This document shows, in pieces, positions 1 to 64,000 of a stretch of DNA of 64,000 nt. The stretch spans positions 1 to 64,000 of the forward strand of contig VUYT01000028.1 in assembly GCA_008802785.1 (NCBI GenBank), in the 5' to 3' direction. The DNA comes from Symmetrospora coprosmae. Its lineage: Eukaryota; Basidiomycota; Cystobasidiomycetes; Symmetrosporaceae. Numbering within the stretch: position 1 is the stretch's first letter; the number at the start of each line of letters is the position of its first letter. The notes under the pieces are model-generated. The model worked only from the letters and a program-made list of their open reading frames with translations, made no database searches and was not told the DNA's origin. A program made the position numbers and the translations under genes.

Positions 1-422
1 TGGCTGTGGCGTAGCAGCTCTGACTACGACGATTGACGAGGTCGGTCTGGCTGCCATCGATCTCGTCCGTTGCACGCTCGACACCCATGACTGGCTGTGC
101 GGGTCGAGTCGGCGCTCGCGAGGGCTCGCGAAGTCACAGGCGCGGTGATGTGGTAGATGCGACAGGAGATGATGATGCGCGGCTGTGTGTGCTCGCGTGC
201 GTGCCTGTCTGTGCGGCGAGCGACGGGTGACACGTCTCACGGGCGGCAGGCAGCAGATTTGGCTGATAGGCGCAGGGATGGTGGAGCCGCGCAGGTCGCC
301 GAGATGATGTATGCGCGAGAAAGTACGCGAGCGTGCTCCGACTAGTGCTGCCTGATCGCACGCTGCAGTGTCGACTCGAACGCGCGCCTCTGCTGGGATG
401 CGAGCGGCGCGTCGGCGCAGAT

Positions 423-1180
423 GAAAACTCTGAGTATCCACCAACCCGCGAGGGTCAGTGAACCTCGTGAGTATAATGTAGGTGCCGCTGGGCGTGCCGT
501 GAAGGCGATGCGGGTGCGTGCGTCGCCGACTTTCCGCAATGTCGTGGACGCGAAGGGTGTTGGCGAGGTGCGGGTGTGAGAGCGGGTAGAGGGGAAGGTC
601 GACGGGCGGGTGAGGAGAGGGCCAGCAGGGCTCGTCGAGAGGCGCGGGAAGGAGCGTGCGCTTGTGATCTGCGTGGCTGCCTGCGCGCTTGTGCGGATGC
701 ACGAAAGCTGGACGCTACGTACGGCGTCGCGGCGACGGGCTAGCCTCCGGGCGGAGCTGCCGGTTGGGTGTGTCGCCAGCAAGTGACAACTCTGAGCGTC
801 CACCAGCCCGTGAGGGCCAGTGAGCCTCGTGAGTATGATGTAGGTGCGTCGCCCGGCGACCCGCAAGTCGGGAATGCAGGCGGGATTGTATCGCGGCTAG
901 AGGGGCGCGGCGCAGTGTGCGCTGAAGTGGGCGGGGCAGGATGCCTGGAGGGGCTCGCCAGGGAGGGGTGCCTTTGAGAGGCCGGCACAATCGCGTGTGC
1001 GATATGGATGTGCGAATGTGCGTGTGCGTGCGCGCGTGTGCGGTGCCGCTGTTGGGCCGGTGTGCTGGATGGTGGGCAGGCTGTCGTCCAGGCGGATCCA
1101 CGGCAGGAGAGGGGCGCCAGCAGGGAACAGCTCTGAGTGCCCTCCCGCCCGCGAGGGCGAGTGGACCTCGTGAGTGAAAT
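423..1180. repeat. Three spaced copies of a ~60-bp motif
   Basis: Copies lie at about 423-484, 785-846 and 1125-1180, so the spacing is 362 and about 340 bp. Each has the order CTCTGAG, then CCNCCC, then GNGAGGGNNAGTGNNCCTCGTGAGT. Copies 1 and 2 also share a following ATGTAGGTG. Copy 3 is the most diverged. The even spacing suggests an old tandem duplication of a unit of roughly 350 bp, with only the core still recognisable. Each core contains an imperfect inverted repeat (GCGAGG ... CCTCGT). Confidence 0.6.
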
Positions 1181-1187
1181 TAAAAAG

Positions 1188-1215
1188 GTGTGTGTGTGTG
1201 TGTGTGTGTGTGTGT
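1188..1215. repeat. GT dinucleotide microsatellite
   Basis: About 14 uninterrupted GT units lie directly after the third copy of the spaced repeat, followed by a short CTG run. This is a simple sequence repeat in noncoding DNA. Confidence 0.95.
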
Positions 1216-1694
1216 CTGCTGCTGCTGTGGGGTGGTGAGCGGGACGGCGAGAGGTGTCAGCTGCGGCTCGGCTCACTCGCTCGGGGTCCACGGCGCAGCG
1301 ACTCACCTGCGAGGCGCGCGCGCCAGCGCAATGCCGTAGATACGGCTGCTTTCCTTCTCTTGCTGCTGGCTGTGTGCGGGCCTGAGGTGACCAGGTCCTC
1401 GGATGGTGGTGGTGGTGGGAGGGAGACCGGGCAAGGGCAAGGCGCGCACGCGTCATGAGCGGGCGAGAGCAGCAGCGGGAAAGCATCGGGCATACGGCAG
1501 AGCAGCCGCATTGCAGCACGGCAGCGGGACAAGGCAGGAGTGTAAGCAGTGCAGGTTAGTAACGTATTGCCCGTGGTAATTTCATTGCGGTCACCCATCT
1601 CGATGAGGTCGGCTCCCCAAGCTTCTTCAGTGACAGCAAGCGTCCGCGCGACTCGCGCGCTCTGGTCGCAACGGGCTCTGGCGCACAATGGCAG

Positions 1695-3527
1695 ATGACA
1701 GGAGGCGACATCGCAGTCAGAGATGCCGTCATTGCACCTGGACCTCGCCGTACCGCGCGCAACACGCTCGACCGGCAGCTCATCCGCGCCCAGGCTGCTC
1801 GGGCACGCGACGGCTTCCCTATACACGTCGCAAAGGTCTCGTCCGGCGATAGCAGCAGGAGCGGACTGACTGGCCTGCAGAAAGCGTGCATCCGTGCGCT
1901 CTGTGCCAATGTCGGCGACGATGGCGTCCTAGACCTGCTGGCAGAAGGACGCATGCCGGAACGCTTTCTCCTGCCGTTTGTCGCGCAGCTGCAGCGCGCC
2001 TTTGGCGCCGACGGCCTGCCCTTCCGCGTCTGGAAGCGCCTGGTGCAGACATACGATACTCTTCCAGCCCGCGTCAAGACATACCGCGGCGTCGTTCTCG
2101 ACGACACAGACCAGCTCCAGAGGCTCCATCTCTTCGACGCCTCGTTCAGCTTTGCACCACCCGTCACGGTGGTCACCCTGCTCGATCTCAGCAACACCGC
2201 CTTCGACAGGATGGACGCCTACAAGATCAAGGTTGCCCTGTCTAGGACGCTCGTCGCCCTGCGCCTTGATAGACTGCGCACTTTCGACGATGATGGGATC
2301 GCCGACCTCGCCAGAGGCGCATCTGACGGAGAAGGCGCATTCCCAAACCTGGAGATCCTCACTTTGCGCGGCTGTAACCTGGTCACGGATCGGAGCGCAG
2401 CCAAGCTTATTGGCTTCCCGGCCCTGAAGATGTTGGGTGCGTTCCATTCGGCTCCCTTTTCTGCCAGTGGTCACCTTCACCTAACCAAAACACTCTCGCT
2501 CGCGCTTGATCTGCTAGATCTTCGCGACACGTCGTGCACGTCCGCGACCAAGGACATCCTGCGACGAGCCAGCCGCCCTCCCTTCTTCGCCGCATTTACG
2601 AGTCCCCAGCTTGCGCTCTTCACGCTTGCGGATCTGTCTGTCCTCTCGCGCTCTCTGCAGGCGCTCTCGCTGCAACCGCTGCGCAAGTCTGACGACTCTA
2701 GCAACGGTTCAGTCCTGCTCGAGTCGACAGTGGCCCCCTCGCTGCTCATCACCGAGCTCACCCGGCTCGACCAGGACAGGCTGCACAACCCGCTCGACCT
2801 GCACGCCTCGCGCGCCACCCACCGCGTGTCGCATGGCACATTCGGGACCATCTACTCCACCGCCAGGATCGACAGAGCCACCGTCAAATCCGATGCCAAA
2901 GACCAGCCGGGCGCGTCTAGAGACGACAGGGCAGAAGTCGCGCGGGCCCGCCTGCTGCCCTCGCAGGTTGATTACGGATGGCAGAGGAAGCGTACCCAGA
3001 TCAGGGAGGCGAGGCTGCAAGATTCCACGGCGCGGAATGGTGGCGAAGAGCTGCTCGACCTGGACTCCGACCTCGAAGACGCTGGCGATGCGAGCGAGGA
3101 GCCTGCGATAAGGCCGGAATGGAAGCTGGACGGTCCGCACGAGGCGCTGCGCTCCTTTTACAATATTCGCCATCTCGTGACCTCTGCAACGGCCTCAACG
3201 CCCGTTCTACCAGAGAAGAGCGACCTCATGCTCCTCCGCTTCTCCAGGTCCGACGAACCTGCCACGGCGGAGCGCGTTCAGCCGGCAAAGCGCAGAGCAG
3301 AAAACATCGATCCGGTCCGTCTCGTTGTGAAGAAGGCCTCCGCGGCGGGCGGGAGTCCAGGTCCAGCTTCGACAGCAGGGTTCTTGCGCGACCTCGTAGG
3401 TTGTGCGCCCCGATCTGTCGTGCAAGCCAGCGGTACGGCTGTGCCCGCCAGCTCGCAGAGAACGGCACCGGCGGGCATAGGCAGGGCAGGATCGCCGTTG
3501 ATCCTCGCCCGCAAGCCCTCAAGATGA
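1695..3527 (+). CDS. LRR-like (RNI-type) protein of unknown function
   Basis: The frame is open for 610 codons, but an 81-nt intron (2437-2517) is very likely: donor GTGCGT, branch CTAAC, acceptor CTGCTAG. Splicing leaves 583 aa and restores an intact repeat, FPALKMLDLRDTSC. Leucine-rich segments such as TLLDLSNTAFDRM, LEILTLRGCNLVTD and KMLDLRDTSC lie around residues 155-280. The C-terminal half is charged and disordered, with an acidic stretch (LDLDSDLEDAGD) and a basic KRRAEN motif. There is no signal peptide or membrane segment. I cannot name a specific ortholog. The intron is a multiple of three and lacks stops, so an unspliced isoform would stay in frame. Confidence 0.75.
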   Translation: MTGGDIAVRDAVIAPGPRRTARNTLDRQLIRAQAARARDGFPIHVAKVSSGDSSRSGLTGLQKACIRALCANVGDDGVLDLLAEGRMPERFLLPFVAQLQRAFGADGLPFRVWKRLVQTYDTLPARVKTYRGVVLDDTDQLQRLHLFDASFSFAPPVTVVTLLDLSNTAFDRMDAYKIKVALSRTLVALRLDRLRTFDDDGIADLARGASDGEGAFPNLEILTLRGCNLVTDRSAAKLIGFPALKMLGAFHSAPFSASGHLHLTKTLSLALDLLDLRDTSCTSATKDILRRASRPPFFAAFTSPQLALFTLADLSVLSRSLQALSLQPLRKSDDSSNGSVLLESTVAPSLLITELTRLDQDRLHNPLDLHASRATHRVSHGTFGTIYSTARIDRATVKSDAKDQPGASRDDRAEVARARLLPSQVDYGWQRKRTQIREARLQDSTARNGGEELLDLDSDLEDAGDASEEPAIRPEWKLDGPHEALRSFYNIRHLVTSATASTPVLPEKSDLMLLRFSRSDEPATAERVQPAKRRAENIDPVRLVVKKASAAGGSPGPASTAGFLRDLVGCAPRSVVQASGTAVPASSQRTAPAGIGRAGSPLILARKPSR

Positions 3528-3934
3528 AGGGCCAGGTCCTGCCGGCATGTCAACATCTTTGCTTGACTCCATCACGCATCGCGAGCTGGGTCGCCGAACC
3601 CTGGGCGGCATGGGCAGGGGCTTCTCACGAACTCGGAAGGATGAAAAGCACTCCGCAGGCTCAGCAGACCTCTGAAAGCAGAAAGGGTTCATGCCCTCGC
3701 GGTATCGGCCCTAGTGCGGCTGTGTAGAGGTGCACAAAGGAGATCTGGGGCTCCGGCTGGCTCGTGCCCTTTGACAGAGATCTGGGACAGCCTCAAGCCA
3801 ACGTGTGAATCAATAGAGCGGACTGGCCTATATAAAGTGCCAGATCTATGCCATGGCCAGCTCTTCTCCGCTCTCATCCACCACCATTACCAGCGCTCGC
3901 TCAAATCAGCAACCGACCCTCCGCCAAGCTCATA
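3528..3934. other. Intergenic region, promoter of the secreted protein gene
   Basis: This 407-bp gap separates the LRR-like gene from the small secreted protein gene on the same strand. Apart from a TATA box near 3829 I see no gene in it. Confidence 0.6.
3829..3837 (+). promoter_or_regulatory. TATA box upstream of the small secreted protein gene
   Basis: TATATAAAG lies about 100 bp before the ATG at 3935. Clear TATA boxes are rare in this window, and in fungi they tend to mark strongly or conditionally expressed genes. That would fit a secreted effector-like product (inference). Confidence 0.6.
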
Positions 3935-4729
3935 ATGCACGCCCCTCCTCTGCCTAGCACCATAGTGCTCCTCTGTGCCATGTCAAGCTTCGGGCTCACA
4001 TCGGCGCTCCCAACCGAGCCAGTGAAGACGGAGCAGACCGTTGAACTCTACAAGCTGCCAGCGTATGACGACTTCGAAGGCTTCACTGCACCGGCGGAGA
4101 GGAAGGATTGCGGCTGGTTGGACATGGACTACGACGCGGACGACTGGACGGGCGGCCGATCGGGCGAAAATGAGATCTACAGTCGTAGATGGGTTGATGA
4201 CGAGGACAATATCCATCACGGTCGTAAGTGATCCAGTTGACTGAAGCGGCAAGCACCTCTTTACGTCATGCGAAGCTAACACAATAAAACCCCTGACCTG
4301 CATCAAACGCTTTTGACAGAGGCACTCTCTTGCAATGAGACCGTCGCAGAGGCAGGTACTTCTTGGAAGCAGGGCGACCTGAAACGTGAGTCTGGCACTG
4401 CCCCAATGCTCCATTCGGGCCATATGCAAAAGAGCTGATACTCCTGCCACAAATCTGACTTCCTACCTGTCTGGGCTGCACGAGCAGTCATGAGCATCAC
4501 AAGCTGCACATTTACGACTGAGCCGAAGGCAGATTGCAACTTCGTACGTGAACTCATTGGCTGTGCCTCATCACAGCTCTCAACCCCGCTGACAAGGAGA
4601 TGACTCTTCCCCTTGACCCGGCAACAGGGCGTTTCGACGTGGGATGGCCGGAAGGAAGAGACTTTCAGGCCCACATGGCTCAAGAAGCAGGGTGTCACCC
4701 TCGAGAAAGTCACCATCACGTACATTTAG
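3935..4729 (+). CDS. Small secreted cysteine-containing protein (effector candidate)
   Basis: Four exons (3935-4223, 4320-4385, 4488-4543, 4628-4729) give 170 aa; the lengths sum to 513 nt with all phases consistent. The protein starts with a signal peptide (MHAPPLPSTIVLLCAMSSFG, cleavage probably after LTSA). The mature part of about 146 residues is acidic near its N-terminus (DMDYDADDW). It has four cysteines in the contexts KDCGW, LSCNE, TSCTF and ADCNF, enough for two disulfides. There is no membrane segment and no domain I recognise. Size, signal peptide, cysteine number and TATA promoter match fungal effector-like small secreted proteins. A secreted enzyme inhibitor or wall protein would look similar. 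Confidence 0.75.
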
Positions 4730-5309
4730 TGAGGCACCGCGCTACTCTCCAGTAAGGTCGATAGCAGATAGGACCTTGCACTGGCTGCAAGGCCCTGCTC
4801 CCAGAATCCCTTCCGTCATGGCGCCCGGTAGCTGTGTCTGGTACACCTAGTTGGGCTGGATACGCTCCCTCCTGATCTTCACATTCACAACTTGGTTTTC
4901 TGGCAATGGTACGGTGCGCTCAGCGGTCCAATTTCTGCTCCGCCTCGCCTTGCTGCTACATTGGCCTTGCTTCGCGGCAAGCCTCTCTATCCGCCCGCTC
5001 GTATAGGGATGCAGTACCAGTGCCCAGCCCGTTCCAGGGCAGGGGGGCAAAACCCCAATCTCGTCGGTACAGCGCTCAGGGTCGGTCAGTAAGTCATGGC
5101 TGACGGCTTCAACAGAGCGAGAGACCACACTTCGATATGACTGAGAACCGCGCTTATGAAGAAGATCCATGAAACTGCTTCGCACGTAACGCACCTCGTA
5201 TCAACAACACTGTAGCGCAGCATGTATCTCACTAAGTAAACTGCTTGTCACTACGCTGGAATAACATCACTCGGCCCGACATTTACTGACGCACAATCGT
5301 AATAGGTCA
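4730..5309. other. Intergenic region between convergent genes
   Basis: About 580 bp between the ends of the secreted-protein gene and the kinase gene. Short open frames on both strands lack codon structure and homology. I see no gene. Confidence 0.5.
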
Positions 5310-8300
5310 TTACTCCTCTTCCTCCTCTTCCTCCTCCTCCACAATTGCCGCTCTCTTAAAGGCTGGACCCCTCACCGTCTGTCCACCTCCTCCGCCTCTC
5401 CACGACCCGCTGGATGGCGCACCTGCGCCACCCTCACGACTCGCCGAGGAGGGCAGGTTGTCGCCGCCTCTCGACAGGCTGAGACCCGCATACCGCCCTT
5501 CTCCAAGCACAGGGAAAGCAGCAGGGCTATCCGGTGCTCTTGCGCCTCCGCCGGGAGTGAAGTCGGTGCTCGAGCGGTTGGCGAAAGGCGTTGCGCCGCT
5601 GCCGCCCGCCCCACCTGAACCGACGCTTGGCCCAGACGACGTGCTCATTTGTCCGAAGCCTCCAGTGTAGGATACAAGGCTGTCGTCTTCATCTACCCAG
5701 CCGTCCTCCCCTTCTGCCTTCTTATTCTTGAACACATCGCGCAGTTTGGGTTTCTGACCTTCACGCGAGTTTCGGTGGCTATGCGATGCTGATGTTGAGG
5801 CATGTGGCGTGTAGTGGCTGCCATTGGGTGTACCAAAGGGATTGACTACCTTGTGAGCTGCGAAAACTGCGTGATGTCCACCGTGCTGTCCTGATGACGA
5901 TTGCGAGTTTCCTGATGAGCGGCGTCCAGACTGGGTTCCGTGAGATTGCGAACTACGAGACCTGCCCCTTCCGCCCGAAGAGTCTGCGGACGGCCGCCTC
6001 TCTAGCGCAGAAGGCCTGATCGGCTCTGGCGAAGCCACAAGAGGCACGGCTCCGACAACAGCATCGTGACTCGGGACTGCGAGCGCGGCCTTGCCGGTGA
6101 AGTCGGGCTCTGCCCCAGACAGCTTGCGTAGCGCCTTCTCGCGCTCCTTCTCCTGCTCGGCGAGCATGCTATCTGACGTGCTCTCGCTCTCCTCCTCGAT
6201 GATGGTAGACGCCCCAAGTGCATCTCCCGAACCCGAGCCAGAGCCAGGACCGGAGGGAGCCGGTGGGCCACCCTCCGAGATGGAGGAGGCTCGCGAGCTG
6301 ACGGATGACGGGATGGAGTGCGCGCGCGAGTGCGTGGGATGCTGTTGCGGTGGCTCCATACCCGCTTGAGCCTGCATCTGCGACTGTGACGAGGACGACG
6401 GCTGCTTGTGATGGTTGTGATTCTTGGGCGTGCTGATCCGCCGCACCTGCGTGACGGCCGGCGTCCGTCGATACGTTGCGATCGGCGACCCGGAAATCAT
6501 GGTCGAGTGCCTCGATCCCGCCGAGCTCGTCGAGCTGCCCCTCGCGTGCCGCTTGCGTGCAGCAGCGTACAGATCGGCCGAGTTTGAAGGCGGGTGATTC
6601 GAAAGCGAAGAGGGCGGGCGCGAATGCGCTGCTGCCTCGTTGTCGCGGTCTCCCTCGGGCTCGACGGGCGTCCGGCTACCCTGGATGCTCGAGAACGACT
6701 TCCTGCTCGCGTCGCTTCGGCGTCGAGCATGCCCGTATCCGTGTCCAAGAAGCGGAGAGGCCGGGTCACCCATGGGTATGCGTCTCGCAGAAGTCGACGA
6801 GTTCCGCCTCGATATCGCAGCAGATGACGGCGAATTGGACGGCATCCGAGCAATGGGCGGGCGCTGAAGAGGCGAGGGCGCGTGGATATGCGGATGTTGC
6901 TGCCTGACGCTTCCGCTGCTAGAAGAGACCGGCAGGGTGGCGTGCCCGCCGCTGCGGGGTGACTGACCCATGGCCAGCTGGCCGGCCTGCAGATGCGGCG
7001 CCGACGACTGACGATGCCGCTTCTGCTTTCGCCGCTCGTCTTGCAGCCAGAGTTTGAGGCTCGAGAAGAGATTCTTCGTGCCTCCCTTGGCTCCTCCTGC
7101 GGTCCGCGCGGTGCCCGTCGACGATGCCCCGGACGTGGAGCTGGTGGACATGATCGAATCACGCAACGAAGCTTCAGTCTTGTGAGAAGCAGTCTGGATG
7201 TACGAGCCCAGGCTCTCATTTGACGCCGTGGAAGCAGCGCCAGGGCTATCGCGGGGCAAATTGAGCGGCGGGGCCTTGACGGGCGAAAGTGGTGCGAGCG
7301 GCGTCGCTCCGACAGAAGATGCCGCAGACGAGGACTGCAGGCTAGGTGTTGACGGGCCAGATCTGCTCTGCGGGGCCGATTCAGACGATCCGCCGGTGCC
7401 CATACGCTCTCTCAAGTGTTCGCTGGACTTGCGCTCCGACAGAGCGGGCTTCTCAGCAGCCGCGTGTGCAGGCCCTGTCGACGAGACCTTGCGCCCGAAG
7501 AGGCCGCCGGATAGCAAATTTGGTGTGGATCTCGCTTCTAGGCCCGATGAGCCGAGGTTGCCCTCCTCCCCTTTGTCCCTCTTGCTTCCGCTGCTCGTCG
7601 AGCCGCCCGTGACAGCCGCTCCAATGACCGAGGTTGCGCGCTGCAGCATGGCAACTGTGCTGACTGATGCCGAGCGCGGCTTTGTCAGTCTCGCAGAACC
7701 CGCCTTGAACGCGTCTGTGGATCTGGCTGGCGAAGCCTGAGCGGTGAGATTGCCGGTGCCGCCGCCGCCGCCGCCGCTGCTGCTGCTGTTGGAAAAAATG
7801 CTCGACTCTGGCAGCGGCGGGGTAAAGCCGATCTGAGCTCTGGCTTTCGCGTTTGGCGTGAGCATGGGCGCAGATATCGATCCAATGCTGCTCTGCGGTC
7901 GCGCCTTGCGCGGCGAGGGCGTGTGCGCCGGTCCGCCGTATTCCAGCGGGCCGTCTTTCCGGCTCGAGGATCCCGCTGCTGACGCGGGCGTGGACGAAGG
8001 CACGAAAGGCGAGGGCGAAGGCGAAGCATGTGCAAGCGGTCGATGCGGCTGCGCTGACGCCTGGGATGAAGGCTGCACGCTCGGCGGATTTGCCTCATTG
8101 GTACTTGCGCGCGAAAGGTCAAGACTTTGCTTTCTCGACGACGATGCTGCCTCATCTCCAGAGTCTGCCCCTGCTCTATCACTCCTGCGGTCCCCGTACT
8201 GCTGCTGCTGGTATATACTAGTGCCCGAGGCGCTTTTGGCGGGCCCAGGGGACGCCGCGTCGTGCGCGTTGTCTGCCTCGCGCTGCTCCGCCTTGAGCTT

Positions 8301-10497
8301 GAGCATCCACCATATCGCCCCGCTCGAATCGCAGGCGTCTGCGCGGACGGAATGGACCATCTGGCCCGTGTCGAGGCCGAGCACGGCAAGCGAGTCGAGG
8401 AGCTGCTTCTCCAGTGCTGTAGAGAAAGGCGCAGGCGCGCTCGTGGACGCCGCGAGCAGCTTGAGGTAGTTGGGCAGCGCAGGGGCTTCGTGTGCGCCTG
8501 CGGGGTGGCTCATCCGCTCCGACATGGTGCTGCCCACTGAGCGGCGCTTGGTCCGGCTCGGCGTGCGCGAATGCGCGGGGATGGGAAGTGCCGGCGAGCC
8601 GTGGGGAAGATTGTCGAGCATGGCCGGACTGGGCGGGGGGAAGCGGAAGGATTGCGAGGGGGATTCGCCGCTCGAAAGCGCGGCAGACGAGCCCGGGAGT
8701 GGAGAATACCGGTGCATGGAGCGGCGCGAGTCGGAGCGGGTGATGGTGACTTGCGAGGCGTTGCGCGGGATCCGTGCCGCATACTGGACTGGCGGGACGT
8801 CGGCGGCGCTGCTGATGAAACTGGACGCGGGATCGACCTCGCGGCCCTTGCCGTTATCCAGCGGTACTCTGTCCATGCGATCAGGGCTGTCGTGCGCTCC
8901 TTCCGACTCGTCTGACGTCAGCGGAGTGGCGGACCGACTGGTGTTCCGAATGCCTAGGCCCACATCGCTCTCATTCGTCGTGGCAGCAGAATGCCAGCTG
9001 GAAGTGGAAGCCACCGAGCTCGCACCGGAGGGTTCCTGCTGGTGCTGTCCCTGACCCTGTCCCTGACCCTGACCCCGATTCTGTCCCTGTCCATGGGCTT
9101 GTGCCTGCTCTTGCTGCTTTGCAGAGGCAGGACGCGACAGTGATTTGGGCGAAGGTGGAGAGTCTGCACCATTAGTCCCTGCGGGCTGGTGATCTGCGGA
9201 GGGCGAGCTGGCCTCTTCCGGAATGACCTCCGGCACAAAGTCGGCAAACTGGAAGTAATCGTTTGACGGCATGGGCGGGCTCATCACGTAAGGGCGAGTG
9301 AACCAGTCGTGAGCGAGTATCTCCCTGATTGTGAGCCTGTCTCTTGGCTCCAGGCGGAGTATGCGGCTGATGAGATCCTGCGAGTCGTCGCCGAGCCACT
9401 CTGGCATGTCGTACTTGCCGACCTGAATCTTGTCCTTCATGACGTCTTCATCGTCGTCGTCGAACGGCAGGCTGCCGGTGAGCAAGGCATAGAGGATGAC
9501 GCCCAGAGACCACACGTCGACCTCCTCGCCGAGGTATTTTTTGCCTGCCAGCATCTCTGGGGCGGCGTACCCGGTTGTCCCGCAGAAGGTCTCCATGAGC
9601 CTGCGCTGCTCAAACTCGCGGCCAAAACCAAAGTCTGCAATCTTTACGTTGCACCGCTCGTCGAGGAGGATGTTCTCGAGCTTGAGGTCGCGGTGAACGA
9701 CGCCCTGGGCGTGGATGTAGCCGACGCCGAGGCAGAGCTGGCCAAACATGCGCCGGGCCTCGTGCTCGCCCAGCCTGCCCTTCTCGACGAGGTAGTCGAA
9801 GAGCTCTCCGCCCGGACACAGCTCGGACACGAGCCATATCGACCCTTCGGTCGCAATGACCTCGAAGAGCTGGAGGACATTCGGGTGGTGCAGCCGGCGG
9901 TGGTGGTGGATCTCGCGGGTGAGGAGCGGAGGTGCGACTGAGCGGGGGATCTGCTTTACGGCGCAGCGGTGCGAGGTGAGCTTGTTGACGGCGAGGCGGA
10001 CCTTGCCAAAGGAGCCTGCGATGCGAGGAGGGTGACGTCGAGAGGCGAGAGGGATGCGGCAACGCGGCAACGCGGTTGCGCAGATCCAAGGGAGAAGAGG
10101 AGATGGAAGGGCAGGAAGGACACACGCGTCAGCCTGAACTGTGCTCGGCACCAGCACCAGCACGAGCACGAGCAGCAGCAGCTGCGAGAGCCCGCGCGCA
10201 CCCTCGCCAATGACGCGTCCGAGCGTGTAGTTGCCCACGACCTTTATCTGGGTCGATGAGAGCTCCCTGCCGAGCTCCGTGTAGGCCGTGGTGAGCTGGG
10301 AGCAAGGGCACCCACCAACGGGAGTAGGTCATCAGCTATACGATGCTGTGGATACGATAAAATGCCCGCACCTGTGCCTTTTGCCCTGCGCTGCTGCCAG
10401 AGTAGCTGTGCTGCCCAGCCCGGTGCCCGTGGCCATATCCATATCCGCGTCCTCCGCGCCCTCCACCACCAGCACCACCACCACCGGGGCCGTACAT
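5310..10497 (-). CDS. CAMKL-type Ser/Thr protein kinase with long disordered tail
   Basis: Three exons (10372-10497, 10202-10295, 5310-10015) give 1641 aa. The start is an upstream Gly-rich exon (MYGPGGGGAGGGGRGGRGYG). An open frame that seems to begin at 10238 starts with GTG, inside exon 2. Removing the 186-nt second intron restores the P-loop GEGSFGKV (about 72-79). All catalytic motifs are present: Lys about 94 (CAVK), HRDLKLEN (Asp about 183), DFG (about 201) and CGTTGYAAPE. Activation-loop and catalytic sequences resemble fungal CAMKL kinases often labelled Kin4-like; that label is tentative. Beyond residue ~340 the protein is about 1300 residues of Ser/Pro/Gly-rich disorder ending in nine glutamates. 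It shares a 257-bp divergent promoter with the F-box/RCC1 gene. Confidence 0.88.
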
Positions 10498-10754
10498 GTG
10501 TGCCTCTAGTGCACGCTGCTTTCGTTGGGCAAGGACAGTGGCATCCTTTATCCCGTCACTGCCTTTTATTCCTTGACGTGCTGGCTCTCCTTAATGGTCC
10601 TAACGAGAAGCAGCCGTGTCCATCGACAACTCGGTTAACAAGAACAAGTGGCAGCCTGACCCGCTTTAAAAGCTTAATCCTTGCCTAAGTCTTAGATAAC
10701 ACCATACAGTAACACCAACAAGCAGACAGAGCACAAGCGTCAACAGCAACAGCA
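10498..10754. promoter_or_regulatory. Divergent promoter, kinase / F-box-RCC1
   Basis: A 257-bp space separates the two outward-facing ATGs at 10497 (minus) and 10755 (plus). It contains C/T-rich tracts and a TTTAAA at about 10664, but no clear TATA box for either gene. Confidence 0.5.
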
Positions 10755-13309
10755 ATGCCCCTCCCGCTGCTCTCCCAGGCCACCGAGCTCCTCATCGACG
10801 ACATCCTGCCCCTGCTCGCCGTAAGGGACATTGTCGCACTCGCGTCCACCTCAAAGGCATTCAAGGCCCTCCTCCTCGACACAGACGCGCCCGACGCAGA
10901 GCTGCTCTGGAAGAGGAGGATAAAGCAGGATCTGCGCTTCCCTGTGTGGGGCTCAATCGTCCTCGTCGATATGCTCTTGTCGCTTCGCTGCGGCAATGCT
11001 GACTGTCTGGTGTCTTCCCGACTTCGGCATGACGTGACGTGTCTAACCGCGTTTCAGCCAGAGCACAGCAAGACAGCATGGATGGCTTGGGCTGTACCGC
11101 AAGATCCGCCAGCCCCACATGTAGTTCGTCCACATGTTTCCGCCATGGAGGGGCGCGGCTGCAGCGGGCGAACCTTCTGACACTCCGTCTCCGTCTCCGT
11201 CTCCGTCTCCGTCTCCGTCTCCGTCTCCGTCTCCGTCTCCGTCTCCGTCTCCGTCTCCGTCNNNNNNNNNNCCGTCTCCGTCTCCGTCTCCGTCTCCGTC
11301 TCCGTCTCCGTCTCCGTCTCCGTCTCCGTCTCCGTCTCCGTCTCCGTCTCCGTCCTCCGTCCTCCGTCTGCACCTCCATTCCCGCCCTCCGCACATCTAT
11401 CTATTCCAACCCCTGCGCGCAGCCTCTGGGGGGAAGCAAAGAACGGCCGGCTCGCCATCACTCGTTCCGACCCACGCGTCCCCCTCCTCACGCGCTCGGG
11501 CGGCCTGCCCGTCCCTGCCCGGCTTGACCTTGGGGTGCCGGTGGTAGACCTCGTAGCGGGCGGATGGTCTTTTCATGCGCTGAGCGTGTCGGGCGAGGTC
11601 TGGCACTGGGGCCAGCTCGACGGGGGCGCTTTTGCCCCGCCCCGGCTCGCAGCGTCGCCCGTCCCACTCCACGCCCACCCGGGAAGCGTCATCGTCGCGC
11701 CCATCAAGCTCGCACCGCAGCTTCCACCCATCCAGCGCATCCTCGCGGGACGCAGACATGCCCTCGCCCTCGACGAGGAAGGGCACCTCTGGACGTGGGC
11801 CAACTGGGCAGACGCCGGTAGGCTGCGGGCGGACTGGCTGGGCGACCACGTCCACGTCAAGGACATGGCCGCCGGCTGGGAGATGTCGGCCGTCCTCGTA
11901 GAGGCGCGAAAATCCACTTCAAACCCGAGGCGCACGGCGGCGCCAGAGCAGCACGTCTGGGTCTGGTGGCAGCGCTTCAACAGCCCTAGCCTGCGCACAG
12001 TCGAGACGCTCGGTCAGGTCCCCGAGCGTGTGGGTCGCAGGGACGGCTGCTACCATTTTACGCCGTCGCAGGCAGTCCGCCTCCCCTCGCTCCCGGCTAT
12101 CCCGCACGCTGATCGCGACCGCGGGGAGAGTGATGTGCCCGAAAGGATTGTGAAGCTCGCCGCGGGAGACGCCTTCATCGTGGCGCTCTCGACCGAGGGC
12201 AGGGTCTACAAGATCAACGTGTCGGTCCCGCCGCTTATCCCGCATCACCTCCAGGACGACGACGATGTTGTTGAGGAGGGCGAGCGCGATCCGGAGGACG
12301 GCACGATCCGCTCTAGGCAGTTTGCCGAGCTCGAGGCCTTGCTCGCGAGTGGCAGGCGCACCTGGGAATACCTGCCGCGCTTCAGTGAGCCGGACAGGTG
12401 GCAGGCCGCCACTTCTCCTCCTCAAACGGGCAGAGCATGTAACGAGCAGGACAAGGCCGCAGACCCGGCGAAAGAAGGTCCGCGCATAAACTTCATCTCG
12501 GCGAGCTTCCGCACGTTCTTTGCCATTGGAGAAAGCGTTGTCCTGCAGGGGAGCAGCGATACGAGCGCCGAGAGTGGGCCGACGCGCATGCCTGCGCTGC
12601 AGAACCGGGGCGTGATCCGGTGCGTGTATCTCTGGACCCTACCCTCTCGCCTTTTATGCTGAGGAGTCGCACCATGTTGCCTACATTTTCGACACAGTGT
12701 CGAGAGCGGCGACTATCACTATGGCGCACTGACGGCCGCCGGCGAGCTCCTGACGTGGGGCGCCTACTCCAACGGCGCGCTCGGACACGGGCACAGCTAC
12801 GCGCGGCTAGCGGACCGACTCAGCCCGGAGGATCAGCGCTTCAACCGTCCTCTGGCCACGCCGCACCCTGTGGACTTCTACAATCCGCTCCTGCACCCAG
12901 GCGGTAACGCTGCACACGCCAAGACGCAGGAGAATCGCGAGTTCGTCTTCAACGTGGCATTTGCAGGCTGGCAGAGCAGCGCCCTCACTGTCAATCTGAG
13001 CGATGACGAGAGCAGCCAGGTCGAAGCTGACAAGGCTTCAGGGACTGTGAGTTTGCTTAGATGTGCTCCGTTCCTCTTCATAGCTGATGCCAGGGCCCCT
13101 CTCGCCCTGTACAGAGTAGTGGTCCTGCACCATCGGATGATGCGGACATGGACGAGCAGCCAGAGACGTTCAAACCCGAGCATAGCGGAGACGTAGAACA
13201 CGCTGCGGCCCCGCAGGCGCAGAGAGCGTTCCTGCCGGGCATATTCAGAGTCGGCTATGCTGGTCGGGGAGCTCATCGCGGCGGCCGCGGCAGGGGTGAC
13301 GCAGTGTGA
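10755..13309 (+). CDS. F-box protein with RCC1 repeats (Saf1-like)
   Basis: Five exons (10755-10945, 11058-11123, 11423-12619, 12698-13046, 13115-13309) give 665 aa with consistent phases. The N-terminus is an F-box (LLSQATELLIDDILPLLAVR ... LLWKRRI). RCC1-type blades follow: MYLWGEAKNGRL, VVDLVAGGWSFHALSVSGEV, LAAGDAFIVALSTEGRVYKI, DYHYGALTAAGELLTWGAYS. The tail is Gly/Arg-rich (AGRGAHRGGRGRGDAV). This architecture matches fungal SCF adaptors of the Saf1 type, which recruit substrates for ubiquitination (family knowledge). Intron 1 (donor GTGGGG) and intron 2 (donor GTTCGT) have weak donors. They were chosen because they alone keep frame and restore RKIRQPHMYLWGEAKNGRL. Intron 2 holds a hexanucleotide array and an assembly gap. 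Confidence 0.85.
11183..11369. repeat. CCGTCT hexanucleotide array with assembly gap
   Basis: Nearly perfect tandem CCGTCT units fill intron 2 of the F-box/RCC1 gene. They are interrupted by ten N (11262-11271), so the true length is unknown. On the coding strand the array is pure pyrimidine plus G. The N run is a placeholder, and the reported copy number is only a minimum. Confidence 0.95.
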
Positions 13310-13548
13310 GATTCTCCGACGGCGACTGGTGGTGAGCGAGGAAGCGTAGGCAAACACGGCAGGGTTCTGCAGCATTTGGTACGTCATGCGCGGGTTCACC
13401 CTTTCTGCGCATCGCTGTAGACTATACAGAAGCACCCGCGCCGCGCACACAATACACGACGACTGTGTGCTGCCCTCGTCATCAGACTTGTCGCCAAGAT
13501 CGCTCCGCACTTGCCTGTACCACGGCTGATTTGGGGTCGGAGTGACAT

Positions 13549-16500
13549 CTACTCCGAAGGCATCCTTCCCAGCGTCTTGCTGAGGTTATGGGCCGCGCTG
13601 ATGAGTGCAACGTGCGTAAATGCCTGCGGCATGTTTCCCAGTGCCTCTCCACTCTTGCTGATCTCCTCCGAGAACAGTCCTACGTGATTGCTGTACCCAA
13701 TGAGGTCCTCGAACATAACGCGTGCACGCGCGAGGAGCTTGGCGTCATGCTGGCCGGCACGGGTGAGCGCCTACGGACAATGGAGTAGAGCGTCAGCACA
13801 GCTAGAAGCGCATATGAGGAAGGGAACCTGTGCTCACCTCGACGGTCCAGAATGCGCACAGTACTGCACATTGTGGTCAAAGCGGTCAGTGTCAGTGCGA
13901 GGAACCCAAAGCACACCGTAGAGCCTGAGCATGAAGCCGCAACCTACAAAATGCTCCTTCTTCACCCCCGACGCCGTCGTTGCTCTTCTTGACGTCATAG
14001 CGGTATACTAGATTGTTGACCGTCAGCCCTCCCTGCTCAGGCGTCTTGAGGACCTGATGCAGGGTCGAGAGGAACCTCGGGTCGACGGGAGAGATGAAGA
14101 AGACCAGCGGCATGATCATGATACTGGCGTCGATCGATTCCTTGTTTTCGTAGCTCTGGCAGAAGAATTGCTTCTCTTCGTTCCAGGCGTGTAGCTGAAT
14201 ATCTTCATATAGCTGATCCCTCGTTCGCAGCCACTTGTCGCGGTTAGGGCAGGGAAGCGAGCGCTTGTCGGCCAGGCGCAAACCTCGGTCGAGGCAGATC
14301 CACATCTGGAGCTTGCTGTACGTGAAATTCTGCTTCTGATTGCGGACCTCCCAGATCGACATGTCCTGCGAGTGGCATGTTAGCTTCATCATAGCCCCGC
14401 TATGTCCGTTCTCGACCGCAGGTCTCGCATACCGGTTGGTCATAGTTCTTGACCACGTAATCGACAATCTTGCGCACCGTGCACCACAGATCCCAGCTAC
14501 ACGGCTTGGCGAACTTGGACGTAAGATAAACTGCCAGAGGAAATTCGAAGTGCCATCAGCATTCCCACAAACCGAGTCCTGAGGTACGATCGGCGGTCGT
14601 AGCCGACGCACTCGAATCCATCAGCTCGCCATAGACGTCCAACTGCAGATGATCGGCCGCTCCGTTGCCTATCCGTACGGGCTTCTGCCCCTTGTAGCCA
14701 TCGAGATGTGAGAGCTCAATCTATTGATGGAGTGCGGTAATACCCTGATTTCAGCTGTACTGCCGGCCGCGGCATCTCAATTGCTGCCAGCCCACCTCTT
14801 CCAGCTCGGTCTCACCCCGGATGCCAAACATGATCTGTAGCGGCGCGTCTGGGCTGGCATTGGCGATTCGGGCTTGGATAAAGTCCATGAAGGCTGTGGC
14901 TTCTGCCGTGAACCCCAGCCTGATCAGGGCATAGATGGTGAAGCTCGAGTCTCGGATCCAGGTGAATCTGAAAAGTTAGGGCCTTCCATATCAGCGGCGC
15001 TGCCACTTGTAGGAATTGGCGAAATGGGCGCGCACCGGTAGTCCCAATTCCTGCCCTCGCCGTTCATCCCTTCTGGCAAGCTAAATGTAGGTGCAGCCAC
15101 AATAGCACCGGTCTTCTCGTATGTAAGTAGTTTGAGCGTGATGGCGGACCGGTGGACTATATGAGGCACAAGTACAGGCGTCAGTCCTTCCGGGCTGCAC
15201 GACCACTCTTGAACAGTATCGAATACCTACCGAACTCCCGCCATCTGCCCTGGTACTTGCTTTGTGTGCTGCGGCATGCCGTGAAGTCGGCGTCAGACAG
15301 TTGCTGTAGGTCTGTAGCATCCCTGGAACTCACATCCAAGAGTACCAGTATGCCGAGGTCTGCGGTGACGAGTATATCAGAGACATGTGAGATGGATCTT
15401 GAGAGAGGTCTGCCTCCTCACCGCATCCAAAAGGGTCTGTGCCAAGTGACCTGTGAGGAGAGGATCCATCGCCTGGCGGCTCATAGTGTCCATCTTGATC
15501 TCTGCCCCGTCCCGCTCAACGATGGGAGCCTTCTTGACAACGGACTTGGACAGCTTGGGGACCTGGTCCGTATCTTCAGCCGTGGCGGGGTCCTCGCGGA
15601 AGAAGAAGTCGGCAGTCTGCCCTTCCTGCAGGGTAAATTCGGCAACGATCCCGGCGCCCTTGTGCCTCGGCCACGTCTCGGTGTCCTTGACGAGCTTGAT
15701 GTGCGTGTCGGGGAGATCGCCACACCCGCCCACATCCGGATTGTTACCTGTCATGTATCGCAGCTCGAGCGTCATTCCCTTTGACGACTTGAAGACTGCC
15801 TTTTTGCGCTTCTGTCCGTCAGACGCGCCCTCCTCGGCCGATACGTCTATTGCGCGCTCGTCGTCCACGATGCTCGTCTCGTGCGTATCGCGGGCGTAGT
15901 CAAAAGCCGGGAAGCACTCAAGGCGGAAGGGGAGCGTGCCTCGGATGACCTCAACGCGGCGGACGAGCCAGGGCAGGAGCGGCTTGTCTCCTCGTGCAGC
16001 GGGCGACGGCCGCGGCATGAAGTCCGTCACTGTGCACACGCCCTCGTCCGAGAGGAATTTTGTCGAGATGATGGCGCTGTTGGGGAGGTACTGCTGCTTC
16101 GAGTGCGTCTGCGACACCATGGGCTGGATCGAGAAGTGCCCGCCAATCTCCGAGTCGAGGATACGCGCAAAGACGGAGGGGGAGTCAAAGTAGGGGAAGC
16201 AGACTTGTTAGGGGTGGGAGTACGGAACGAGGTTGAGCACACTCGTATTAGTCGCCTTCGCTCGCCTTGGCTGCATCTATGGGGAAACCCCTAGTAGGAC
16301 GCACAGCTATCGATGGAGGCATCTCTCGAGACCATGGCGGCTGTGCGCAGGTTCCCGATGAGAGCATAGTCGCTGCAACAAGAACGTAAATACGCCTCTC
16401 AAGTTAGTCAGCGAGGAGCTTTCGAGGTGACATGTGCCACCCGGACCCGGCGAGAGAAACGACTGGGCGTCAGAATCAGATGCACCTGATCTCGAGGTAG

Positions 16501-16697
16501 CCTGTCGAGTCGCGGGCCGATCTCAGGTAGTGGCTGTTGCGTCCAGTCTTTGTGCCCGGCGGGACTGGGCTTGTCCGACTTGACCCTGGCGGAGGTGGCT
16601 CGGACAGGCCCGACTGGCGACGGAGGCGCGCGACGAAGGCAGCGTCGTCATCCCTCGTGATGGGCTTGGTGTCGCTGTCGTTGGTGGATGCTGCCAT
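13549..16697 (-). CDS. GH15-family glycosidase (glucoamylase/trehalase-like), cytosolic
   Basis: Twelve exons can be traced from ATG 16697 to stop 13549 and sum to 763 aa. Several are tiny (26, 38 and 26 nt). N-terminal [20 protein letters not shown] and [16 protein letters not shown] mark the GH15-like beta domain. The alpha/alpha barrel follows with [51 protein letters not shown] and [20 protein letters not shown]. The acidic residues in WIRD and SEEIS sit where GH15 enzymes carry catalytic or binding acids. There is no signal peptide, so it is probably cytosolic. Members of this branch are glucoamylase-like or bacterial-type trehalases; substrate cannot be decided here. Introns run 62-113 nt: 16373-16485, 16204-16304, 15360-15421, 15269-15333, 15157-15230, 14968-15035, 14721-14795, 14531-14611, 14366-14432, 13864-13947 and 13771-13837. 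Confidence 0.87.
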
Positions 16698-16831
16698 GGC
16701 GGATAGCGAGTGAGATGGTGTGCAAAGAAGAAGAAAGCTGCTCGTCCATCGTCCGTCGTCCTTTGCTGATGAGGTCATCACTGCCATCCTCGCCTTATCG
16801 CCGACAGGAGCGCGGATGGGATGAATGGTGG

Positions 16832-17922
16832 ATGCACATGGACGGCAGCACGAGCCAGAGCAGCAGCAGCAGCATAGCAGAAATGGGCGACATCATGGGA
16901 GACGCAGGACACGTCTGAGGTGGGGTTGATTCGCCAGGGCCAGGGCCAGGCCGTCAGGAAGCTCGACTGACTGCGACTGCGCGCCCGTATCGGGCTGCAG
17001 CCTCCCGAGCATCCAGGTCAGCGCACCAGGCTCATCCTCACCCAGCTCGTCGAACCATGCACTGCTCCTCTCCCAGTCGGCCAATGCCGGTGCTGGCGAT
17101 GCATCGGGCAGAAGAGGCGCCGCGCACTTTACGCCATTCACCTCGCTGGGCCGGACAGACACGGCCTCGACCTTTGCGAACGGGGGAGACTTCACTGCAA
17201 CTGCTACCATTCTGAATGACCTGAGGAAGGAGGAGGCTGCCACAGCCTCGACGACCGCCAGAGACACGGGCGCGAAAGGCCGACAGAACGACGCTTCGTC
17301 GACCGCGGCTGGTGCGCTCAGATGCCACGAGCTCGAACCGCTGCTGCCTGCAGATCTGATGCAGCGATGCCAGAGCACAATGGCAAAGTGCACGGAGTAC
17401 GAGCGGCTGTGTGCCCAGCTCGAGGTGTGTCCCTCCGCGTACCGTGAAGGCCGACCGGTTCGCACCAGCCAACACGCCGAGCTGACACCCGCGTGCAACG
17501 ATGCCTCTGTTCGTCACTCCACATTGCAGCACAGCATCGAGCACAAGATCCTCATCTGGTCCGACATTCTCGACAAGTACGAGTCGCAGGACCGCACGGC
17601 CACAGAGATCAGGGAGGGCATCACGGCCTCGCTCGCCTCGCTCGCGTCGGCCCACAGCAGCATCGACTCTGCGCGAGAGAGCCTCGACGACACCAGTGGG
17701 ACGCTCGATAGGTTTGCACGCGTGCTCGAAGGTGCAAAGAGCGGGATTGAAGAGGCGAGGGTCACCATGCAAGGGCTCGAGCGCACAATGGTTGCGGAAG
17801 AAGTGGTCGCAAGGAAGGTGGAAAAGACGCGGAAAGGCCTCTTCACCTCGGCTGGCATCCTCGTGGCTGTCTTGATAGTCTGGCTTAGCTGGTACATCTC
17901 GACTCTCAAGAGGCTAGTGTAA
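16832..17922 (+). CDS. Tail-anchored coiled-coil protein, SNARE-like topology
   Basis: The secure part runs from about 17017: Ser/Ala-rich sequence, then helices (ADLMQRCQSTMAKCTEYERL, HSIEHKILIWSDILDKYESQ) and a long heptad-rich region (SSIDSARESLDDTSGTLDRF). It ends with one hydrophobic segment (GLFTSAGILVAVLIVWLSWY) a few residues from the C-terminus. This is the topology of tail-anchored vesicle or ER proteins, and a Sec20/Use1-type role is possible. I see no diagnostic SNARE layer residue. A 105-nt intron (17425-17529, donor GTGTGT) is in frame without stops. The N-terminus is uncertain. An exon 16832-16912 joined to 17017 keeps frame but needs a weak GTCTGA donor; total 293 aa. Confidence 0.55.
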
Positions 17923-18313
17923 AGAGCAAGCTTCGGCCAACGCTATTCTCTCTGCTCGAGGCCCTTGGGTTCAGCGCCATGTTTGATTCGGCTCACGGCG
18001 TGCGGATGCATTTGCATGGCTGACCAAGTGAATTGGACAGCAAGAATGCCGCGAGTTGGTAACTTTACAAAGCACACATCGGCGGGAACGGGGGCTTGAG
18101 CTCGTACATGCGGACAGCGGCAGAGACAGGAGCGATTCTGGGCAACGGACTTTTCGCGCTGCCTTGGTGTACCGACGACTGAACAACTGTCAGAGAAGGC
18201 GGCGTGTAAGCATCTTGCATTTGAGCGTGAATCGAGAGGAGTAAGGCGGGGATCATCGAAAGGGAAGCCGAACGGACAAGGCTTGGGCATCGTCAGAGCG
18301 CTCGATGCGGTCT
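17923..18313. other. Intergenic region between convergent genes
   Basis: 391 bp between the stop codons of the tail-anchored gene and the zinc-finger family gene. No coding or repeat structure seen. Confidence 0.5.
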
Positions 18314-19781
18314 TCATTGACGCAGCAGGATCTTGAAGGCCTTGCGCAGATTTATCCTGCCTTCACCAGGGATGCCCGCTTCCCTCTGATGGTGTGCAGC
18401 GTGAGGGACAAGGATGCAGGGCCGAGATCAGCGGGAGGTGGCCTGCCAGGTGATCCTGGGAGAGATAAACTTACTGCGTCGTCGTGGCAGGCAGACACCC
18501 AATCCGCATTCCTTGTAGTTTGCAAGAACCGTCTCCTGCGACACACCCAGCTTATCAAGGGTAGCCTGGCACGAAACCAAGCTCTGGACAGCGGCAGTGG
18601 AGGCGTGGCCAGATACATCTGAGGCAGGAGCGGTGGGCTCGGCGGCTCGGTGTGTCTTCGAGGTGCTGCAGCCTTCCCCGCTGGCTCTCTTGCTGCGGGG
18701 GCCGCCAGAATCTCCCGGAAGCGTCCGCTCGGATGACTCTGACGCAGACCACTTGCGCTTCCTGCCAAAGACGCCCGCTTCTAGAGAAGCATCGACGAGG
18801 GGCCGAGGCAGACCTCTCGACTGATCTGCCTCTGGGCTCTCTCGCTTGACCGTCGGCTTTGACGAGGTCTTGGGTTCAGCTTTCGGAAGCCGCGCTCCCG
18901 CTTCTGGCCCGCTGACGAACTCGATGTCCGAGTCTTCCGAATCGCTCGAGGTGTCTTGCGCGGTCAAGGGAGACTCGGAGGCGCGCAGCGGGTGCCCGCT
19001 GAGTGCGCTTGTCGGCTTCTTCTTCGTGACGGGGCCTTGTCCGCCCTCGCTATTATCCTCCTCATCCTGGCTGCTTTTGCCGCTGTCGGTACTGTCTGCG
19101 CTACCATCGCCCTGGCTGTTGGCCTTCTTTGCCTTAGGCTGAGGCCGACCTCTACTGGGCGCACTGCACGGACAGACGGAATGCGTCCAATCAGCACCCT
19201 TTCGATCACTGCGGCTATCGAGATCCGCATGACTTACTAGTGAGCGGCGTCAGCCTCCTCGATAGCTTTGATGAAGAGCGCCAGATCGGCACCGTGCAGT
19301 TTCTCACACTTTCCGAGCTTGAAGTGGCGGAAGGCCACATGCGCGTGAATGGTGTCATCCCTGTAGGCTGTCTTGCTGCAGAAGCGGCACTGGTAGCCTT
19401 TGCTCGCCGTGCTGACAGACCTGCGTGTAGACCACGCCATCAGATCTACCGTCGACACAAGCAGTACTATGCGCCCGCTCGTAGAGTTCTCCCTCTGTAG
19501 CCCTTGTTACGAAGGCCTTGACGGAGCACGTACAGCTTTTCCATGCGTGAGCCCTTCTTATACGCTGCTCCGGTCTTTACAACGTAGCTCCGCAACGGCC
19601 TCGAGAAGTCATAGATCGGTGGTGCCAAGGCCTTCACAGCCGCTTCGCCATTCTGTAGCTGTAGCCTTGTGGTGCTCCATAGCTTGAAGGGAATCACGTC
19701 CCCGTGGGCTGAATAGGCTAGTTGGCCTGCCAGGAGATCAGCATTGGGTTTAGACTGGGATGCCGTGTGGGAGTTGGCCAT
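18314..19781 (-). CDS. Novel CCHC zinc-finger family member, one module
   Basis: Exons 19534-19781, 19238-19420 and 18475-19163 are well supported. The last exon probably runs 18314-18360, giving 388 aa, though its acceptor is ambiguous. The N-terminal half-module is LLAGQLAYSAHGDVIPFKLW ... LRSYVVKTG ... RMEKL. After a phase-2 intron comes GYQCRFCSKT-(x16)-FRHF-(x4)-C-(x5)-GADLALFIKAIEEAD, a CxxC...H...C pattern that could bind zinc. Then comes a disordered acidic/basic linker with an AT-hook-like SRGRPQPK, an acidic DSEDSDIEF and a basic FGRKRKW stretch, which suggests a nuclear protein. The tail has LVSCQATLDKLGVSQETV and RINLRKAFKILLRQ, related to the tails of the genes at 28204 and 30758. 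I do not recognise the family and assign no function. Confidence 0.75.
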
Positions 19782-20681
19782 TGCTCTATAGACTCGATCT
19801 TCGGCGCAGGGTGGATTCGGGAAAGAGGTGAGAGCGGTAAACGATGATGGAAGGGGCGCGCAGCCTATGTCTGAGCAAAGGTGAGGAAAGAATAGCGTGA
19901 TGACGCAGTGATGGAGAGGGGCTATGTTGTACTGACGCTGGAGATGCTCGACAGAAGTTCGACCTGCGGAAAGAATTGGAGCAGAGGAGAGAGGTGAGTC
20001 CAAGATGGAGGGAGGCACAGGGTTCCGCAACGAACGCACAGACCTCACGCCTGGATTAGCTCGGACAGCGCGGAGGAAGAGCGGAGAAGTCGACGGAGAA
20101 GGACGAGCAGGGCGGGCAGGGCGGTACGAAGCGGTCAGTGACGTCACTGTCAACATACCTCGAGGTGAGCACATCTCCTGCTCAGGCACAATTAGAATTG
20201 GCCTTGCGGTTCCTTTGCCTCGCCGACCTTCTGGTGCGGCACCCATACCTCCCAGTCTACACGGACACTCGCACTTTGGCTGTTGGGCAGCTTACCGCCC
20301 ATTTCGGCCCATCTTTTGCCCGCTGACAGAAGGTTCTGCTCTCGTCTACATCGCACGTCTGACTGACAGTCCGCTCGCAGCGCCGTCCACTCCGCCTGTG
20401 CGCCTATTCTTCCGCCCGGGTGGAGGAGGTGACATACTTCTTTTGAGCGATTCTACACCTGTAGTCTGCCTGATGCTCGAAAAGCCGGAGCTCGCGTGAT
20501 GGTGAATGGTGCAGGAGCGGCGTGATGGGCGTCCTTAGCCTATCTACCGAGCTCAGCATGCGCGGCTCGCAGGTCAACGCCTCGGAGTTGCCGCTGGGCA
20601 AGACGGCTCGACCTGCCGGACCTGTGAAGCTCCTGCCAGCGCTGCCACGACGCAGCATACTGGGACTGCGCCCGAGGATCT
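19782..20681. other. 900-bp intergenic region with a possible small gene
   Basis: The space lies between the start of the zinc-finger gene and the end of the membrane-protein gene, both on the minus strand. It should hold the zinc-finger promoter near 19.8-20.1 kb. On the plus strand, frames from about 20138 to 20499 have some coding-like character and are listed separately at low confidence. Otherwise I see nothing. Confidence 0.4.
20138..20499 (+). CDS. Possible small protein gene (weak)
   Basis: One frame reads MTSLSTYLE, then LELALRFLCLADLLVRHPYL, up to 20326. Another, ending at 20499, reads LVYIARLTDS ... VRLFFRPGGGGDILLLSDST ... LMLEKPEL. Candidate introns could join them, but I found no combination that kept frame convincingly. 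The second segment loosely resembles the last beta strands of roadblock/LC7-type proteins. That resemblance is too weak to name it. Confidence 0.2.
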
Positions 20682-21964
20682 TCAGTCGGCCTTGATGTGC
20701 CCTGTCTCTGCCTGCAACCAGTCCTCCCTCCACGCCAAGACGAGACCGATGCTCGCAGCGCTGCCCAGCGTGGGCGTGAGGCCGACGGCGGTAACCGCTG
20801 CGAGCGCCTTCCTTCCCGATATTCTGCCTCCACGCCAGAACGCCCATATCTCTAGCGCAGCCCAAGTCTGCCAGATGGCGTTCGTGCAGATGACATCCCA
20901 CGAGATGCTGCTCTGCGCCGGGTAGCTCTGCACCGTCTCCTGGAGTGTCTCCGCGAGCCAGCGCAGCGAGAAGCGCGGGTGCGCGAGCAGGGCCAGCGAG
21001 TGCTTGGCCTGCAGGGCGAGCGAGAGGCCCGCGACGGCGAGGTAGAGCGGCTTGAAGGATGCGGGGGAGTCGTGCTTGCCTGCGAGCGCGGAGGACATGC
21101 TCGGAAAGCGGGAATGGCGCAGGCGATGCGAAGCGTGCGTCTGCATCCGGTCCTCGTTCGTGCTGTCTGACGGGCGCCGCGCGACCTGCACGAGCGGCAG
21201 GAGGATGACTGCGTGCATCGCGAGGAGGTTGGGCAGGAACGGCAGGCCGTACGCGCCCGTGCCGCTCAGAGTGCTGGGCACCAGCGCGATGGTGAGGAAA
21301 GCGAGCAGGATGCTTCCTTCGAGTAGACGGGTCGGACCCGAGGCTGTGTGACCTGCGATGCGTACAGAGCCTGGACGGGCCTTGTTTGCGAAGGTGACAG
21401 CCGGCAGAGAGAGTAGAGCGAGAAAGAGCGAGGACGCAAAGGAGATGGCGACGATCTGGCCGAGGACCATGTACTGCCAGGCGCTGTCCCGGAGATCTGG
21501 GCGGCGGGAGGCTATCGATACCGTCCATGCATACTGGATCAGCACAGAGCGCTTAGTGACGAGACGATTGGGTGCCGGAACGCACCCTCAGCGAAGAGAA
21601 ATACAGTCCACAGGCCAGTCGTGAATGTACAGAGCTGCGCCGATATCGACCACCGCTCCGGGGTTGCGCAGACGTATCGCCATGCCTGGTCGAAGAGGCT
21701 CGTCTCCTGCAGCCATACTGTGGTCGTGTATGCCGGGCTGCTCCCCGCGCCGAGAAGGGCGTCCGCGTACGAGCGGAAGAGGAAGCGGATCATGTGCGTC
21801 CATGTGAGGAGGAGCGAGACGAACGCGAGGAGCAGGAAGAGGACGGAGCGGGCTGAATAGGGAGCTGGACGGGGCAGGAGGTGGATGGAGAGGGCGGTGA
21901 CGGCGATGAGGTAGAGGACGAGGGGTGAATGCTGGAGCATGTCGTTGGCCGTCATGTTCGGCAT
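20682..21964 (-). CDS. Multispanning membrane protein of unknown function
   Basis: Two exons (21586-21964, 20682-21511) around a 74-nt intron give 402 aa. The acceptor at 21512 was chosen because it keeps frame. About eight or nine hydrophobic segments are visible, including SPLVLYLIAVTALSIHLLPR, VLFLLLAFVSLLLTWTHMIR, LGQIVAISFASSLFLALLSL, LLEGSILLAFLTIALV, LLAMHAVILLPLVQ and LYLAVAGLSLALQ. A soluble segment with TTTVWLQETSLFDQAWRYVC and TPERWSISAQLCTFTTGLWT precedes one helix. The layout recalls uncharacterised fungal membrane proteins, but I cannot name a family. It shares a 318-bp divergent promoter with the Dpb4-like gene. Confidence 0.7.
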
Positions 21965-22282
21965 TGCGGTCGTTAACGGGGCCACGGGGAGCGAGCTCCC
22001 AGGGTGTGAGAAGCTCCAGATGTTGGAAGGCTCTATGTATTGGCTGAATGAACAGATGCTGCCGGGATCGACAGAATAGAGTGCCAGTCCCGGTATCGCT
22101 GCCGCCGCTATGTGTCCCAGCTGGAATGCATGAGCTGTGGCTCGAGACCAGATGCGAAGGACGAGACGGGGAGAGAGAGACGCGCCGCGGTCCTGGATGA
22201 TGCATGATGGTCGCATACTGCACTTTCCCTCGACACAATCTCGTTCCAAGGACAGTCAGCTGCACACATACACCACTCCGCA
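21965..22282. promoter_or_regulatory. Divergent promoter, membrane protein / Dpb4-like
   Basis: 318 bp between outward-facing ATGs. No TATA box or other clear element seen. Confidence 0.45.
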
Positions 22283-23662
22283 ATGTCATCTGCTGCTGCT
22301 GCTCCTGCCATGGGCACCTCCGCCCTCGACTCCATCGACGTTGATGTCGACCTCCTCGACACGAGCACCGGACCAAACGGTATTGCAGCATACGAGCTGC
22401 CCAGGAGCAAAGGTGCGCATTGCACACGTTCGCCATCTGGGCCAAGCTGCATCCCCCGACTGATCATTCGTGCTCTATGCAGTCCTCAAGCTCGCAAAAG
22501 CATCGGTGCGTCCTCGCTCCTCATGACCAAGAACTGGCCATACTCGATGCATCCCCGTCCCCTGAGCTGATTCTGACTTCTGCACACCTGCTCTGATATT
22601 GATGCTATGCCGGTACTACCGCATCGACAGCTCCCACCCACGGTAAAGATGCGTGAGTCGCGAGCTCGAGGTGCTCGAGACGGGAAGGACGCGTCGACAT
22701 CGATGGATGCGGCCCGCCGCTGACATTGGGCATCCACCGACCATACGCGCGCAGAGAAGGAGATTGCGCCTGCCATCACGCGCGCAAGCAGCGTGTTCAT
22801 CAGCTATCTCGCGACCCTGTGCGTGCCTCCATCTCGCGTCTCCACCGCATCCAGAGGCGCCATGCGCTGACTCTTTGCCCTCTATCGATGCAACCCCAGC
22901 GCACACGAGTCTGCACTCGAGCGAGGAGTCAAGACCGTCACGGCTGAGGATGTCCTCGATGCGCTCGACGCGCTCGACTGGGGCGAGGGCGACACGGAGC
23001 GGATACGCAAGGATCTCAAGAGGCATCTCCGGGGTGCGTCTATCTTCTCTCTTCTCCCTGGCCCTTGCCGGGGCAGAGGGCAATACTATAGCATCCGACA
23101 TGCACGCCGCTGACGGCCTGCATGCGTGCCACGCCCAACCTGCTCACGGACAGCCTACCGCGCCAATGCAAAAGCCAAGAAAGCCGGAAAGCCCTTGCCG
23201 TACCCTGCTGACACGCCCGAACACCCCATGGCACTGTCCCCGGACGCGCGACCGGGCACGACAGCAAGCTCTGCAGCGAGAGCCGTCGCCGGAGCAGCCG
23301 GCGAGAGCGCGCCAGAGGTTGCCGTCGTGCTCAACAAGGGCAAAGCACGCGCGCTGCCCGCCGTCGAAGGCGGAGAGGCGGATGATGCCGATGAGGCGGA
23401 AGCTGGGGCGACGCTGCTCCGAAACGATCTGGACGGCGAGGACGAGGCAGATGCGGATGTGGCAGACGAAGGGGAGGAATCGCCCGTCGACGAAGAAGAA
23501 GACGAGGATGAGCCTGAAGCGGGCGGCGAAGATGACGACGAGGAGGAGGAACAAGAGCCGGATGAGCCCGATGACGGCTTGCTGCAGGATGAGACTCTCG
23601 ATCAAGCCGGGTCAGACCGTAGTCTCGAAGGCGGGAGCGATCAAGACATGGAGGAGGACTAG
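22283..23662 (+). CDS. DPB4: DNA polymerase epsilon subunit Dpb4 / POLE3-like histone-fold protein
   Basis: Six exons (22283-22412, 22483-22505, 22631-22652, 22755-22818, 22900-23033, 23154-23662) give 293 aa with consistent phases. Two exons are only 23 and 22 nt. The spliced histone fold reads AAYELPRSKVLKLAKASLPP, then TVKMQKEIAPAITRASSVFI, SYLATLAHESALERGVKTVT and AEDVLDALDALDWGEGD. This order matches Dpb4/POLE3, which pairs with Dpb3 in polymerase epsilon and with chromatin remodelling complexes (family knowledge). After KAKKAGKPLPY comes a disordered tail of about 150 residues, strongly acidic near its end and much longer than the short acidic tail of yeast or human members. CENP- or NF-Y-type folds are less likely because of the ELP...KL.KAS signature. 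Confidence 0.85.
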
Positions 23663-23923
23663 GCCGGACACGATGCGATCTTTTCGCACGGCCCACCAGT
23701 TGAGGCCGAGCTTAAAATGTGATGCAACGCGAGCACGGTCCAACACGTCCCATATCGGGCAGTCTCTCTCATATTGCACGGTCTCTCTACGTATATGTCA
23801 TCGCTCCGTCTTTTTCGCTACCACATCACTGGTCTCAGCCGACCTTCTCTCCTGCTCCTGCTAAAGGCTATCTAGCTGGTGCTCCGCAATCTGCGCGACG
23901 GTCCGCGGTCGCTTTGCTTGAAT

Positions 23924-25842
23924 CTAGAGCTCGTCGGCAATGCGCTGGGTGACGCTCGCGGCCGCGCTGCTGACCTTGCTGGCGATGCTCGTGGCCGACG
24001 CGTATCCCTCGGACGTGGCCGAGTCGACGCTAGCGGAGGCCTGGCTGGCGGCGCTGACTGCGCTCTTGCTGGCGCCGGACGCAGCGCTGCTGACGCTAGC
24101 GCTTGCACCCGAGGCGGCTGCGTACGCCTGGTCGACGTAGTCAGCCGCAGCCCCAGATGCAGACGACGCGGCGCTGTATCCGGCATTCGAGGCGGACGAG
24201 GCCGACTTGCTGGCGGCCTTGGACGCGGAGGAAGCCGAGGCCGACGCGAGCTTGGACGCCGACGACGCGGACGCAGCTGCGATCTTGGAAGCGGACGATG
24301 CGGACGCGGCGGCGACCTTGCTGGCGGACGAGGCCGACTTGCCAGCGCTCGCAGTGACCGAAGATGCAGCGCTTCCGGCGGCAGCGTACGCGCTCGAGCC
24401 AGAAGCGGCAGCGGCGTTGCCTGCGGACTGGGCAGCGCCGGACACGGCGGAGGCCGCGGAGACGACCGAGCCAGATACGGCTGACGCGGCCGAAGCGACA
24501 GAGGCGGAGACGCCAGACGCAGCGGAGGCGGCTGAGCCGGAGACGCCAGAGGCAGCAGAGGCGGCCGAGCCAGAAAGGCTGGACGCGGAAGAAGCGCTGC
24601 CAGTCACTGCGGCCGCGACGCGAGACGTGGCCGAGTCTACCGACGCGCTCGCCTCGGAGACAATGCTGCTTGCGCTGGCTCTGGCCGCCGTAAAGGCTGC
24701 GAGGATGTTCTGGCGCATCTGGAGGTCGTCGAGCTGCTTGCCTGCCATGGTGCCTCGCTTGCTGCTGAGCTTCTGCAAGCGCGCAAGCTCGGTCTGGGCC
24801 CACTCGACATTCGTGTTGAGCTTCTCCATGACGCGCAGGTAGTACGACGCGCCCGCGCTCGAGGCTTCCGATGCCGCAGAGCTGGCAGACTTGGATGGCG
24901 TGAGGGAGGCGGCGAGCTCGCGAGCCTGCGATAGGATCGAGTCACGGGCATCGGTCGAAGTTGCCAGGAAGCTGGCGGCGAGGGCATCAAGGGACGGGAC
25001 ACGGCCGGCCTGGCGTGCATTCGCAAATGCGTCAGTCTAGGTCTGCTACTCGACGACAGAGAGCGGAGACTGCGCACGAGCTGGTTGAGGAGACCGCCGG
25101 CGGTTCGGTGGGTCCCGGCGTGGTTGTTGATGTACTCGATGAAAGCCTCCTCAGTCCTGGCTGACTGGTAGTCGAGGGGTGCGGATCCGTCAGCGGGGAA
25201 GAACTGAGGGGCAATAAATGCATCCTATCAGTCTGTGTTCCTTGGCTGCCGTCCAAGCGGAAACGGGCCGCACCTTCAGCGTTGGGTAGCCCTTTACGCC
25301 GAATCGCGAGGCCACGGGACGGTTGTCGGCATTGTCAGCGTCGACCTGGGCGATGAGGACACCCTCCTCGTCCTTGAAATCCTGAGCAAGCTTCTCCCAT
25401 GTTGGCTCGAGGGATTCTGCGCGAGCAAGCTGTCAGCCTTTGCGGACCCGAAGCGGTTGGTCATCGGTGATGTCAGACTGGGCGGCGGGAAGAGACTCAC
25501 TGCAGTGGCCGCACCTGGACCGCGATGGAGAGACGGGCAGAATGAATGTTGGAGGGTGTCAGTCCTGTGCGGTCCGTTTCCCCCTCGCCATGTCCCTGTG
25601 CCTATCCCTGCGCCTGTCCAGCCCTCATGCCGCCGCCGGCCAGGACTGCCGGTGCATCGCAGGCCGATACTCTCGAGAACTCACCAAGGCGCGTAGAAGG
25701 CGACGAGGGATGCTTTGCCCTTGATGGCGCTGTCGAACGTCTGTGCAGTCAAGTGCTTGCCCGTCTTTACGTCCTCGAGCCCGGCATAGACTGCAGAGAT
25801 GCACGAGGTCGCGATGACCAGGAACGAGGTGGTGAATCGCAT
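23924..25842 (-). CDS. ER protein disulfide isomerase (Erp38-like) with Ala/Ser hendecad tail and ADEL
   Basis: Five exons (25685-25842, 25501-25514, 25274-25416, 25078-25203, 23924-25036) give 517 aa. A signal peptide (MRFTTSFLVIATSCISAVYA) precedes one thioredoxin domain with [20 protein letters not shown] and FGVKGYPTLKFFPADG. A helical ERp29-C-like domain follows (FANARQAGRVPSLDALAASF ... YLRVMEKLNTNVEWAQTELA ... LDDLQMRQNILAAF). This matches fungal one-thioredoxin PDIs. The remaining ~210 residues are almost pure Ala/Ser/Gly/Val in 11-residue repeats, ending in RIADEL, a likely ER-retrieval signal (ADEL). The 14-nt exon 2 encodes just the CGHC active site. Intron 4 is only 41 nt. Confidence 0.88.
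24170..24680 (-). repeat. 33-bp/11-residue Ala-Ser repeat array in the PDI tail
   Basis: At protein level one block has units GSAASAASGVS, GSAASAASGVS, ASVASAASAVS and GSVVSAASAVS. A second has ASSASKVAAAS, ASSASKIAAAS, ASSASKLASAS and ASSASKAASKS. At least eight to nine 11-residue units are recognisable, corresponding to 33-bp repeats that have drifted in sequence. Unlike CCGTCT-type arrays, the frame is kept throughout. Confidence 0.85.
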
Positions 25843-26249
25843 CTGGCGTGGGGAGGACAGGAAGCGCGAGTGAGTTCCAATGGACTGAGCGCAGGGGCAG
25901 ACTGTCGATGTACTCACCGTTGGCTGCGAGGTTGTTCTGGATACGGTGTTGGAGCAGGTCGAAGGGGACAGGGGAGGAAGATCAGCGTCTTGCGCGCCCC
26001 CACCCGGTGTGACGTGGTGAGCCAGGGAGGAAAGCAAGGGTGGCAGTGACAACGACAGCGGGTAGGGCGGGGAGAGCGTGTGCTTCATACTTGCGATGCG
26101 GGTGTGCCCTTCATTCCTCTGATGACCCATCTGCCTGTTGCCTGTTACCTGTTACCTGTTGCATCTTCCAGCGCCTCGCCGGCCCGCCTGCTGAGATCCA
26201 ATGCTGCGACCACTTCGCTCTCACGCATCCACATTTCCCAACCGCAAGC
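25843..26249. promoter_or_regulatory. Divergent promoter, PDI / CCNDBP1-like, with short tandem repeat
   Basis: A 407-bp space lies between outward-facing genes. It contains a small tandem repeat at about 26131-26162 (units CCTGTTGC/CCTGTTAC, about four copies). I looked for an obvious unfolded-protein-response element but cannot assert one. Confidence 0.45.
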
Positions 26250-27721
26250 ATGCCTCGAGGAGCTCAGGCGAAAGCGGCAAAGGCAAGAGCAAGAGCGAAA
26301 GCATCTGCTTCTGCTTCTGCTTCTTCGTCGAGCTCAGCTGCAGCCACGGCCATGTCGCCTGCAGCGGCAAAGGGAAAAGGTGTGAGCCTCTCCTGCTCAC
26401 CCACCGCTATTGCAGCGCCTGTGGGCTGGGCTGAAGCAATTCGCATGGAACAACAGAACCCGCACTGCGGAGCTTGTACGAGTTCTCCGAGATGCTCTCG
26501 CAGACGAGCGCCTCTCTCCCCGCCGTTTCGTCCGACCTGGTTGCCAGCAGACCTTCTAGTAAGGACGCGAGCGGCGCCCTCCTCGACATGCATACGTTGT
26601 TCGCCCAGCTTTCGAGCGAGGTGACGGCCCTCTCGCTGGCTCTGGCACCCCCGAGCGAGTCCTGGGACGCCGTCACGGCCACTTGCGGCAAGCTGCAGAC
26701 GACATGCGGCAAGACTCTCTACTGCCTGGGCGTCCTGCGCCAGCCTCCAGCCGCATCCTCGAGCGCGAAGAGACCCGCCGAGCCGCTCCTGGGCCAGCAG
26801 TACCGCAACGCCGTCACCTCCGTCTTTGACGCGCTGGAATCGATGATCTCCGAGTGCCTGATGTCGTACACGGACGCCCGCCTCGTGCAGAACAAGGGCA
26901 AGATCCGCCCGCAGGACCGCCAGCAGATCCTGAACTGCACGTCCGTCGTCTGGAAGATGGTCGAGTGGACCACAAAGTTTCCGCGAACAGAGGAGGAGGC
27001 GTTTGAGCGCGCGTGGAAGGACGTGCTCGAGACGGCCGAGGACTCGATGGACGAGGTAGACACCCTGCTCGCGAGGGGATCGGTGGACGACAGGGGCGAG
27101 GTCCGGCATCGGACACTGGGTACTTTTGACGACGAGGAGGCGGAGGACGAGGACAGTGCCGGAGAGGAAGGAGGAGCGCACCAGGGTGAATACTACGACG
27201 ATGTAGACCGGGCGCACTCGCTCGCCGGCCAGCTGGAGGACGATCTCTGGGGCGACGATGGCAACGACAGCAGCCCGATCAACAAGGTCGAGTACGAGAC
27301 GATACAAGCTGCGCACGCCCTCTTAATGCTTGGGCAGTCCCTCATGAAACGCGTCCCTGCTGTCATCGCTGCCCGCCCTGGCCTCCCACTCGCGGCACTC
27401 AACAGCATCGCGCAGGACCTACTCGCAGCGCAGGACGAGCTCGTGTGCCAGCTCACTCCGGAAATCGATCCGGCCGAGGTAGAGCTCATGACGGAAAGCT
27501 ACGCGGAGAAGGCGCAGGAGCTCGTGTCACTCCTGCTGGGCGGGAGATCCGGGGTGGACGATCTGACGGACGGCTTGAGCGGGCTGTCCGTGCTCGGGGT
27601 AAAGATAGGGACGCCCGCTTCTGAACCCGACTCGGACGATATCAAGTGGTTGGCAGACTTTGCAGGACAACTAGAACGGGCGGCAACCGCGGTGAAGGAG
27701 AAGTGCGCTACGCAGGGGTAG
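26250..27721 (+). CDS. Cyclin-D1-binding protein 1-like (GCIP family)
   Basis: Two exons (26250-26379, 26457-27721) around a 77-nt intron give 464 aa. The N-terminus is Ala/Lys/Ser-rich (KAAKARARAKASASASASSS). The GCIP-like helical domain begins at PALRSLYEFSEMLSQTSASL. It includes LYCLGVLRQPP, YRNAVTSVFDALESMISECL, QDRQQILNCTSVVWKMVEWT and AFERAWKDVLETAEDSMDEV. An acidic insert (DDEEAEDEDSAGEEGG) follows, then a second helical part (AAHALLMLGQSLMKRVPAVI). This matches fungal CCNDBP1-like proteins. Animal members bind cyclin D1 and HLH factors; the fungal role is unknown to me. Confidence 0.8.
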
Positions 27722-28203
27722 TAGTCTGAAAGGGGTGGACTGACGTTGTCGAAGCGTGTACGTACATGACCCTGCAACGAGAAGACAGCAGAAGCGCGAA
27801 GCATGCAAAGTCGGCTCTGCGGAGCGTACCGCGTTACCCGCTAAACCTTTTTCGCTCCGTCGTCTTCTGACCCATTCTTCCGCTTCTTCTCTTTCTGGGG
27901 CTACAGGAGCAGAGGCAACTTTAGTGCGATCGGGTCCCTCCTCGCTCTCGCTTCCCAGTCTCTCCTTCTCTTCTACTATCTCGTTTCTCTGCATCTCACT
28001 ACACGACCCCCATTATATCAGATCTGGGACCCTTCGCCTCCCTTCCGCTACAGTCTACGCAAGGCGAAGCAGAGTGTGTTCTGCCTCCCGTCAGCTCCTA
28101 CCCTCCGCTCGCTCGTGAGAGCCCCTTACGAAGCGTCGTGGAACATCCGCTTCTGGCGTGGTCGAAGCCCCTCCGCCACTCCTCCCTTCGTCCAAAGCGA
28201 AAG
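27722..28203. other. Intergenic region, pyrimidine-rich promoter of the two-module gene
   Basis: 482 bp with a C/T-rich plus strand between about 27845 and 28000 and an AT-rich CATTATATCA at 28011-28020, which could serve as a TATA-like element. A minus-strand open frame here (27671-27994) mirrors the pyrimidine tract and is probably not a gene. Confidence 0.5.
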
Positions 28204-30320
28204 ATGCAGACCAGACACGGCCGGGTCCCCGACATATTCGACGGTCAGCTCGCATACTCGGACAAGCAGGAAGAGGTCCCGTTCAAGCAGTGGAGCGAAA
28301 CTCGGCGACAGCTCGCTGACCCGAACTTAGCTCCAACGGATGCTTTGGCTCCACGAACAACGTCGGCATCCACCTACCTCAGAAGCTACTTTGTATGCGT
28401 GGGCGTCGTGCATACCTATGGTAAAACGAAGATGGAGCCCCTGTGAGCGTGCGTGCCTGTCGTTCGGAACAAGGCGGGCGCTGAGCATACTAGGTCCCCT
28501 CTGTACGACAGAGCACCCCACCACAGTCACAAGTGGAACGAGAAAGGAACCTGGTGTCGCTTCTGCAACGGCAGGGTACGAGCTATCGCTGCTTTCAATA
28601 AGGATAGTGCCTACGCCCATTTCTGGAGGGAAGCGTGTCCTGGTCTGCGCGGGGATGACCTCAACGTCTTCATCCAGGCCATCAGGAAAGCGGACTTTGC
28701 AGGGCGGTGAGACATCACTCCAAGATGACCCGATGATCTCCGCTTCGAGCTGACTTGTCACTCCGTCCGCGCTCTGCAGCTATCCTGCGCGTGCAGACTT
28801 GGGTACCCCGGAGGGCAGAGCAGCAGCCGCAGCCGTCAGGACCGCAGCCGTCAGGACTACAGCCGGCAGGACTGCAGCTGGCAGGGATTCCGCCGGCAGA
28901 AAGACAAGGCCGATGACTCGGAGGAAGATTCATGCGACGAGAGCGAAGACGAGTCTGTACCCGATGCGCTCAGGGACCCAGCTCTTCGACGGGCATACCA
29001 CGCCACTCCCGCTCGCAACAACCTCCTGTTAGGGCAGAAAGCTCTCATCTGGAGACCAGATAGCAGCAGGGATGTGCGATTGTGGGAGCTACAGGCAGTG
29101 AAGGCCTGGGATCAGACGAAAGCGGAATTGGCAGCAGGCAAGCCTACCAGAGAAGCCCTGTGCGAGAAGTTCGGTGACGACTGGTCCTACTTGCAGTCAT
29201 ACACCATCGACCATGATCGCGTCGGACCGCATGAGAAGTACAAGTCCCACGTTTGCTGCATGTAAGTAAGCTGGCTTGGCGCGGAATTCCAAAGCGTACC
29301 GGAGAAAGACTGACCTGCAGTCGATGTTTCCGCTCGATTCGTAGCAACTCGTGCGACGGGCAGCCTCATCCTTGCGGATGGTACTGCCGCTTCTGCCAGA
29401 CTCGCTACAGCACGAAGTGGACCTTCCACTTTTCTCGCTTCTTTGAGCATATCAGCGACTACAGGTGCCCGGTCCTGCCGAGAGCCGACGTGGTCATCCT
29501 GGTCGAAACCATCAAGGAAGTCGATGCCCACTTCTTCAATCCGAGCGGCAGCCCTCAGTCCCCTTCTTGTCGCAGGGAGACGAGCTCAGAGAACGTTGGT
29601 GAATCGTCCGGGGCAGCCAAGTCTGGCACGCATTCGGAGAGGCAGAATGAGATTACGGCCACATCTAGCAATGTCGCAAGGCCCGCAAATCGGAACCCGG
29701 GATGCGCATTAGAGGGTTCCGAATCGGACGACTCCATCCCCTCGTTGTCGGTCGGGCGAGCCGCGTCTACCCAGCGAGACTTGTCCGAGGATGTCGAGAT
29801 GTCGGGATCGCCAGCGGACGGAAAGCTCTCGGCCACAACCGGCAAGAAGCGCAAGCGAGAGGACTCAGATCAACGTGGTGGCTCCGCTCAGGGCCCGAGC
29901 GGTGCACTTTCGAGCGGAGCCGGCAGAACCGCAGTCCGCAAGGGTTCGGTTGCCAGCAGCACACCCTCTAGCAACGGTACGATCAGACCTGCCCTGGAAG
30001 GCGGGGCACCAGCAAACCAGCCAGCCGCACAAGTAGAATACGATCCTTTGGCTTCCGTTCAAGCCAGCCTCGATAAGCTGAACATGTCGAAAGACGTCGT
30101 CCGAGCCAAGTGCACGGATCAAGAGTGGATCGACAACTTCGATGAAGTCCACCGTCACGTACGTGATTCAAGCTGGACGCTCGCCTTGTCAATTGCACTC
30201 GCTGATGCGGATTCCTCCGGTGTCTGCACGGACTTATGCTGTTTGCTGCTTCAGGATCTCGATCCCTACGAGAGGATCGATCTACGCATGGCTCTCAAGA
30301 ATCTCCTCAAGCGACGATGA
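28204..30320 (+). CDS. Novel CCHC zinc-finger family member, two modules
   Basis: Five exons (28204-28442, 28512-28706, 28797-29261, 29321-30158, 30255-30320) give 600 aa. Module 1 is FDGQLAYSDKQEEVPFKQW ... YLRSYFV ... KMEPL, a phase-2 intron, then TWCRFC ... HFWREACPGLRGDDLNVFIQ AIRKADF. A linker with SRQD repeats and an acidic DDSEEDSCDESEDE follows. Module 2 is more diverged: LLLGQKALIW ... YLQSYTIDHDRVG, a phase-2 intron, then GWYCRFCQTRY ... FEHISDYRCPVLPRADVVIL VETIKEVD. The remainder is disordered with a KKRKRED nuclear-type motif. It ends in a tail (SVQASLDKLNMSKDVV ... ERIDLRMALKNLLKRR) that may be SAM-like. The next gene downstream is a tandem relative. Function unknown. Confidence 0.78.
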
Positions 30321-30757
30321 CCTCGCCAAAGAGTTCAGCCCCTCGACGTCAGGGATCGCAAGGTCACTCCATTGTGCCTATTCGCCTTCTGTTGCGGGGG
30401 ATAGCAAAGCAGATATTCGTGCAAGCTCTCCTGTCATGTTGCGGATAATCCGTCTGAACGCAGCTGTGCACTACTGTAACGCGCTCCTTCGCTGAGAATG
30501 ACCATACATATGTCACGAACAGATGAGGTGCTCGGCTGTTGCTGACCGCTCTGTACTATAGTGCTTTGGGATGTCGCGCGCAATTGCGGGGCATGTCATC
30601 TGTTTGGCACCCCTGTCCGCACATTCTCCGTCTCCGTCGAAATTTCTGGGGCGACCCGTTGTGCGGTGTGTTGTTTTGTTCGCACCATCTGCACACACCT
30701 AAGTACGCTCGTACGTAGCTCAACGCGTTGCCGTAAGATCGCTAAGATCGCTTCGCC
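30321..30757. other. Intergenic region between the two tandem family genes
   Basis: 437 bp on the same strand as both neighbours. No gene, TATA box or long repeat seen. Confidence 0.5.
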
Positions 30758-33240
30758 ATGAGCTGGCCTTGGGCGACGCGACCCCAGGGCAGGGGCGCGT
30801 TTTCGAGTGGCGGTGGGGGAGGACCCAGTCGCCAGCATGGCAACGGCAGCAGCACCAACGGTACAGGCATGAGCACAAGCATCAGTAAGACTCCGACACC
30901 ATCCTCAGCCCAGTCAACGTCGAGGAAGACGCAGGCTGCATCCACGTCCAGCGGAAAGAGGAAGAAGAAGAAACGGCCTGTCCAGGGCGAAGACCGCTTC
31001 GAGGGTCAGCTGGCCTACTCTGTCGGCGGAGAGAAGGCACCGTTCAAGCCATTCGCAACGAGTGCGTCTGCTCCTGGTGCGCATTGTGTCGCCTAACCGT
31101 GACTGATGCATCGTGTTGCCAGCCCTCAGACAGCTCCGAGCAGGCGTCCCGCCCAAGAACGCTCTCGCTCCCCTCATCACGCCCCGCTCGCGCTACACTC
31201 GGAGTTACTTTGTCCAGTATGGCGGAAGGGAGATGTACAGCTCGGTGGTGGAGAGGCTGTGAGCCGGATTTCGCTATTTCGTCGGCCTTGAAGGTTCCTT
31301 GACCGGCTTCGCATTCGCCATCCCCACAGATCATTCCGCTTCAAGGCTGGCGTCCATGACGAAGGCTACTACTGCCGTTTCTGCGAGAACAGGATCCCCG
31401 GCGACAAGACATTCCGTGTCCTGGACTACGCGGCTCACTTCACCGGCGGGGGCTGTCCCGCCCTGACTGGGCCCGACCTCGAGACTTTCGTCACCGCGCT
31501 GCGAGAAGTGGATCCAACGACCACCCAGGAGCTAGAGCATGAGCGGGCTGCGCGAAAGCATCAGGAGTGTGTACTTTCGGCTTTTCCCGCTTGGAGGTCC
31601 CCAGCAGTCAGACTGAGCACGGCTCTTGCGCCTTTCAGAGCGGAGCAGAGCAAGACTCCAAAGCGAGCGCGAGCGCACCATGCAGGTGGCGATGACGACG
31701 GCAGCGACTACGATTCGGACTCGGAAAGCGAGTCTTCCGGTAGCTCCGAAGACAGCGATGACAGTTGCGTCGCGGGCCCCGTGGCATCCACCTCCGCCTC
31801 CGCCTCGCAGAGCTGGCAGAGCTGGCAGGTCCCGCAGTCCCTGATGACCTCCAGTCAGCCTCCAACAAGTCTGGACCCACTCGCGGGCCAGATAGCTCGC
31901 ATCTCGAATCGCACCGGCGGCATTGGAAGCCCGATGATCTATACAGACGAGCCACTGAAGCTGCTATCCGAAACCTTGCGAGAGCTCAGGGGAGGTGCCC
32001 AGCCCGACACTGCTCTGACTGCTCGTATATCACTCAGCGCTTCCAGGCTGAGAGGCTACTACATCGACCTCGACGATATCGCTGACGACAACGCTGACCA
32101 TTCCGGCTGCCTGTGAGTACATGACCCGGATACCAAGACCGTTGCGGCGCCGTTTGCTATCGGGACAACGCTCATCTTCTTGCTCTTCCTTTCACGCAAC
32201 AGCGACTCTTGCGATCGTCAGCCTCATGAGTTCGGCCTATATTGCCGTCTCTGCTTCCATCTCATTTCCATTTCACCCTCTGTAGCTTATCGCCTTCAGT
32301 GGCGACACTTCCGCGGCGGCTTCTGCTCGGCCCTTAGCGGTGCCGACCTCGAGCTCTTCCTTCTAGCCATTCAAGAGGTCGATAAGAGATTCTGCGCGAA
32401 GCTGGAGGAGGCGGGAGAGCTGAAGAAGATACATTGGAGGACAGGAAAGCCCAAGAAGAAGCGTACTCGCACCGGGCCAGGCGTTGTTGCAGGAAGGGCG
32501 GAGCAAGGATATCTGGCGCCTGCAAGCGAACTCACTCCATCCATCGACCCGTCAACCTCGGCTGCGCCACTCCCCACTAGTATGTCTTTAAAGCTTGCAC
32601 AGCAAGGAGCGGGTGCATCAACTCGCCAGATGGACCTGACATACGGGCCCGATGATGACGACGAAGACGATAGCGACCAAGACCTCGACATTGAGGAGAG
32701 CTTCTTCGGCTACAACACCATGCTGCGAGCCGCCACGCCGGTTAAGGAAGCCGAGAAGGCGGTCGTTATCGCCTCGCTTCCTTCGCCTTTCCGCGTGAAG
32801 AAGCAGAGTCCGGACGGTGACGCCCTTTTCAGCACCTCGCAGCAAATCTCTGGTGGACAGTCTCTTTCGATGGCGAAAGCGGCCCTGAAGGCTCCGAAGG
32901 CCGTCATCAGCGACCTTGCCTCCACCTTGCCCGCACCGGTCGTCCCCTACGCTACCATCCTTGAGGCCTCCGGCATTAGCACAAATGAGGACTTCGAAGG
33001 TCTGCGAGGAATGATACTCAGCCAGGCAGATCTTGACGGCTTCCTGGCGAGCGTCTACTCGGTAAGTCTTGCCCCTTTTTGCCGTACGACAACGAAGGCG
33101 TCAAATTGACGCTTGTCATTCTGGCTCTCCCGCTGCTTATGATATGCACGTTCCAGGATCATGAGAAGAGTCTGTCTCTCACAACCATCAAGAAGTTCGG
33201 TCTTCGTCAGAGCCTCATCAAAGCGCTCGGGCTGGCCTGA
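30758..33240 (+). CDS. Novel CCHC zinc-finger family member, two modules
   Basis: Six exons (30758-31061, 31123-31258, 31330-31566, 31639-32112, 32203-33061, 33157-33240) give 697 aa. A Gly/Ser-rich start with KRKKKKRP leads to module 1: RFEGQLAYSVGGEKAPFKPF ... YTRSYFVQYGG ... VVERL, a phase-2 intron, then YYCRFCENR ... AAHFTGGGCPALTGPDLETF VTALREVD. An acidic DSDSESESSGSSEDSDD linker follows. Module 2 is PLAGQIARIS ... LRGYYID, a phase-2 intron, then LYCRLC ... WRHFRGGFCSALSGADLELF LLAIQEVD. A basic GKPKKKRTRTG and acidic DDDDEDDSDQDLD follow. The tail (TILEASGISTNEDF ... TTIKKFGLRQSLIK ALGLA) resembles SAM-type ends. It carries one more phase-1 intron within module 1 than the gene at 28204. 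Function unknown. Confidence 0.78.
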
Positions 33241-33584
33241 GCTCCATTCACATCGTGCCCACCAGCGACGCCTCCGTAATTGCGGAGAAGCAAAAAATAT
33301 CAAACATCAGCTCGTACACAGGAGCGTGTAGTCGGGCAGCTAGTGCGAATGCGCACATCACTCGTTCATTGCCTTGCACGCGGAGGACCGCCAAATCTGT
33401 TGTACCCGCAGTCTACCGCCACGAAGCGAGCCTTGCAATGGAATGATGGTTCCGTCCAAGCCTGTTCACTGTCTTGGCCAGATCTGTCTGCGTCTGTGCG
33501 GGTGCCCTTGCCCGTATGTCCCGTCTAGACGCGGTGTCTTGCTGTCCCAGGCTTGCCCTCTCGCCACGCCAACATCGAACAAAC
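33241..33584. other. Intergenic region
   Basis: 344 bp between two plus-strand genes. Nothing recognised. The next gene could start at an in-frame upstream ATG (33474 or 33513) instead of 33585. Confidence 0.4.
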
Positions 33585-35242
33585 ATGGAGGTGCCTGCGC
33601 TGCATATGCTACAAGAGGTTGACAGCTACTTCCCCGCGAATCCTCAGCCGACCACTCTGCCCGTACGAAACCCGACGCGCTCGTTCTGGCTGAACTCCAG
33701 CGACGACTGTAACCCTCTGGCGGATCATGGCCGAGATGCCCCGCTCCCAGCACCAACCGTCGACATTGCCATCATTGGGACAGGCATCTCGGGCGTCTCG
33801 ACGCTATTCCATCTCATTCAAGAGTTCCGGCGGACAAATCGCGCCGTGACGCGTATCGTCTTGCTCGAGGCACGGCAGTTCTCCAGCGGGGCTAGTGCAC
33901 GCAACGGAGGTATGTGCGAGCGCCTGCGGGTTCTGAGCATAAGACTGACTAGAAGCCTCCCAACAGGACACTGTACGGCCTATAATCCAGTCGAGTTCAA
34001 GACGCTCGCAAACGCGTTCGGAGTCGCTGAAGCCAAGAAGCATGTCGCCCTCGAACGTCGAGCGGTGGAGGCCATCCTGGCGCTCGTGGAGAAACGCGGA
34101 TGGGCTGACGCCGTCGATCTGGTGCGAGGCGGCAACATACATCTGATCAACTCGCACGCTGAGCGTACGGCGCTCGAAGAGCAACTGGCAGCCGCGAGAC
34201 AAGCGGGCGTCGACACGCAAGACTTCAGATTCCTCGACGAACAAGAATGCGCCCGCCTCATCCATTCGGGCAAGGGTATCTCGGGCCTGCGCATCCCTGG
34301 TAACAACCTATATCCGCTCAAACTCATCACCAAGATGTTCAACCTGGCCTGCGAGCAAGCGGCCGAGATTGGCATAGATGTCCAGCTGTTCACCCACACC
34401 CCTGTCAACAACGTCACCAAGGCAGCCTCGGCCTCTACCTCGGCCGATCCGTGGCTGTTGTCCACAAGCAGAGGGGAGATCCGCGCCAAGCAGGTCGTTC
34501 ACGCTACGAATGGCTACGTCTCGCATTTGCTGCCGGAGTTTGCCACCGGGCGACAGAAAGTGGTGCCTTGCCGTGGACAGGTTGTAGCTGTGCGGCCTGC
34601 ACAAGAAGGGGTCCCACCCTTCTGGACTACTGGCTTTTGTCAGTCGCGCCCTCGACCTCGTCAGGATGACTTGGTTGCATCCCGCTGAACCCGATTCCCC
34701 ACATTGACAGCCGCCGACGAAGGCTTCAACTACTTCTTCCAGCGCCCTGCGCGCACGAGCACAAGTAAAGCTGCGATTCCCTACGTCATCATGGGCGGCG
34801 GCCGAAACATCGCACCAGAGCCATTCGAGCTTGACATTGCGGACGACTCGACTCTTCAGCCCAATGTGTCGGAATATCTTCGTACTTTCCTCCCAGAGAA
34901 CTTCGGTGCCATCTACAAGACGCCTGCGGACGTCAAGATCGACTTCGAGTGGAGCGGCATTATGGGCTTCACCCGAAGTCGGAATCCGTATGTCGGGGCA
35001 GTGCATGTTCAGGGAAGGAAGATACCGGGACAGTACGTTCTTGCGGGCTTCTCCGGACACGGCATGTCACGAGCTGGAGCATGGTGAGTCCGGCGGTGTG
35101 TTGGACAGCATTCGACCGGTAGCTAAAATACATCGCCCGCACCTAAAGTGCCGAATACATTGCTTCGTTGGTGGCTGCGGACGCGGAGGGCCGAGAGGCA
35201 CTGATCCCGGACTGGTTCCCATTATCCTTCTTGACGATGTAG
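33585..35242 (+). CDS. FAD-dependent oxidoreductase (DAO family)
   Basis: Four exons (33585-33909, 33967-34638, 34711-35083, 35149-35242) give 487 aa. The dinucleotide-binding motif is VDIAIIGTGISGVSTLFHLI. SSGASARNGGHCTAYNPVEF follows, where GGH is typical of DAO-type flavoproteins. Later come GRQKVVPCRGQVVAV, a C-terminal FEWSGIMGFTRSRNPYVGAV and YVLAGFSGHGMSRA, the second FAD-contact region. There is no signal peptide. Fungal members oxidise amines or amino acids, but the substrate cannot be inferred. The first ATG of the conserved frame was chosen; earlier in-frame ATGs (33474, 33513) would add a hydrophobic, Cys-rich stretch. It converges with NUP188, 129 bp apart. Confidence 0.85.
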
Positions 35243-35371
35243 CTATGAAACAGGTGTGGAAGCATGGTAGTGCTGCTTGAATGTCGAGAACCTTTCAACG
35301 CCAGATTCCAGCTCGACCTGGCTTGAGATTTGCTGCGGTGAAACGAGATTAGGCTCCTATTCGCACAACAC

Positions 35372-38300
35372 CTACAACCGCGTCACAAAAGTCTTTAGCA
35401 CTTCGAGCAGTCTGCTCTCCGCCGCCTGGTTCGGCCTATCCAAAAACTCCTCCACCAGGTCCCCTGCCAACTCCTTCAGATCCCTGCGCGCCCTCTGCGC
35501 CTGCCTCGATTCGTACCCGACGGCAGCGGCCTGCGCATCCTGCTGCTGCACGGTCAGTGCAATCTGCGTGCTCATCAGGAGCAGAGTGCCTTCGAGTGTG
35601 ATGTTGGCTAGCTCGACGAAGGGGCTCGCGGCGTAAGCCGGCAAGGGCGGTGACCGGGAGGCTGCGGGACTCGCTGCTGCAGTGGTATTGCAGTATCGCG
35701 CAACGTCGGTGCAGAAGCGCGCTAGGTCGAACAGCGTGCCGAGCGTAGCGGGCTCGTCCAACGACACGTTGGCAGTCTGTTCGATGAACTCGCCGGCTCA
35801 GCTTTTTCAATGCAAATATGAGACGGCCACGCTGACACTTACCGGAGGCACCAGAGCACGGTCCTTTGGCCAGTCTAACGAGTCCCGGCCAACGACAGTG
35901 AAGCAGCTGCAGTAAGTGACTAGACTCGCGATTATAATGTGCGAGATCTTCAGGACCTCCTGGAGGATGCTTGCAGCGACGGGACGCTTGTGCAGGTCAT
36001 TAAGACTGATGTTCGCGTCGGAGTCGTCTTCTCCTGCTAGCCATGTCTTCTCTTCCGGTGTCATTGGCTCGAGAAGGGTGGAGAGAAGGTTCGGATGTTG
36101 AAGGAGGTAGACGAGTTGCTGAAGCAATGCCAGCGCCGCATTCACCTGCTTCCGAAGCAATGGCTGCAGTGCCTGTACCGATGTCCGTGTAGCAACAACG
36201 CTGCTGAGAAGACTAGCAGTGTGGTGCATCTCGGTCATTGTCGGGATGGTCAGGGGGTCATTCGCCGTCCACCGGAAGCAGCGGACCAATTGCTGCGAGT
36301 AGAGCCTGCTGAAGGCCGCCACTTCCGTTTCCATGAAGGGCACGCTGCTGCCTAAGTGCACCACGAGCTGCGTCATGACGGCCTGCATAGTGCACCAGAT
36401 CCGATGCATCTGCATGTCTTCGCTCGCTGCCTCCACTTCTGACATGCGCGGTGCCGCAAGCTGCAGGCTGCCACCTTCTAGCAGCGACGTGAGGGCGTTG
36501 TTGTTGAGGGCCGAGACGAGCCCTTCGATGGCCAGCTTCTCAGCCACACTAGGAACCGCCGAAAGCGCCAGGACGAGGTTGAGAGCATCGGATAGCATGG
36601 CAGCATGCCCGCCGCGCAGTGGCGACGACGATATGAAGCCGACCAGGCCTCGGAAGAGGTCTAGCTCCCGGCAGTACGCGACCCAGACCGCCGTGCGTGG
36701 AGGTACGGCCGTCGCAGAGAGGATTTGCTCGACAAGGGAAGTGCACAAGGCGAAATCCTCGAGGATGCCTCCCGACAGACTGCTCGGATCCACCCTGCTG
36801 CTTCCCGCCAATAGCAGGCAAATCTGTACCGCGGAAAAGGCGACGCCGAGGGTTGTCTCCGTCTCCGCAAGCAGTCCTGCCTTGCTTGTCGTAGTCGAGA
36901 CATCCAGAGCCGCCGACATTCTTCCGTAGAGAAGATAGGCGATCTGAAAGGCGGGCTGATGGTATGTTGACTTCTGATGACGTAAAGACTCGAGCGGGCT
37001 GAGATACTCGTTCGTGAGGATGCTTCGCACAGTCTCGACCATTGACGACAGGATGTCGGGACTGGCCGCAACCGTACGCCTGGTCGCGTACTCCATCATC
37101 GTTTTGACGAGTCTGAGGCGCTCTCCGTGCATCTCCTCGGCAATCTCGCCCATCCGATCGTCACCTGCTATCCGCTGCGTCACTTCTTGACACGCCCTCC
37201 AGAGCGAGTCGCCGACCGTCTGACTCTCGGGAATATGCGGGAGCGAGCCTTCAAGCAGTTCGCACCACGCTGCCAGCGCCCTCGAGTCGGCCTCAAGCAT
37301 CGACATGCTATAGTTGAGCAGCTCCGCCCGTTTGACTGCGTTGTCGACAGCCCCGCCCTCGAGCTCGCTCGCGAGCCCCTCGAATCGCGCTTGTAGCGCC
37401 GAAACGTCGTAGAAGTAGTTCGGGCCGAATGCTCGGGTGGGCGTCTCGAGCTGGAGCAGGGGCCGTTGGTAGTCCTGCAGCTGGAGATTCTTGAACGACG
37501 CGGAGAACGCGCTGCGGGTATCGTCGTGCAGAGATGGATCGAAAGTGCTGCTCGTCGCCTCGATAACTGCAGTAGCGAATGCCTCAACATCTGCGACCTG
37601 TTCCGAGAGCGTTTTGAGGCTGAGCTCCAAAGCGATACTGCCGGAAGGGTCGGTCGTGGAGGCGGCATAGCGCGCGTCTGTGGCAAGGAGGCGGAGCGCA
37701 GCGGCTTTCGCCATCTTCTTGTGGCAGTACCGTTCCGTTGCCAAACGCAGCTCGGTGGCCGTTTCCGCCTCGATCTCGGCGCTCTCGAGCTGGCGTAAAG
37801 CTGCAGGTGCTGCAATGGCACAGCCAAGCAGACGACCAATTTGCGACCAGATGCTCCCATCTTTGCGTACGGTGTGCAGGTGCACGTTTGATTCGATGTA
37901 GCCTTCCCAAGCGCGGCTCAGGAAAGTGAGAGCGGCAGAGAGCAGCTCGGGCTGGACCTCCCAAGCCTCCTCCCACCCTTGAAGAACCTGTACGGCCAGT
38001 GCCACGCCCGTGTTGCTGTCGGCGGCGTCTGCTTTTGCACTAGGGTCGAGCAGCTGGACAAGAGTCTTCTGGCCCGAGATGAGGACATCCGCCAAGCCTG
38101 GCTGGCTATCGACAATGTCCGTCATGAGCGTCCAGACGGCCGTCTGTAGGTTGGCATCGACGAAAGGGTCGCCAGCTACGCCAATGAGAGATCGAACGAG
38201 ATTCTGCGTCTCCTTGACACCGCCAAGGTGACCCAGGATGGATGGGCGCTCGGACCCGTGTCCCCAGTCAACAGATAGTCGACACAATTCGGACAACAGA

Positions 38301-41300
38301 CGTGCTGACCCGATTCCGAGCCCGGCGACAGGAGTGGCATGGATGTACTTGAAAAGGAGGGAAATGACGTCTTGTGACGATGTGGAGAGCATGTTCTGGA
38401 GTGATTTGTCGCTGCTGTGCGAGAGGAGGAGCTTCTCCAGTAGCGAAGGCTCGTTTGGCAGAACTCTCCGGGACAGCGAGAGCAGACGCGTGACGACGCT
38501 CAGCGAGGCAATCGTGCACTGCTCGCACGCGGCCGCTTCCAGCTGCTGTCCTGCGCGATGCAGCTGCGTCATGGTCGCAAAGCCGGATGCGATGAAAGTG
38601 AGAAGTGGCGAGAGTTTGGTCGGGTTGGCTTCGGCGAGCAGAGCCTGGAGCACGACTCTGGCTGACGATGCGGTCGCCTGACATATGGCGTCTCGACCAC
38701 AGTCGACATCGCTGAGGATGGACAGAAAGAGGCCAATGATGCCGGAGCCAAGTGCAAACTTTTGCCGGACGTCGAGGAACCGCCACGAGCCAAAGCTCGT
38801 CCAGACCGAGTCGATGATCCACCGGAAAGAGCGAACAAGGACATCGCTCTTCAGTTCGCTCTGAGCTACTGTGTCGACTAGTGTGGTGATCTGCGCTTGC
38901 CGAATCAGCGCGCTAAGTAGGTCAATCGTGGCGAGTGTTTGTTCGTACGAGCCACGATTCCGGTCTTGCGCGAGGTAGAACCTGGATGCGGCAGCGGATG
39001 GTCTGCTCCCCCAGCTGGGAGCACTGGACCCAGATGCAGCCAATGGTATCAGCACGCCGGAGGCGCGCAGGAAGTGCCAGACTTGGCTAGGGTAGGAGCC
39101 CAAGAGAGCTTGTAGTATCTGTGTAGCAGGCACCGAAATGGAGGTTGGAGTCGGCTGTATCGAAAGGGCCTTCTCGAGAACCGAGAGCATTGTCTGCACC
39201 GTGTCTTCGGGAGAAGTGTCCGACAGAAGGACGAGAGCTTCCTCCAACTGCAAGGGCGACTGCGATGTGACGTCCCGGAAGCTGGGGCAAGGGCAGCAGA
39301 AGTGCCCGCATTAGTACAAATCATCGCTGATGCACATGAAAGGCGCAGTCCGCTTACATCGACAGGACAGCCGAGATGTCCGAAACCTGTTCCGCTTCAG
39401 ACTGCCACGCAAAAGTGGGAGCGCCCTCGTTACGGTTTCCGCCAAAGACGTCGACCGTTCCGTCAGACGCCTGTCTCCGCTTCCGGCCGCTCTGCTGAGC
39501 GCTCTTGCGGCTTCCAACGAAAGCGTCAAGCATATCTCCCATGAGTCTCCAGGCGGAATAGCCGCCTTCGGCCGTATACGAGAGATCCCAGGCGATAACG
39601 ACCGGCCGCCTGTCGTGGTCGCTAACAAATCTGCCTGGTACGTGTGCCGGGACGGACACGGAGGGTGAGACAGGTATGGAACGGAGGGAGACGACGTCGA
39701 GTGGTGACGCGTTCACTGCGGATGAAGCTTCGTAGGGCAGCGGAACGACCGGCGACGTAGGCGGCAGCGCTTGCGTCAGGGTCGGCACCGATCCAAGATA
39801 CTGACGCACGCGTTCCGAGCAGCCGCGAGCCGTCTCGGCCTCGTCGATGGTCATATGTCTCCCGCCTGCCGCTCCGCCGGTGAGAGCGCCTATCAATTGA
39901 AGGAACGGGCCGATTTGCACCGGGAAGCGGCTCTTGGCTACTTCGAGCACCTCCCACTCGCCCCTGACGACCTGGGCGTCCGGCTGATCGTACAGCCCCC
40001 AAAACTGGCCTCGGAGCAGTCCGGCAGCCGGGTTCGAGTATAAGCTCGCCATGACGATCACCAGCGCCTCAAAGTCGGTCGCCGAGAGGAAGGACGGGTG
40101 CACCAGGAGCGGAATGACGGCGAGGATGGATCGCGCTAACGACAAGTAGCCCGGGACGTTGGGGTCGAGCGCGTCTGAACTCGAGCTGCCAGGTGGGAGG
40201 GCTGACACGCTCGCCGAGCCGAGAAGTGGAGAGACGAATATGTTGTGCAGAGTCGAGAAGAGGGCGACGTCGGACGATAGAGCGTGGCTGACCAGCGTTT
40301 GATAGACTGGCTGCGCGCTCCTGTTCGCCGTCGCTTGCTGCGTATTCCTGCGGGGGTGCATCTCCTGCGGCAGCAGCTCTGCAGCGATCTCGTAGTAGCT
40401 CTCGGGCAGCGGCACGGCCGTCATTGACTCGGTGATCCTGGAGAGCACGAACGACCAGGCGAGCAAGAGCGGTCCTGTAGCCTGCGGTTGGCTTGCACCT
40501 AGATCAAGCATCCTGTGGTGAATCTGGGACAGCATGGCTGGGTGCAGGAGCTCGTCCGGCTCGAGCTTTGCGTTTGGAGCGATGTTGAGCTCCTCTGCCT
40601 TGCTCGAGGCCGCCCGCTCTAGGTTGAGACTCTCTATGGCGACGAGGATGAGCAGGCTGGCGATGTCGCGCACCAGCGCTTGGGCCTCGCCATCGTGATA
40701 GGCCTCGTTGACCTGGTTCCGGCCCCATTCGGTCTGCTCGGCTGTTTCGAGAATGTCGAGAAGGGTCTGCCCGTTTGGGAACAGCTTGTTGTAGTGCAGG
40801 AGGAAGTACACCTCAAGCAGGGCTTTCTGTTCGTGGAGCTGCTGCTTTGCCCAGTACGTCGTGAACGGATTCGCCTGCGCTGGGATGGACGTTGAGGCGA
40901 GATGCTCGATCCGCTTGAGGGCGGCTTGAGCAAAGGAGCGAGTCGACACTTGCGATACTATCGTCGTGTAGATCTGCGGAACGTCTCCCTCTAGGTCGAC
41001 TGTGGGTGTGGGCGAACAGGGCGGTGTGAGCTCGCGAGGTTAGACTGCCCCTTCCCAGATCTCTGGAGGCGTAAGCCCACCTGATCTGAGAATGTACGAG
41101 AGCACCTGGACGATGGCGAGCCGCTCCTCAAAGAAGAAGGCCGTCACCGTCTCCCAAAAGCCGTCGTCCTTGCTGCGTGAGGCCTCGATGTCCTTCCCGA
41201 CCTCCTCTCCCAAGTGCAGCCGGAGCGAGCGGAGCAGCAAGGCCGCCTCGACCTCATTGATGGCGAACCTGCTCGCTATCTGCAAGCTGAGCTCCTTCTC

Positions 41301-41627
41301 GTGCTGTCCGAAGCTGAGAGCTGCTATCTTGCCGCTCCCGCTGTCGACCTTGGCTTTTGACGCAGCGTCCGGGCTGCCGAATGGGTCTGCGGCACGCTGA
41401 AAGACGTCGGCATGCTCAACGAGGAAGGCCTCTGATGGAGGGATGAGCTGCCCTGAACGCGCATCGAGCTGCTCCAGCAGGGATCCAAACGAGCTGCGGG
41501 CAGACCGGGACGGGAGGGAGACTGAACGTCAGGCTCCTGGGCGAGGGAGGCTCTGTCCTGCTGCTGCTTCCGACGACGCTCACCGGATGAGCTGCTTATC
41601 TGCAGACTTTGCAGCGACCAGAGCCAT
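35372..41627 (-). CDS. NUP188: Nucleoporin Nup188
   Basis: Five exons (41584-41627, 41081-41493, 39358-40999, 35843-39281, 35372-35788) sum exactly to 1984 aa. The N-terminal region has VTAFFFEERLAIVQVLSYIL followed after an intron by VDLEGDVPQIYTTIV and FTTYWAKQQLHEQKALLEVY. The rest is almost wholly alpha-helical, as in the large inner-ring scaffold nucleoporins. Length and the FFEER signature point to Nup188 rather than Nup192. Nup188 is a structural part of the pore's inner ring (family knowledge). The last intron is only 54 nt with acceptor GGCGAG. I cannot run the alignment that would exclude Nup192/205. Confidence 0.8.
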
Positions 41628-41854
41628 TCATGCAGTGCAGGACGGTACAGCGTTGTCCGTGTGCTGCTGGCCGTTGTCGGTCGGACGTGCTGAAGGTGCG
41701 CCAGAGCTCAAAGAGCAAAGGGCACGAGCACGCGCGTTACAGGCACCTGACGCACCAGCGAGCCCGCACATTGTGAAATGATCATTCGATAGCATTGGCA
41801 CTGCAATGTCAGTGAGAGATTCGTCTATATGCTACAAGCCACCAAACCATCACT

Positions 41855-43743
41855 TCACTTGAACTCGTCGCGGTGAATTGCCCTTCCAGCGGCGTCACAT
41901 CCCAGAACCTCCTGCATCCGCTCGCACACACCCTCGTCTTCAATACCCACCACCTGGCCCGTCTGTCGCAGGACGAACTTGGCTCCTGCAAGTGTCTGCA
42001 CGACAGCAAGGGCCGGGTGTAGACCCATGGTCGAGACACTCTCTACCTGATGCGGGTCGGCGAGGTAGAGGCCCACTTTCGGCTGCCACTTCATCGAGGC
42101 AAGCGAGGTCGTCATGCCTGGCGGTGCGCCCATACCTGCCACCTCTGCGTGCTGGTCGTGCATCGTCTGGTAGCTTCCGCTGATTGCGTGAGGCTGTGTA
42201 TGACGCAGAGCTGTCAAGTAAGCTTGTGCGCGTCGCTCCTGAGCGACGCGACGTACTGCAACGTGAGCGAGAACGTAGTTCTGCGCGATCTCGAGGAGGC
42301 GCGAAGCGGTTCCGACGTCCTGGAGGCCGCTTAGCCGTTTGAGAAAGTGCTTACTGATGCCCTGCTTGAAAGTTTCCAGGTCTGGGCTCTTTACCCTGTC
42401 GAGCAGATCCACACCCTTGTTGTCCTCGATGTAGCTGTTCCAGTCTGCTCGAGGCGCAGAGCCATCGCCCGCAGTACCGATGACTTCTCCGGAGGTTGCG
42501 AGGAAGTGCGGGATGGTACTGTCGGAGAGTTCGGCAGCGCATATGCCCGGCACAACGGTTCGCACGTTCAGCAGCTGCGGAAGGTCGCGCAGCAGAGCGC
42601 TCAGATCGGTGTCGAGCGAGCCGGCGTTTAGCATGGTGCACGCCCGTGTGCTAATGAAGGACAATGCGGCTGAGTACGAGCCTGCATCGACGCAGATGGC
42701 AGCTGGCAGGTAGGTTCGGAAAGACTGCGTCTGGAGATGCGGGAGGAGCCACGCCGAGGCTGCGTCTGGGTTCTTTGGGCTTCGTGCAAGCCCCTCAGGG
42801 AGCGTAGCTGTAACAGAAGAAGGCCGAAAGACTGGTCGTAGAGGCTTAAAGGCCGTTACAGGCTGAGCAGTAGGCTTGTTCGCAGGAAGGGAAGGTTTCG
42901 GCTGAGCTGGAGCTGGGGCGGGTTTGGGAGTCCCAGCATGGAGCGAAGGGCTGATGACTGGCAGAAGTGACGGACGTTCGACGACTCGAGGCAGTGTAAA
43001 TGTTCCTCGGACAGGCTGCGAGATGATTTGCTGTGCTTGCGTGGTTTTCGGTACGGCTGCGGCTAGAGGATGCGCTGGAGCAGGAGGAAAGGAAGGTCTG
43101 GCATTATTGGTCGGCACAGGAACGGATCGCTCTGCAATGCGCGGCAGAGGGGCAGATGCGATTTGTCCGAGTCGAGTTAGAGGCTGGTCGCCGCTGTGAT
43201 GTCCCGTCGGACAAGGAGGCAGTCGTCGTTGTGGTCGCAGCCTGCGCGGCAGCAGTCTTGACGCGCTTCGCCGGCGGAGGAGCGGAGAGTGCTGCATCAT
43301 CTGATAGCGTGCTCGAGCTTGACTGCCTGGTGCTGCTACTGGAGGCTGAGAACAGGGATGAGCTGGCAGAGGAGCTCGACGTCCTGCTGGACGCTCTGGA
43401 CGAGGCAGAGGAGGTGCTTGGTGCGTCTGCGGGGTCAACAGCTCGCAGCCTCAGCACTGGTTCCGCGGGCAAGGCGGACAACACCGCTTACTCTGAGCGA
43501 TAGTGATCACAGCTGCAACTGTCGTCGCATCTGTCTGCTGCGCCGCCTGTGCCAACAGCCGCGCAATGAGGGTGGGCTTTGTCCCAGTGACGGGGACGCC
43601 TGCTTCGCGGCATCGCGTCTTGAGCTCGGGTCTGCCATTCCCGCAGACAGTAAGCAAGGTTGCCATGCAACGGCAACAGCTATCACCCACACTTTGAGCT
43701 TCTTGAGCTGCTCCTCGCTGAGAGGGCTTGTGGCTTGTGCCAT
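41855..43743 (-). CDS. SAP-domain protein of unknown function
   Basis: The start at 43743 gives MAQATSPLSEEQLKKLKV. After an intron (donor GTGGGT) comes PELKTRCREAGVPVTGTKPT LIARLLAQ, a textbook SAP domain that binds DNA or RNA. A Ser/Thr/Ala-rich linker with AKRVK follows. The C-terminal ~350 residues look conserved and folded: AICVDAGSYSAALSFISTRA, LLDRVKSPDLETFKQGISKH, FLKRLSGLQDVGTASRLLEI, GAPPGMTTSLASMKWQPKVG and AGAKFVLRQTGQVVGIEDEG. The intron structure of the linker (about 43.1-43.5 kb) is unresolved: I could not pick one donor/acceptor pair. A mitochondrial nucleic-acid protein is possible, but I cannot name a family. NUP188 lies 227 bp downstream on the same strand. Confidence 0.65.
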
Positions 43744-43896
43744 CGCGTTGGGTTGCTCGGAGTGGGGCAGACCCGCAGAGAGCCGTTGACGTCTCCGCCT
43801 CGAGACCTCGAGGGGCAGACCACATTCGCGCATTCGTCTTTCATGAACGACATAGACAAGCCCTATTCGTACATAATGAGCCAGTAGGACGCGCGC

Positions 43897-44634
43897 CTAC
43901 GCCTGCTCATTTGCTGCCTCCTCGCACAGCTCCTTGGCCCGGATCAGCGCCATGCTGTATCCCGTCGGTCCGCATCCAACAACGTATCCGCTGGCAAGAG
44001 GAACGAGTATAGACCTTCTCCATGTTTCCCCGGCGTACATATTCTGTGATTATTGGGCAGAGCTAGTCAGTCCTCCATCTGCCAATGTCGCGGCTGTGGC
44101 GACGGCCTCACCTTGATGTGGACTTCGATGAACTTGGCTTTGGTCGCCAGGAGCGCGTCATAGATCGTGTAGTCATTGTGGCAGGTACTAGAGGCACGGG
44201 GGATGCGTCACATTAGTTATGTGCCTGTCTCCCCGCCGACCGAGGTCCGGGCTGAAGGTCTCCGCCGCACTCACGCCCCGGGACTGAAGATGATGGCACC
44301 GTATCGCCTCGCAGCATGTATATGGTTGACCAGGTAGCCAGATACGTTGCTCTGTGCCGCATATAGCTTCAAGCCAGCTGCCTCTGCTTCCTTGGCGAGC
44401 CACTCCTCGATAGTCTGCAGCTTGGTCAAGCTGGCTTCGTCGGCGCCATCAGGTCGTTCGCGGAAGAGGTTGTGGCCAGGTCCTGTGTAATGAAGCAGGA
44501 CATGTCAGTGCTTTGTCTGCACACGCTGCATGCGCTTGGCCGGGCGCACCTCGGAGAAGAAGGACGCTGTTGGGCTCTCGCGCCTTGAGGCCATCTCGCG
44601 GGTCGACCACCTCGGGCAGGAAGGTGCAGGACAT
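43897..44634 (-). CDS. Type II 3-dehydroquinase-like protein with altered active site
   Basis: Four exons (44550-44634, 44275-44482, 44112-44187, 43897-44043) give 171 aa. The fold signature is clear: SVLLLRGPGHNLFRERPDG, YAAQSNVSGYLVNHIHAARR, YGAIIFSPGATCHNDYTIYD, ALLATKAKFIEVHIKN and ASGYVVGCGPTGYSMALIRA line up with type II dehydroquinase. Key catalytic positions differ. The loop that normally carries Tyr (GTREPxxYG) reads RERPDGADE without Tyr. The Asn of IINPGA is Ser. The Arg of the usual HARE segment is Gly (NMYAGE). The EVH histidine is kept. So the protein is probably not a dehydroquinate dehydratase, or uses a changed mechanism. Fungal shikimate synthesis normally uses the type I domain of AROM. 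Confidence 0.78.
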
Positions 44635-44981
44635 GCCTTGGTGCTGGCGTTCGCGCAGGCGTATAGGTGGTGGTATTACACAGAGAGTGTGCAGGAGCTT
44701 GAAGGGCTGGCTGCTCTCGGGTGTGCCATAGCCGTCGCCACAGTTGCTTGCCGGTCTCCACCTAACCGCGGTCGATCGGGTCGGGCCGCTGGGAGCCGTT
44801 CTCCTCTCGACCGAACCCGAAATGCAGAGATGGTCTGCCTGGCTCGCTGTTTGCGTGTGCAGCGTGGAGTAGCAAGACCGGTCGAGCAGCTATATCTTGC
44901 GCTGCGCTGTCGTTTGCGTCGAAACCGCCGCTCCTCCGTCCCAAAATCCAGCCCGAGACACGACTACTCTAGATCTATGCG
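44635..44981. other. Intergenic region
   Basis: 347 bp between two minus-strand genes. Should contain the promoter of the dehydroquinase-like gene; nothing specific seen. Confidence 0.4.
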
Positions 44982-46640
44982 TCATGGACCATCCTCCCGC
45001 GCTCCATTCGCGTCGAACTCCTGCAGACTATGGCTGCTGATCTTCCACTGGAAGAAAGGACTGTCGCTACCTGCGCGGATGCGCGCTTTTGCTGCTTGGT
45101 AGCCCATTGCGCCCGCCTTGGCTGCTCGATAGGTACGCTGCTCCACCCTATCGAGGGGCGCAAGGGCGTCGTACGCCTTGTACAGCGCGAGGCGCGAAAG
45201 TCTGCTCCTGTACGATTAATCAAACGGCATCAGCCCCTCGATTCGAGCCGGAGCTCTTCTGCAGCGTAGCTCGAGCTTGACGGACTTACCGCGTGGTGGC
45301 CTTCTGCGGCCCAGTCTTGCGCACAGGGCCGCCCTGCTTGACGCCATTTGTGAGCGCTTCGGTACCGAAACCCTCGATCCACGACAGGCCTGCATCGGTT
45401 GTATTAGCCGGATGCGCGCCAGATGAGTCTCGTTGATAGCTGGGCCATCCGTACACGCACTTTCGCCGGAAGAAGCTGGAGCATTGTCGGGTCCATTGCT
45501 CAACGAGACAGCCTCCTTCGAGTCCGGATACTTTAGGGATGTGAATGCGATGTCCGGGCGCGTCTGCTTGAAGGGTACTGGCAGGTCTGTACATCGGGCC
45601 ATCTTGAGACTCAGCAGCGTATGATTACCTCACCTGTCTCGCAACGCACCTGTCAGACTGCCCAATCGCTGGAAGAGTGCACGCTCGCACTCGGCCTTGA
45701 CCTCCTCCTGCAGTTCAAGGCTTACTCCGCTGAATACGAAATGGTCGACGTAGATAGGCTCCACGAGCGCAGACAGCAGAGCTCCCTGCAGCCCTAGTAC
45801 CGTCCATGTTGCTAGCTTGTCGGAGCAGGAGAGAGACTCTGTCGTTATAGCATCTCCGCGGGCTATTGACGCGAGTTGGCGTGCTCAGCGTGGCCTAATG
45901 CGCCTATTAGACGGTCTAGCCGCATCAGAGAATGAGCCTACCTGGTTTGGTGCGGAGTGCGCCGATGTTGGAGTAGCCCTGTCTGCCTCGCGATAGAGCA
46001 GAGGAGACTGTCTCGTCCACATTGCTACTCCATCCGGCCGCGGCCTCTGGGTCCTGCAGCCGCGCGAGATGCATTGTCGACGCGTCTCCGCCTGTAAGCC
46101 CTGAGCGTCAGGGATGTCCGCAAATTCAGATGTAGATAGACTCACAGGGAAGAGTACTGACGTACATGTGCAGCTGCAGACCATCTCTGAACATCAGGAG
46201 GCTGCTTTCGCTGCTTGAACACAGGAATGAGCTCCCGCTTGGTGAAAGGGCGCGCTCTGCCTCGCGGTATAGCCACAGCATGAAGCCGCGCCTGGCGATG
46301 ATCTCTGCATGCGAGTCGTGCAGTATGTCGCCGTGCTGAGGGAGGCGGTTCGCGGGCAGGCACTTTACGCCGGTCCTGTGAAGGACGTCAGGGTTAGACG
46401 CGAACCCAGTCGATACGACGTCTTCAGACAGGAGCAGACTCGCCCTAGCGAGATGACATGTAGGCCAGGAGCTGGTGCAGCGTCCGAGCTTCCCTCCGTG
46501 AGCACCAGTCCGGCAAGGACTGTCCATTCTGGCACGCCGTTCGAGCGTGTTCGCGGTTTGCCCCGGCTCGGGAGGCGAGCATATGCATCCAGGCAGGCGT
46601 GAGCGATGTGATCCGCCAGCGAGTGCGGCGCGTCAGGCAT
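44982..46640 (-). CDS. TAD1: tRNA-specific adenosine deaminase 1 (Tad1/ADAT1)
   Basis: The start at 46640 gives [20 protein letters not shown] and [13 protein letters not shown]. After an intron, [20 protein letters not shown] leads to [20 protein letters not shown], the zinc-binding HAE deaminase signature. The second signature, PCGDAST, is split by an intron after PC. The C-terminus matches ADAT1 proteins: [40 protein letters not shown] and [14 protein letters not shown]. The enzyme converts A37 to inosine in tRNA-Ala (family knowledge). Several exons in the middle were not traced exactly, and the first intron (possibly only 45 nt) is uncertain. It is divergent from the PIN-like carrier. 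Confidence 0.82.
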
Positions 46641-47216
46641 CTAGCCTTTATCCTCAGGACTGCCGGTTGGCAGGACGTCTGGCCTGGGGCCGGGCTGCAC
46701 GTCGCTGGAGGCTGCACCTTGCTGGACAGCTGCAACAGGCTGTTATCCAGTGGACATGCAGCAGGGCCATCGCGCAGCAGAGCTGCTGGTCAGGACAGGG
46801 CATAAGGGCGTGGCAGGTCTTTGTGACCTCATGTCCTGCTCTAGACTTCTTCGTGGTCATGAGCGACGGATGGGATGCTCCCCTTGCTCACGTGCATGTC
46901 CTGGGGTGCAGTCTCGCGCTGCAGAGCATTGCGGGCACAGCAGCGGCGGCAGCAGCAGCAGCAGCAGCAAGGATGGGCTCCGTTGATGCACACAGACTTC
47001 TTTACACGCTCGCGCATCCTTCTTGCCTCCGACGGTTTCCTTCCGTTGACCCTTGGTATTTCTGCGGGATCTCCATCTCCGTGAGCCTGATCGCCGTCAT
47101 CGACACTCTCGCAGGTGACACATCGCCCCCTTGTCTTCTCCTGCCAATCTTTCCAGGGGCACAGCGGGGGCCCTGCTGCATCCCTCTACTCCTCTCGTCC
47201 AGCTCCATCCACAGAC
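46641..47216. promoter_or_regulatory. Divergent promoter, Tad1 / PIN-like carrier, with a CAG-type tract
   Basis: 576 bp between outward-facing ATGs, with an imperfect CAG/CGG trinucleotide tract at about 46938-46969. An open frame crossing it on the plus strand has no protein-like composition and is not called. Confidence 0.5.
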
Positions 47217-48792
47217 ATGACGAACCCTTTCCTTTCTGGCGCGGTGGGCGCGCTCAGCGCGACAATCTCGGTGCTGCTCGTCCTGCTCTATGGCGCATCA
47301 GCAACAAAGTTCCTGCCGCACATCCTCACCGAGGAAGTCATCAATTCTGTCACAAAGCTCGGCACCAACATCCTCCTCCCATGCCTGCTCTTTACCGAAA
47401 TGGGCAAAGAAGCGAGCCCGAGCCAGCTCAAGGAGTTCTGGATCTTGCCGGTCTTCAACATCTGCTTCACCTTGCTGTCACTGCTCTATAGCTGGATCGG
47501 AATCAAGCTCTTCAAGTTCCCGAACTGGCTCGCACCCGCCGCTGCATTCCCCAATATGCTGTCCTTGCCTCTGCTTCTTATCGAGAGCTTGTCGAGCTCT
47601 GGTGTCCTCGATGACCTCCTCATGGGCAAGAGCGATACCGTCGAGAAGGCGCTCGACAGGGCCAAGATCTACTTTTTGGTCAACGTAGGTCGGGGTCTCG
47701 GTCGCTGAGTGCTTTCGCGTGTAAATCGGCTGATGCGCTCTCAATCTAACCATCACACAGGGCCTTGCAGGAAACATCGTGAGCGGACTGAATAGCACAC
47801 AGGAACGAAGCGCATACTGGACAGAACGAAGTGCATAATGGCTGACTTGTATATGTCATCTCGCAGGTCCGGTTCGCTCTCGGCCCTTACCTTCTTAACG
47901 GTTCCGACGACAGCGACAATTCAGACGGCAAGAAGCAGCCAGAGAGGCGAGGTGTCAGCCAGGATCCGGAGCGCGCGCCTCTGCTGGGCAATGCTCAGCC
48001 TGGACAGACCCTCTCCGTCTACGCCAACGGCCAGGGTGATGGGCAGGCAGAGCAGCCAGAAGATGGAGCTGTCAAAGCCACAGCGAAGCAGGCCGGCTAC
48101 AAGATTGCCGACTTCTGTGCGTCTCGTGTCCCGTATATACATATTTCCATCAACTGACCAGTCACGCTCGTACGATGGCAGTAAACCCACCGCTGGTCGC
48201 TGCCATTCTCGCCATCGCCTTTGGGCTGATCGGCCCGGTCCGCCGCACACTCTTCGAAGAGGAAGGCGCGCTCAACGCAAATTTCACGCAGAGCATCAAG
48301 ACGCTCGGCAAGCTGTATACGGGAATGCAGATGTTCATCCTGGGCGGCAAGCTCGTCTCAAAGAAGGCAGGACGCGCAAAGATCCTTCCGTTACTCTACC
48401 TTTTCCTGTGGCGCTTCGTGCTCGTCCCGCTCATCGCCATCGGTCTTGTCTATGGCTTGCGCCACCGCTTCCCCGCATACATCAAGGAAGATCCCATGCT
48501 CGACTTTGTCCTTGCCATCTCCTACGTTGGTCCGCCAGCGTGAGTTGCTCCGACGGGACGACTGCACACACTTGGTCCTGCTGACCATCATCCTACCATT
48601 ACCTGGGACAGCATCACGCTTGCAGCCATCGCAGACATGTCCGGCATGGATCAGGAAGAGCAGGGCGTCATCGCGACAGTCCTGCTGGCAAGCTATGTCT
48701 TTACTCCCTTCATGTCGCTTCCTGTCAGCGGGGCCATGAGTGTCATTGTGAGTGGCGGGGGCAGCATGGACTTCCTCAGGGATGTGCGCTAA
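47217..48792 (+). CDS. PIN-like auxin efflux carrier family transporter
   Basis: Five exons (47217-47684, 47761-47778, 47867-48116, 48182-48539, 48612-48792) give 424 aa; exon 2 is only 18 nt (GLAGNI). The membrane pattern is two hydrophobic blocks around a charged central loop. N-terminal helices include GALSATISVLLVLLYGASAT, TNILLPCLLFTEMG and FPNMLSLPLLLIESL. The loop carries DDSDNSDGKKQPERRG. C-terminal helices begin at NPPLVAAILAIAFGLIGPVR and include AISYVGPPAITLAAIADMSG, VIATVLLASYVFTPFMSLPV. NPPLVA and the PA/IT crossover are hallmarks of the membrane transport (PIN/PILS) family. The fungal substrate is unknown. A further 3' intron after SVI (donor GTGAGT) cannot be excluded. Confidence 0.84.
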
Positions 48793-49297
48793 GCAGCTGC
48801 TCTGGGCACGTATCCTGCTCAGAGCAAGCTCTATCAGTGATGTGTGGTCTATTCGGTGAGGCAGCGAAGCAGCTTTGATACTGGCTTGCATCTGCGTTAC
48901 TGACGACCCCCTCGTCTGGTTCGCGGTCCATTCCGCTGGTCTAAGCGATTCTTGGTGCGATCTGTCATCAAAGTGGCAGTGGGAGTGGCGAGGCACGATA
49001 GGCAATGCCAGTACCGTCGCTGAAGTTGAATGAAAGGTCTCGGCCAGCATCCCTTGCGATGTGCTTGGTTCCGGATCTACGCCGGTCCCGACCATCTGAC
49101 CCGCTCACCGCCCGGCTTCCAGCTTGAAAGGCAGCGCTTGCAGAGCGCGGCGATAGCAAGCGGGCAACGTCCCATTGCCCTGTAGGTCGGCTTGATCAAA
49201 GGCTCCTACCTCTGGATAAACGCGCTGCACTCTGGCAGGTAGCGGAGAAGCCGGCTCGTTCCAGCAACAACGCTGTCTACGCAACTCGGACGATACG
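48793..49297. other. Intergenic region
   Basis: 505 bp between two plus-strand genes; presumed terminator of the carrier and promoter of the secreted protein. No gene or repeat seen. Confidence 0.45.
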
Positions 49298-50882
49298 ATG
49301 CGTACGGCGCTCCGACGTCCGAGCCGCACGGGAGTATCTCCTGCCATTGCACTACTCGCTCTCCTCCTGAAGGCTACCACTGTCTTCGCTCGCGGAATCA
49401 TCCATGACAGTGTCCCATTGGCAGCGGACCACGCGCGCGCCTGGAAGGACATCAACGACGAGGATGGATTGCGCACTTGGACGGTGCCGGAAGTGGTTGG
49501 CTACAAGCCGCTTGACGAACTGCCGCCGGACTGCCAGGCCAATGTAGGCTTGAACGCCGACGACATCCGCGGATTTGCGGTGCAGCTTTCGGACTGCGCA
49601 TCAACGTGGAACGTCTGTCTTTCGGTGAAGTATGTGCCGGACCACACGCATCTCCTGCCCCACGTCGCTTACCTGGATCAATTTGCGCCCGCAGCAACAC
49701 GGTCAGCCTGGACCACACGATAGACATGCTTCGAGTCATCCCCGTCAGCATGCGCCGTTACATGAGCGGCCTCACCACGGTAGAGCGGTACGGGCCGGGC
49801 CGCGGTGTAAGCGTGCTAGGCTCTTCGGTCACCTACGATTCATTCGGAGACCTCGAGAACGTCCTCCACCTGGCGAGCCTTCTCGCACCGGGATGGAATT
49901 TCGCTGAGAGCGCAGAATGGAAGGCAGCTGTTGACAAAGACGCATGTGTCGGAGATGACTGGGCTTCTACCTGCTACGACTGCGTGAGTGCGACCGACTT
50001 CACGACACACCGCCACTCGCAAGCTAACCTTGCGCGCTGCAGTCTTTTGGCAGGGCGGCGATACTCAGGATGAACCAGCTGAATCAGGGGAGACTGCTCG
50101 AGCCACCAGATGGTGGTTCCTTGGACTGCATGGCGAACCAGCTGGCGTTCATGTCCTCGCTCGCCATCTTCAGCGACGATGCTCAGGCACAATGGGGCGG
50201 CGCGACCTGCGAGATGAACAGCGATACCATCAAGGCTTTTGAGGCACAGGCGGGCCTCACTCCATTGCACACTCAGGGACCATCGACGCCATCTGCCGGG
50301 GTATCATTGTACTTCACCAAGCCACCGCCGGACGCAAGATCGCCCTCTGACGCCATCAAGGCAAATTACCCATTGCTGGATGCGGTGCCGACAGCGTCGC
50401 CTGCTCCAAAGCCGAAGGAGGAGGTCACAACGTCTTCTCAGCCGAAGTCTACGGATACATCACCAGCCAGCAGCAGTAGCAGCCCATCGAGCAGCAGCAC
50501 GTCAGAACCAGTTATGATGGCCCAAGAGACAGCTCCACCGGGCCCATCACGACTGCCAACGGATACCTCGTCGGTTGAAGTTGCAGCATCCGAAGACGTC
50601 GGCGATGCATTCGCAACGAAGACGCTTCGGGGCAGCGGGGACGATCAGCAGGAGAGCGGTACAACGGGAATGACCAGTTCGGATTCGCCGACCCCCTCAG
50701 AATACGGCCTTACTGCATATACCGAGAGCAAGTACGCTGTCGTCAGCGGTTCCATCTCACTGGACCCAACGGCATTTTCCCCATCCTCCACTTTCTCGTC
50801 AGCAAGTCGGGCGGTACGCCTGGCGAGCTCTGCTTTGCTGCTCAGCCTCCTGGCATGTGCCATCCTCATCCGACCTTTGTAG
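49298..50882 (+). CDS. Secreted, probably GPI-anchored cysteine protein, copy 1 of tandem pair
   Basis: Three exons (49298-49629, 49695-49983, 50043-50882) give 486 aa. A signal peptide (SPAIALLALLLKATTVFA) leads to a conserved domain with cysteines in PPDCQANVG, LSDCASTWNVC, KDACVGDDW, STCYDC, GSLDCMANQ and ATCEMNS. Motifs DMLRVIPVSMRRYMSGLTTV and NVLHLASLLAPGWNF recur in the neighbour. A Ser/Thr/Pro-rich stalk and a hydrophobic C-terminal end (LASSALLLSLLACAILIRPL) suggest GPI attachment. I do not recognise the domain. The gene at 51155 is a tandem duplicate with the same intron phases. Confidence 0.78.
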
Positions 50883-51154
50883 CATAGGGTGGGCCATTGG
50901 GTCTCAACGAGGTTCTTTGGGTGAATCGGTCGTTTTTCCTTGCATCATCCAAAGCTACCTGCTCACTTACGGATCAATGCCGATACTTGCCCCGCTCATA
51001 TGCCGAACATGCACTGAAGGGGACTGACTGACAGCGCCAGGCGATGACTTACATTTGTGCTCGTCAAAGGCTCGTACTTCACACTGCCCTCCTTCGTCCA
51101 CTATCTCGGGGGCGGAAGTACGTTCATCTCGCATCAGGAACCCACACAGCTAGT

Positions 51155-52665
51155 ATGCACCCATGGCCAAGGCTCTGTCTACGTTGCTTGCGCGGCACGC
51201 TCCTCATGGCGTCCGGTGCACTCTCCGTCGTACGATTGTCCGTCAGAGCGGCCAGCCCGGACCCGCTAGCAGCAGACCATGCCAGTGCCTGGGGAGACGC
51301 CAATCTCGACGATGGTTCTCGCCTGCAGACATGGCAGGTGCCCGACGTCATCGGCTACCAGCCCCTGAATTCGCTTCCGCTTGACTGTCAAGCCAACGTA
51401 GGCACGAACGCAGATGTCATCCGAGGCTTTGCGGTGCAGTTTTCTGACTGCGAGTCCACTTGGAACGTCTGCATGTCGGTGAAGTGAGTGCCGCTTCTGT
51501 AAAGCGAGTCTCCGCCCCGGCGTCAGCGACTGATGGTATCGCGCCCCGCTTCAACAGCAACACGGTCAGTCTGGACGATTCGATCGACATGCTCCGCGTC
51601 ATCCCAATCAGCATTCGTCGCTATATGAGCGGCATTACCACGGTCCGCCAGTACGGCACTGAGGATGGCACGACGATGCAAGAAGGCAAGTCCGTCACCT
51701 ATCAGTCGATCACCAGCGCGCAGAACATTCTACACCTGGCCAGTCTAGTCGCACCAGGATGGGGGCTGATTGAGGGCGACGAGTGGAAAGCAGCAGTAGA
51801 TCGTGATACGTGCGTGGTAGACAGGTTCGCTGCGACGGGGTATGGGTGTGTAAGTTCCATCCGTGCACTCAACTGAAGAGGTGAGCTTGAGGACCAGCGA
51901 GCTGATTGGCCGGCCCTTCAGGCTTTTCGCCGTGCTCTCGTCCTTCGTCTTGACCAGCTCGATAAAGGGAGACTGCTCGAACCCCCTGATGGCGGCTCTC
52001 TCGATTGCATGTCGAACCAGCTTGCATTTGTAGCATCTATCGCCCCCTTCAGCGACGTGGCCAATGCGCAATGGCACGGCTCGACCTGCGAGACGAAGAG
52101 CGATGCCGTCGGCCTCTTTGAGGTTCAGCAGAGCCTCGAGCCGCTGCATAAAGAAGGGCCAGACCCTAGTGCCGCGAAGCGCACCGGCCTGACGTTTGCG
52201 TCGCCACCGCTGGATCCGCGAGCCGAGACCGACCCCATCATTGCTAGATGGCCTCTGCTCGACGGGAGCCGTAAAGAAGACGTTCCCCCGCTGCCTCCAT
52301 CGCCCCTTTCCACTCCATCAGTCAGCGGCACTTCACAGACAGCAACGGAAGCCCGCAAGACCGCCTTCCAACCATTGTCAGCTTCCGTGCCGTCGACGGC
52401 CTCATCGGCGCCAGAGCCCGCTCAGGCGACGACGAGCGACGCTCGACAAGGAAAGGATGAGCCAGCCGCAGCCAAAGAGCCAACGCCAGGCCCAACACCG
52501 CAATCAGATGGCGAGCCGGATGCCGAGTACTCGACCGTTGCGTTCTCAGTCGTTTCGGGGACGTTCTCGACAGCTACCTCAAAGAGCTGCATGTCATATG
52601 GAGCTGCGACGCAGTTACATGGTATGCTGCTGCTCTTGATTTTGATCCCGCTGTACTTTCTGTGA
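51155..52665 (+). CDS. Secreted, probably GPI-anchored cysteine protein, copy 2 of tandem pair
   Basis: Three exons (51155-51483, 51558-51849, 51922-52665) give 454 aa. The start at 51155 was chosen because MHPWPRLCLRCLRGTLLMAS begins a signal-like segment. Conserved features shared with copy 1 are DCQANVG, SDCESTWNVC, DMLRVIPISIRRYMSGITTV, ILHLASLVAPGW, RLLEPPDGGSLDCMSNQLAF and TCETKSD. The stalk is shorter and its sequence unrelated, rich in Ser/Pro/Thr. It ends in a hydrophobic tail (LHGMLLLLILIPLYFL). Exons 1 and 2 together are 621 nt in both copies, so the folded domain is under length constraint while the stalk diverged. It ends 49 bp from the convergent aminopeptidase gene. Confidence 0.77.
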
Positions 52666-52714
52666 TTTCACGCCTATCATAGAGATTGGGACTCGTCCGC
52701 TGAGTGTTGTTGAT

Positions 52715-54429
52715 CTAGTCATCCATGAGCAAGCTCTTGTCAACCTCTTGAAAGTCCTGATAGTACTGCTTGAAGAGCTGGATGAGGTGTCCCACGTCCT
52801 CCGCGCCTGCCGTCTCCCTGATCGAGTGCATGCTCAGCTGCACGCATCCAATGTCGACGGTGCGCAGCCCGATCTTGCTGCAAAGAGGGCCAATCGTGCT
52901 GCCGCACGGCATGTCGTTCTTGACTTCGAATTCCTGCAAAGGCACACCGGCCTTCTCGGCGACACGGCGCAGGAGGAAGGTGGTCGCTGCCGTGCTGGCG
53001 TATCGGATCTAGTTCGGTCAATGACAGAGATCAGCAGTTTGTCAGAGGAAGCAGTCAGCGCCACGAGCACGCACCTTGGCATTCGTCTTGATGGCCGGTC
53101 CGCCATTCATGAGCGGCCTGTGCTCGGCCTGGTGCTTGCCCCAGTGGTCAGGCGCGGGATGGGCGGCGTGGCCCATGTCGCTGCTGAGAAGGAACGAATG
53201 TGCAAGCGCCTGGTCGAGCTTTGCCGGGTTGTTGACGATGCGCGCAATCACAGCCTCCATGAAGTTGGATTCTGCGCCGTACGCTGAGACCGAGCCGATC
53301 TCTTCGTTGTCCCAGGAGCAGTACATGCGCACGGCACCGTCGGGGATGTCCGCGTCCGCTGAGACGCCCTCGAGGGATTGGCACAGCCCTTCGACGCCGC
53401 AGAAGGTAGAGAAGAGGTTGTCGAGGCGCGCGGAGAAGACAAACTCCGCGTTCGCACCGCCAAGCGTGGGCGGCTGCGAGTCAACAAGCGACAGGTCGAA
53501 GTCGTGGATGTCCTCGACGCGGACCTCGCCCTGCACCGTGCCAGAAGCGGAGATCTCCTGCGAGATGAGCTCAAGCAAGCGAGGGTGGTGGTGGGATGAG
53601 ATGTCGAGCGCCGAGGTCGTCTTCTCAGCAGCCTTGTCAGAGGGCGATGAGGGGGCGTTCGTCTGCTCCGACACCAGACCCAGGATGGCTTGCATTCCCG
53701 TCTCCTGGTTGTAGAAGGTTTTCTCGTTCTGTGTCCTGTCAAGGTGGATCGCAACGGCCGGGATGTGCACGAGGGGCTTGTTGAGGTGGATGAGGTGGGG
53801 GGTGTAGGTCTTCTCCTTGGATGCAGAGTCGGTGGAAGCGACGATAACGCGTCCAGCGATGCCCAAATCGCGGTTGAGCCAGCTGTGCCACAGTCCGCCT
53901 CCGTAGGTCTCCACGCCTGCGAGCGTCACTTAGCCGCAAATCGCTTATGCCGCGGTCAGTCAGAGGGGGCTGGGCCCTACCAATGGCCATGTAGTTCCCT
54001 CCAGGAGGCTTGCGCTTGCTGATTGGCCGGAGCTTGAAGTTACAGCTGTCCGTGTGGGCGCCGACGATTGCTATCGCAGCGGGTTCTCCGCGCTGATACG
54101 ACTTCGGCAGCGCGAACGCGATAATTGATGACTGGTTTCTGCGGGAGTGACGAGATGTCAGATCGCCGTGCACGCGTGTCAATTACAATGCTCTGGCGCA
54201 CCGAGTCGTGAAGTAGCGCCCGTTCGCCTTGAGATTCCAGGCACCGCGCTCCGACAGTCGTTGGAAGCCGGCGGCCTCGAGGCGCTGTGCCGCGCTGCGT
54301 ACAGCATGGTCTGGGAGGAGGGAGGAGGAACGTCAGCGCCCAGGTCGATGTCGAGGAGATGATCCTTCACGCACACGGCGTAGGCGATGCCTCGAGGAAG
54401 CGGACCAGGTTGGCGGCGGGTTTGGACAT
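52715..54429 (-). CDS. Aspartyl aminopeptidase (M18 family)
   Basis: Five exons (54375-54429, 54202-54310, 53981-54138, 53075-53916, 52715-53008) give 485 aa. M18 features are complete: SPTPYHAVRSAAQRLEAAGF, the zinc ligand region VGAHTDSCNFKLRP, GVETYGGGLWHSWLNRDLGI, SWDNEEIGS with the catalytic/ligand glutamates, SSDMGHAAHP, and near the end NDMPCGSTIGP and VQLSMHSIRE with the last ligand histidine. The enzyme removes N-terminal Asp/Glu from peptides in cytosol or vacuole (family knowledge). No signal peptide. The intron placed inside SPTPY joins T to AC to make the conserved Tyr. Confidence 0.92.
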
Positions 54430-54774
54430 GTCTTCAGGCTGCGATGAAGCAGGGTAGTCGCGCGCGGTCTGCCATATCGCTCAGGAGGTCAGCGATGGCT
54501 CTGAGCATAGCCGGGTTGAAGGCAAGCGCGATTCTGACCGCACCATGGACGCTATCCTGCTATGTCTCCTGCTGTTCAGGGATGCTGCCGAAGCAGAAAG
54601 AGGGAGAGGCACCGGCCGGGGGGCTATTCCAGGGCCGGCAGCACGTGCAAAGGGGTTGCCACTCAGGCCCACATGTACACGCACGCCAATAGAGCCTGGC
54701 CTATGAAGGACCGCTGTGCTCATACTTATGTACCTCTCTACACTGGAAGGATAGCAGCGATACAGGCGATGCCG
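54430..54774. other. Intergenic region
   Basis: 345 bp between two minus-strand genes; presumed promoter of the aminopeptidase. Nothing specific seen. Confidence 0.45.
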
Positions 54775-56941
54775 CTACAATCTGTGCCGCTTGCGCAGCT
54801 TCTCCGCACTAACAAGCTCTGCAAGCTTTCGCCTGCGGCGTCTGTCCCTGGCTGCAAGCTGCAGGAGTGACAGCTGCGGCATGCTGGTAGCGACGTCTGG
54901 ATCGCTGCCATTCTGAGCTACTGCATGGATCCTCCCGTTCTTCGGTCGGTCAATGGCCATGCCGGGTCCTTCTGCCTCGTCCGCCAGGTCGATCGAGGCA
55001 TCGGCTAATGCAGCAGGAACGTGCTCGTCATCGCGGGCCTCCTCTTCTTCTGCGCCTTCTTGCTCCTCTTCTTCACCCACGTCACCGCCCCAGATGGTTG
55101 GTGCCATGTCCTCGGGCTGCCTCCTCACAAAGACAGCGACGAAGAACCCGTGTGTCCCCATGCGCCGCTCGCACCTGATGAGACCCTCCGCACGCGCACG
55201 CGCCTGAGGGTCCTCCTCTTCGCCTTCTGGCACGCATCCGCGTATCGGCCAGCCGGGCAGTGCCTCGTCGCGTGTCGCGAGGTCCCACGTCTCGCTGAAT
55301 TCGTCCTTCGCAAGAAGATCAAACACGACGTCCTCGTCCTCCTCGCGGTGCACAGAGCACGTAGAATATACGACTCGCTCCGCCTGTGGGAAACGCAAGG
55401 CGTGCGCAAGGATGTGTCGCTGGAACTTGCTCAGTGCGTAGAGGCGCGCTTCGAGCGTGGATGGGTCGGCGTCGGCCTCGTCGTTCTCGTCGTCGTGAAT
55501 CCCAGAGCCGGCTGTATGCAGAGCAGGCCGAGGCGTGGCGCAGTCATTCAGCGAAGTGCTCAGACATGACAGTGCCTTTATCCATACACTTACAGCAGGA
55601 AGGATCGACCAAAATATGCGTTGCAGCCGAATACGGTTCAGCTGATGGGTCGATGTCGAGGAAGTCCGCGTGCACGGTCTGTGTGTCTGGCAACGAACAG
55701 ATTTATGCGATCAGCAATGCTCTGAGTCGAATCGGGACGGAGGGAAACTAACTCGTGCATCCCGCCTTGCGAAGCATCTTGTTCAGGAGCTGGAAGCGTT
55801 TGTCATCCCGCTCAAAGGCAAAGACCTGCCCACTGCCATCACCAGTCTTGCTGCCTAGCCTTTGTAGCGTGGCACTGGCGTAGCTTGTCTTGTTACCGGG
55901 GGCAGAAGTTGCATCGAGGACCGTGATGGGACCGGAGCTACTGCGAGCCTGCGCTGCACCTTCGAGGAGGAGATAGGCCGGGAAGCAGCTTGCTTTGTCT
56001 TGCGCTATCAAGCGTGCGTCCTGGTACGGTGCGAATTTGGGCAGGCTGACGGCTAGCAGGGGAAAGGCGAGGAGATTAGGGACGTGCTCGTCGAGTGCGT
56101 AGGACCGGCTGTGGGGCAGGCCAAGGCATCGTCAGAGAGGACGCCTGTCACGTTCAGCACAGAGCAGACTCACTGGCCCAAGGCGACGACCTCCTCCAGA
56201 GACGCCCTTTCCGTCCAGCCGTTCTGCTTGAGCCACTTCTCGGCCTCGCTCACGCTCCACTTGCACTCATTGACGCGCAACCACCGGATCTTGCCCTCGA
56301 GGCTGTCCGGATCGTCCTCCTCCTCTTCCTCAGCAGTCCGCTTCTTGTCTTTGCCCTTTCCTTTTCCCTTGATGTCGCTGTCGAGGTACGGAGAAATGTC
56401 GACCTGGAGAGCTTCGTTGACGGTGACGCCTCGCTTGATCTTCTCGCGTTGCAGATTGGCACGCAGACTGTTGCGCAAGAGGAGCAACGCAGCGGTCAGC
56501 ACGCAGACCCCATCACACAGGTTTCGGCAACGAGGGGACTCGCGCGACGCACCGAGTGGCGTATTTTTCGACGGCCTGGCGGACCTTGTGCTCCTTTGGC
56601 AGCGCAATCCCGCGCTTGCTGAACAGCAGGTCGTGCATCATGACGAGGACTAGCGCACGGCTGGTCGGCGATGCCTTCTTGCTCAGCACTTTCGCCTCGG
56701 TCTTGAGCACGTCGACGGACCGCAAGAGCTTGTCGAGCACGGGTAGATACTTGAGCGTCTCGGCGAGGATGGCGAAGCAGCGTGGAGGGGAGGAGCTCTT
56801 GGCATGCTGCGAGCATAGCGCCTTCAATGAGGGATGCGGAGATGCTGATGCTGGTACCCCTGCAGCCGCTGCTGCTGCTGCGTCTGCATCTGCAGCGAGG
56901 ATGATGTCGAGGATGCGCGCCGAGGTCGAGTAGAAGTCCAT
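54775..56941 (-). CDS. RCM1: 25S rRNA cytosine-C5 methyltransferase Rcm1 (NSUN5-like)
   Basis: The start at 56941 gives MDFYSTSARILDIILA, typical of Rcm1/NSUN5. The N-terminal helical domain includes LLRSVDVLKTEAKVLSKKAS and ALVLVMMHDLLFSKRG. The methyltransferase core has VLDATSAPGNKTSYASATLQ (SAM loop), HADFLDID, VDPSCSGSGIHD and VYSTCSVHREEDEDVV. The DPSC and YSTC cysteines are the two catalytic cysteines of RNA m5C methyltransferases (family knowledge). An intron lies inside the DPSCS motif. The tail after FVAVFVRR is acidic then strongly basic (RDRRRRRKLAEL), suiting a nucleolar protein. Not all middle exons were traced to the base. Confidence 0.85.
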
Positions 56942-57378
56942 GGCGACTGACCCGGGTCTGCCTGCTACGCAGGAGCAATCGCGCGCAGACTCCAACAGCT
57001 AAGCCAGCTCTCCCAGTGGTGTCGGATATGCGCAAGCAAAGCGATGAACGGCAGAGTTGGTCCGAGAAGAGAAAGGGTGAATCTGGCCAGTTAAAGAGGG
57101 AACCCCATAGCTGCATGTGCGTGCTTTCAACATTGTTGCTTTTGCTTTTGATAACTGATACGGGAGCCTGCGCATACGCATGCTAGGAACATGGAAGGTG
57201 TCCCGCCTACAAGACGATCCTCTCGTTCCTTCTGTGTCGAGTGACGCTGTCTGTCCCCGTGTCTGACCACTCGCAACTGGACAGGCTCCAGCAGTCTTTC
57301 CCTTTCTGGCACTGGTGGATGATATCGTCCAAGCCACCTTGAAGCTGGTACGCAGCCCGTGAACTATTCTGCTCTACC
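56942..57378. other. Intergenic region
   Basis: 437 bp between minus-strand genes: promoter of the methyltransferase and 3' flank of the TRAP-alpha-like gene. An AT-richer stretch near 57125-57160 contains nothing I can name. Confidence 0.45.
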
Positions 57379-58394
57379 CTACTGGGCCTTGCCCTTGCCT
57401 TTTGCGTTCCTTCCGCTCCTCCTTGCCGCGGTAGCCGACTCGTTTCCGGACCCTTCGTCCGATGTAGCATTGAGCGGGGTGACGCCCCCTCGGCCCATGG
57501 CGACGAGGTTCTTGCCGCTGACGGTGCGTCTCTTGGTCGTGAGGTGGTGCGCGGGGATCCAGTCGTCGGCGGTCGCGTTGGGGTCGCTCGGGGTGCTCGG
57601 GCGTGGGGTGGGCGAGCTCGCAACGACGGCAGTCGAGGCGCGGCGCTTCTTGCGGCTGGCGGCGGCGTCCTTGCTCTTGGGGAAGAGCATGGGCGCGATA
57701 AAGGTCGAGTAGACGAGGTAGACTGGGCCGGCGAGGAGGAGGGCAAAGAGCGGGTAGACGAGGAGGCTGTCCGGCGTGGCAGGTGAAGCATGAGGTCAGC
57801 ACCGATGGGAGGAGAGGCGAAAGCATCACGAGAGGGAGACGGGGCGATACGCACAGCTGCAGGTCGAACCAGCTTCCGACTGGCTCGCGGATGGTGGCAG
57901 ACCCATCGTACGCGACCGTCCTAAGCTGCGTCTTCTTCGGGTCTGCCGCATCCGAGTAGTCGACATAGACGACGAACCCGACATCCTGGGGTCTCAGCTC
58001 CGAGTAGAACCTGTAAGGGACGTCCACAGGCGTGACGGAGTGCGGCGGGAGGACGAGCGAGTACTTGGCAGTCGTCGTGTTGGCGAGATGCCGCTCCTTG
58101 CCGCCGACCTCGCGCACCGCGCCGGAGATGGCGTCGATCGACAGCGCGCTCTTGCCGTGGTTCAGCAGCGAGATAGTGAGCGTGTTGGCCTGGCCGTTGT
58201 AGACGAGGGAGAGCGGGTTGGCCTCGCCAAACGAGCCTCTGGCCTCGAGGGCCTCGCTGCGACCGCCGAAGATGGAGGCGGAGGCTGCGGACGGCGGAGA
58301 GGTGAGCGCAGCACCCAGCTGTATTCGGATACCATGACTCACCTGATCCAATGAAGGCGACCGCTGTCGCTGCTGCGCCCAGAGAGAACCGCAT
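57379..58394 (-). CDS. TRAP-alpha / Irc22-like ER membrane protein
   Basis: Three exons (58343-58394, 57855-58284, 57379-57766) give 289 aa. A signal peptide (MRFSLGAAATAVAFIGSASA) leads into a luminal beta-sandwich domain: NPLSLVYNGQANTLTISLLN, IDAISGAVREVGG, VPYRFYSELRPQDVGFVVYV. A single membrane helix (LLVYPLFALLLAGPVYLVYS) and a basic cytosolic tail (KSKDAAASRKKRRAS, GRNAKGKGKAQ) follow. Domain order matches the translocon-associated protein alpha family, represented in fungi by Irc22. The likely place of action is the ER membrane near the translocon. It is divergent from the Msb2-like gene. Confidence 0.85.
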
Positions 58395-59052
58395 GCTGCT
58401 GGAGATGGTGCCGGGGCCTGGCGGGTGGGAGGGCGGGCGGGGTGCGCTTCAGCCCTGAGCAATGAGGAAAGGCAGTATTGCTGCACTGATCAGCGCTCGC
58501 TCGCTCACTCACCTACGTTGCTGCTATGCTTCTGCTGGTGGCCCTCGTGAGCTGATGTTCGTGGTCAGAAGGGAGGAGAGACTGAGCGCCAACCACGTCC
58601 TTCCCCGCTCCTCACCCTAGATAGGCAGGTCTCCCACCCTCCATCCATCAGACGGCATCGCAAACCTTCCGCTTCGCGAGAGAAGCCTCGGTATCGCGCT
58701 GTCTGGCTCGCACTGACTCTCCTTCCCTCTTGCTGCGCTGGTGGCCTGCTTTGGCCCTCGTTCACCGGCCGTCAATTGACCTTTGAGCGCGTCCGAGTTC
58801 GGATGCGATGCAGCATGGACCCGCTCAAAGGGATACCAGACCCGCTGGCACCCCGATATGCATGCACACGCTGGACCCAGACGCCCGGACTGGCTGCCCG
58901 CAGGTCGCCCACTGACTGACTGACTGACTGACACACACACGCTGCGAGCACCACCACCCAATCTCCAAAGACACACCTTCATTCAACAGAGCCACCGCGT
59001 ATAGCAACCCCTCAAGATTCCCTGGATGACGCAGGCCTGCGCAGTCGGATGA
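58395..59052. promoter_or_regulatory. Divergent promoter, Irc22-like / Msb2-like, with microsatellites
   Basis: A 658-bp space between outward-facing genes, the longest shared promoter in the window. It contains an ACTG tetranucleotide run followed by an AC run at 58911-58940. No TATA box seen. Confidence 0.5.
58911..58940. repeat. ACTG and AC microsatellites
   Basis: About five ACTG units pass directly into five AC units, about 115 bp upstream of the Msb2-like ATG. Confidence 0.9.
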
Positions 59053-62000
59053 ATGCTCGGATTCCTCAGGCAACCGCGCCGTCCACCCGAGGAGCACACT
59101 GCAACTGTCGCTGTCGCTGCCGCGGCTGCCCCGTACAGCCGGGTGACGCTCCTGGCGCTGGTCACCATGGCAGCGCTCATCGCGGTCAATGTGCAGATGC
59201 ACACGCCCTTCAAGCGCACGTATGACCCGTCAATTCCTTCATCGGCCGCAGGTGTCGCCTACGAAGAGCACCAATGGGCGCCTGCCGCTCTTCACAGGCC
59301 GGTACTGATCCGGAAACGCCACCATCACCCTCAACACTCCCGAGCAGCGTCTTCGAGAGAGAACGGCTATCCACATGTCACGGACATGCCGACACGAACG
59401 ACGCAGGCCCTCATTCGCAGGCAGGGTCAGTCGAGCTCCCCAGTCGCTGACCGACGATTGTCTGTGGAGGCAGAGCTGACGCGATGAAAGGGACATGTAT
59501 ACTGATATGCTCTACATCCTCGAACTCCTCAGCAGATCCCAATACCCCAGTCAGTCCCGTCGAGACGCCAAACAGCAATCAGAGTCCTGCCGGCGAGTCT
59601 ACAGTCGCGACCGACAGCGGGACTGGCCAGTCGTCTGTGGTATCAGACACGGCAAACGGTCAGCCTACCTCGACTGTGACCGACACCGCCTCGGCGGACG
59701 CCGCCGCCGCTTCGTCCCTCTCCGCCGCTTCCGCTTCCTCCCTGGCTGCGGCTCAGTCCTCGCTTAACAACCCTCAACAAGGCGTAGTGGACTCTCTGGC
59801 TCTTTCGAGCGGTATCTCGGGGGGCGACACAACGACCCAGCCTGTCACAGGCGGCGATACCACGACACAGCCTATCGCCAATTCTAGCGGTGGCGGTAGT
59901 GCTGTGCCATCGGTGACCACTGGCGCCGATGGGATCGTTACAACACAGCAGGCAACGGAGCCTGTCACCTCGGGGACGCCCGGTAGCGTGACGCCAGGCA
60001 GCGTGACGCCCGGCAGTGTGACGCCTTCTGTGGTGACCGGCGCGGACGGGCTGCCTACAACGCAGCCGGCAGGCGGTGATGCGACAACACAGCCAGCAGG
60101 CGGTAATACGACAACACAGCCAGCAGGCGGTGATACGACAACACAGCCAGTAGGTGGCAGCCCAACTCAGCCCAGCGCGAATCCTAGCGATGGTCATGTC
60201 ACGCCACAGCAATCGACGGACCCCGTCACGCCTTCCGTGACCACGGGCGCCAACGGCGTGGTGACGAGCTTGCAGCCGACCGCACCGGCGAGCTCGGGCG
60301 ATAGCAGCTTGAACAGCAACAGCAACCTCAACAGCAACAGCAATAGCAACGGCAGCACCCAGCCCTCTGCCGTGGTGAGCGACCCCTCAAGCGGAGTGGG
60401 TGTAGAAAGTACTCTATCGCCATCGATGGTCAACACAGATGTGCAGGGCGGGACCACTTCACCTGTCACGGGTTCAAACGGCGTCGTGACGACTGTGCAG
60501 CCGTCGCAAGCTCCGAGCGTCGTGGGCGGTACCACTTCGCCAGTCCCTGCAACCGGTGGCGGCACCACGACGGTCAAGCCGAGCGACCCTGCTAGCGTGG
60601 GCGGACCCGGTAGTCTCAGCGACAATGTTCCAGAAGGGAATAGCGCAACGAGCGGCGGTCTCTCGAGCAATGTTGACGGGGTGCCCTCGCAGAACAGCGG
60701 TCAGCCCAGCGGGCTGCCCAGCAGCGGCCAAACAGCAACCGACACCAAGACACCCGACACCGCCGGTACTGCAGACGCCACCACCACTCGATCGCCAGAT
60801 AGCGCGTCTGGCATCCCATCAGGCAACCCCACCACCTCGCCACAGACTCCGCCGAGTGGTGACTCCGTAACGCGGACTCAGACGCCAGACAGCAATGAGT
60901 CTGGTTCACTTTCGTCGGTTGCCAACACGAAGACGCCAGACGGACTCCCGAGCAACGGGACACCCACCGAGACGCGCACGCCAAATGACAGCGGCCTCCT
61001 TTCACAGACCGCTACACAAACCGATTCGCCGCGAGAGCCCAGCTCGCTGGAAAGTGCGACCGCGACGCGTACGCCAAATGCAGCGCCCTCAAGTCTGTCG
61101 TCCGTCGGCACCACTAGCAGCCCGAGGGAGCCAAGCGGGCTGAGCAGTGCTACGGAGACGCGCACGCCGAGCAAGACGCCGGATGAGCTTTCGTCTGTTG
61201 GCAGTACGAGCACGCCGGAGGAGCCCGTCTCATCCATAAGCGCGACGAGCACACGGACGCCTGACACCGATCCCATCTCGTCGGTCTCCGCCAGCTCGAC
61301 AAGGACGCCTAGCAGTGATCCGCTCTCCTCTATCTCGGCTAGTTCAACAAGAACCCCGGACAGCGATCCGCTGTCGTCGATATCAGCTAGCTCGACGAGG
61401 ACACCTGATAGCGACCCGCTTTCTTCGATATCAGCTACCTCAACCAGGACGCCGGATCCTACTCCATCGCTCTCGTCTCTGAGCAGCAAGCCGCCCGACT
61501 CCTCACTGGAATCATCCCGTCCACCCGCGACGGCTAGACCCACCGAAGAGTCATCTCTGTCCAGCCTGCCGAGTTCCTCGACAACAAGGACGGAATGTGC
61601 GTGACTGTACTCATGTTAAGTATGACGTCCTCCGCGGAGCTCTGCTTACGCTTGCTCTCCACAACAGCTACCAAGCCGAGCACGACAAGCAGCCTGCCGT
61701 CGTACATCGAGTCTGCCCTTTCTTCATCCTCTGATGATGAAGACGGTAGCAGCTCTCCTTCAGGCCTACCGTCATCCTCTGCTAGTAGACCGAGCACCTC
61801 CAGCTCGCCTCCGCCTACTCAATCTCTACCGCGACCTATCGAGACTTCCAGCTTGTTGACAGCCACGCCTACCACTACTGAGGACGACTTCGAGTCAAGT
61901 ACGGCCGAAGAGACACCATCCACAGCAAGCTCGGCCAAGCCGACCACATCGACCGAGTGAGTCTGTGTCTGACTGCATTGAATGGAAATGGATCGCTAAC

Positions 62001-63885
62001 CAGCCCCGCTCGGATGTCAGCCCTTACGAATGGGTTCCATCGAGCACGCTCCTCTCCAATCCCGTCAAGGAGACCAGCAAGTCTTCCAGTGACGCGTTGT
62101 CTACAACAGACACGGCCGCTACAGACAACCAAGAGCCAACGAAGTCGAGCTCTGGCTCGTCCAGCTTGGCGTCCAGCACGACGTCTGCTTCGCTTCCTTC
62201 TGACTGGCCCAGCAAGATTGTGCCGCAGCAAGCAGCAGATCCTCCTGAGACTGACGACAAGGACGAAGAGGGCTTCGATGCGGGTGCGACTAGTGATGCA
62301 GATGCTCCGCCCGCGGGAATGGTCCCTGGAGCAGAAGTCGAGCACCCGGCAGACTCGACGCTCATATCGATACTCCTCACGTCGGCACTCTCGTGGTCTT
62401 GGCTACTGGCCCAGAGCGATGCCTCGGCTCAAGTCTTCGCATATATGCCTCAGCTCATTGCGGAGGCCCTCGATATCGACCGATCTCAGGTCACGACTGA
62501 CAGTCTCGAAGCTTGGGAACCGCCTGGATGGCAAGGAGCAGGCGCTGACATGTCGGTGCCTGTCTTGTCGTCCGACTCTTTGCTTGCGCAAGCTGACATC
62601 CTTCCTTGACAGCCGCTCGGTCTGGCTTGGCTATATACCCACGCTTCAGGTCGATCCTCTGGCAGCCCTGATTGTCAACCGGTCCAGCGTCTTCTACCAC
62701 AGCAAGAGGGAACTGACAAAGCAGCTAGCAGGCAGTGTCGACCCAGTCCTTCCGATATTATCCTTCTACGGCCTCACAGCAGAGCAGGAGGACGCCACGG
62801 GAGGCAATGGCGGAGCTGCGGCACAGGAGACTGCGACTTTGAGCAACAAGAAGACCGCCCTCATCGCTTCCGCCGCCGCGCTGGGCGCCATCATCTTGGG
62901 TGTGGGCGGCTTCTTTGCCTCGCGATATGCCATGAGGAAGCGCAAGGAGTTCAAGCACAGTCAGCAAGGAGGCAGCCAGGGCTATGGCGGGGACGATGAC
63001 GGGGAGGATATGCAGGAGACCGCTCGAGGTATACAGCCGGGCTTCCAGCCGCTCGTCCTTCCGCCTAATCGCTACCTGAACCCGCCCAAGTCGCCAGAGG
63101 ACCCCGACCCGGAAGGACAGGAGGATGCACTGGATCGGGACTCGCTCTCGCGATATCCCGTAACAGAGCGGCACCAGACGGAGGATTTCTACAACAGTGC
63201 GCCTGCCGCCAGCTTTACGAACGAGAGCTCTATGCCGATGCCAGTCCCGATGTCTGTGCCGGTACCAGTGCCTATGCCAATCCCGGCGGATGCGCTCATG
63301 GCGACTCCGAGCCGAGGGGACGATGGTCGACAGTTATTCGATACTGGACCGCTGTCACCGCCGGTGCCAGATTCAGCCTATCCCTTCCCTCATCAGCGCC
63401 CAAGCCCGGGCCCGGCTCAGCACCCGCAGTCGAGCGCGTTTTACCCCATGTCTTCCACGCCAGGAGCCAACTCGCCGCCTGTGAACCAGTCCTACCTAGA
63501 CACCGTCCGCTCCGGCTCCGGCAGCTCGGTACAATCCGAGATGCTGCACACACGACGACGCGTCTCGAGCATGGATATCCCCATCCGCAATACGTGGTGG
63601 AAGCATCAATCGCAGTGGGAGAACCCGACGCAGGGTCAAGGGGCGAGTAGCGGCTCGCCGCCTCTGCCTGCGCTTCCGCCGCAGTCGCAGCCGCTACAAC
63701 CACTGCCGTCCTACCTCCGCGAGAGCCGACCGTACTCGGGCTCGTCGACCTACTCGACGCTGCGCAACTTTAACGGACCGCCTGGTTTCCCGAGCAGCCA
63801 GCCCGGCACGCTGAAAAGAGGGCATAGGAGGACATCAACCAAAATCTCGACGCCGTTTCTGCAGGACAATTCGCTGATGCTGTAG
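59053..63885 (+). CDS. MSB2: Msb2/Hkr1-type signalling mucin
   Basis: Five exons (59053-59425, 59533-61596, 61668-61956, 62021-~62569, 62613-63885) give about 1515 aa. An N-terminal hydrophobic segment (VTLLALVTMAALIAVNV) is a signal anchor. About 850 residues of Ser/Thr/Pro-rich mucin with tandem repeats follow. The HMH-like domain then appears: AQVFAYMPQLIAEALDIDRS QVTTDSLEAWEP, and across an intron LGYIPTLQVDPLAALIV. One membrane helix (ALIASAAALGAIILGVGGFF) and a ~320-residue cytosolic tail follow. This order matches fungal Msb2, a surface sensor feeding MAPK pathways for filamentation or host recognition (family knowledge). The donor of the last intron (near 62556-62570) is uncertain. 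Confidence 0.83.
60000..60165 (+). repeat. Short in-frame tandem repeats in the mucin domain
   Basis: Three GSVTP units are followed by TTTQPAGGD/N units of about 27 bp (three to four copies). They are almost identical at DNA level, so they are young and likely to vary in number between strains. Confidence 0.85.
61240..61455 (+). repeat. 48-bp tandem repeats in the mucin domain
   Basis: Units of 16 residues of the type SSISASSTRTPDSDPL occur about four times, with synonymous drift between copies. This is older than the 27-bp array upstream. Confidence 0.85.
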
Positions 63886-64000
63886 GTTCTTCTGAAGTAA
63901 AGCGAGAGCCACCCAGGCCAAGCGACACCACGTAGCTCCCTCTGTCTCCATTTGCGACACTCCCGCGCGCGACTACTTTGCCTCTGCCAGAGGCGCATGT
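63886..64000. other. 3' flank at the window edge
   Basis: 115 bp after the Msb2-like stop codon; no feature seen. Confidence 0.5.

Follow-up and report, generated by a model that had tools for sequence, protein, structure and literature searches.

A clustered gene family with a shared zinc-finger-like module in the basidiomycete Symmetrospora coprosmae

The 64,000-nucleotide stretch of Symmetrospora coprosmae DNA analysed here (the window; GC content about 60%) carries three related genes, which we name A, B and C. Its base composition differs from that of a published Cyphobasidium genome (51-52% GC; PMC8355462), and the two were not equated. Gene A (18314..19781, minus strand) encodes a single module, an RGRP motif and an acidic/basic linker; its exons run 19781-19534, 19420-19238 and 19163-18475, with an uncertain last exon at about 18385-18314. 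Gene B (28204..30320, plus strand) has five exons (28204-28442, 28512-28706, 28797-29261, 29345-30158 and 30255-30320) and encodes two modules, a KKRKR motif and a C-terminal domain. Gene C (30758..33240, plus strand) has six (30758-31061, 31123-31258, 31330-31566, 31639-32112, 32203-33061 and 33157-33240), encoding two modules, the motifs KRKKKKR and KPKKKR, acidic stretches and again a C-terminal domain. The spliced models of B and C, of 593 and 698 codons including the stop, have GT-AG introns and no internal stops, and they match exactly the boundaries that an earlier note on this DNA had given for both genes. Exons 1-3 of gene A are sound; joined at the canonical splice site, its last exon does not stay in frame, which leaves the C-terminal end of this model tentative. 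A frame-shifted ending is unsupported, with 1.5 bits against 2.3 bits for the best shuffle, and since it scores no better than shuffles, a frameshift in gene A is not established. Purifying selection acts between the paralogues: pN lies below pS in all five exon pairs compared, and three of these, which have a finite dS, give dN/dS values of about 0.33-0.45.

The module common to these genes is 133-150 amino acids long, occurs in five copies across A, B and C, and consists of an N half of about 70 amino acids and a zinc-finger-like C half of the CCHC type. In gene A, the gene model and BLASTP place the N half of module A1 (GQLAYS..RSYVV) at 19534..19733 and its C half (CRFC-x17-H-x5-C) at 19238..19420, both on the minus strand. 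The plus-strand copies comprise B1 (type 1, 28234..28706, with a 69-nt phase-2 intron at 28443-28511), B2 (type 2, with an upstream C-x3-C-x4-H, 29023..29552, with an 83-nt phase-2 intron at 29262-29344), C1 (type 1, 30995..31561, spanning three exons) and C2 (type 2, 31877..32416, with a 90-nt phase-2 intron at 32113-32202). In all three genes the boundary between the two halves, GQLAYS/RSYFV and CR[FL]C, is marked by a phase-2 intron, which occupies the same position in the seven modules of A-D as well as in E and H, the intron of H being read by eye and that of D1 having a non-GT donor.

In an all-against-all BLASTP, run with the database size set at 7 million, seven of the eight cross-gene module pairs in the window gave E-values from 5e-24 to 2e-7, the pair B1-C2 being absent from the list; within genes, C1-C2 reached 1.5e-13 and B1-B2 0.003. 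A nine-module profile, which includes the five window modules it was scored on, gave 45-90 bits for the family exons of the window, bar a short fragment from the first exon of C1 (15.4 bits), and 7.7 bits for the best non-family piece among 1429 six-frame pieces. BLASTP and profile thus bear out the shared module, for which one copy in A and two each in B and C had been claimed.

An alignment of 15 modules, in which some rows were joined by hand, has the core C-R-x-C...H...C in every row; all four C/H positions of the possible CCHC zinc site raised in the earlier note are invariant. Upstream of it, eight of the 15 modules carry an additional C-x3-C-x4-H, which the earlier note does not mention and which is missing from the first modules of A-D. 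In the module tree, the type-1 modules form one clade (99/96), containing C1+D1 (95/93) and B1+A1 (94/87), and the type-2 modules B2, C2 and D2 another (86/85); six of the 11 inner branches are open, the deep branches are unresolved, and long branches meet. The tree and the architecture are consistent with descent of A-D from an ancestor that had two modules, the second being lost in A.

A protein search of the 20 Mb genome added ten family genes outside the window, so the genome holds at least 13 genes and at least 16 modules; the count of three genes and five copies therefore stands for the window and falls short for the genome. Many family genes lie in tandem pairs, and 11 of the 13 lie within 30 kb of another member; the family is expanded and clustered in this genome, and an expansion in this lineage, as the earlier note inferred, may have taken place. 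With a profile built from A-D only, the matches to J, K, K2 and L are faint or fall short of significance. A degenerate-looking CRFC piece sits beside E. The family count excludes weak matches to the module on C8 and C25 and, on C3, one weak additional match to the C-terminal domain (E 0.05). A run of four TTAGGG, sought as a sign of clusters near telomeres, was not found.

Ten of the 13 genes also share a C-terminal domain of about 65 amino acids. It lies on the plus strand at 30036..30320 in B and at 32930..33240 in C, interrupted by a phase-0 intron at 30159-30254 and 33062-33156, respectively; a phase-0 intron inside the domain is also present in D and, read by eye, in E. The earlier note had passed over this domain. 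A likeness to SAM was noticed by eye only, and SAM identity found no support, no SAM match being returned for 11 domains compared with Pfam and the PDB. Their best PDB match is a leucine-rich-repeat protein (E 0.0034), of which no individual stretch passed.

The module scores below the cut-off of every Pfam and NCBIfam family, which is in line with the earlier failure to recognise a described family, and neither the module nor the C-terminal domain has a confident match in Pfam or the PDB. The PDB profile matches of the module are weak and mixed, including Nanos, BED and C2H2 fingers. Several sub-cut-off Pfam matches, none of them in more than two members, were regarded as chance, among them GNAT (0.0046), Zn_ribbon_12 (0.0096), a phage tail protein (0.016) and HPS6_C (0.14). 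Full-length C had no homologue at E ≤0.001 among the first 8000 candidates, a number probably filled by low-complexity words, and the C1 module alone had none at E ≤1 among 339, both searches covering proteins of about 383-1219 amino acids, with exon-sized predictions excluded. A chimeric query combined the neighbouring FAD gene, serving as a built-in control, with the L module and a portion of J. All seven matches listed contain the FAD-oxidoreductase domain PF01266 and extend over no more than 49% of the query; they include Cystobasidium minutum at 59% and Rhizoctonia at 38%, the former placing the fungus near Cystobasidium. Among these matches, drawn from the first 8000 candidates of a database that includes some fungi, the L and J parts have none. 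In viral and prokaryotic contigs, 8 and 15 stretches fitted the pattern of the L module, none of them confirmed. No paper describing this family was found among the titles and abstract openings of an open library.

Judged by motifs alone, the likeliest reading, which we hold a little short of an even call, is that these proteins may be nuclear regulators with a DNA- or chromatin-binding module. Gene C has six basic NLS-type motifs against 0.45 in shuffles. Among the ten sequences scanned, NLS-type motifs occur in B, C and D and in exons of E, G, I and J, and RGRP motifs in A and F; the K[KR]x[KR] motif is found neither in A nor in the exons of F and K.

Other roles are conceivable, because member I carries a ubiquitin-binding CUE domain (PF02845; 31.0 bits against a cut-off of 21.1, E 1.9e-7). 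It is possible, though less likely, that the module mediates interactions with proteins, RNA or the ubiquitin pathway, the proteins then serving as adaptors instead of binding DNA. Zinc domains frequently bind proteins, and the module has weak matches to the CCHC finger of Nanos, an RNA-binding protein. However, CUE was seen in a single member, whereas seven of the ten scanned sequences carry NLS-type motifs and two carry RGRP. Even though the CCHC ligands and a CP-L stretch are alike in the weak profile alignment with the Nanos finger, the PDB profile E-values are 0.05-1.4, and the Nanos zinc finger consists of two adjacent CCHC motifs, whereas each module has a single set. C2H2 transcription factors resemble the family in their small zinc-type unit, NLS-type motifs and local gene duplication. 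Contrary to them, the module has a cysteine at the fourth position in all 15 copies, and each gene has one or two modules; no C2H2-type Pfam match exceeds its cut-off, the best (E 0.042 and 0.26) concerning one of 15 members each.

BED fingers bind DNA, and the C half could conceivably be a diverged BED finger of an old domesticated hAT-type transposase, now serving a host DNA-binding set, an origin we consider unlikely. Both units have C-x2-C followed by a histidine and a fourth ligand at similar spacing (C-x2-C-x17-H-x5-C in the module), and the BED ligand pattern of C-x2-C, then H and C/H, is present in all 15 aligned modules. In the Hermes transposase, the BED domain forms a CCHC finger whose ligands are C51, C54, H71 and C73 (PMC10368747). 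BED fingers have conserved aromatic residues N-terminal to the Cys pair; in six of the 15 rows (B1, B2, C1, C2, D1 and D2) an aromatic residue, which may or may not correspond to the classical BED position, stands just before the first cysteine. The 15-module profile has the ZBED2 BED finger as its nearest PDB match, over the zinc core (E 0.018), but ZBED2 is only third with seven C halves (E 0.23) and eighth with the five window C halves (E 1.4), and the ZBED3 structures that a ZBED2 query finds are missing from the module-profile list. Against Pfam zf-BED (PF02892), member J is best with E 0.13, yet its 12.8 bits stay below the curated cut-off of 20.6, and the single place found by zf-BED in the genome (C11, 16.2 bits) lies outside the family genes. 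Unlike a BED finger, the module has its N half attached and, in part of the copies, the extra upstream ligands, and no transposase domain is seen in full A-D or in the scanned exons of E, F, G, I, J and K.

A further reading, which we rate very improbable, takes some of these genes for pseudogenes in decay or for artefacts of wrong exon models. In its favour are the failed in-frame join of the last exon of A, the first intron of D, starting TT and not GT, and the degenerate-looking piece adjoining E; fully open B and C with GT-AG introns, pN below pS in every exon pair and an other-frame ending of A no better than shuffles speak against it.

The proteins have one or two two-part modules, then a long charged linker and, in most members, the C-terminal domain. 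If they are nuclear regulators, the four C/H residues would bind zinc, the finger would contact DNA or a chromatin partner, tandem type-1 and type-2 modules could make contact at two points in a bipartite manner, and the C-terminal domain may pair the proteins mutually or with some partner common to them. Local duplication probably enlarged the family. More specifically, and more speculatively, the module could be a new zinc-dependent DNA-binding domain confined to one small basidiomycete group, where tandem duplication would have carried it into a set of paralogous regulators; the first module of A-D would then have shed the upstream C-x3-C-x4-H ligands and taken a role different from that of the second. 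If the main reading is true, this basidiomycete would have a whole set of putative nuclear regulators invisible to the domain libraries searched. The conserved module would provide a handle for finding and testing such regulators, and its paired type-1 and type-2 forms would make a natural contrast between zinc-type sites that have the additional upstream ligands and sites that lack them.

Genes A (window 19781-18314, minus strand), B (28204-30320) and C (30758-33240) belong to a real, expanded, zinc-finger-type family that has no name, and that carries a second uncatalogued domain besides its module. The coordinates that the earlier note gave for the three genes agree with the spliced models, in which B and C are open throughout with only GT-AG introns. 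The window lies at the start of contig C20 in an assembly of 20.05 Mb and 77 contigs. A single-protein search of the same genome recovered the two-module gene D (C15:251516-253960). In the gene models the introns are short (61-113 nt) and GT-AG, save one in D1, the type-1 module of gene D. This first intron of the gene (3852-3923 of the fetched locus L008) would begin with TT, against GT in its paralogues, which may mean that the splice site is damaged, that the assembly is wrong here or that the donor is unusual. At window 18475-18560 (minus strand), the frame is not kept from the canonical donor into the last exon of gene A; a homologous-looking ending was seen by eye in another frame, and a profile test gave it no support.

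The seven modules of A-D (five from A-C, two from D) can be aligned end to end, with identities of 26-58%, and 17 of their 18 cross-gene pairs have E-values no higher than 5e-7, calculated for a database of size 7 million. The N half follows, roughly, the consensus GQLAYS..G..PFK...TL..LR.G..P..ALAP......LRSYFV, and the C half G.YCR[FL]C..........H[FL]...CP.L.G.DL..F..AI.E.D. Between the halves lies a phase-2 intron in all seven, as well as in genes E and H (in H by eye, from printed sequence); L, I and J read through this place in an unbroken open frame. Fifteen of the 16 modules were aligned, with K2 omitted, K lacking its N half and some junctions joined by hand, and the core C, R, C, H, C is invariant among them. 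Immediately upstream of the core, eight of these 15 (B2, C2, D2, E, H, I, J and L) have C-x3-C-x4-H, read from spliced sequence in E and by eye in H; the type-1 modules A1, B1, C1 and D1 lack both of its cysteines, while from F and G the histidine and at least cysteine number two are missing.

The genome-wide count called for earlier shows the expansion within this genome: single-protein searches and reading of fetched loci give at least 13 genes with 16 modules, a lower bound because the own-genome search scores only the best candidates. Besides A-C, these are D and H on C15, E on C5, the tandem pairs F and G (C34) and I and J (C14), K and K2 on C20 (87.9 and 91.4 kb), and L, whose open frame on C55 spans 1768 codons. 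A profile of the seven A-D modules only, with E-values scaled to a million sequences, gives E a value of 5e-10, H one of 4e-7, I one of 2e-4, G one of 0.003 and F one of 0.01, finds K, K2 and J weakly (0.4-3.4), and finds L without significance. J and L are connected by search chains within the one genome (E to J, 4e-5; J to L, 7e-7; H to L, 6e-5), and K and K2 by the match of E to K (0.04), that of K to K2 (0.006) and their C-terminal domain. A short WYCRFC piece beside gene E (L009 5158-5808, minus strand) and the open frame next to it resemble the remains of another member.

The C-terminal domain, of about 65 residues, is present in ten of the 13 genes (B, C, D, E, F, G, I, K, K2 and L); gene A has a partial match of 9.8 bits, and the domain profile finds no match in H and J. 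By a profile built from these same sequences, K has two copies and I also two, both in the open frame after its module/CUE part, where a third is seen by eye; this member (C14, L012 2399-7115) joins the module to a CUE domain. A phase-0 intron interrupts the C-terminal domain in B, C, D and, by eye, E. The linkers hold acidic runs and basic motifs. A-D and one exon each from E, F, G, I, J and K were scanned for K[KR]x[KR], counted with overlaps and set against shuffles, which gave 6 vs 0.45 in C, 2 vs 0.53 in both B and D, and 0 vs 0.68 in A, and RGRP occurs in A and F; the basic motifs are of NLS type and RGRP is AT-hook-like. The linker of gene B also shows, by eye, a short tandem repeat coding SRQD units (window about 28834-28895, plus strand).

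That the module fits no described family, as first proposed, holds in the libraries searched: modules and C-terminal domains had no Pfam match above cut-off, the modules had none in NCBIfam, and profile searches of the PDB gave weak, mixed zinc fingers. There, the 15 modules placed the ZBED2 BED finger top (E 0.018), whereas the C halves only placed Nanos top (0.05 and 0.19) and ZBED2 third (0.23) and eighth (1.4). The C half is therefore possibly a BED-like finger. BED domains bind DNA, and the CCHC set of Hermes has similar Cys-His spacing (PMC10368747); the BED founders are transcription or chromatin factors (PMC12962474). The N half matched nothing convincing among PDB profiles (best E 0.043, a transporter ATPase), and the best match of the C-terminal domain was a leucine-rich-repeat protein (E 0.0034), where no stretch passed by itself. 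No module relative appeared among the candidates scored in a protein database that includes some fungi, as a control showed, in a weak, length-limited test, nor in prokaryotic and viral contigs with the L module as sole query.

In the module tree, the type-1 modules form a single clade (99/96), with C1+D1 (95/93) and B1+A1 (94/87) inside it, and the type-2 modules a clade at 86/85; deeper branches are long and without resolution. On the simplest reading, the ancestor of A-D would have had two modules, the second being lost in A. In all five exon pairs pN is below pS (C1/D1 dN 0.34, dS 1.03; two pairs saturated). Whether members cluster had also been asked: on approximate positions, 11 of the 13 genes have another member no more than 30 kb away, a number that none of 20000 random simulations reached (mean 0.46, maximum 7), with tandem duplication as the plain cause.

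Four neighbouring open frames match ordinary families (protein kinase, Nup188, GCIP and an FAD oxidoreductase), the last adjoining gene C and 59% identical to a protein of Cystobasidium minutum (Pucciniomycotina, Cystobasidiomycetes), which, as a single protein, is a tentative pointer to a fungus near Cystobasidium. Elsewhere in the window, 59451-63885 (plus strand) encodes long repeats rich in Ser, Thr and Pro, after which comes what looks like one membrane segment, and by eye the product resembles a fungal signalling mucin; neither of the two open frames has a Pfam match. From 11181, a repeat of about 170 bases that translates as HSVSVSV is broken up by undetermined bases, which probably mark a gap in the assembly.

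As a set of duplicated zinc-finger genes the family is of an ordinary kind, and its domains are new as far as the libraries searched show. Judging from its motifs, its role is likely to be nuclear regulation.
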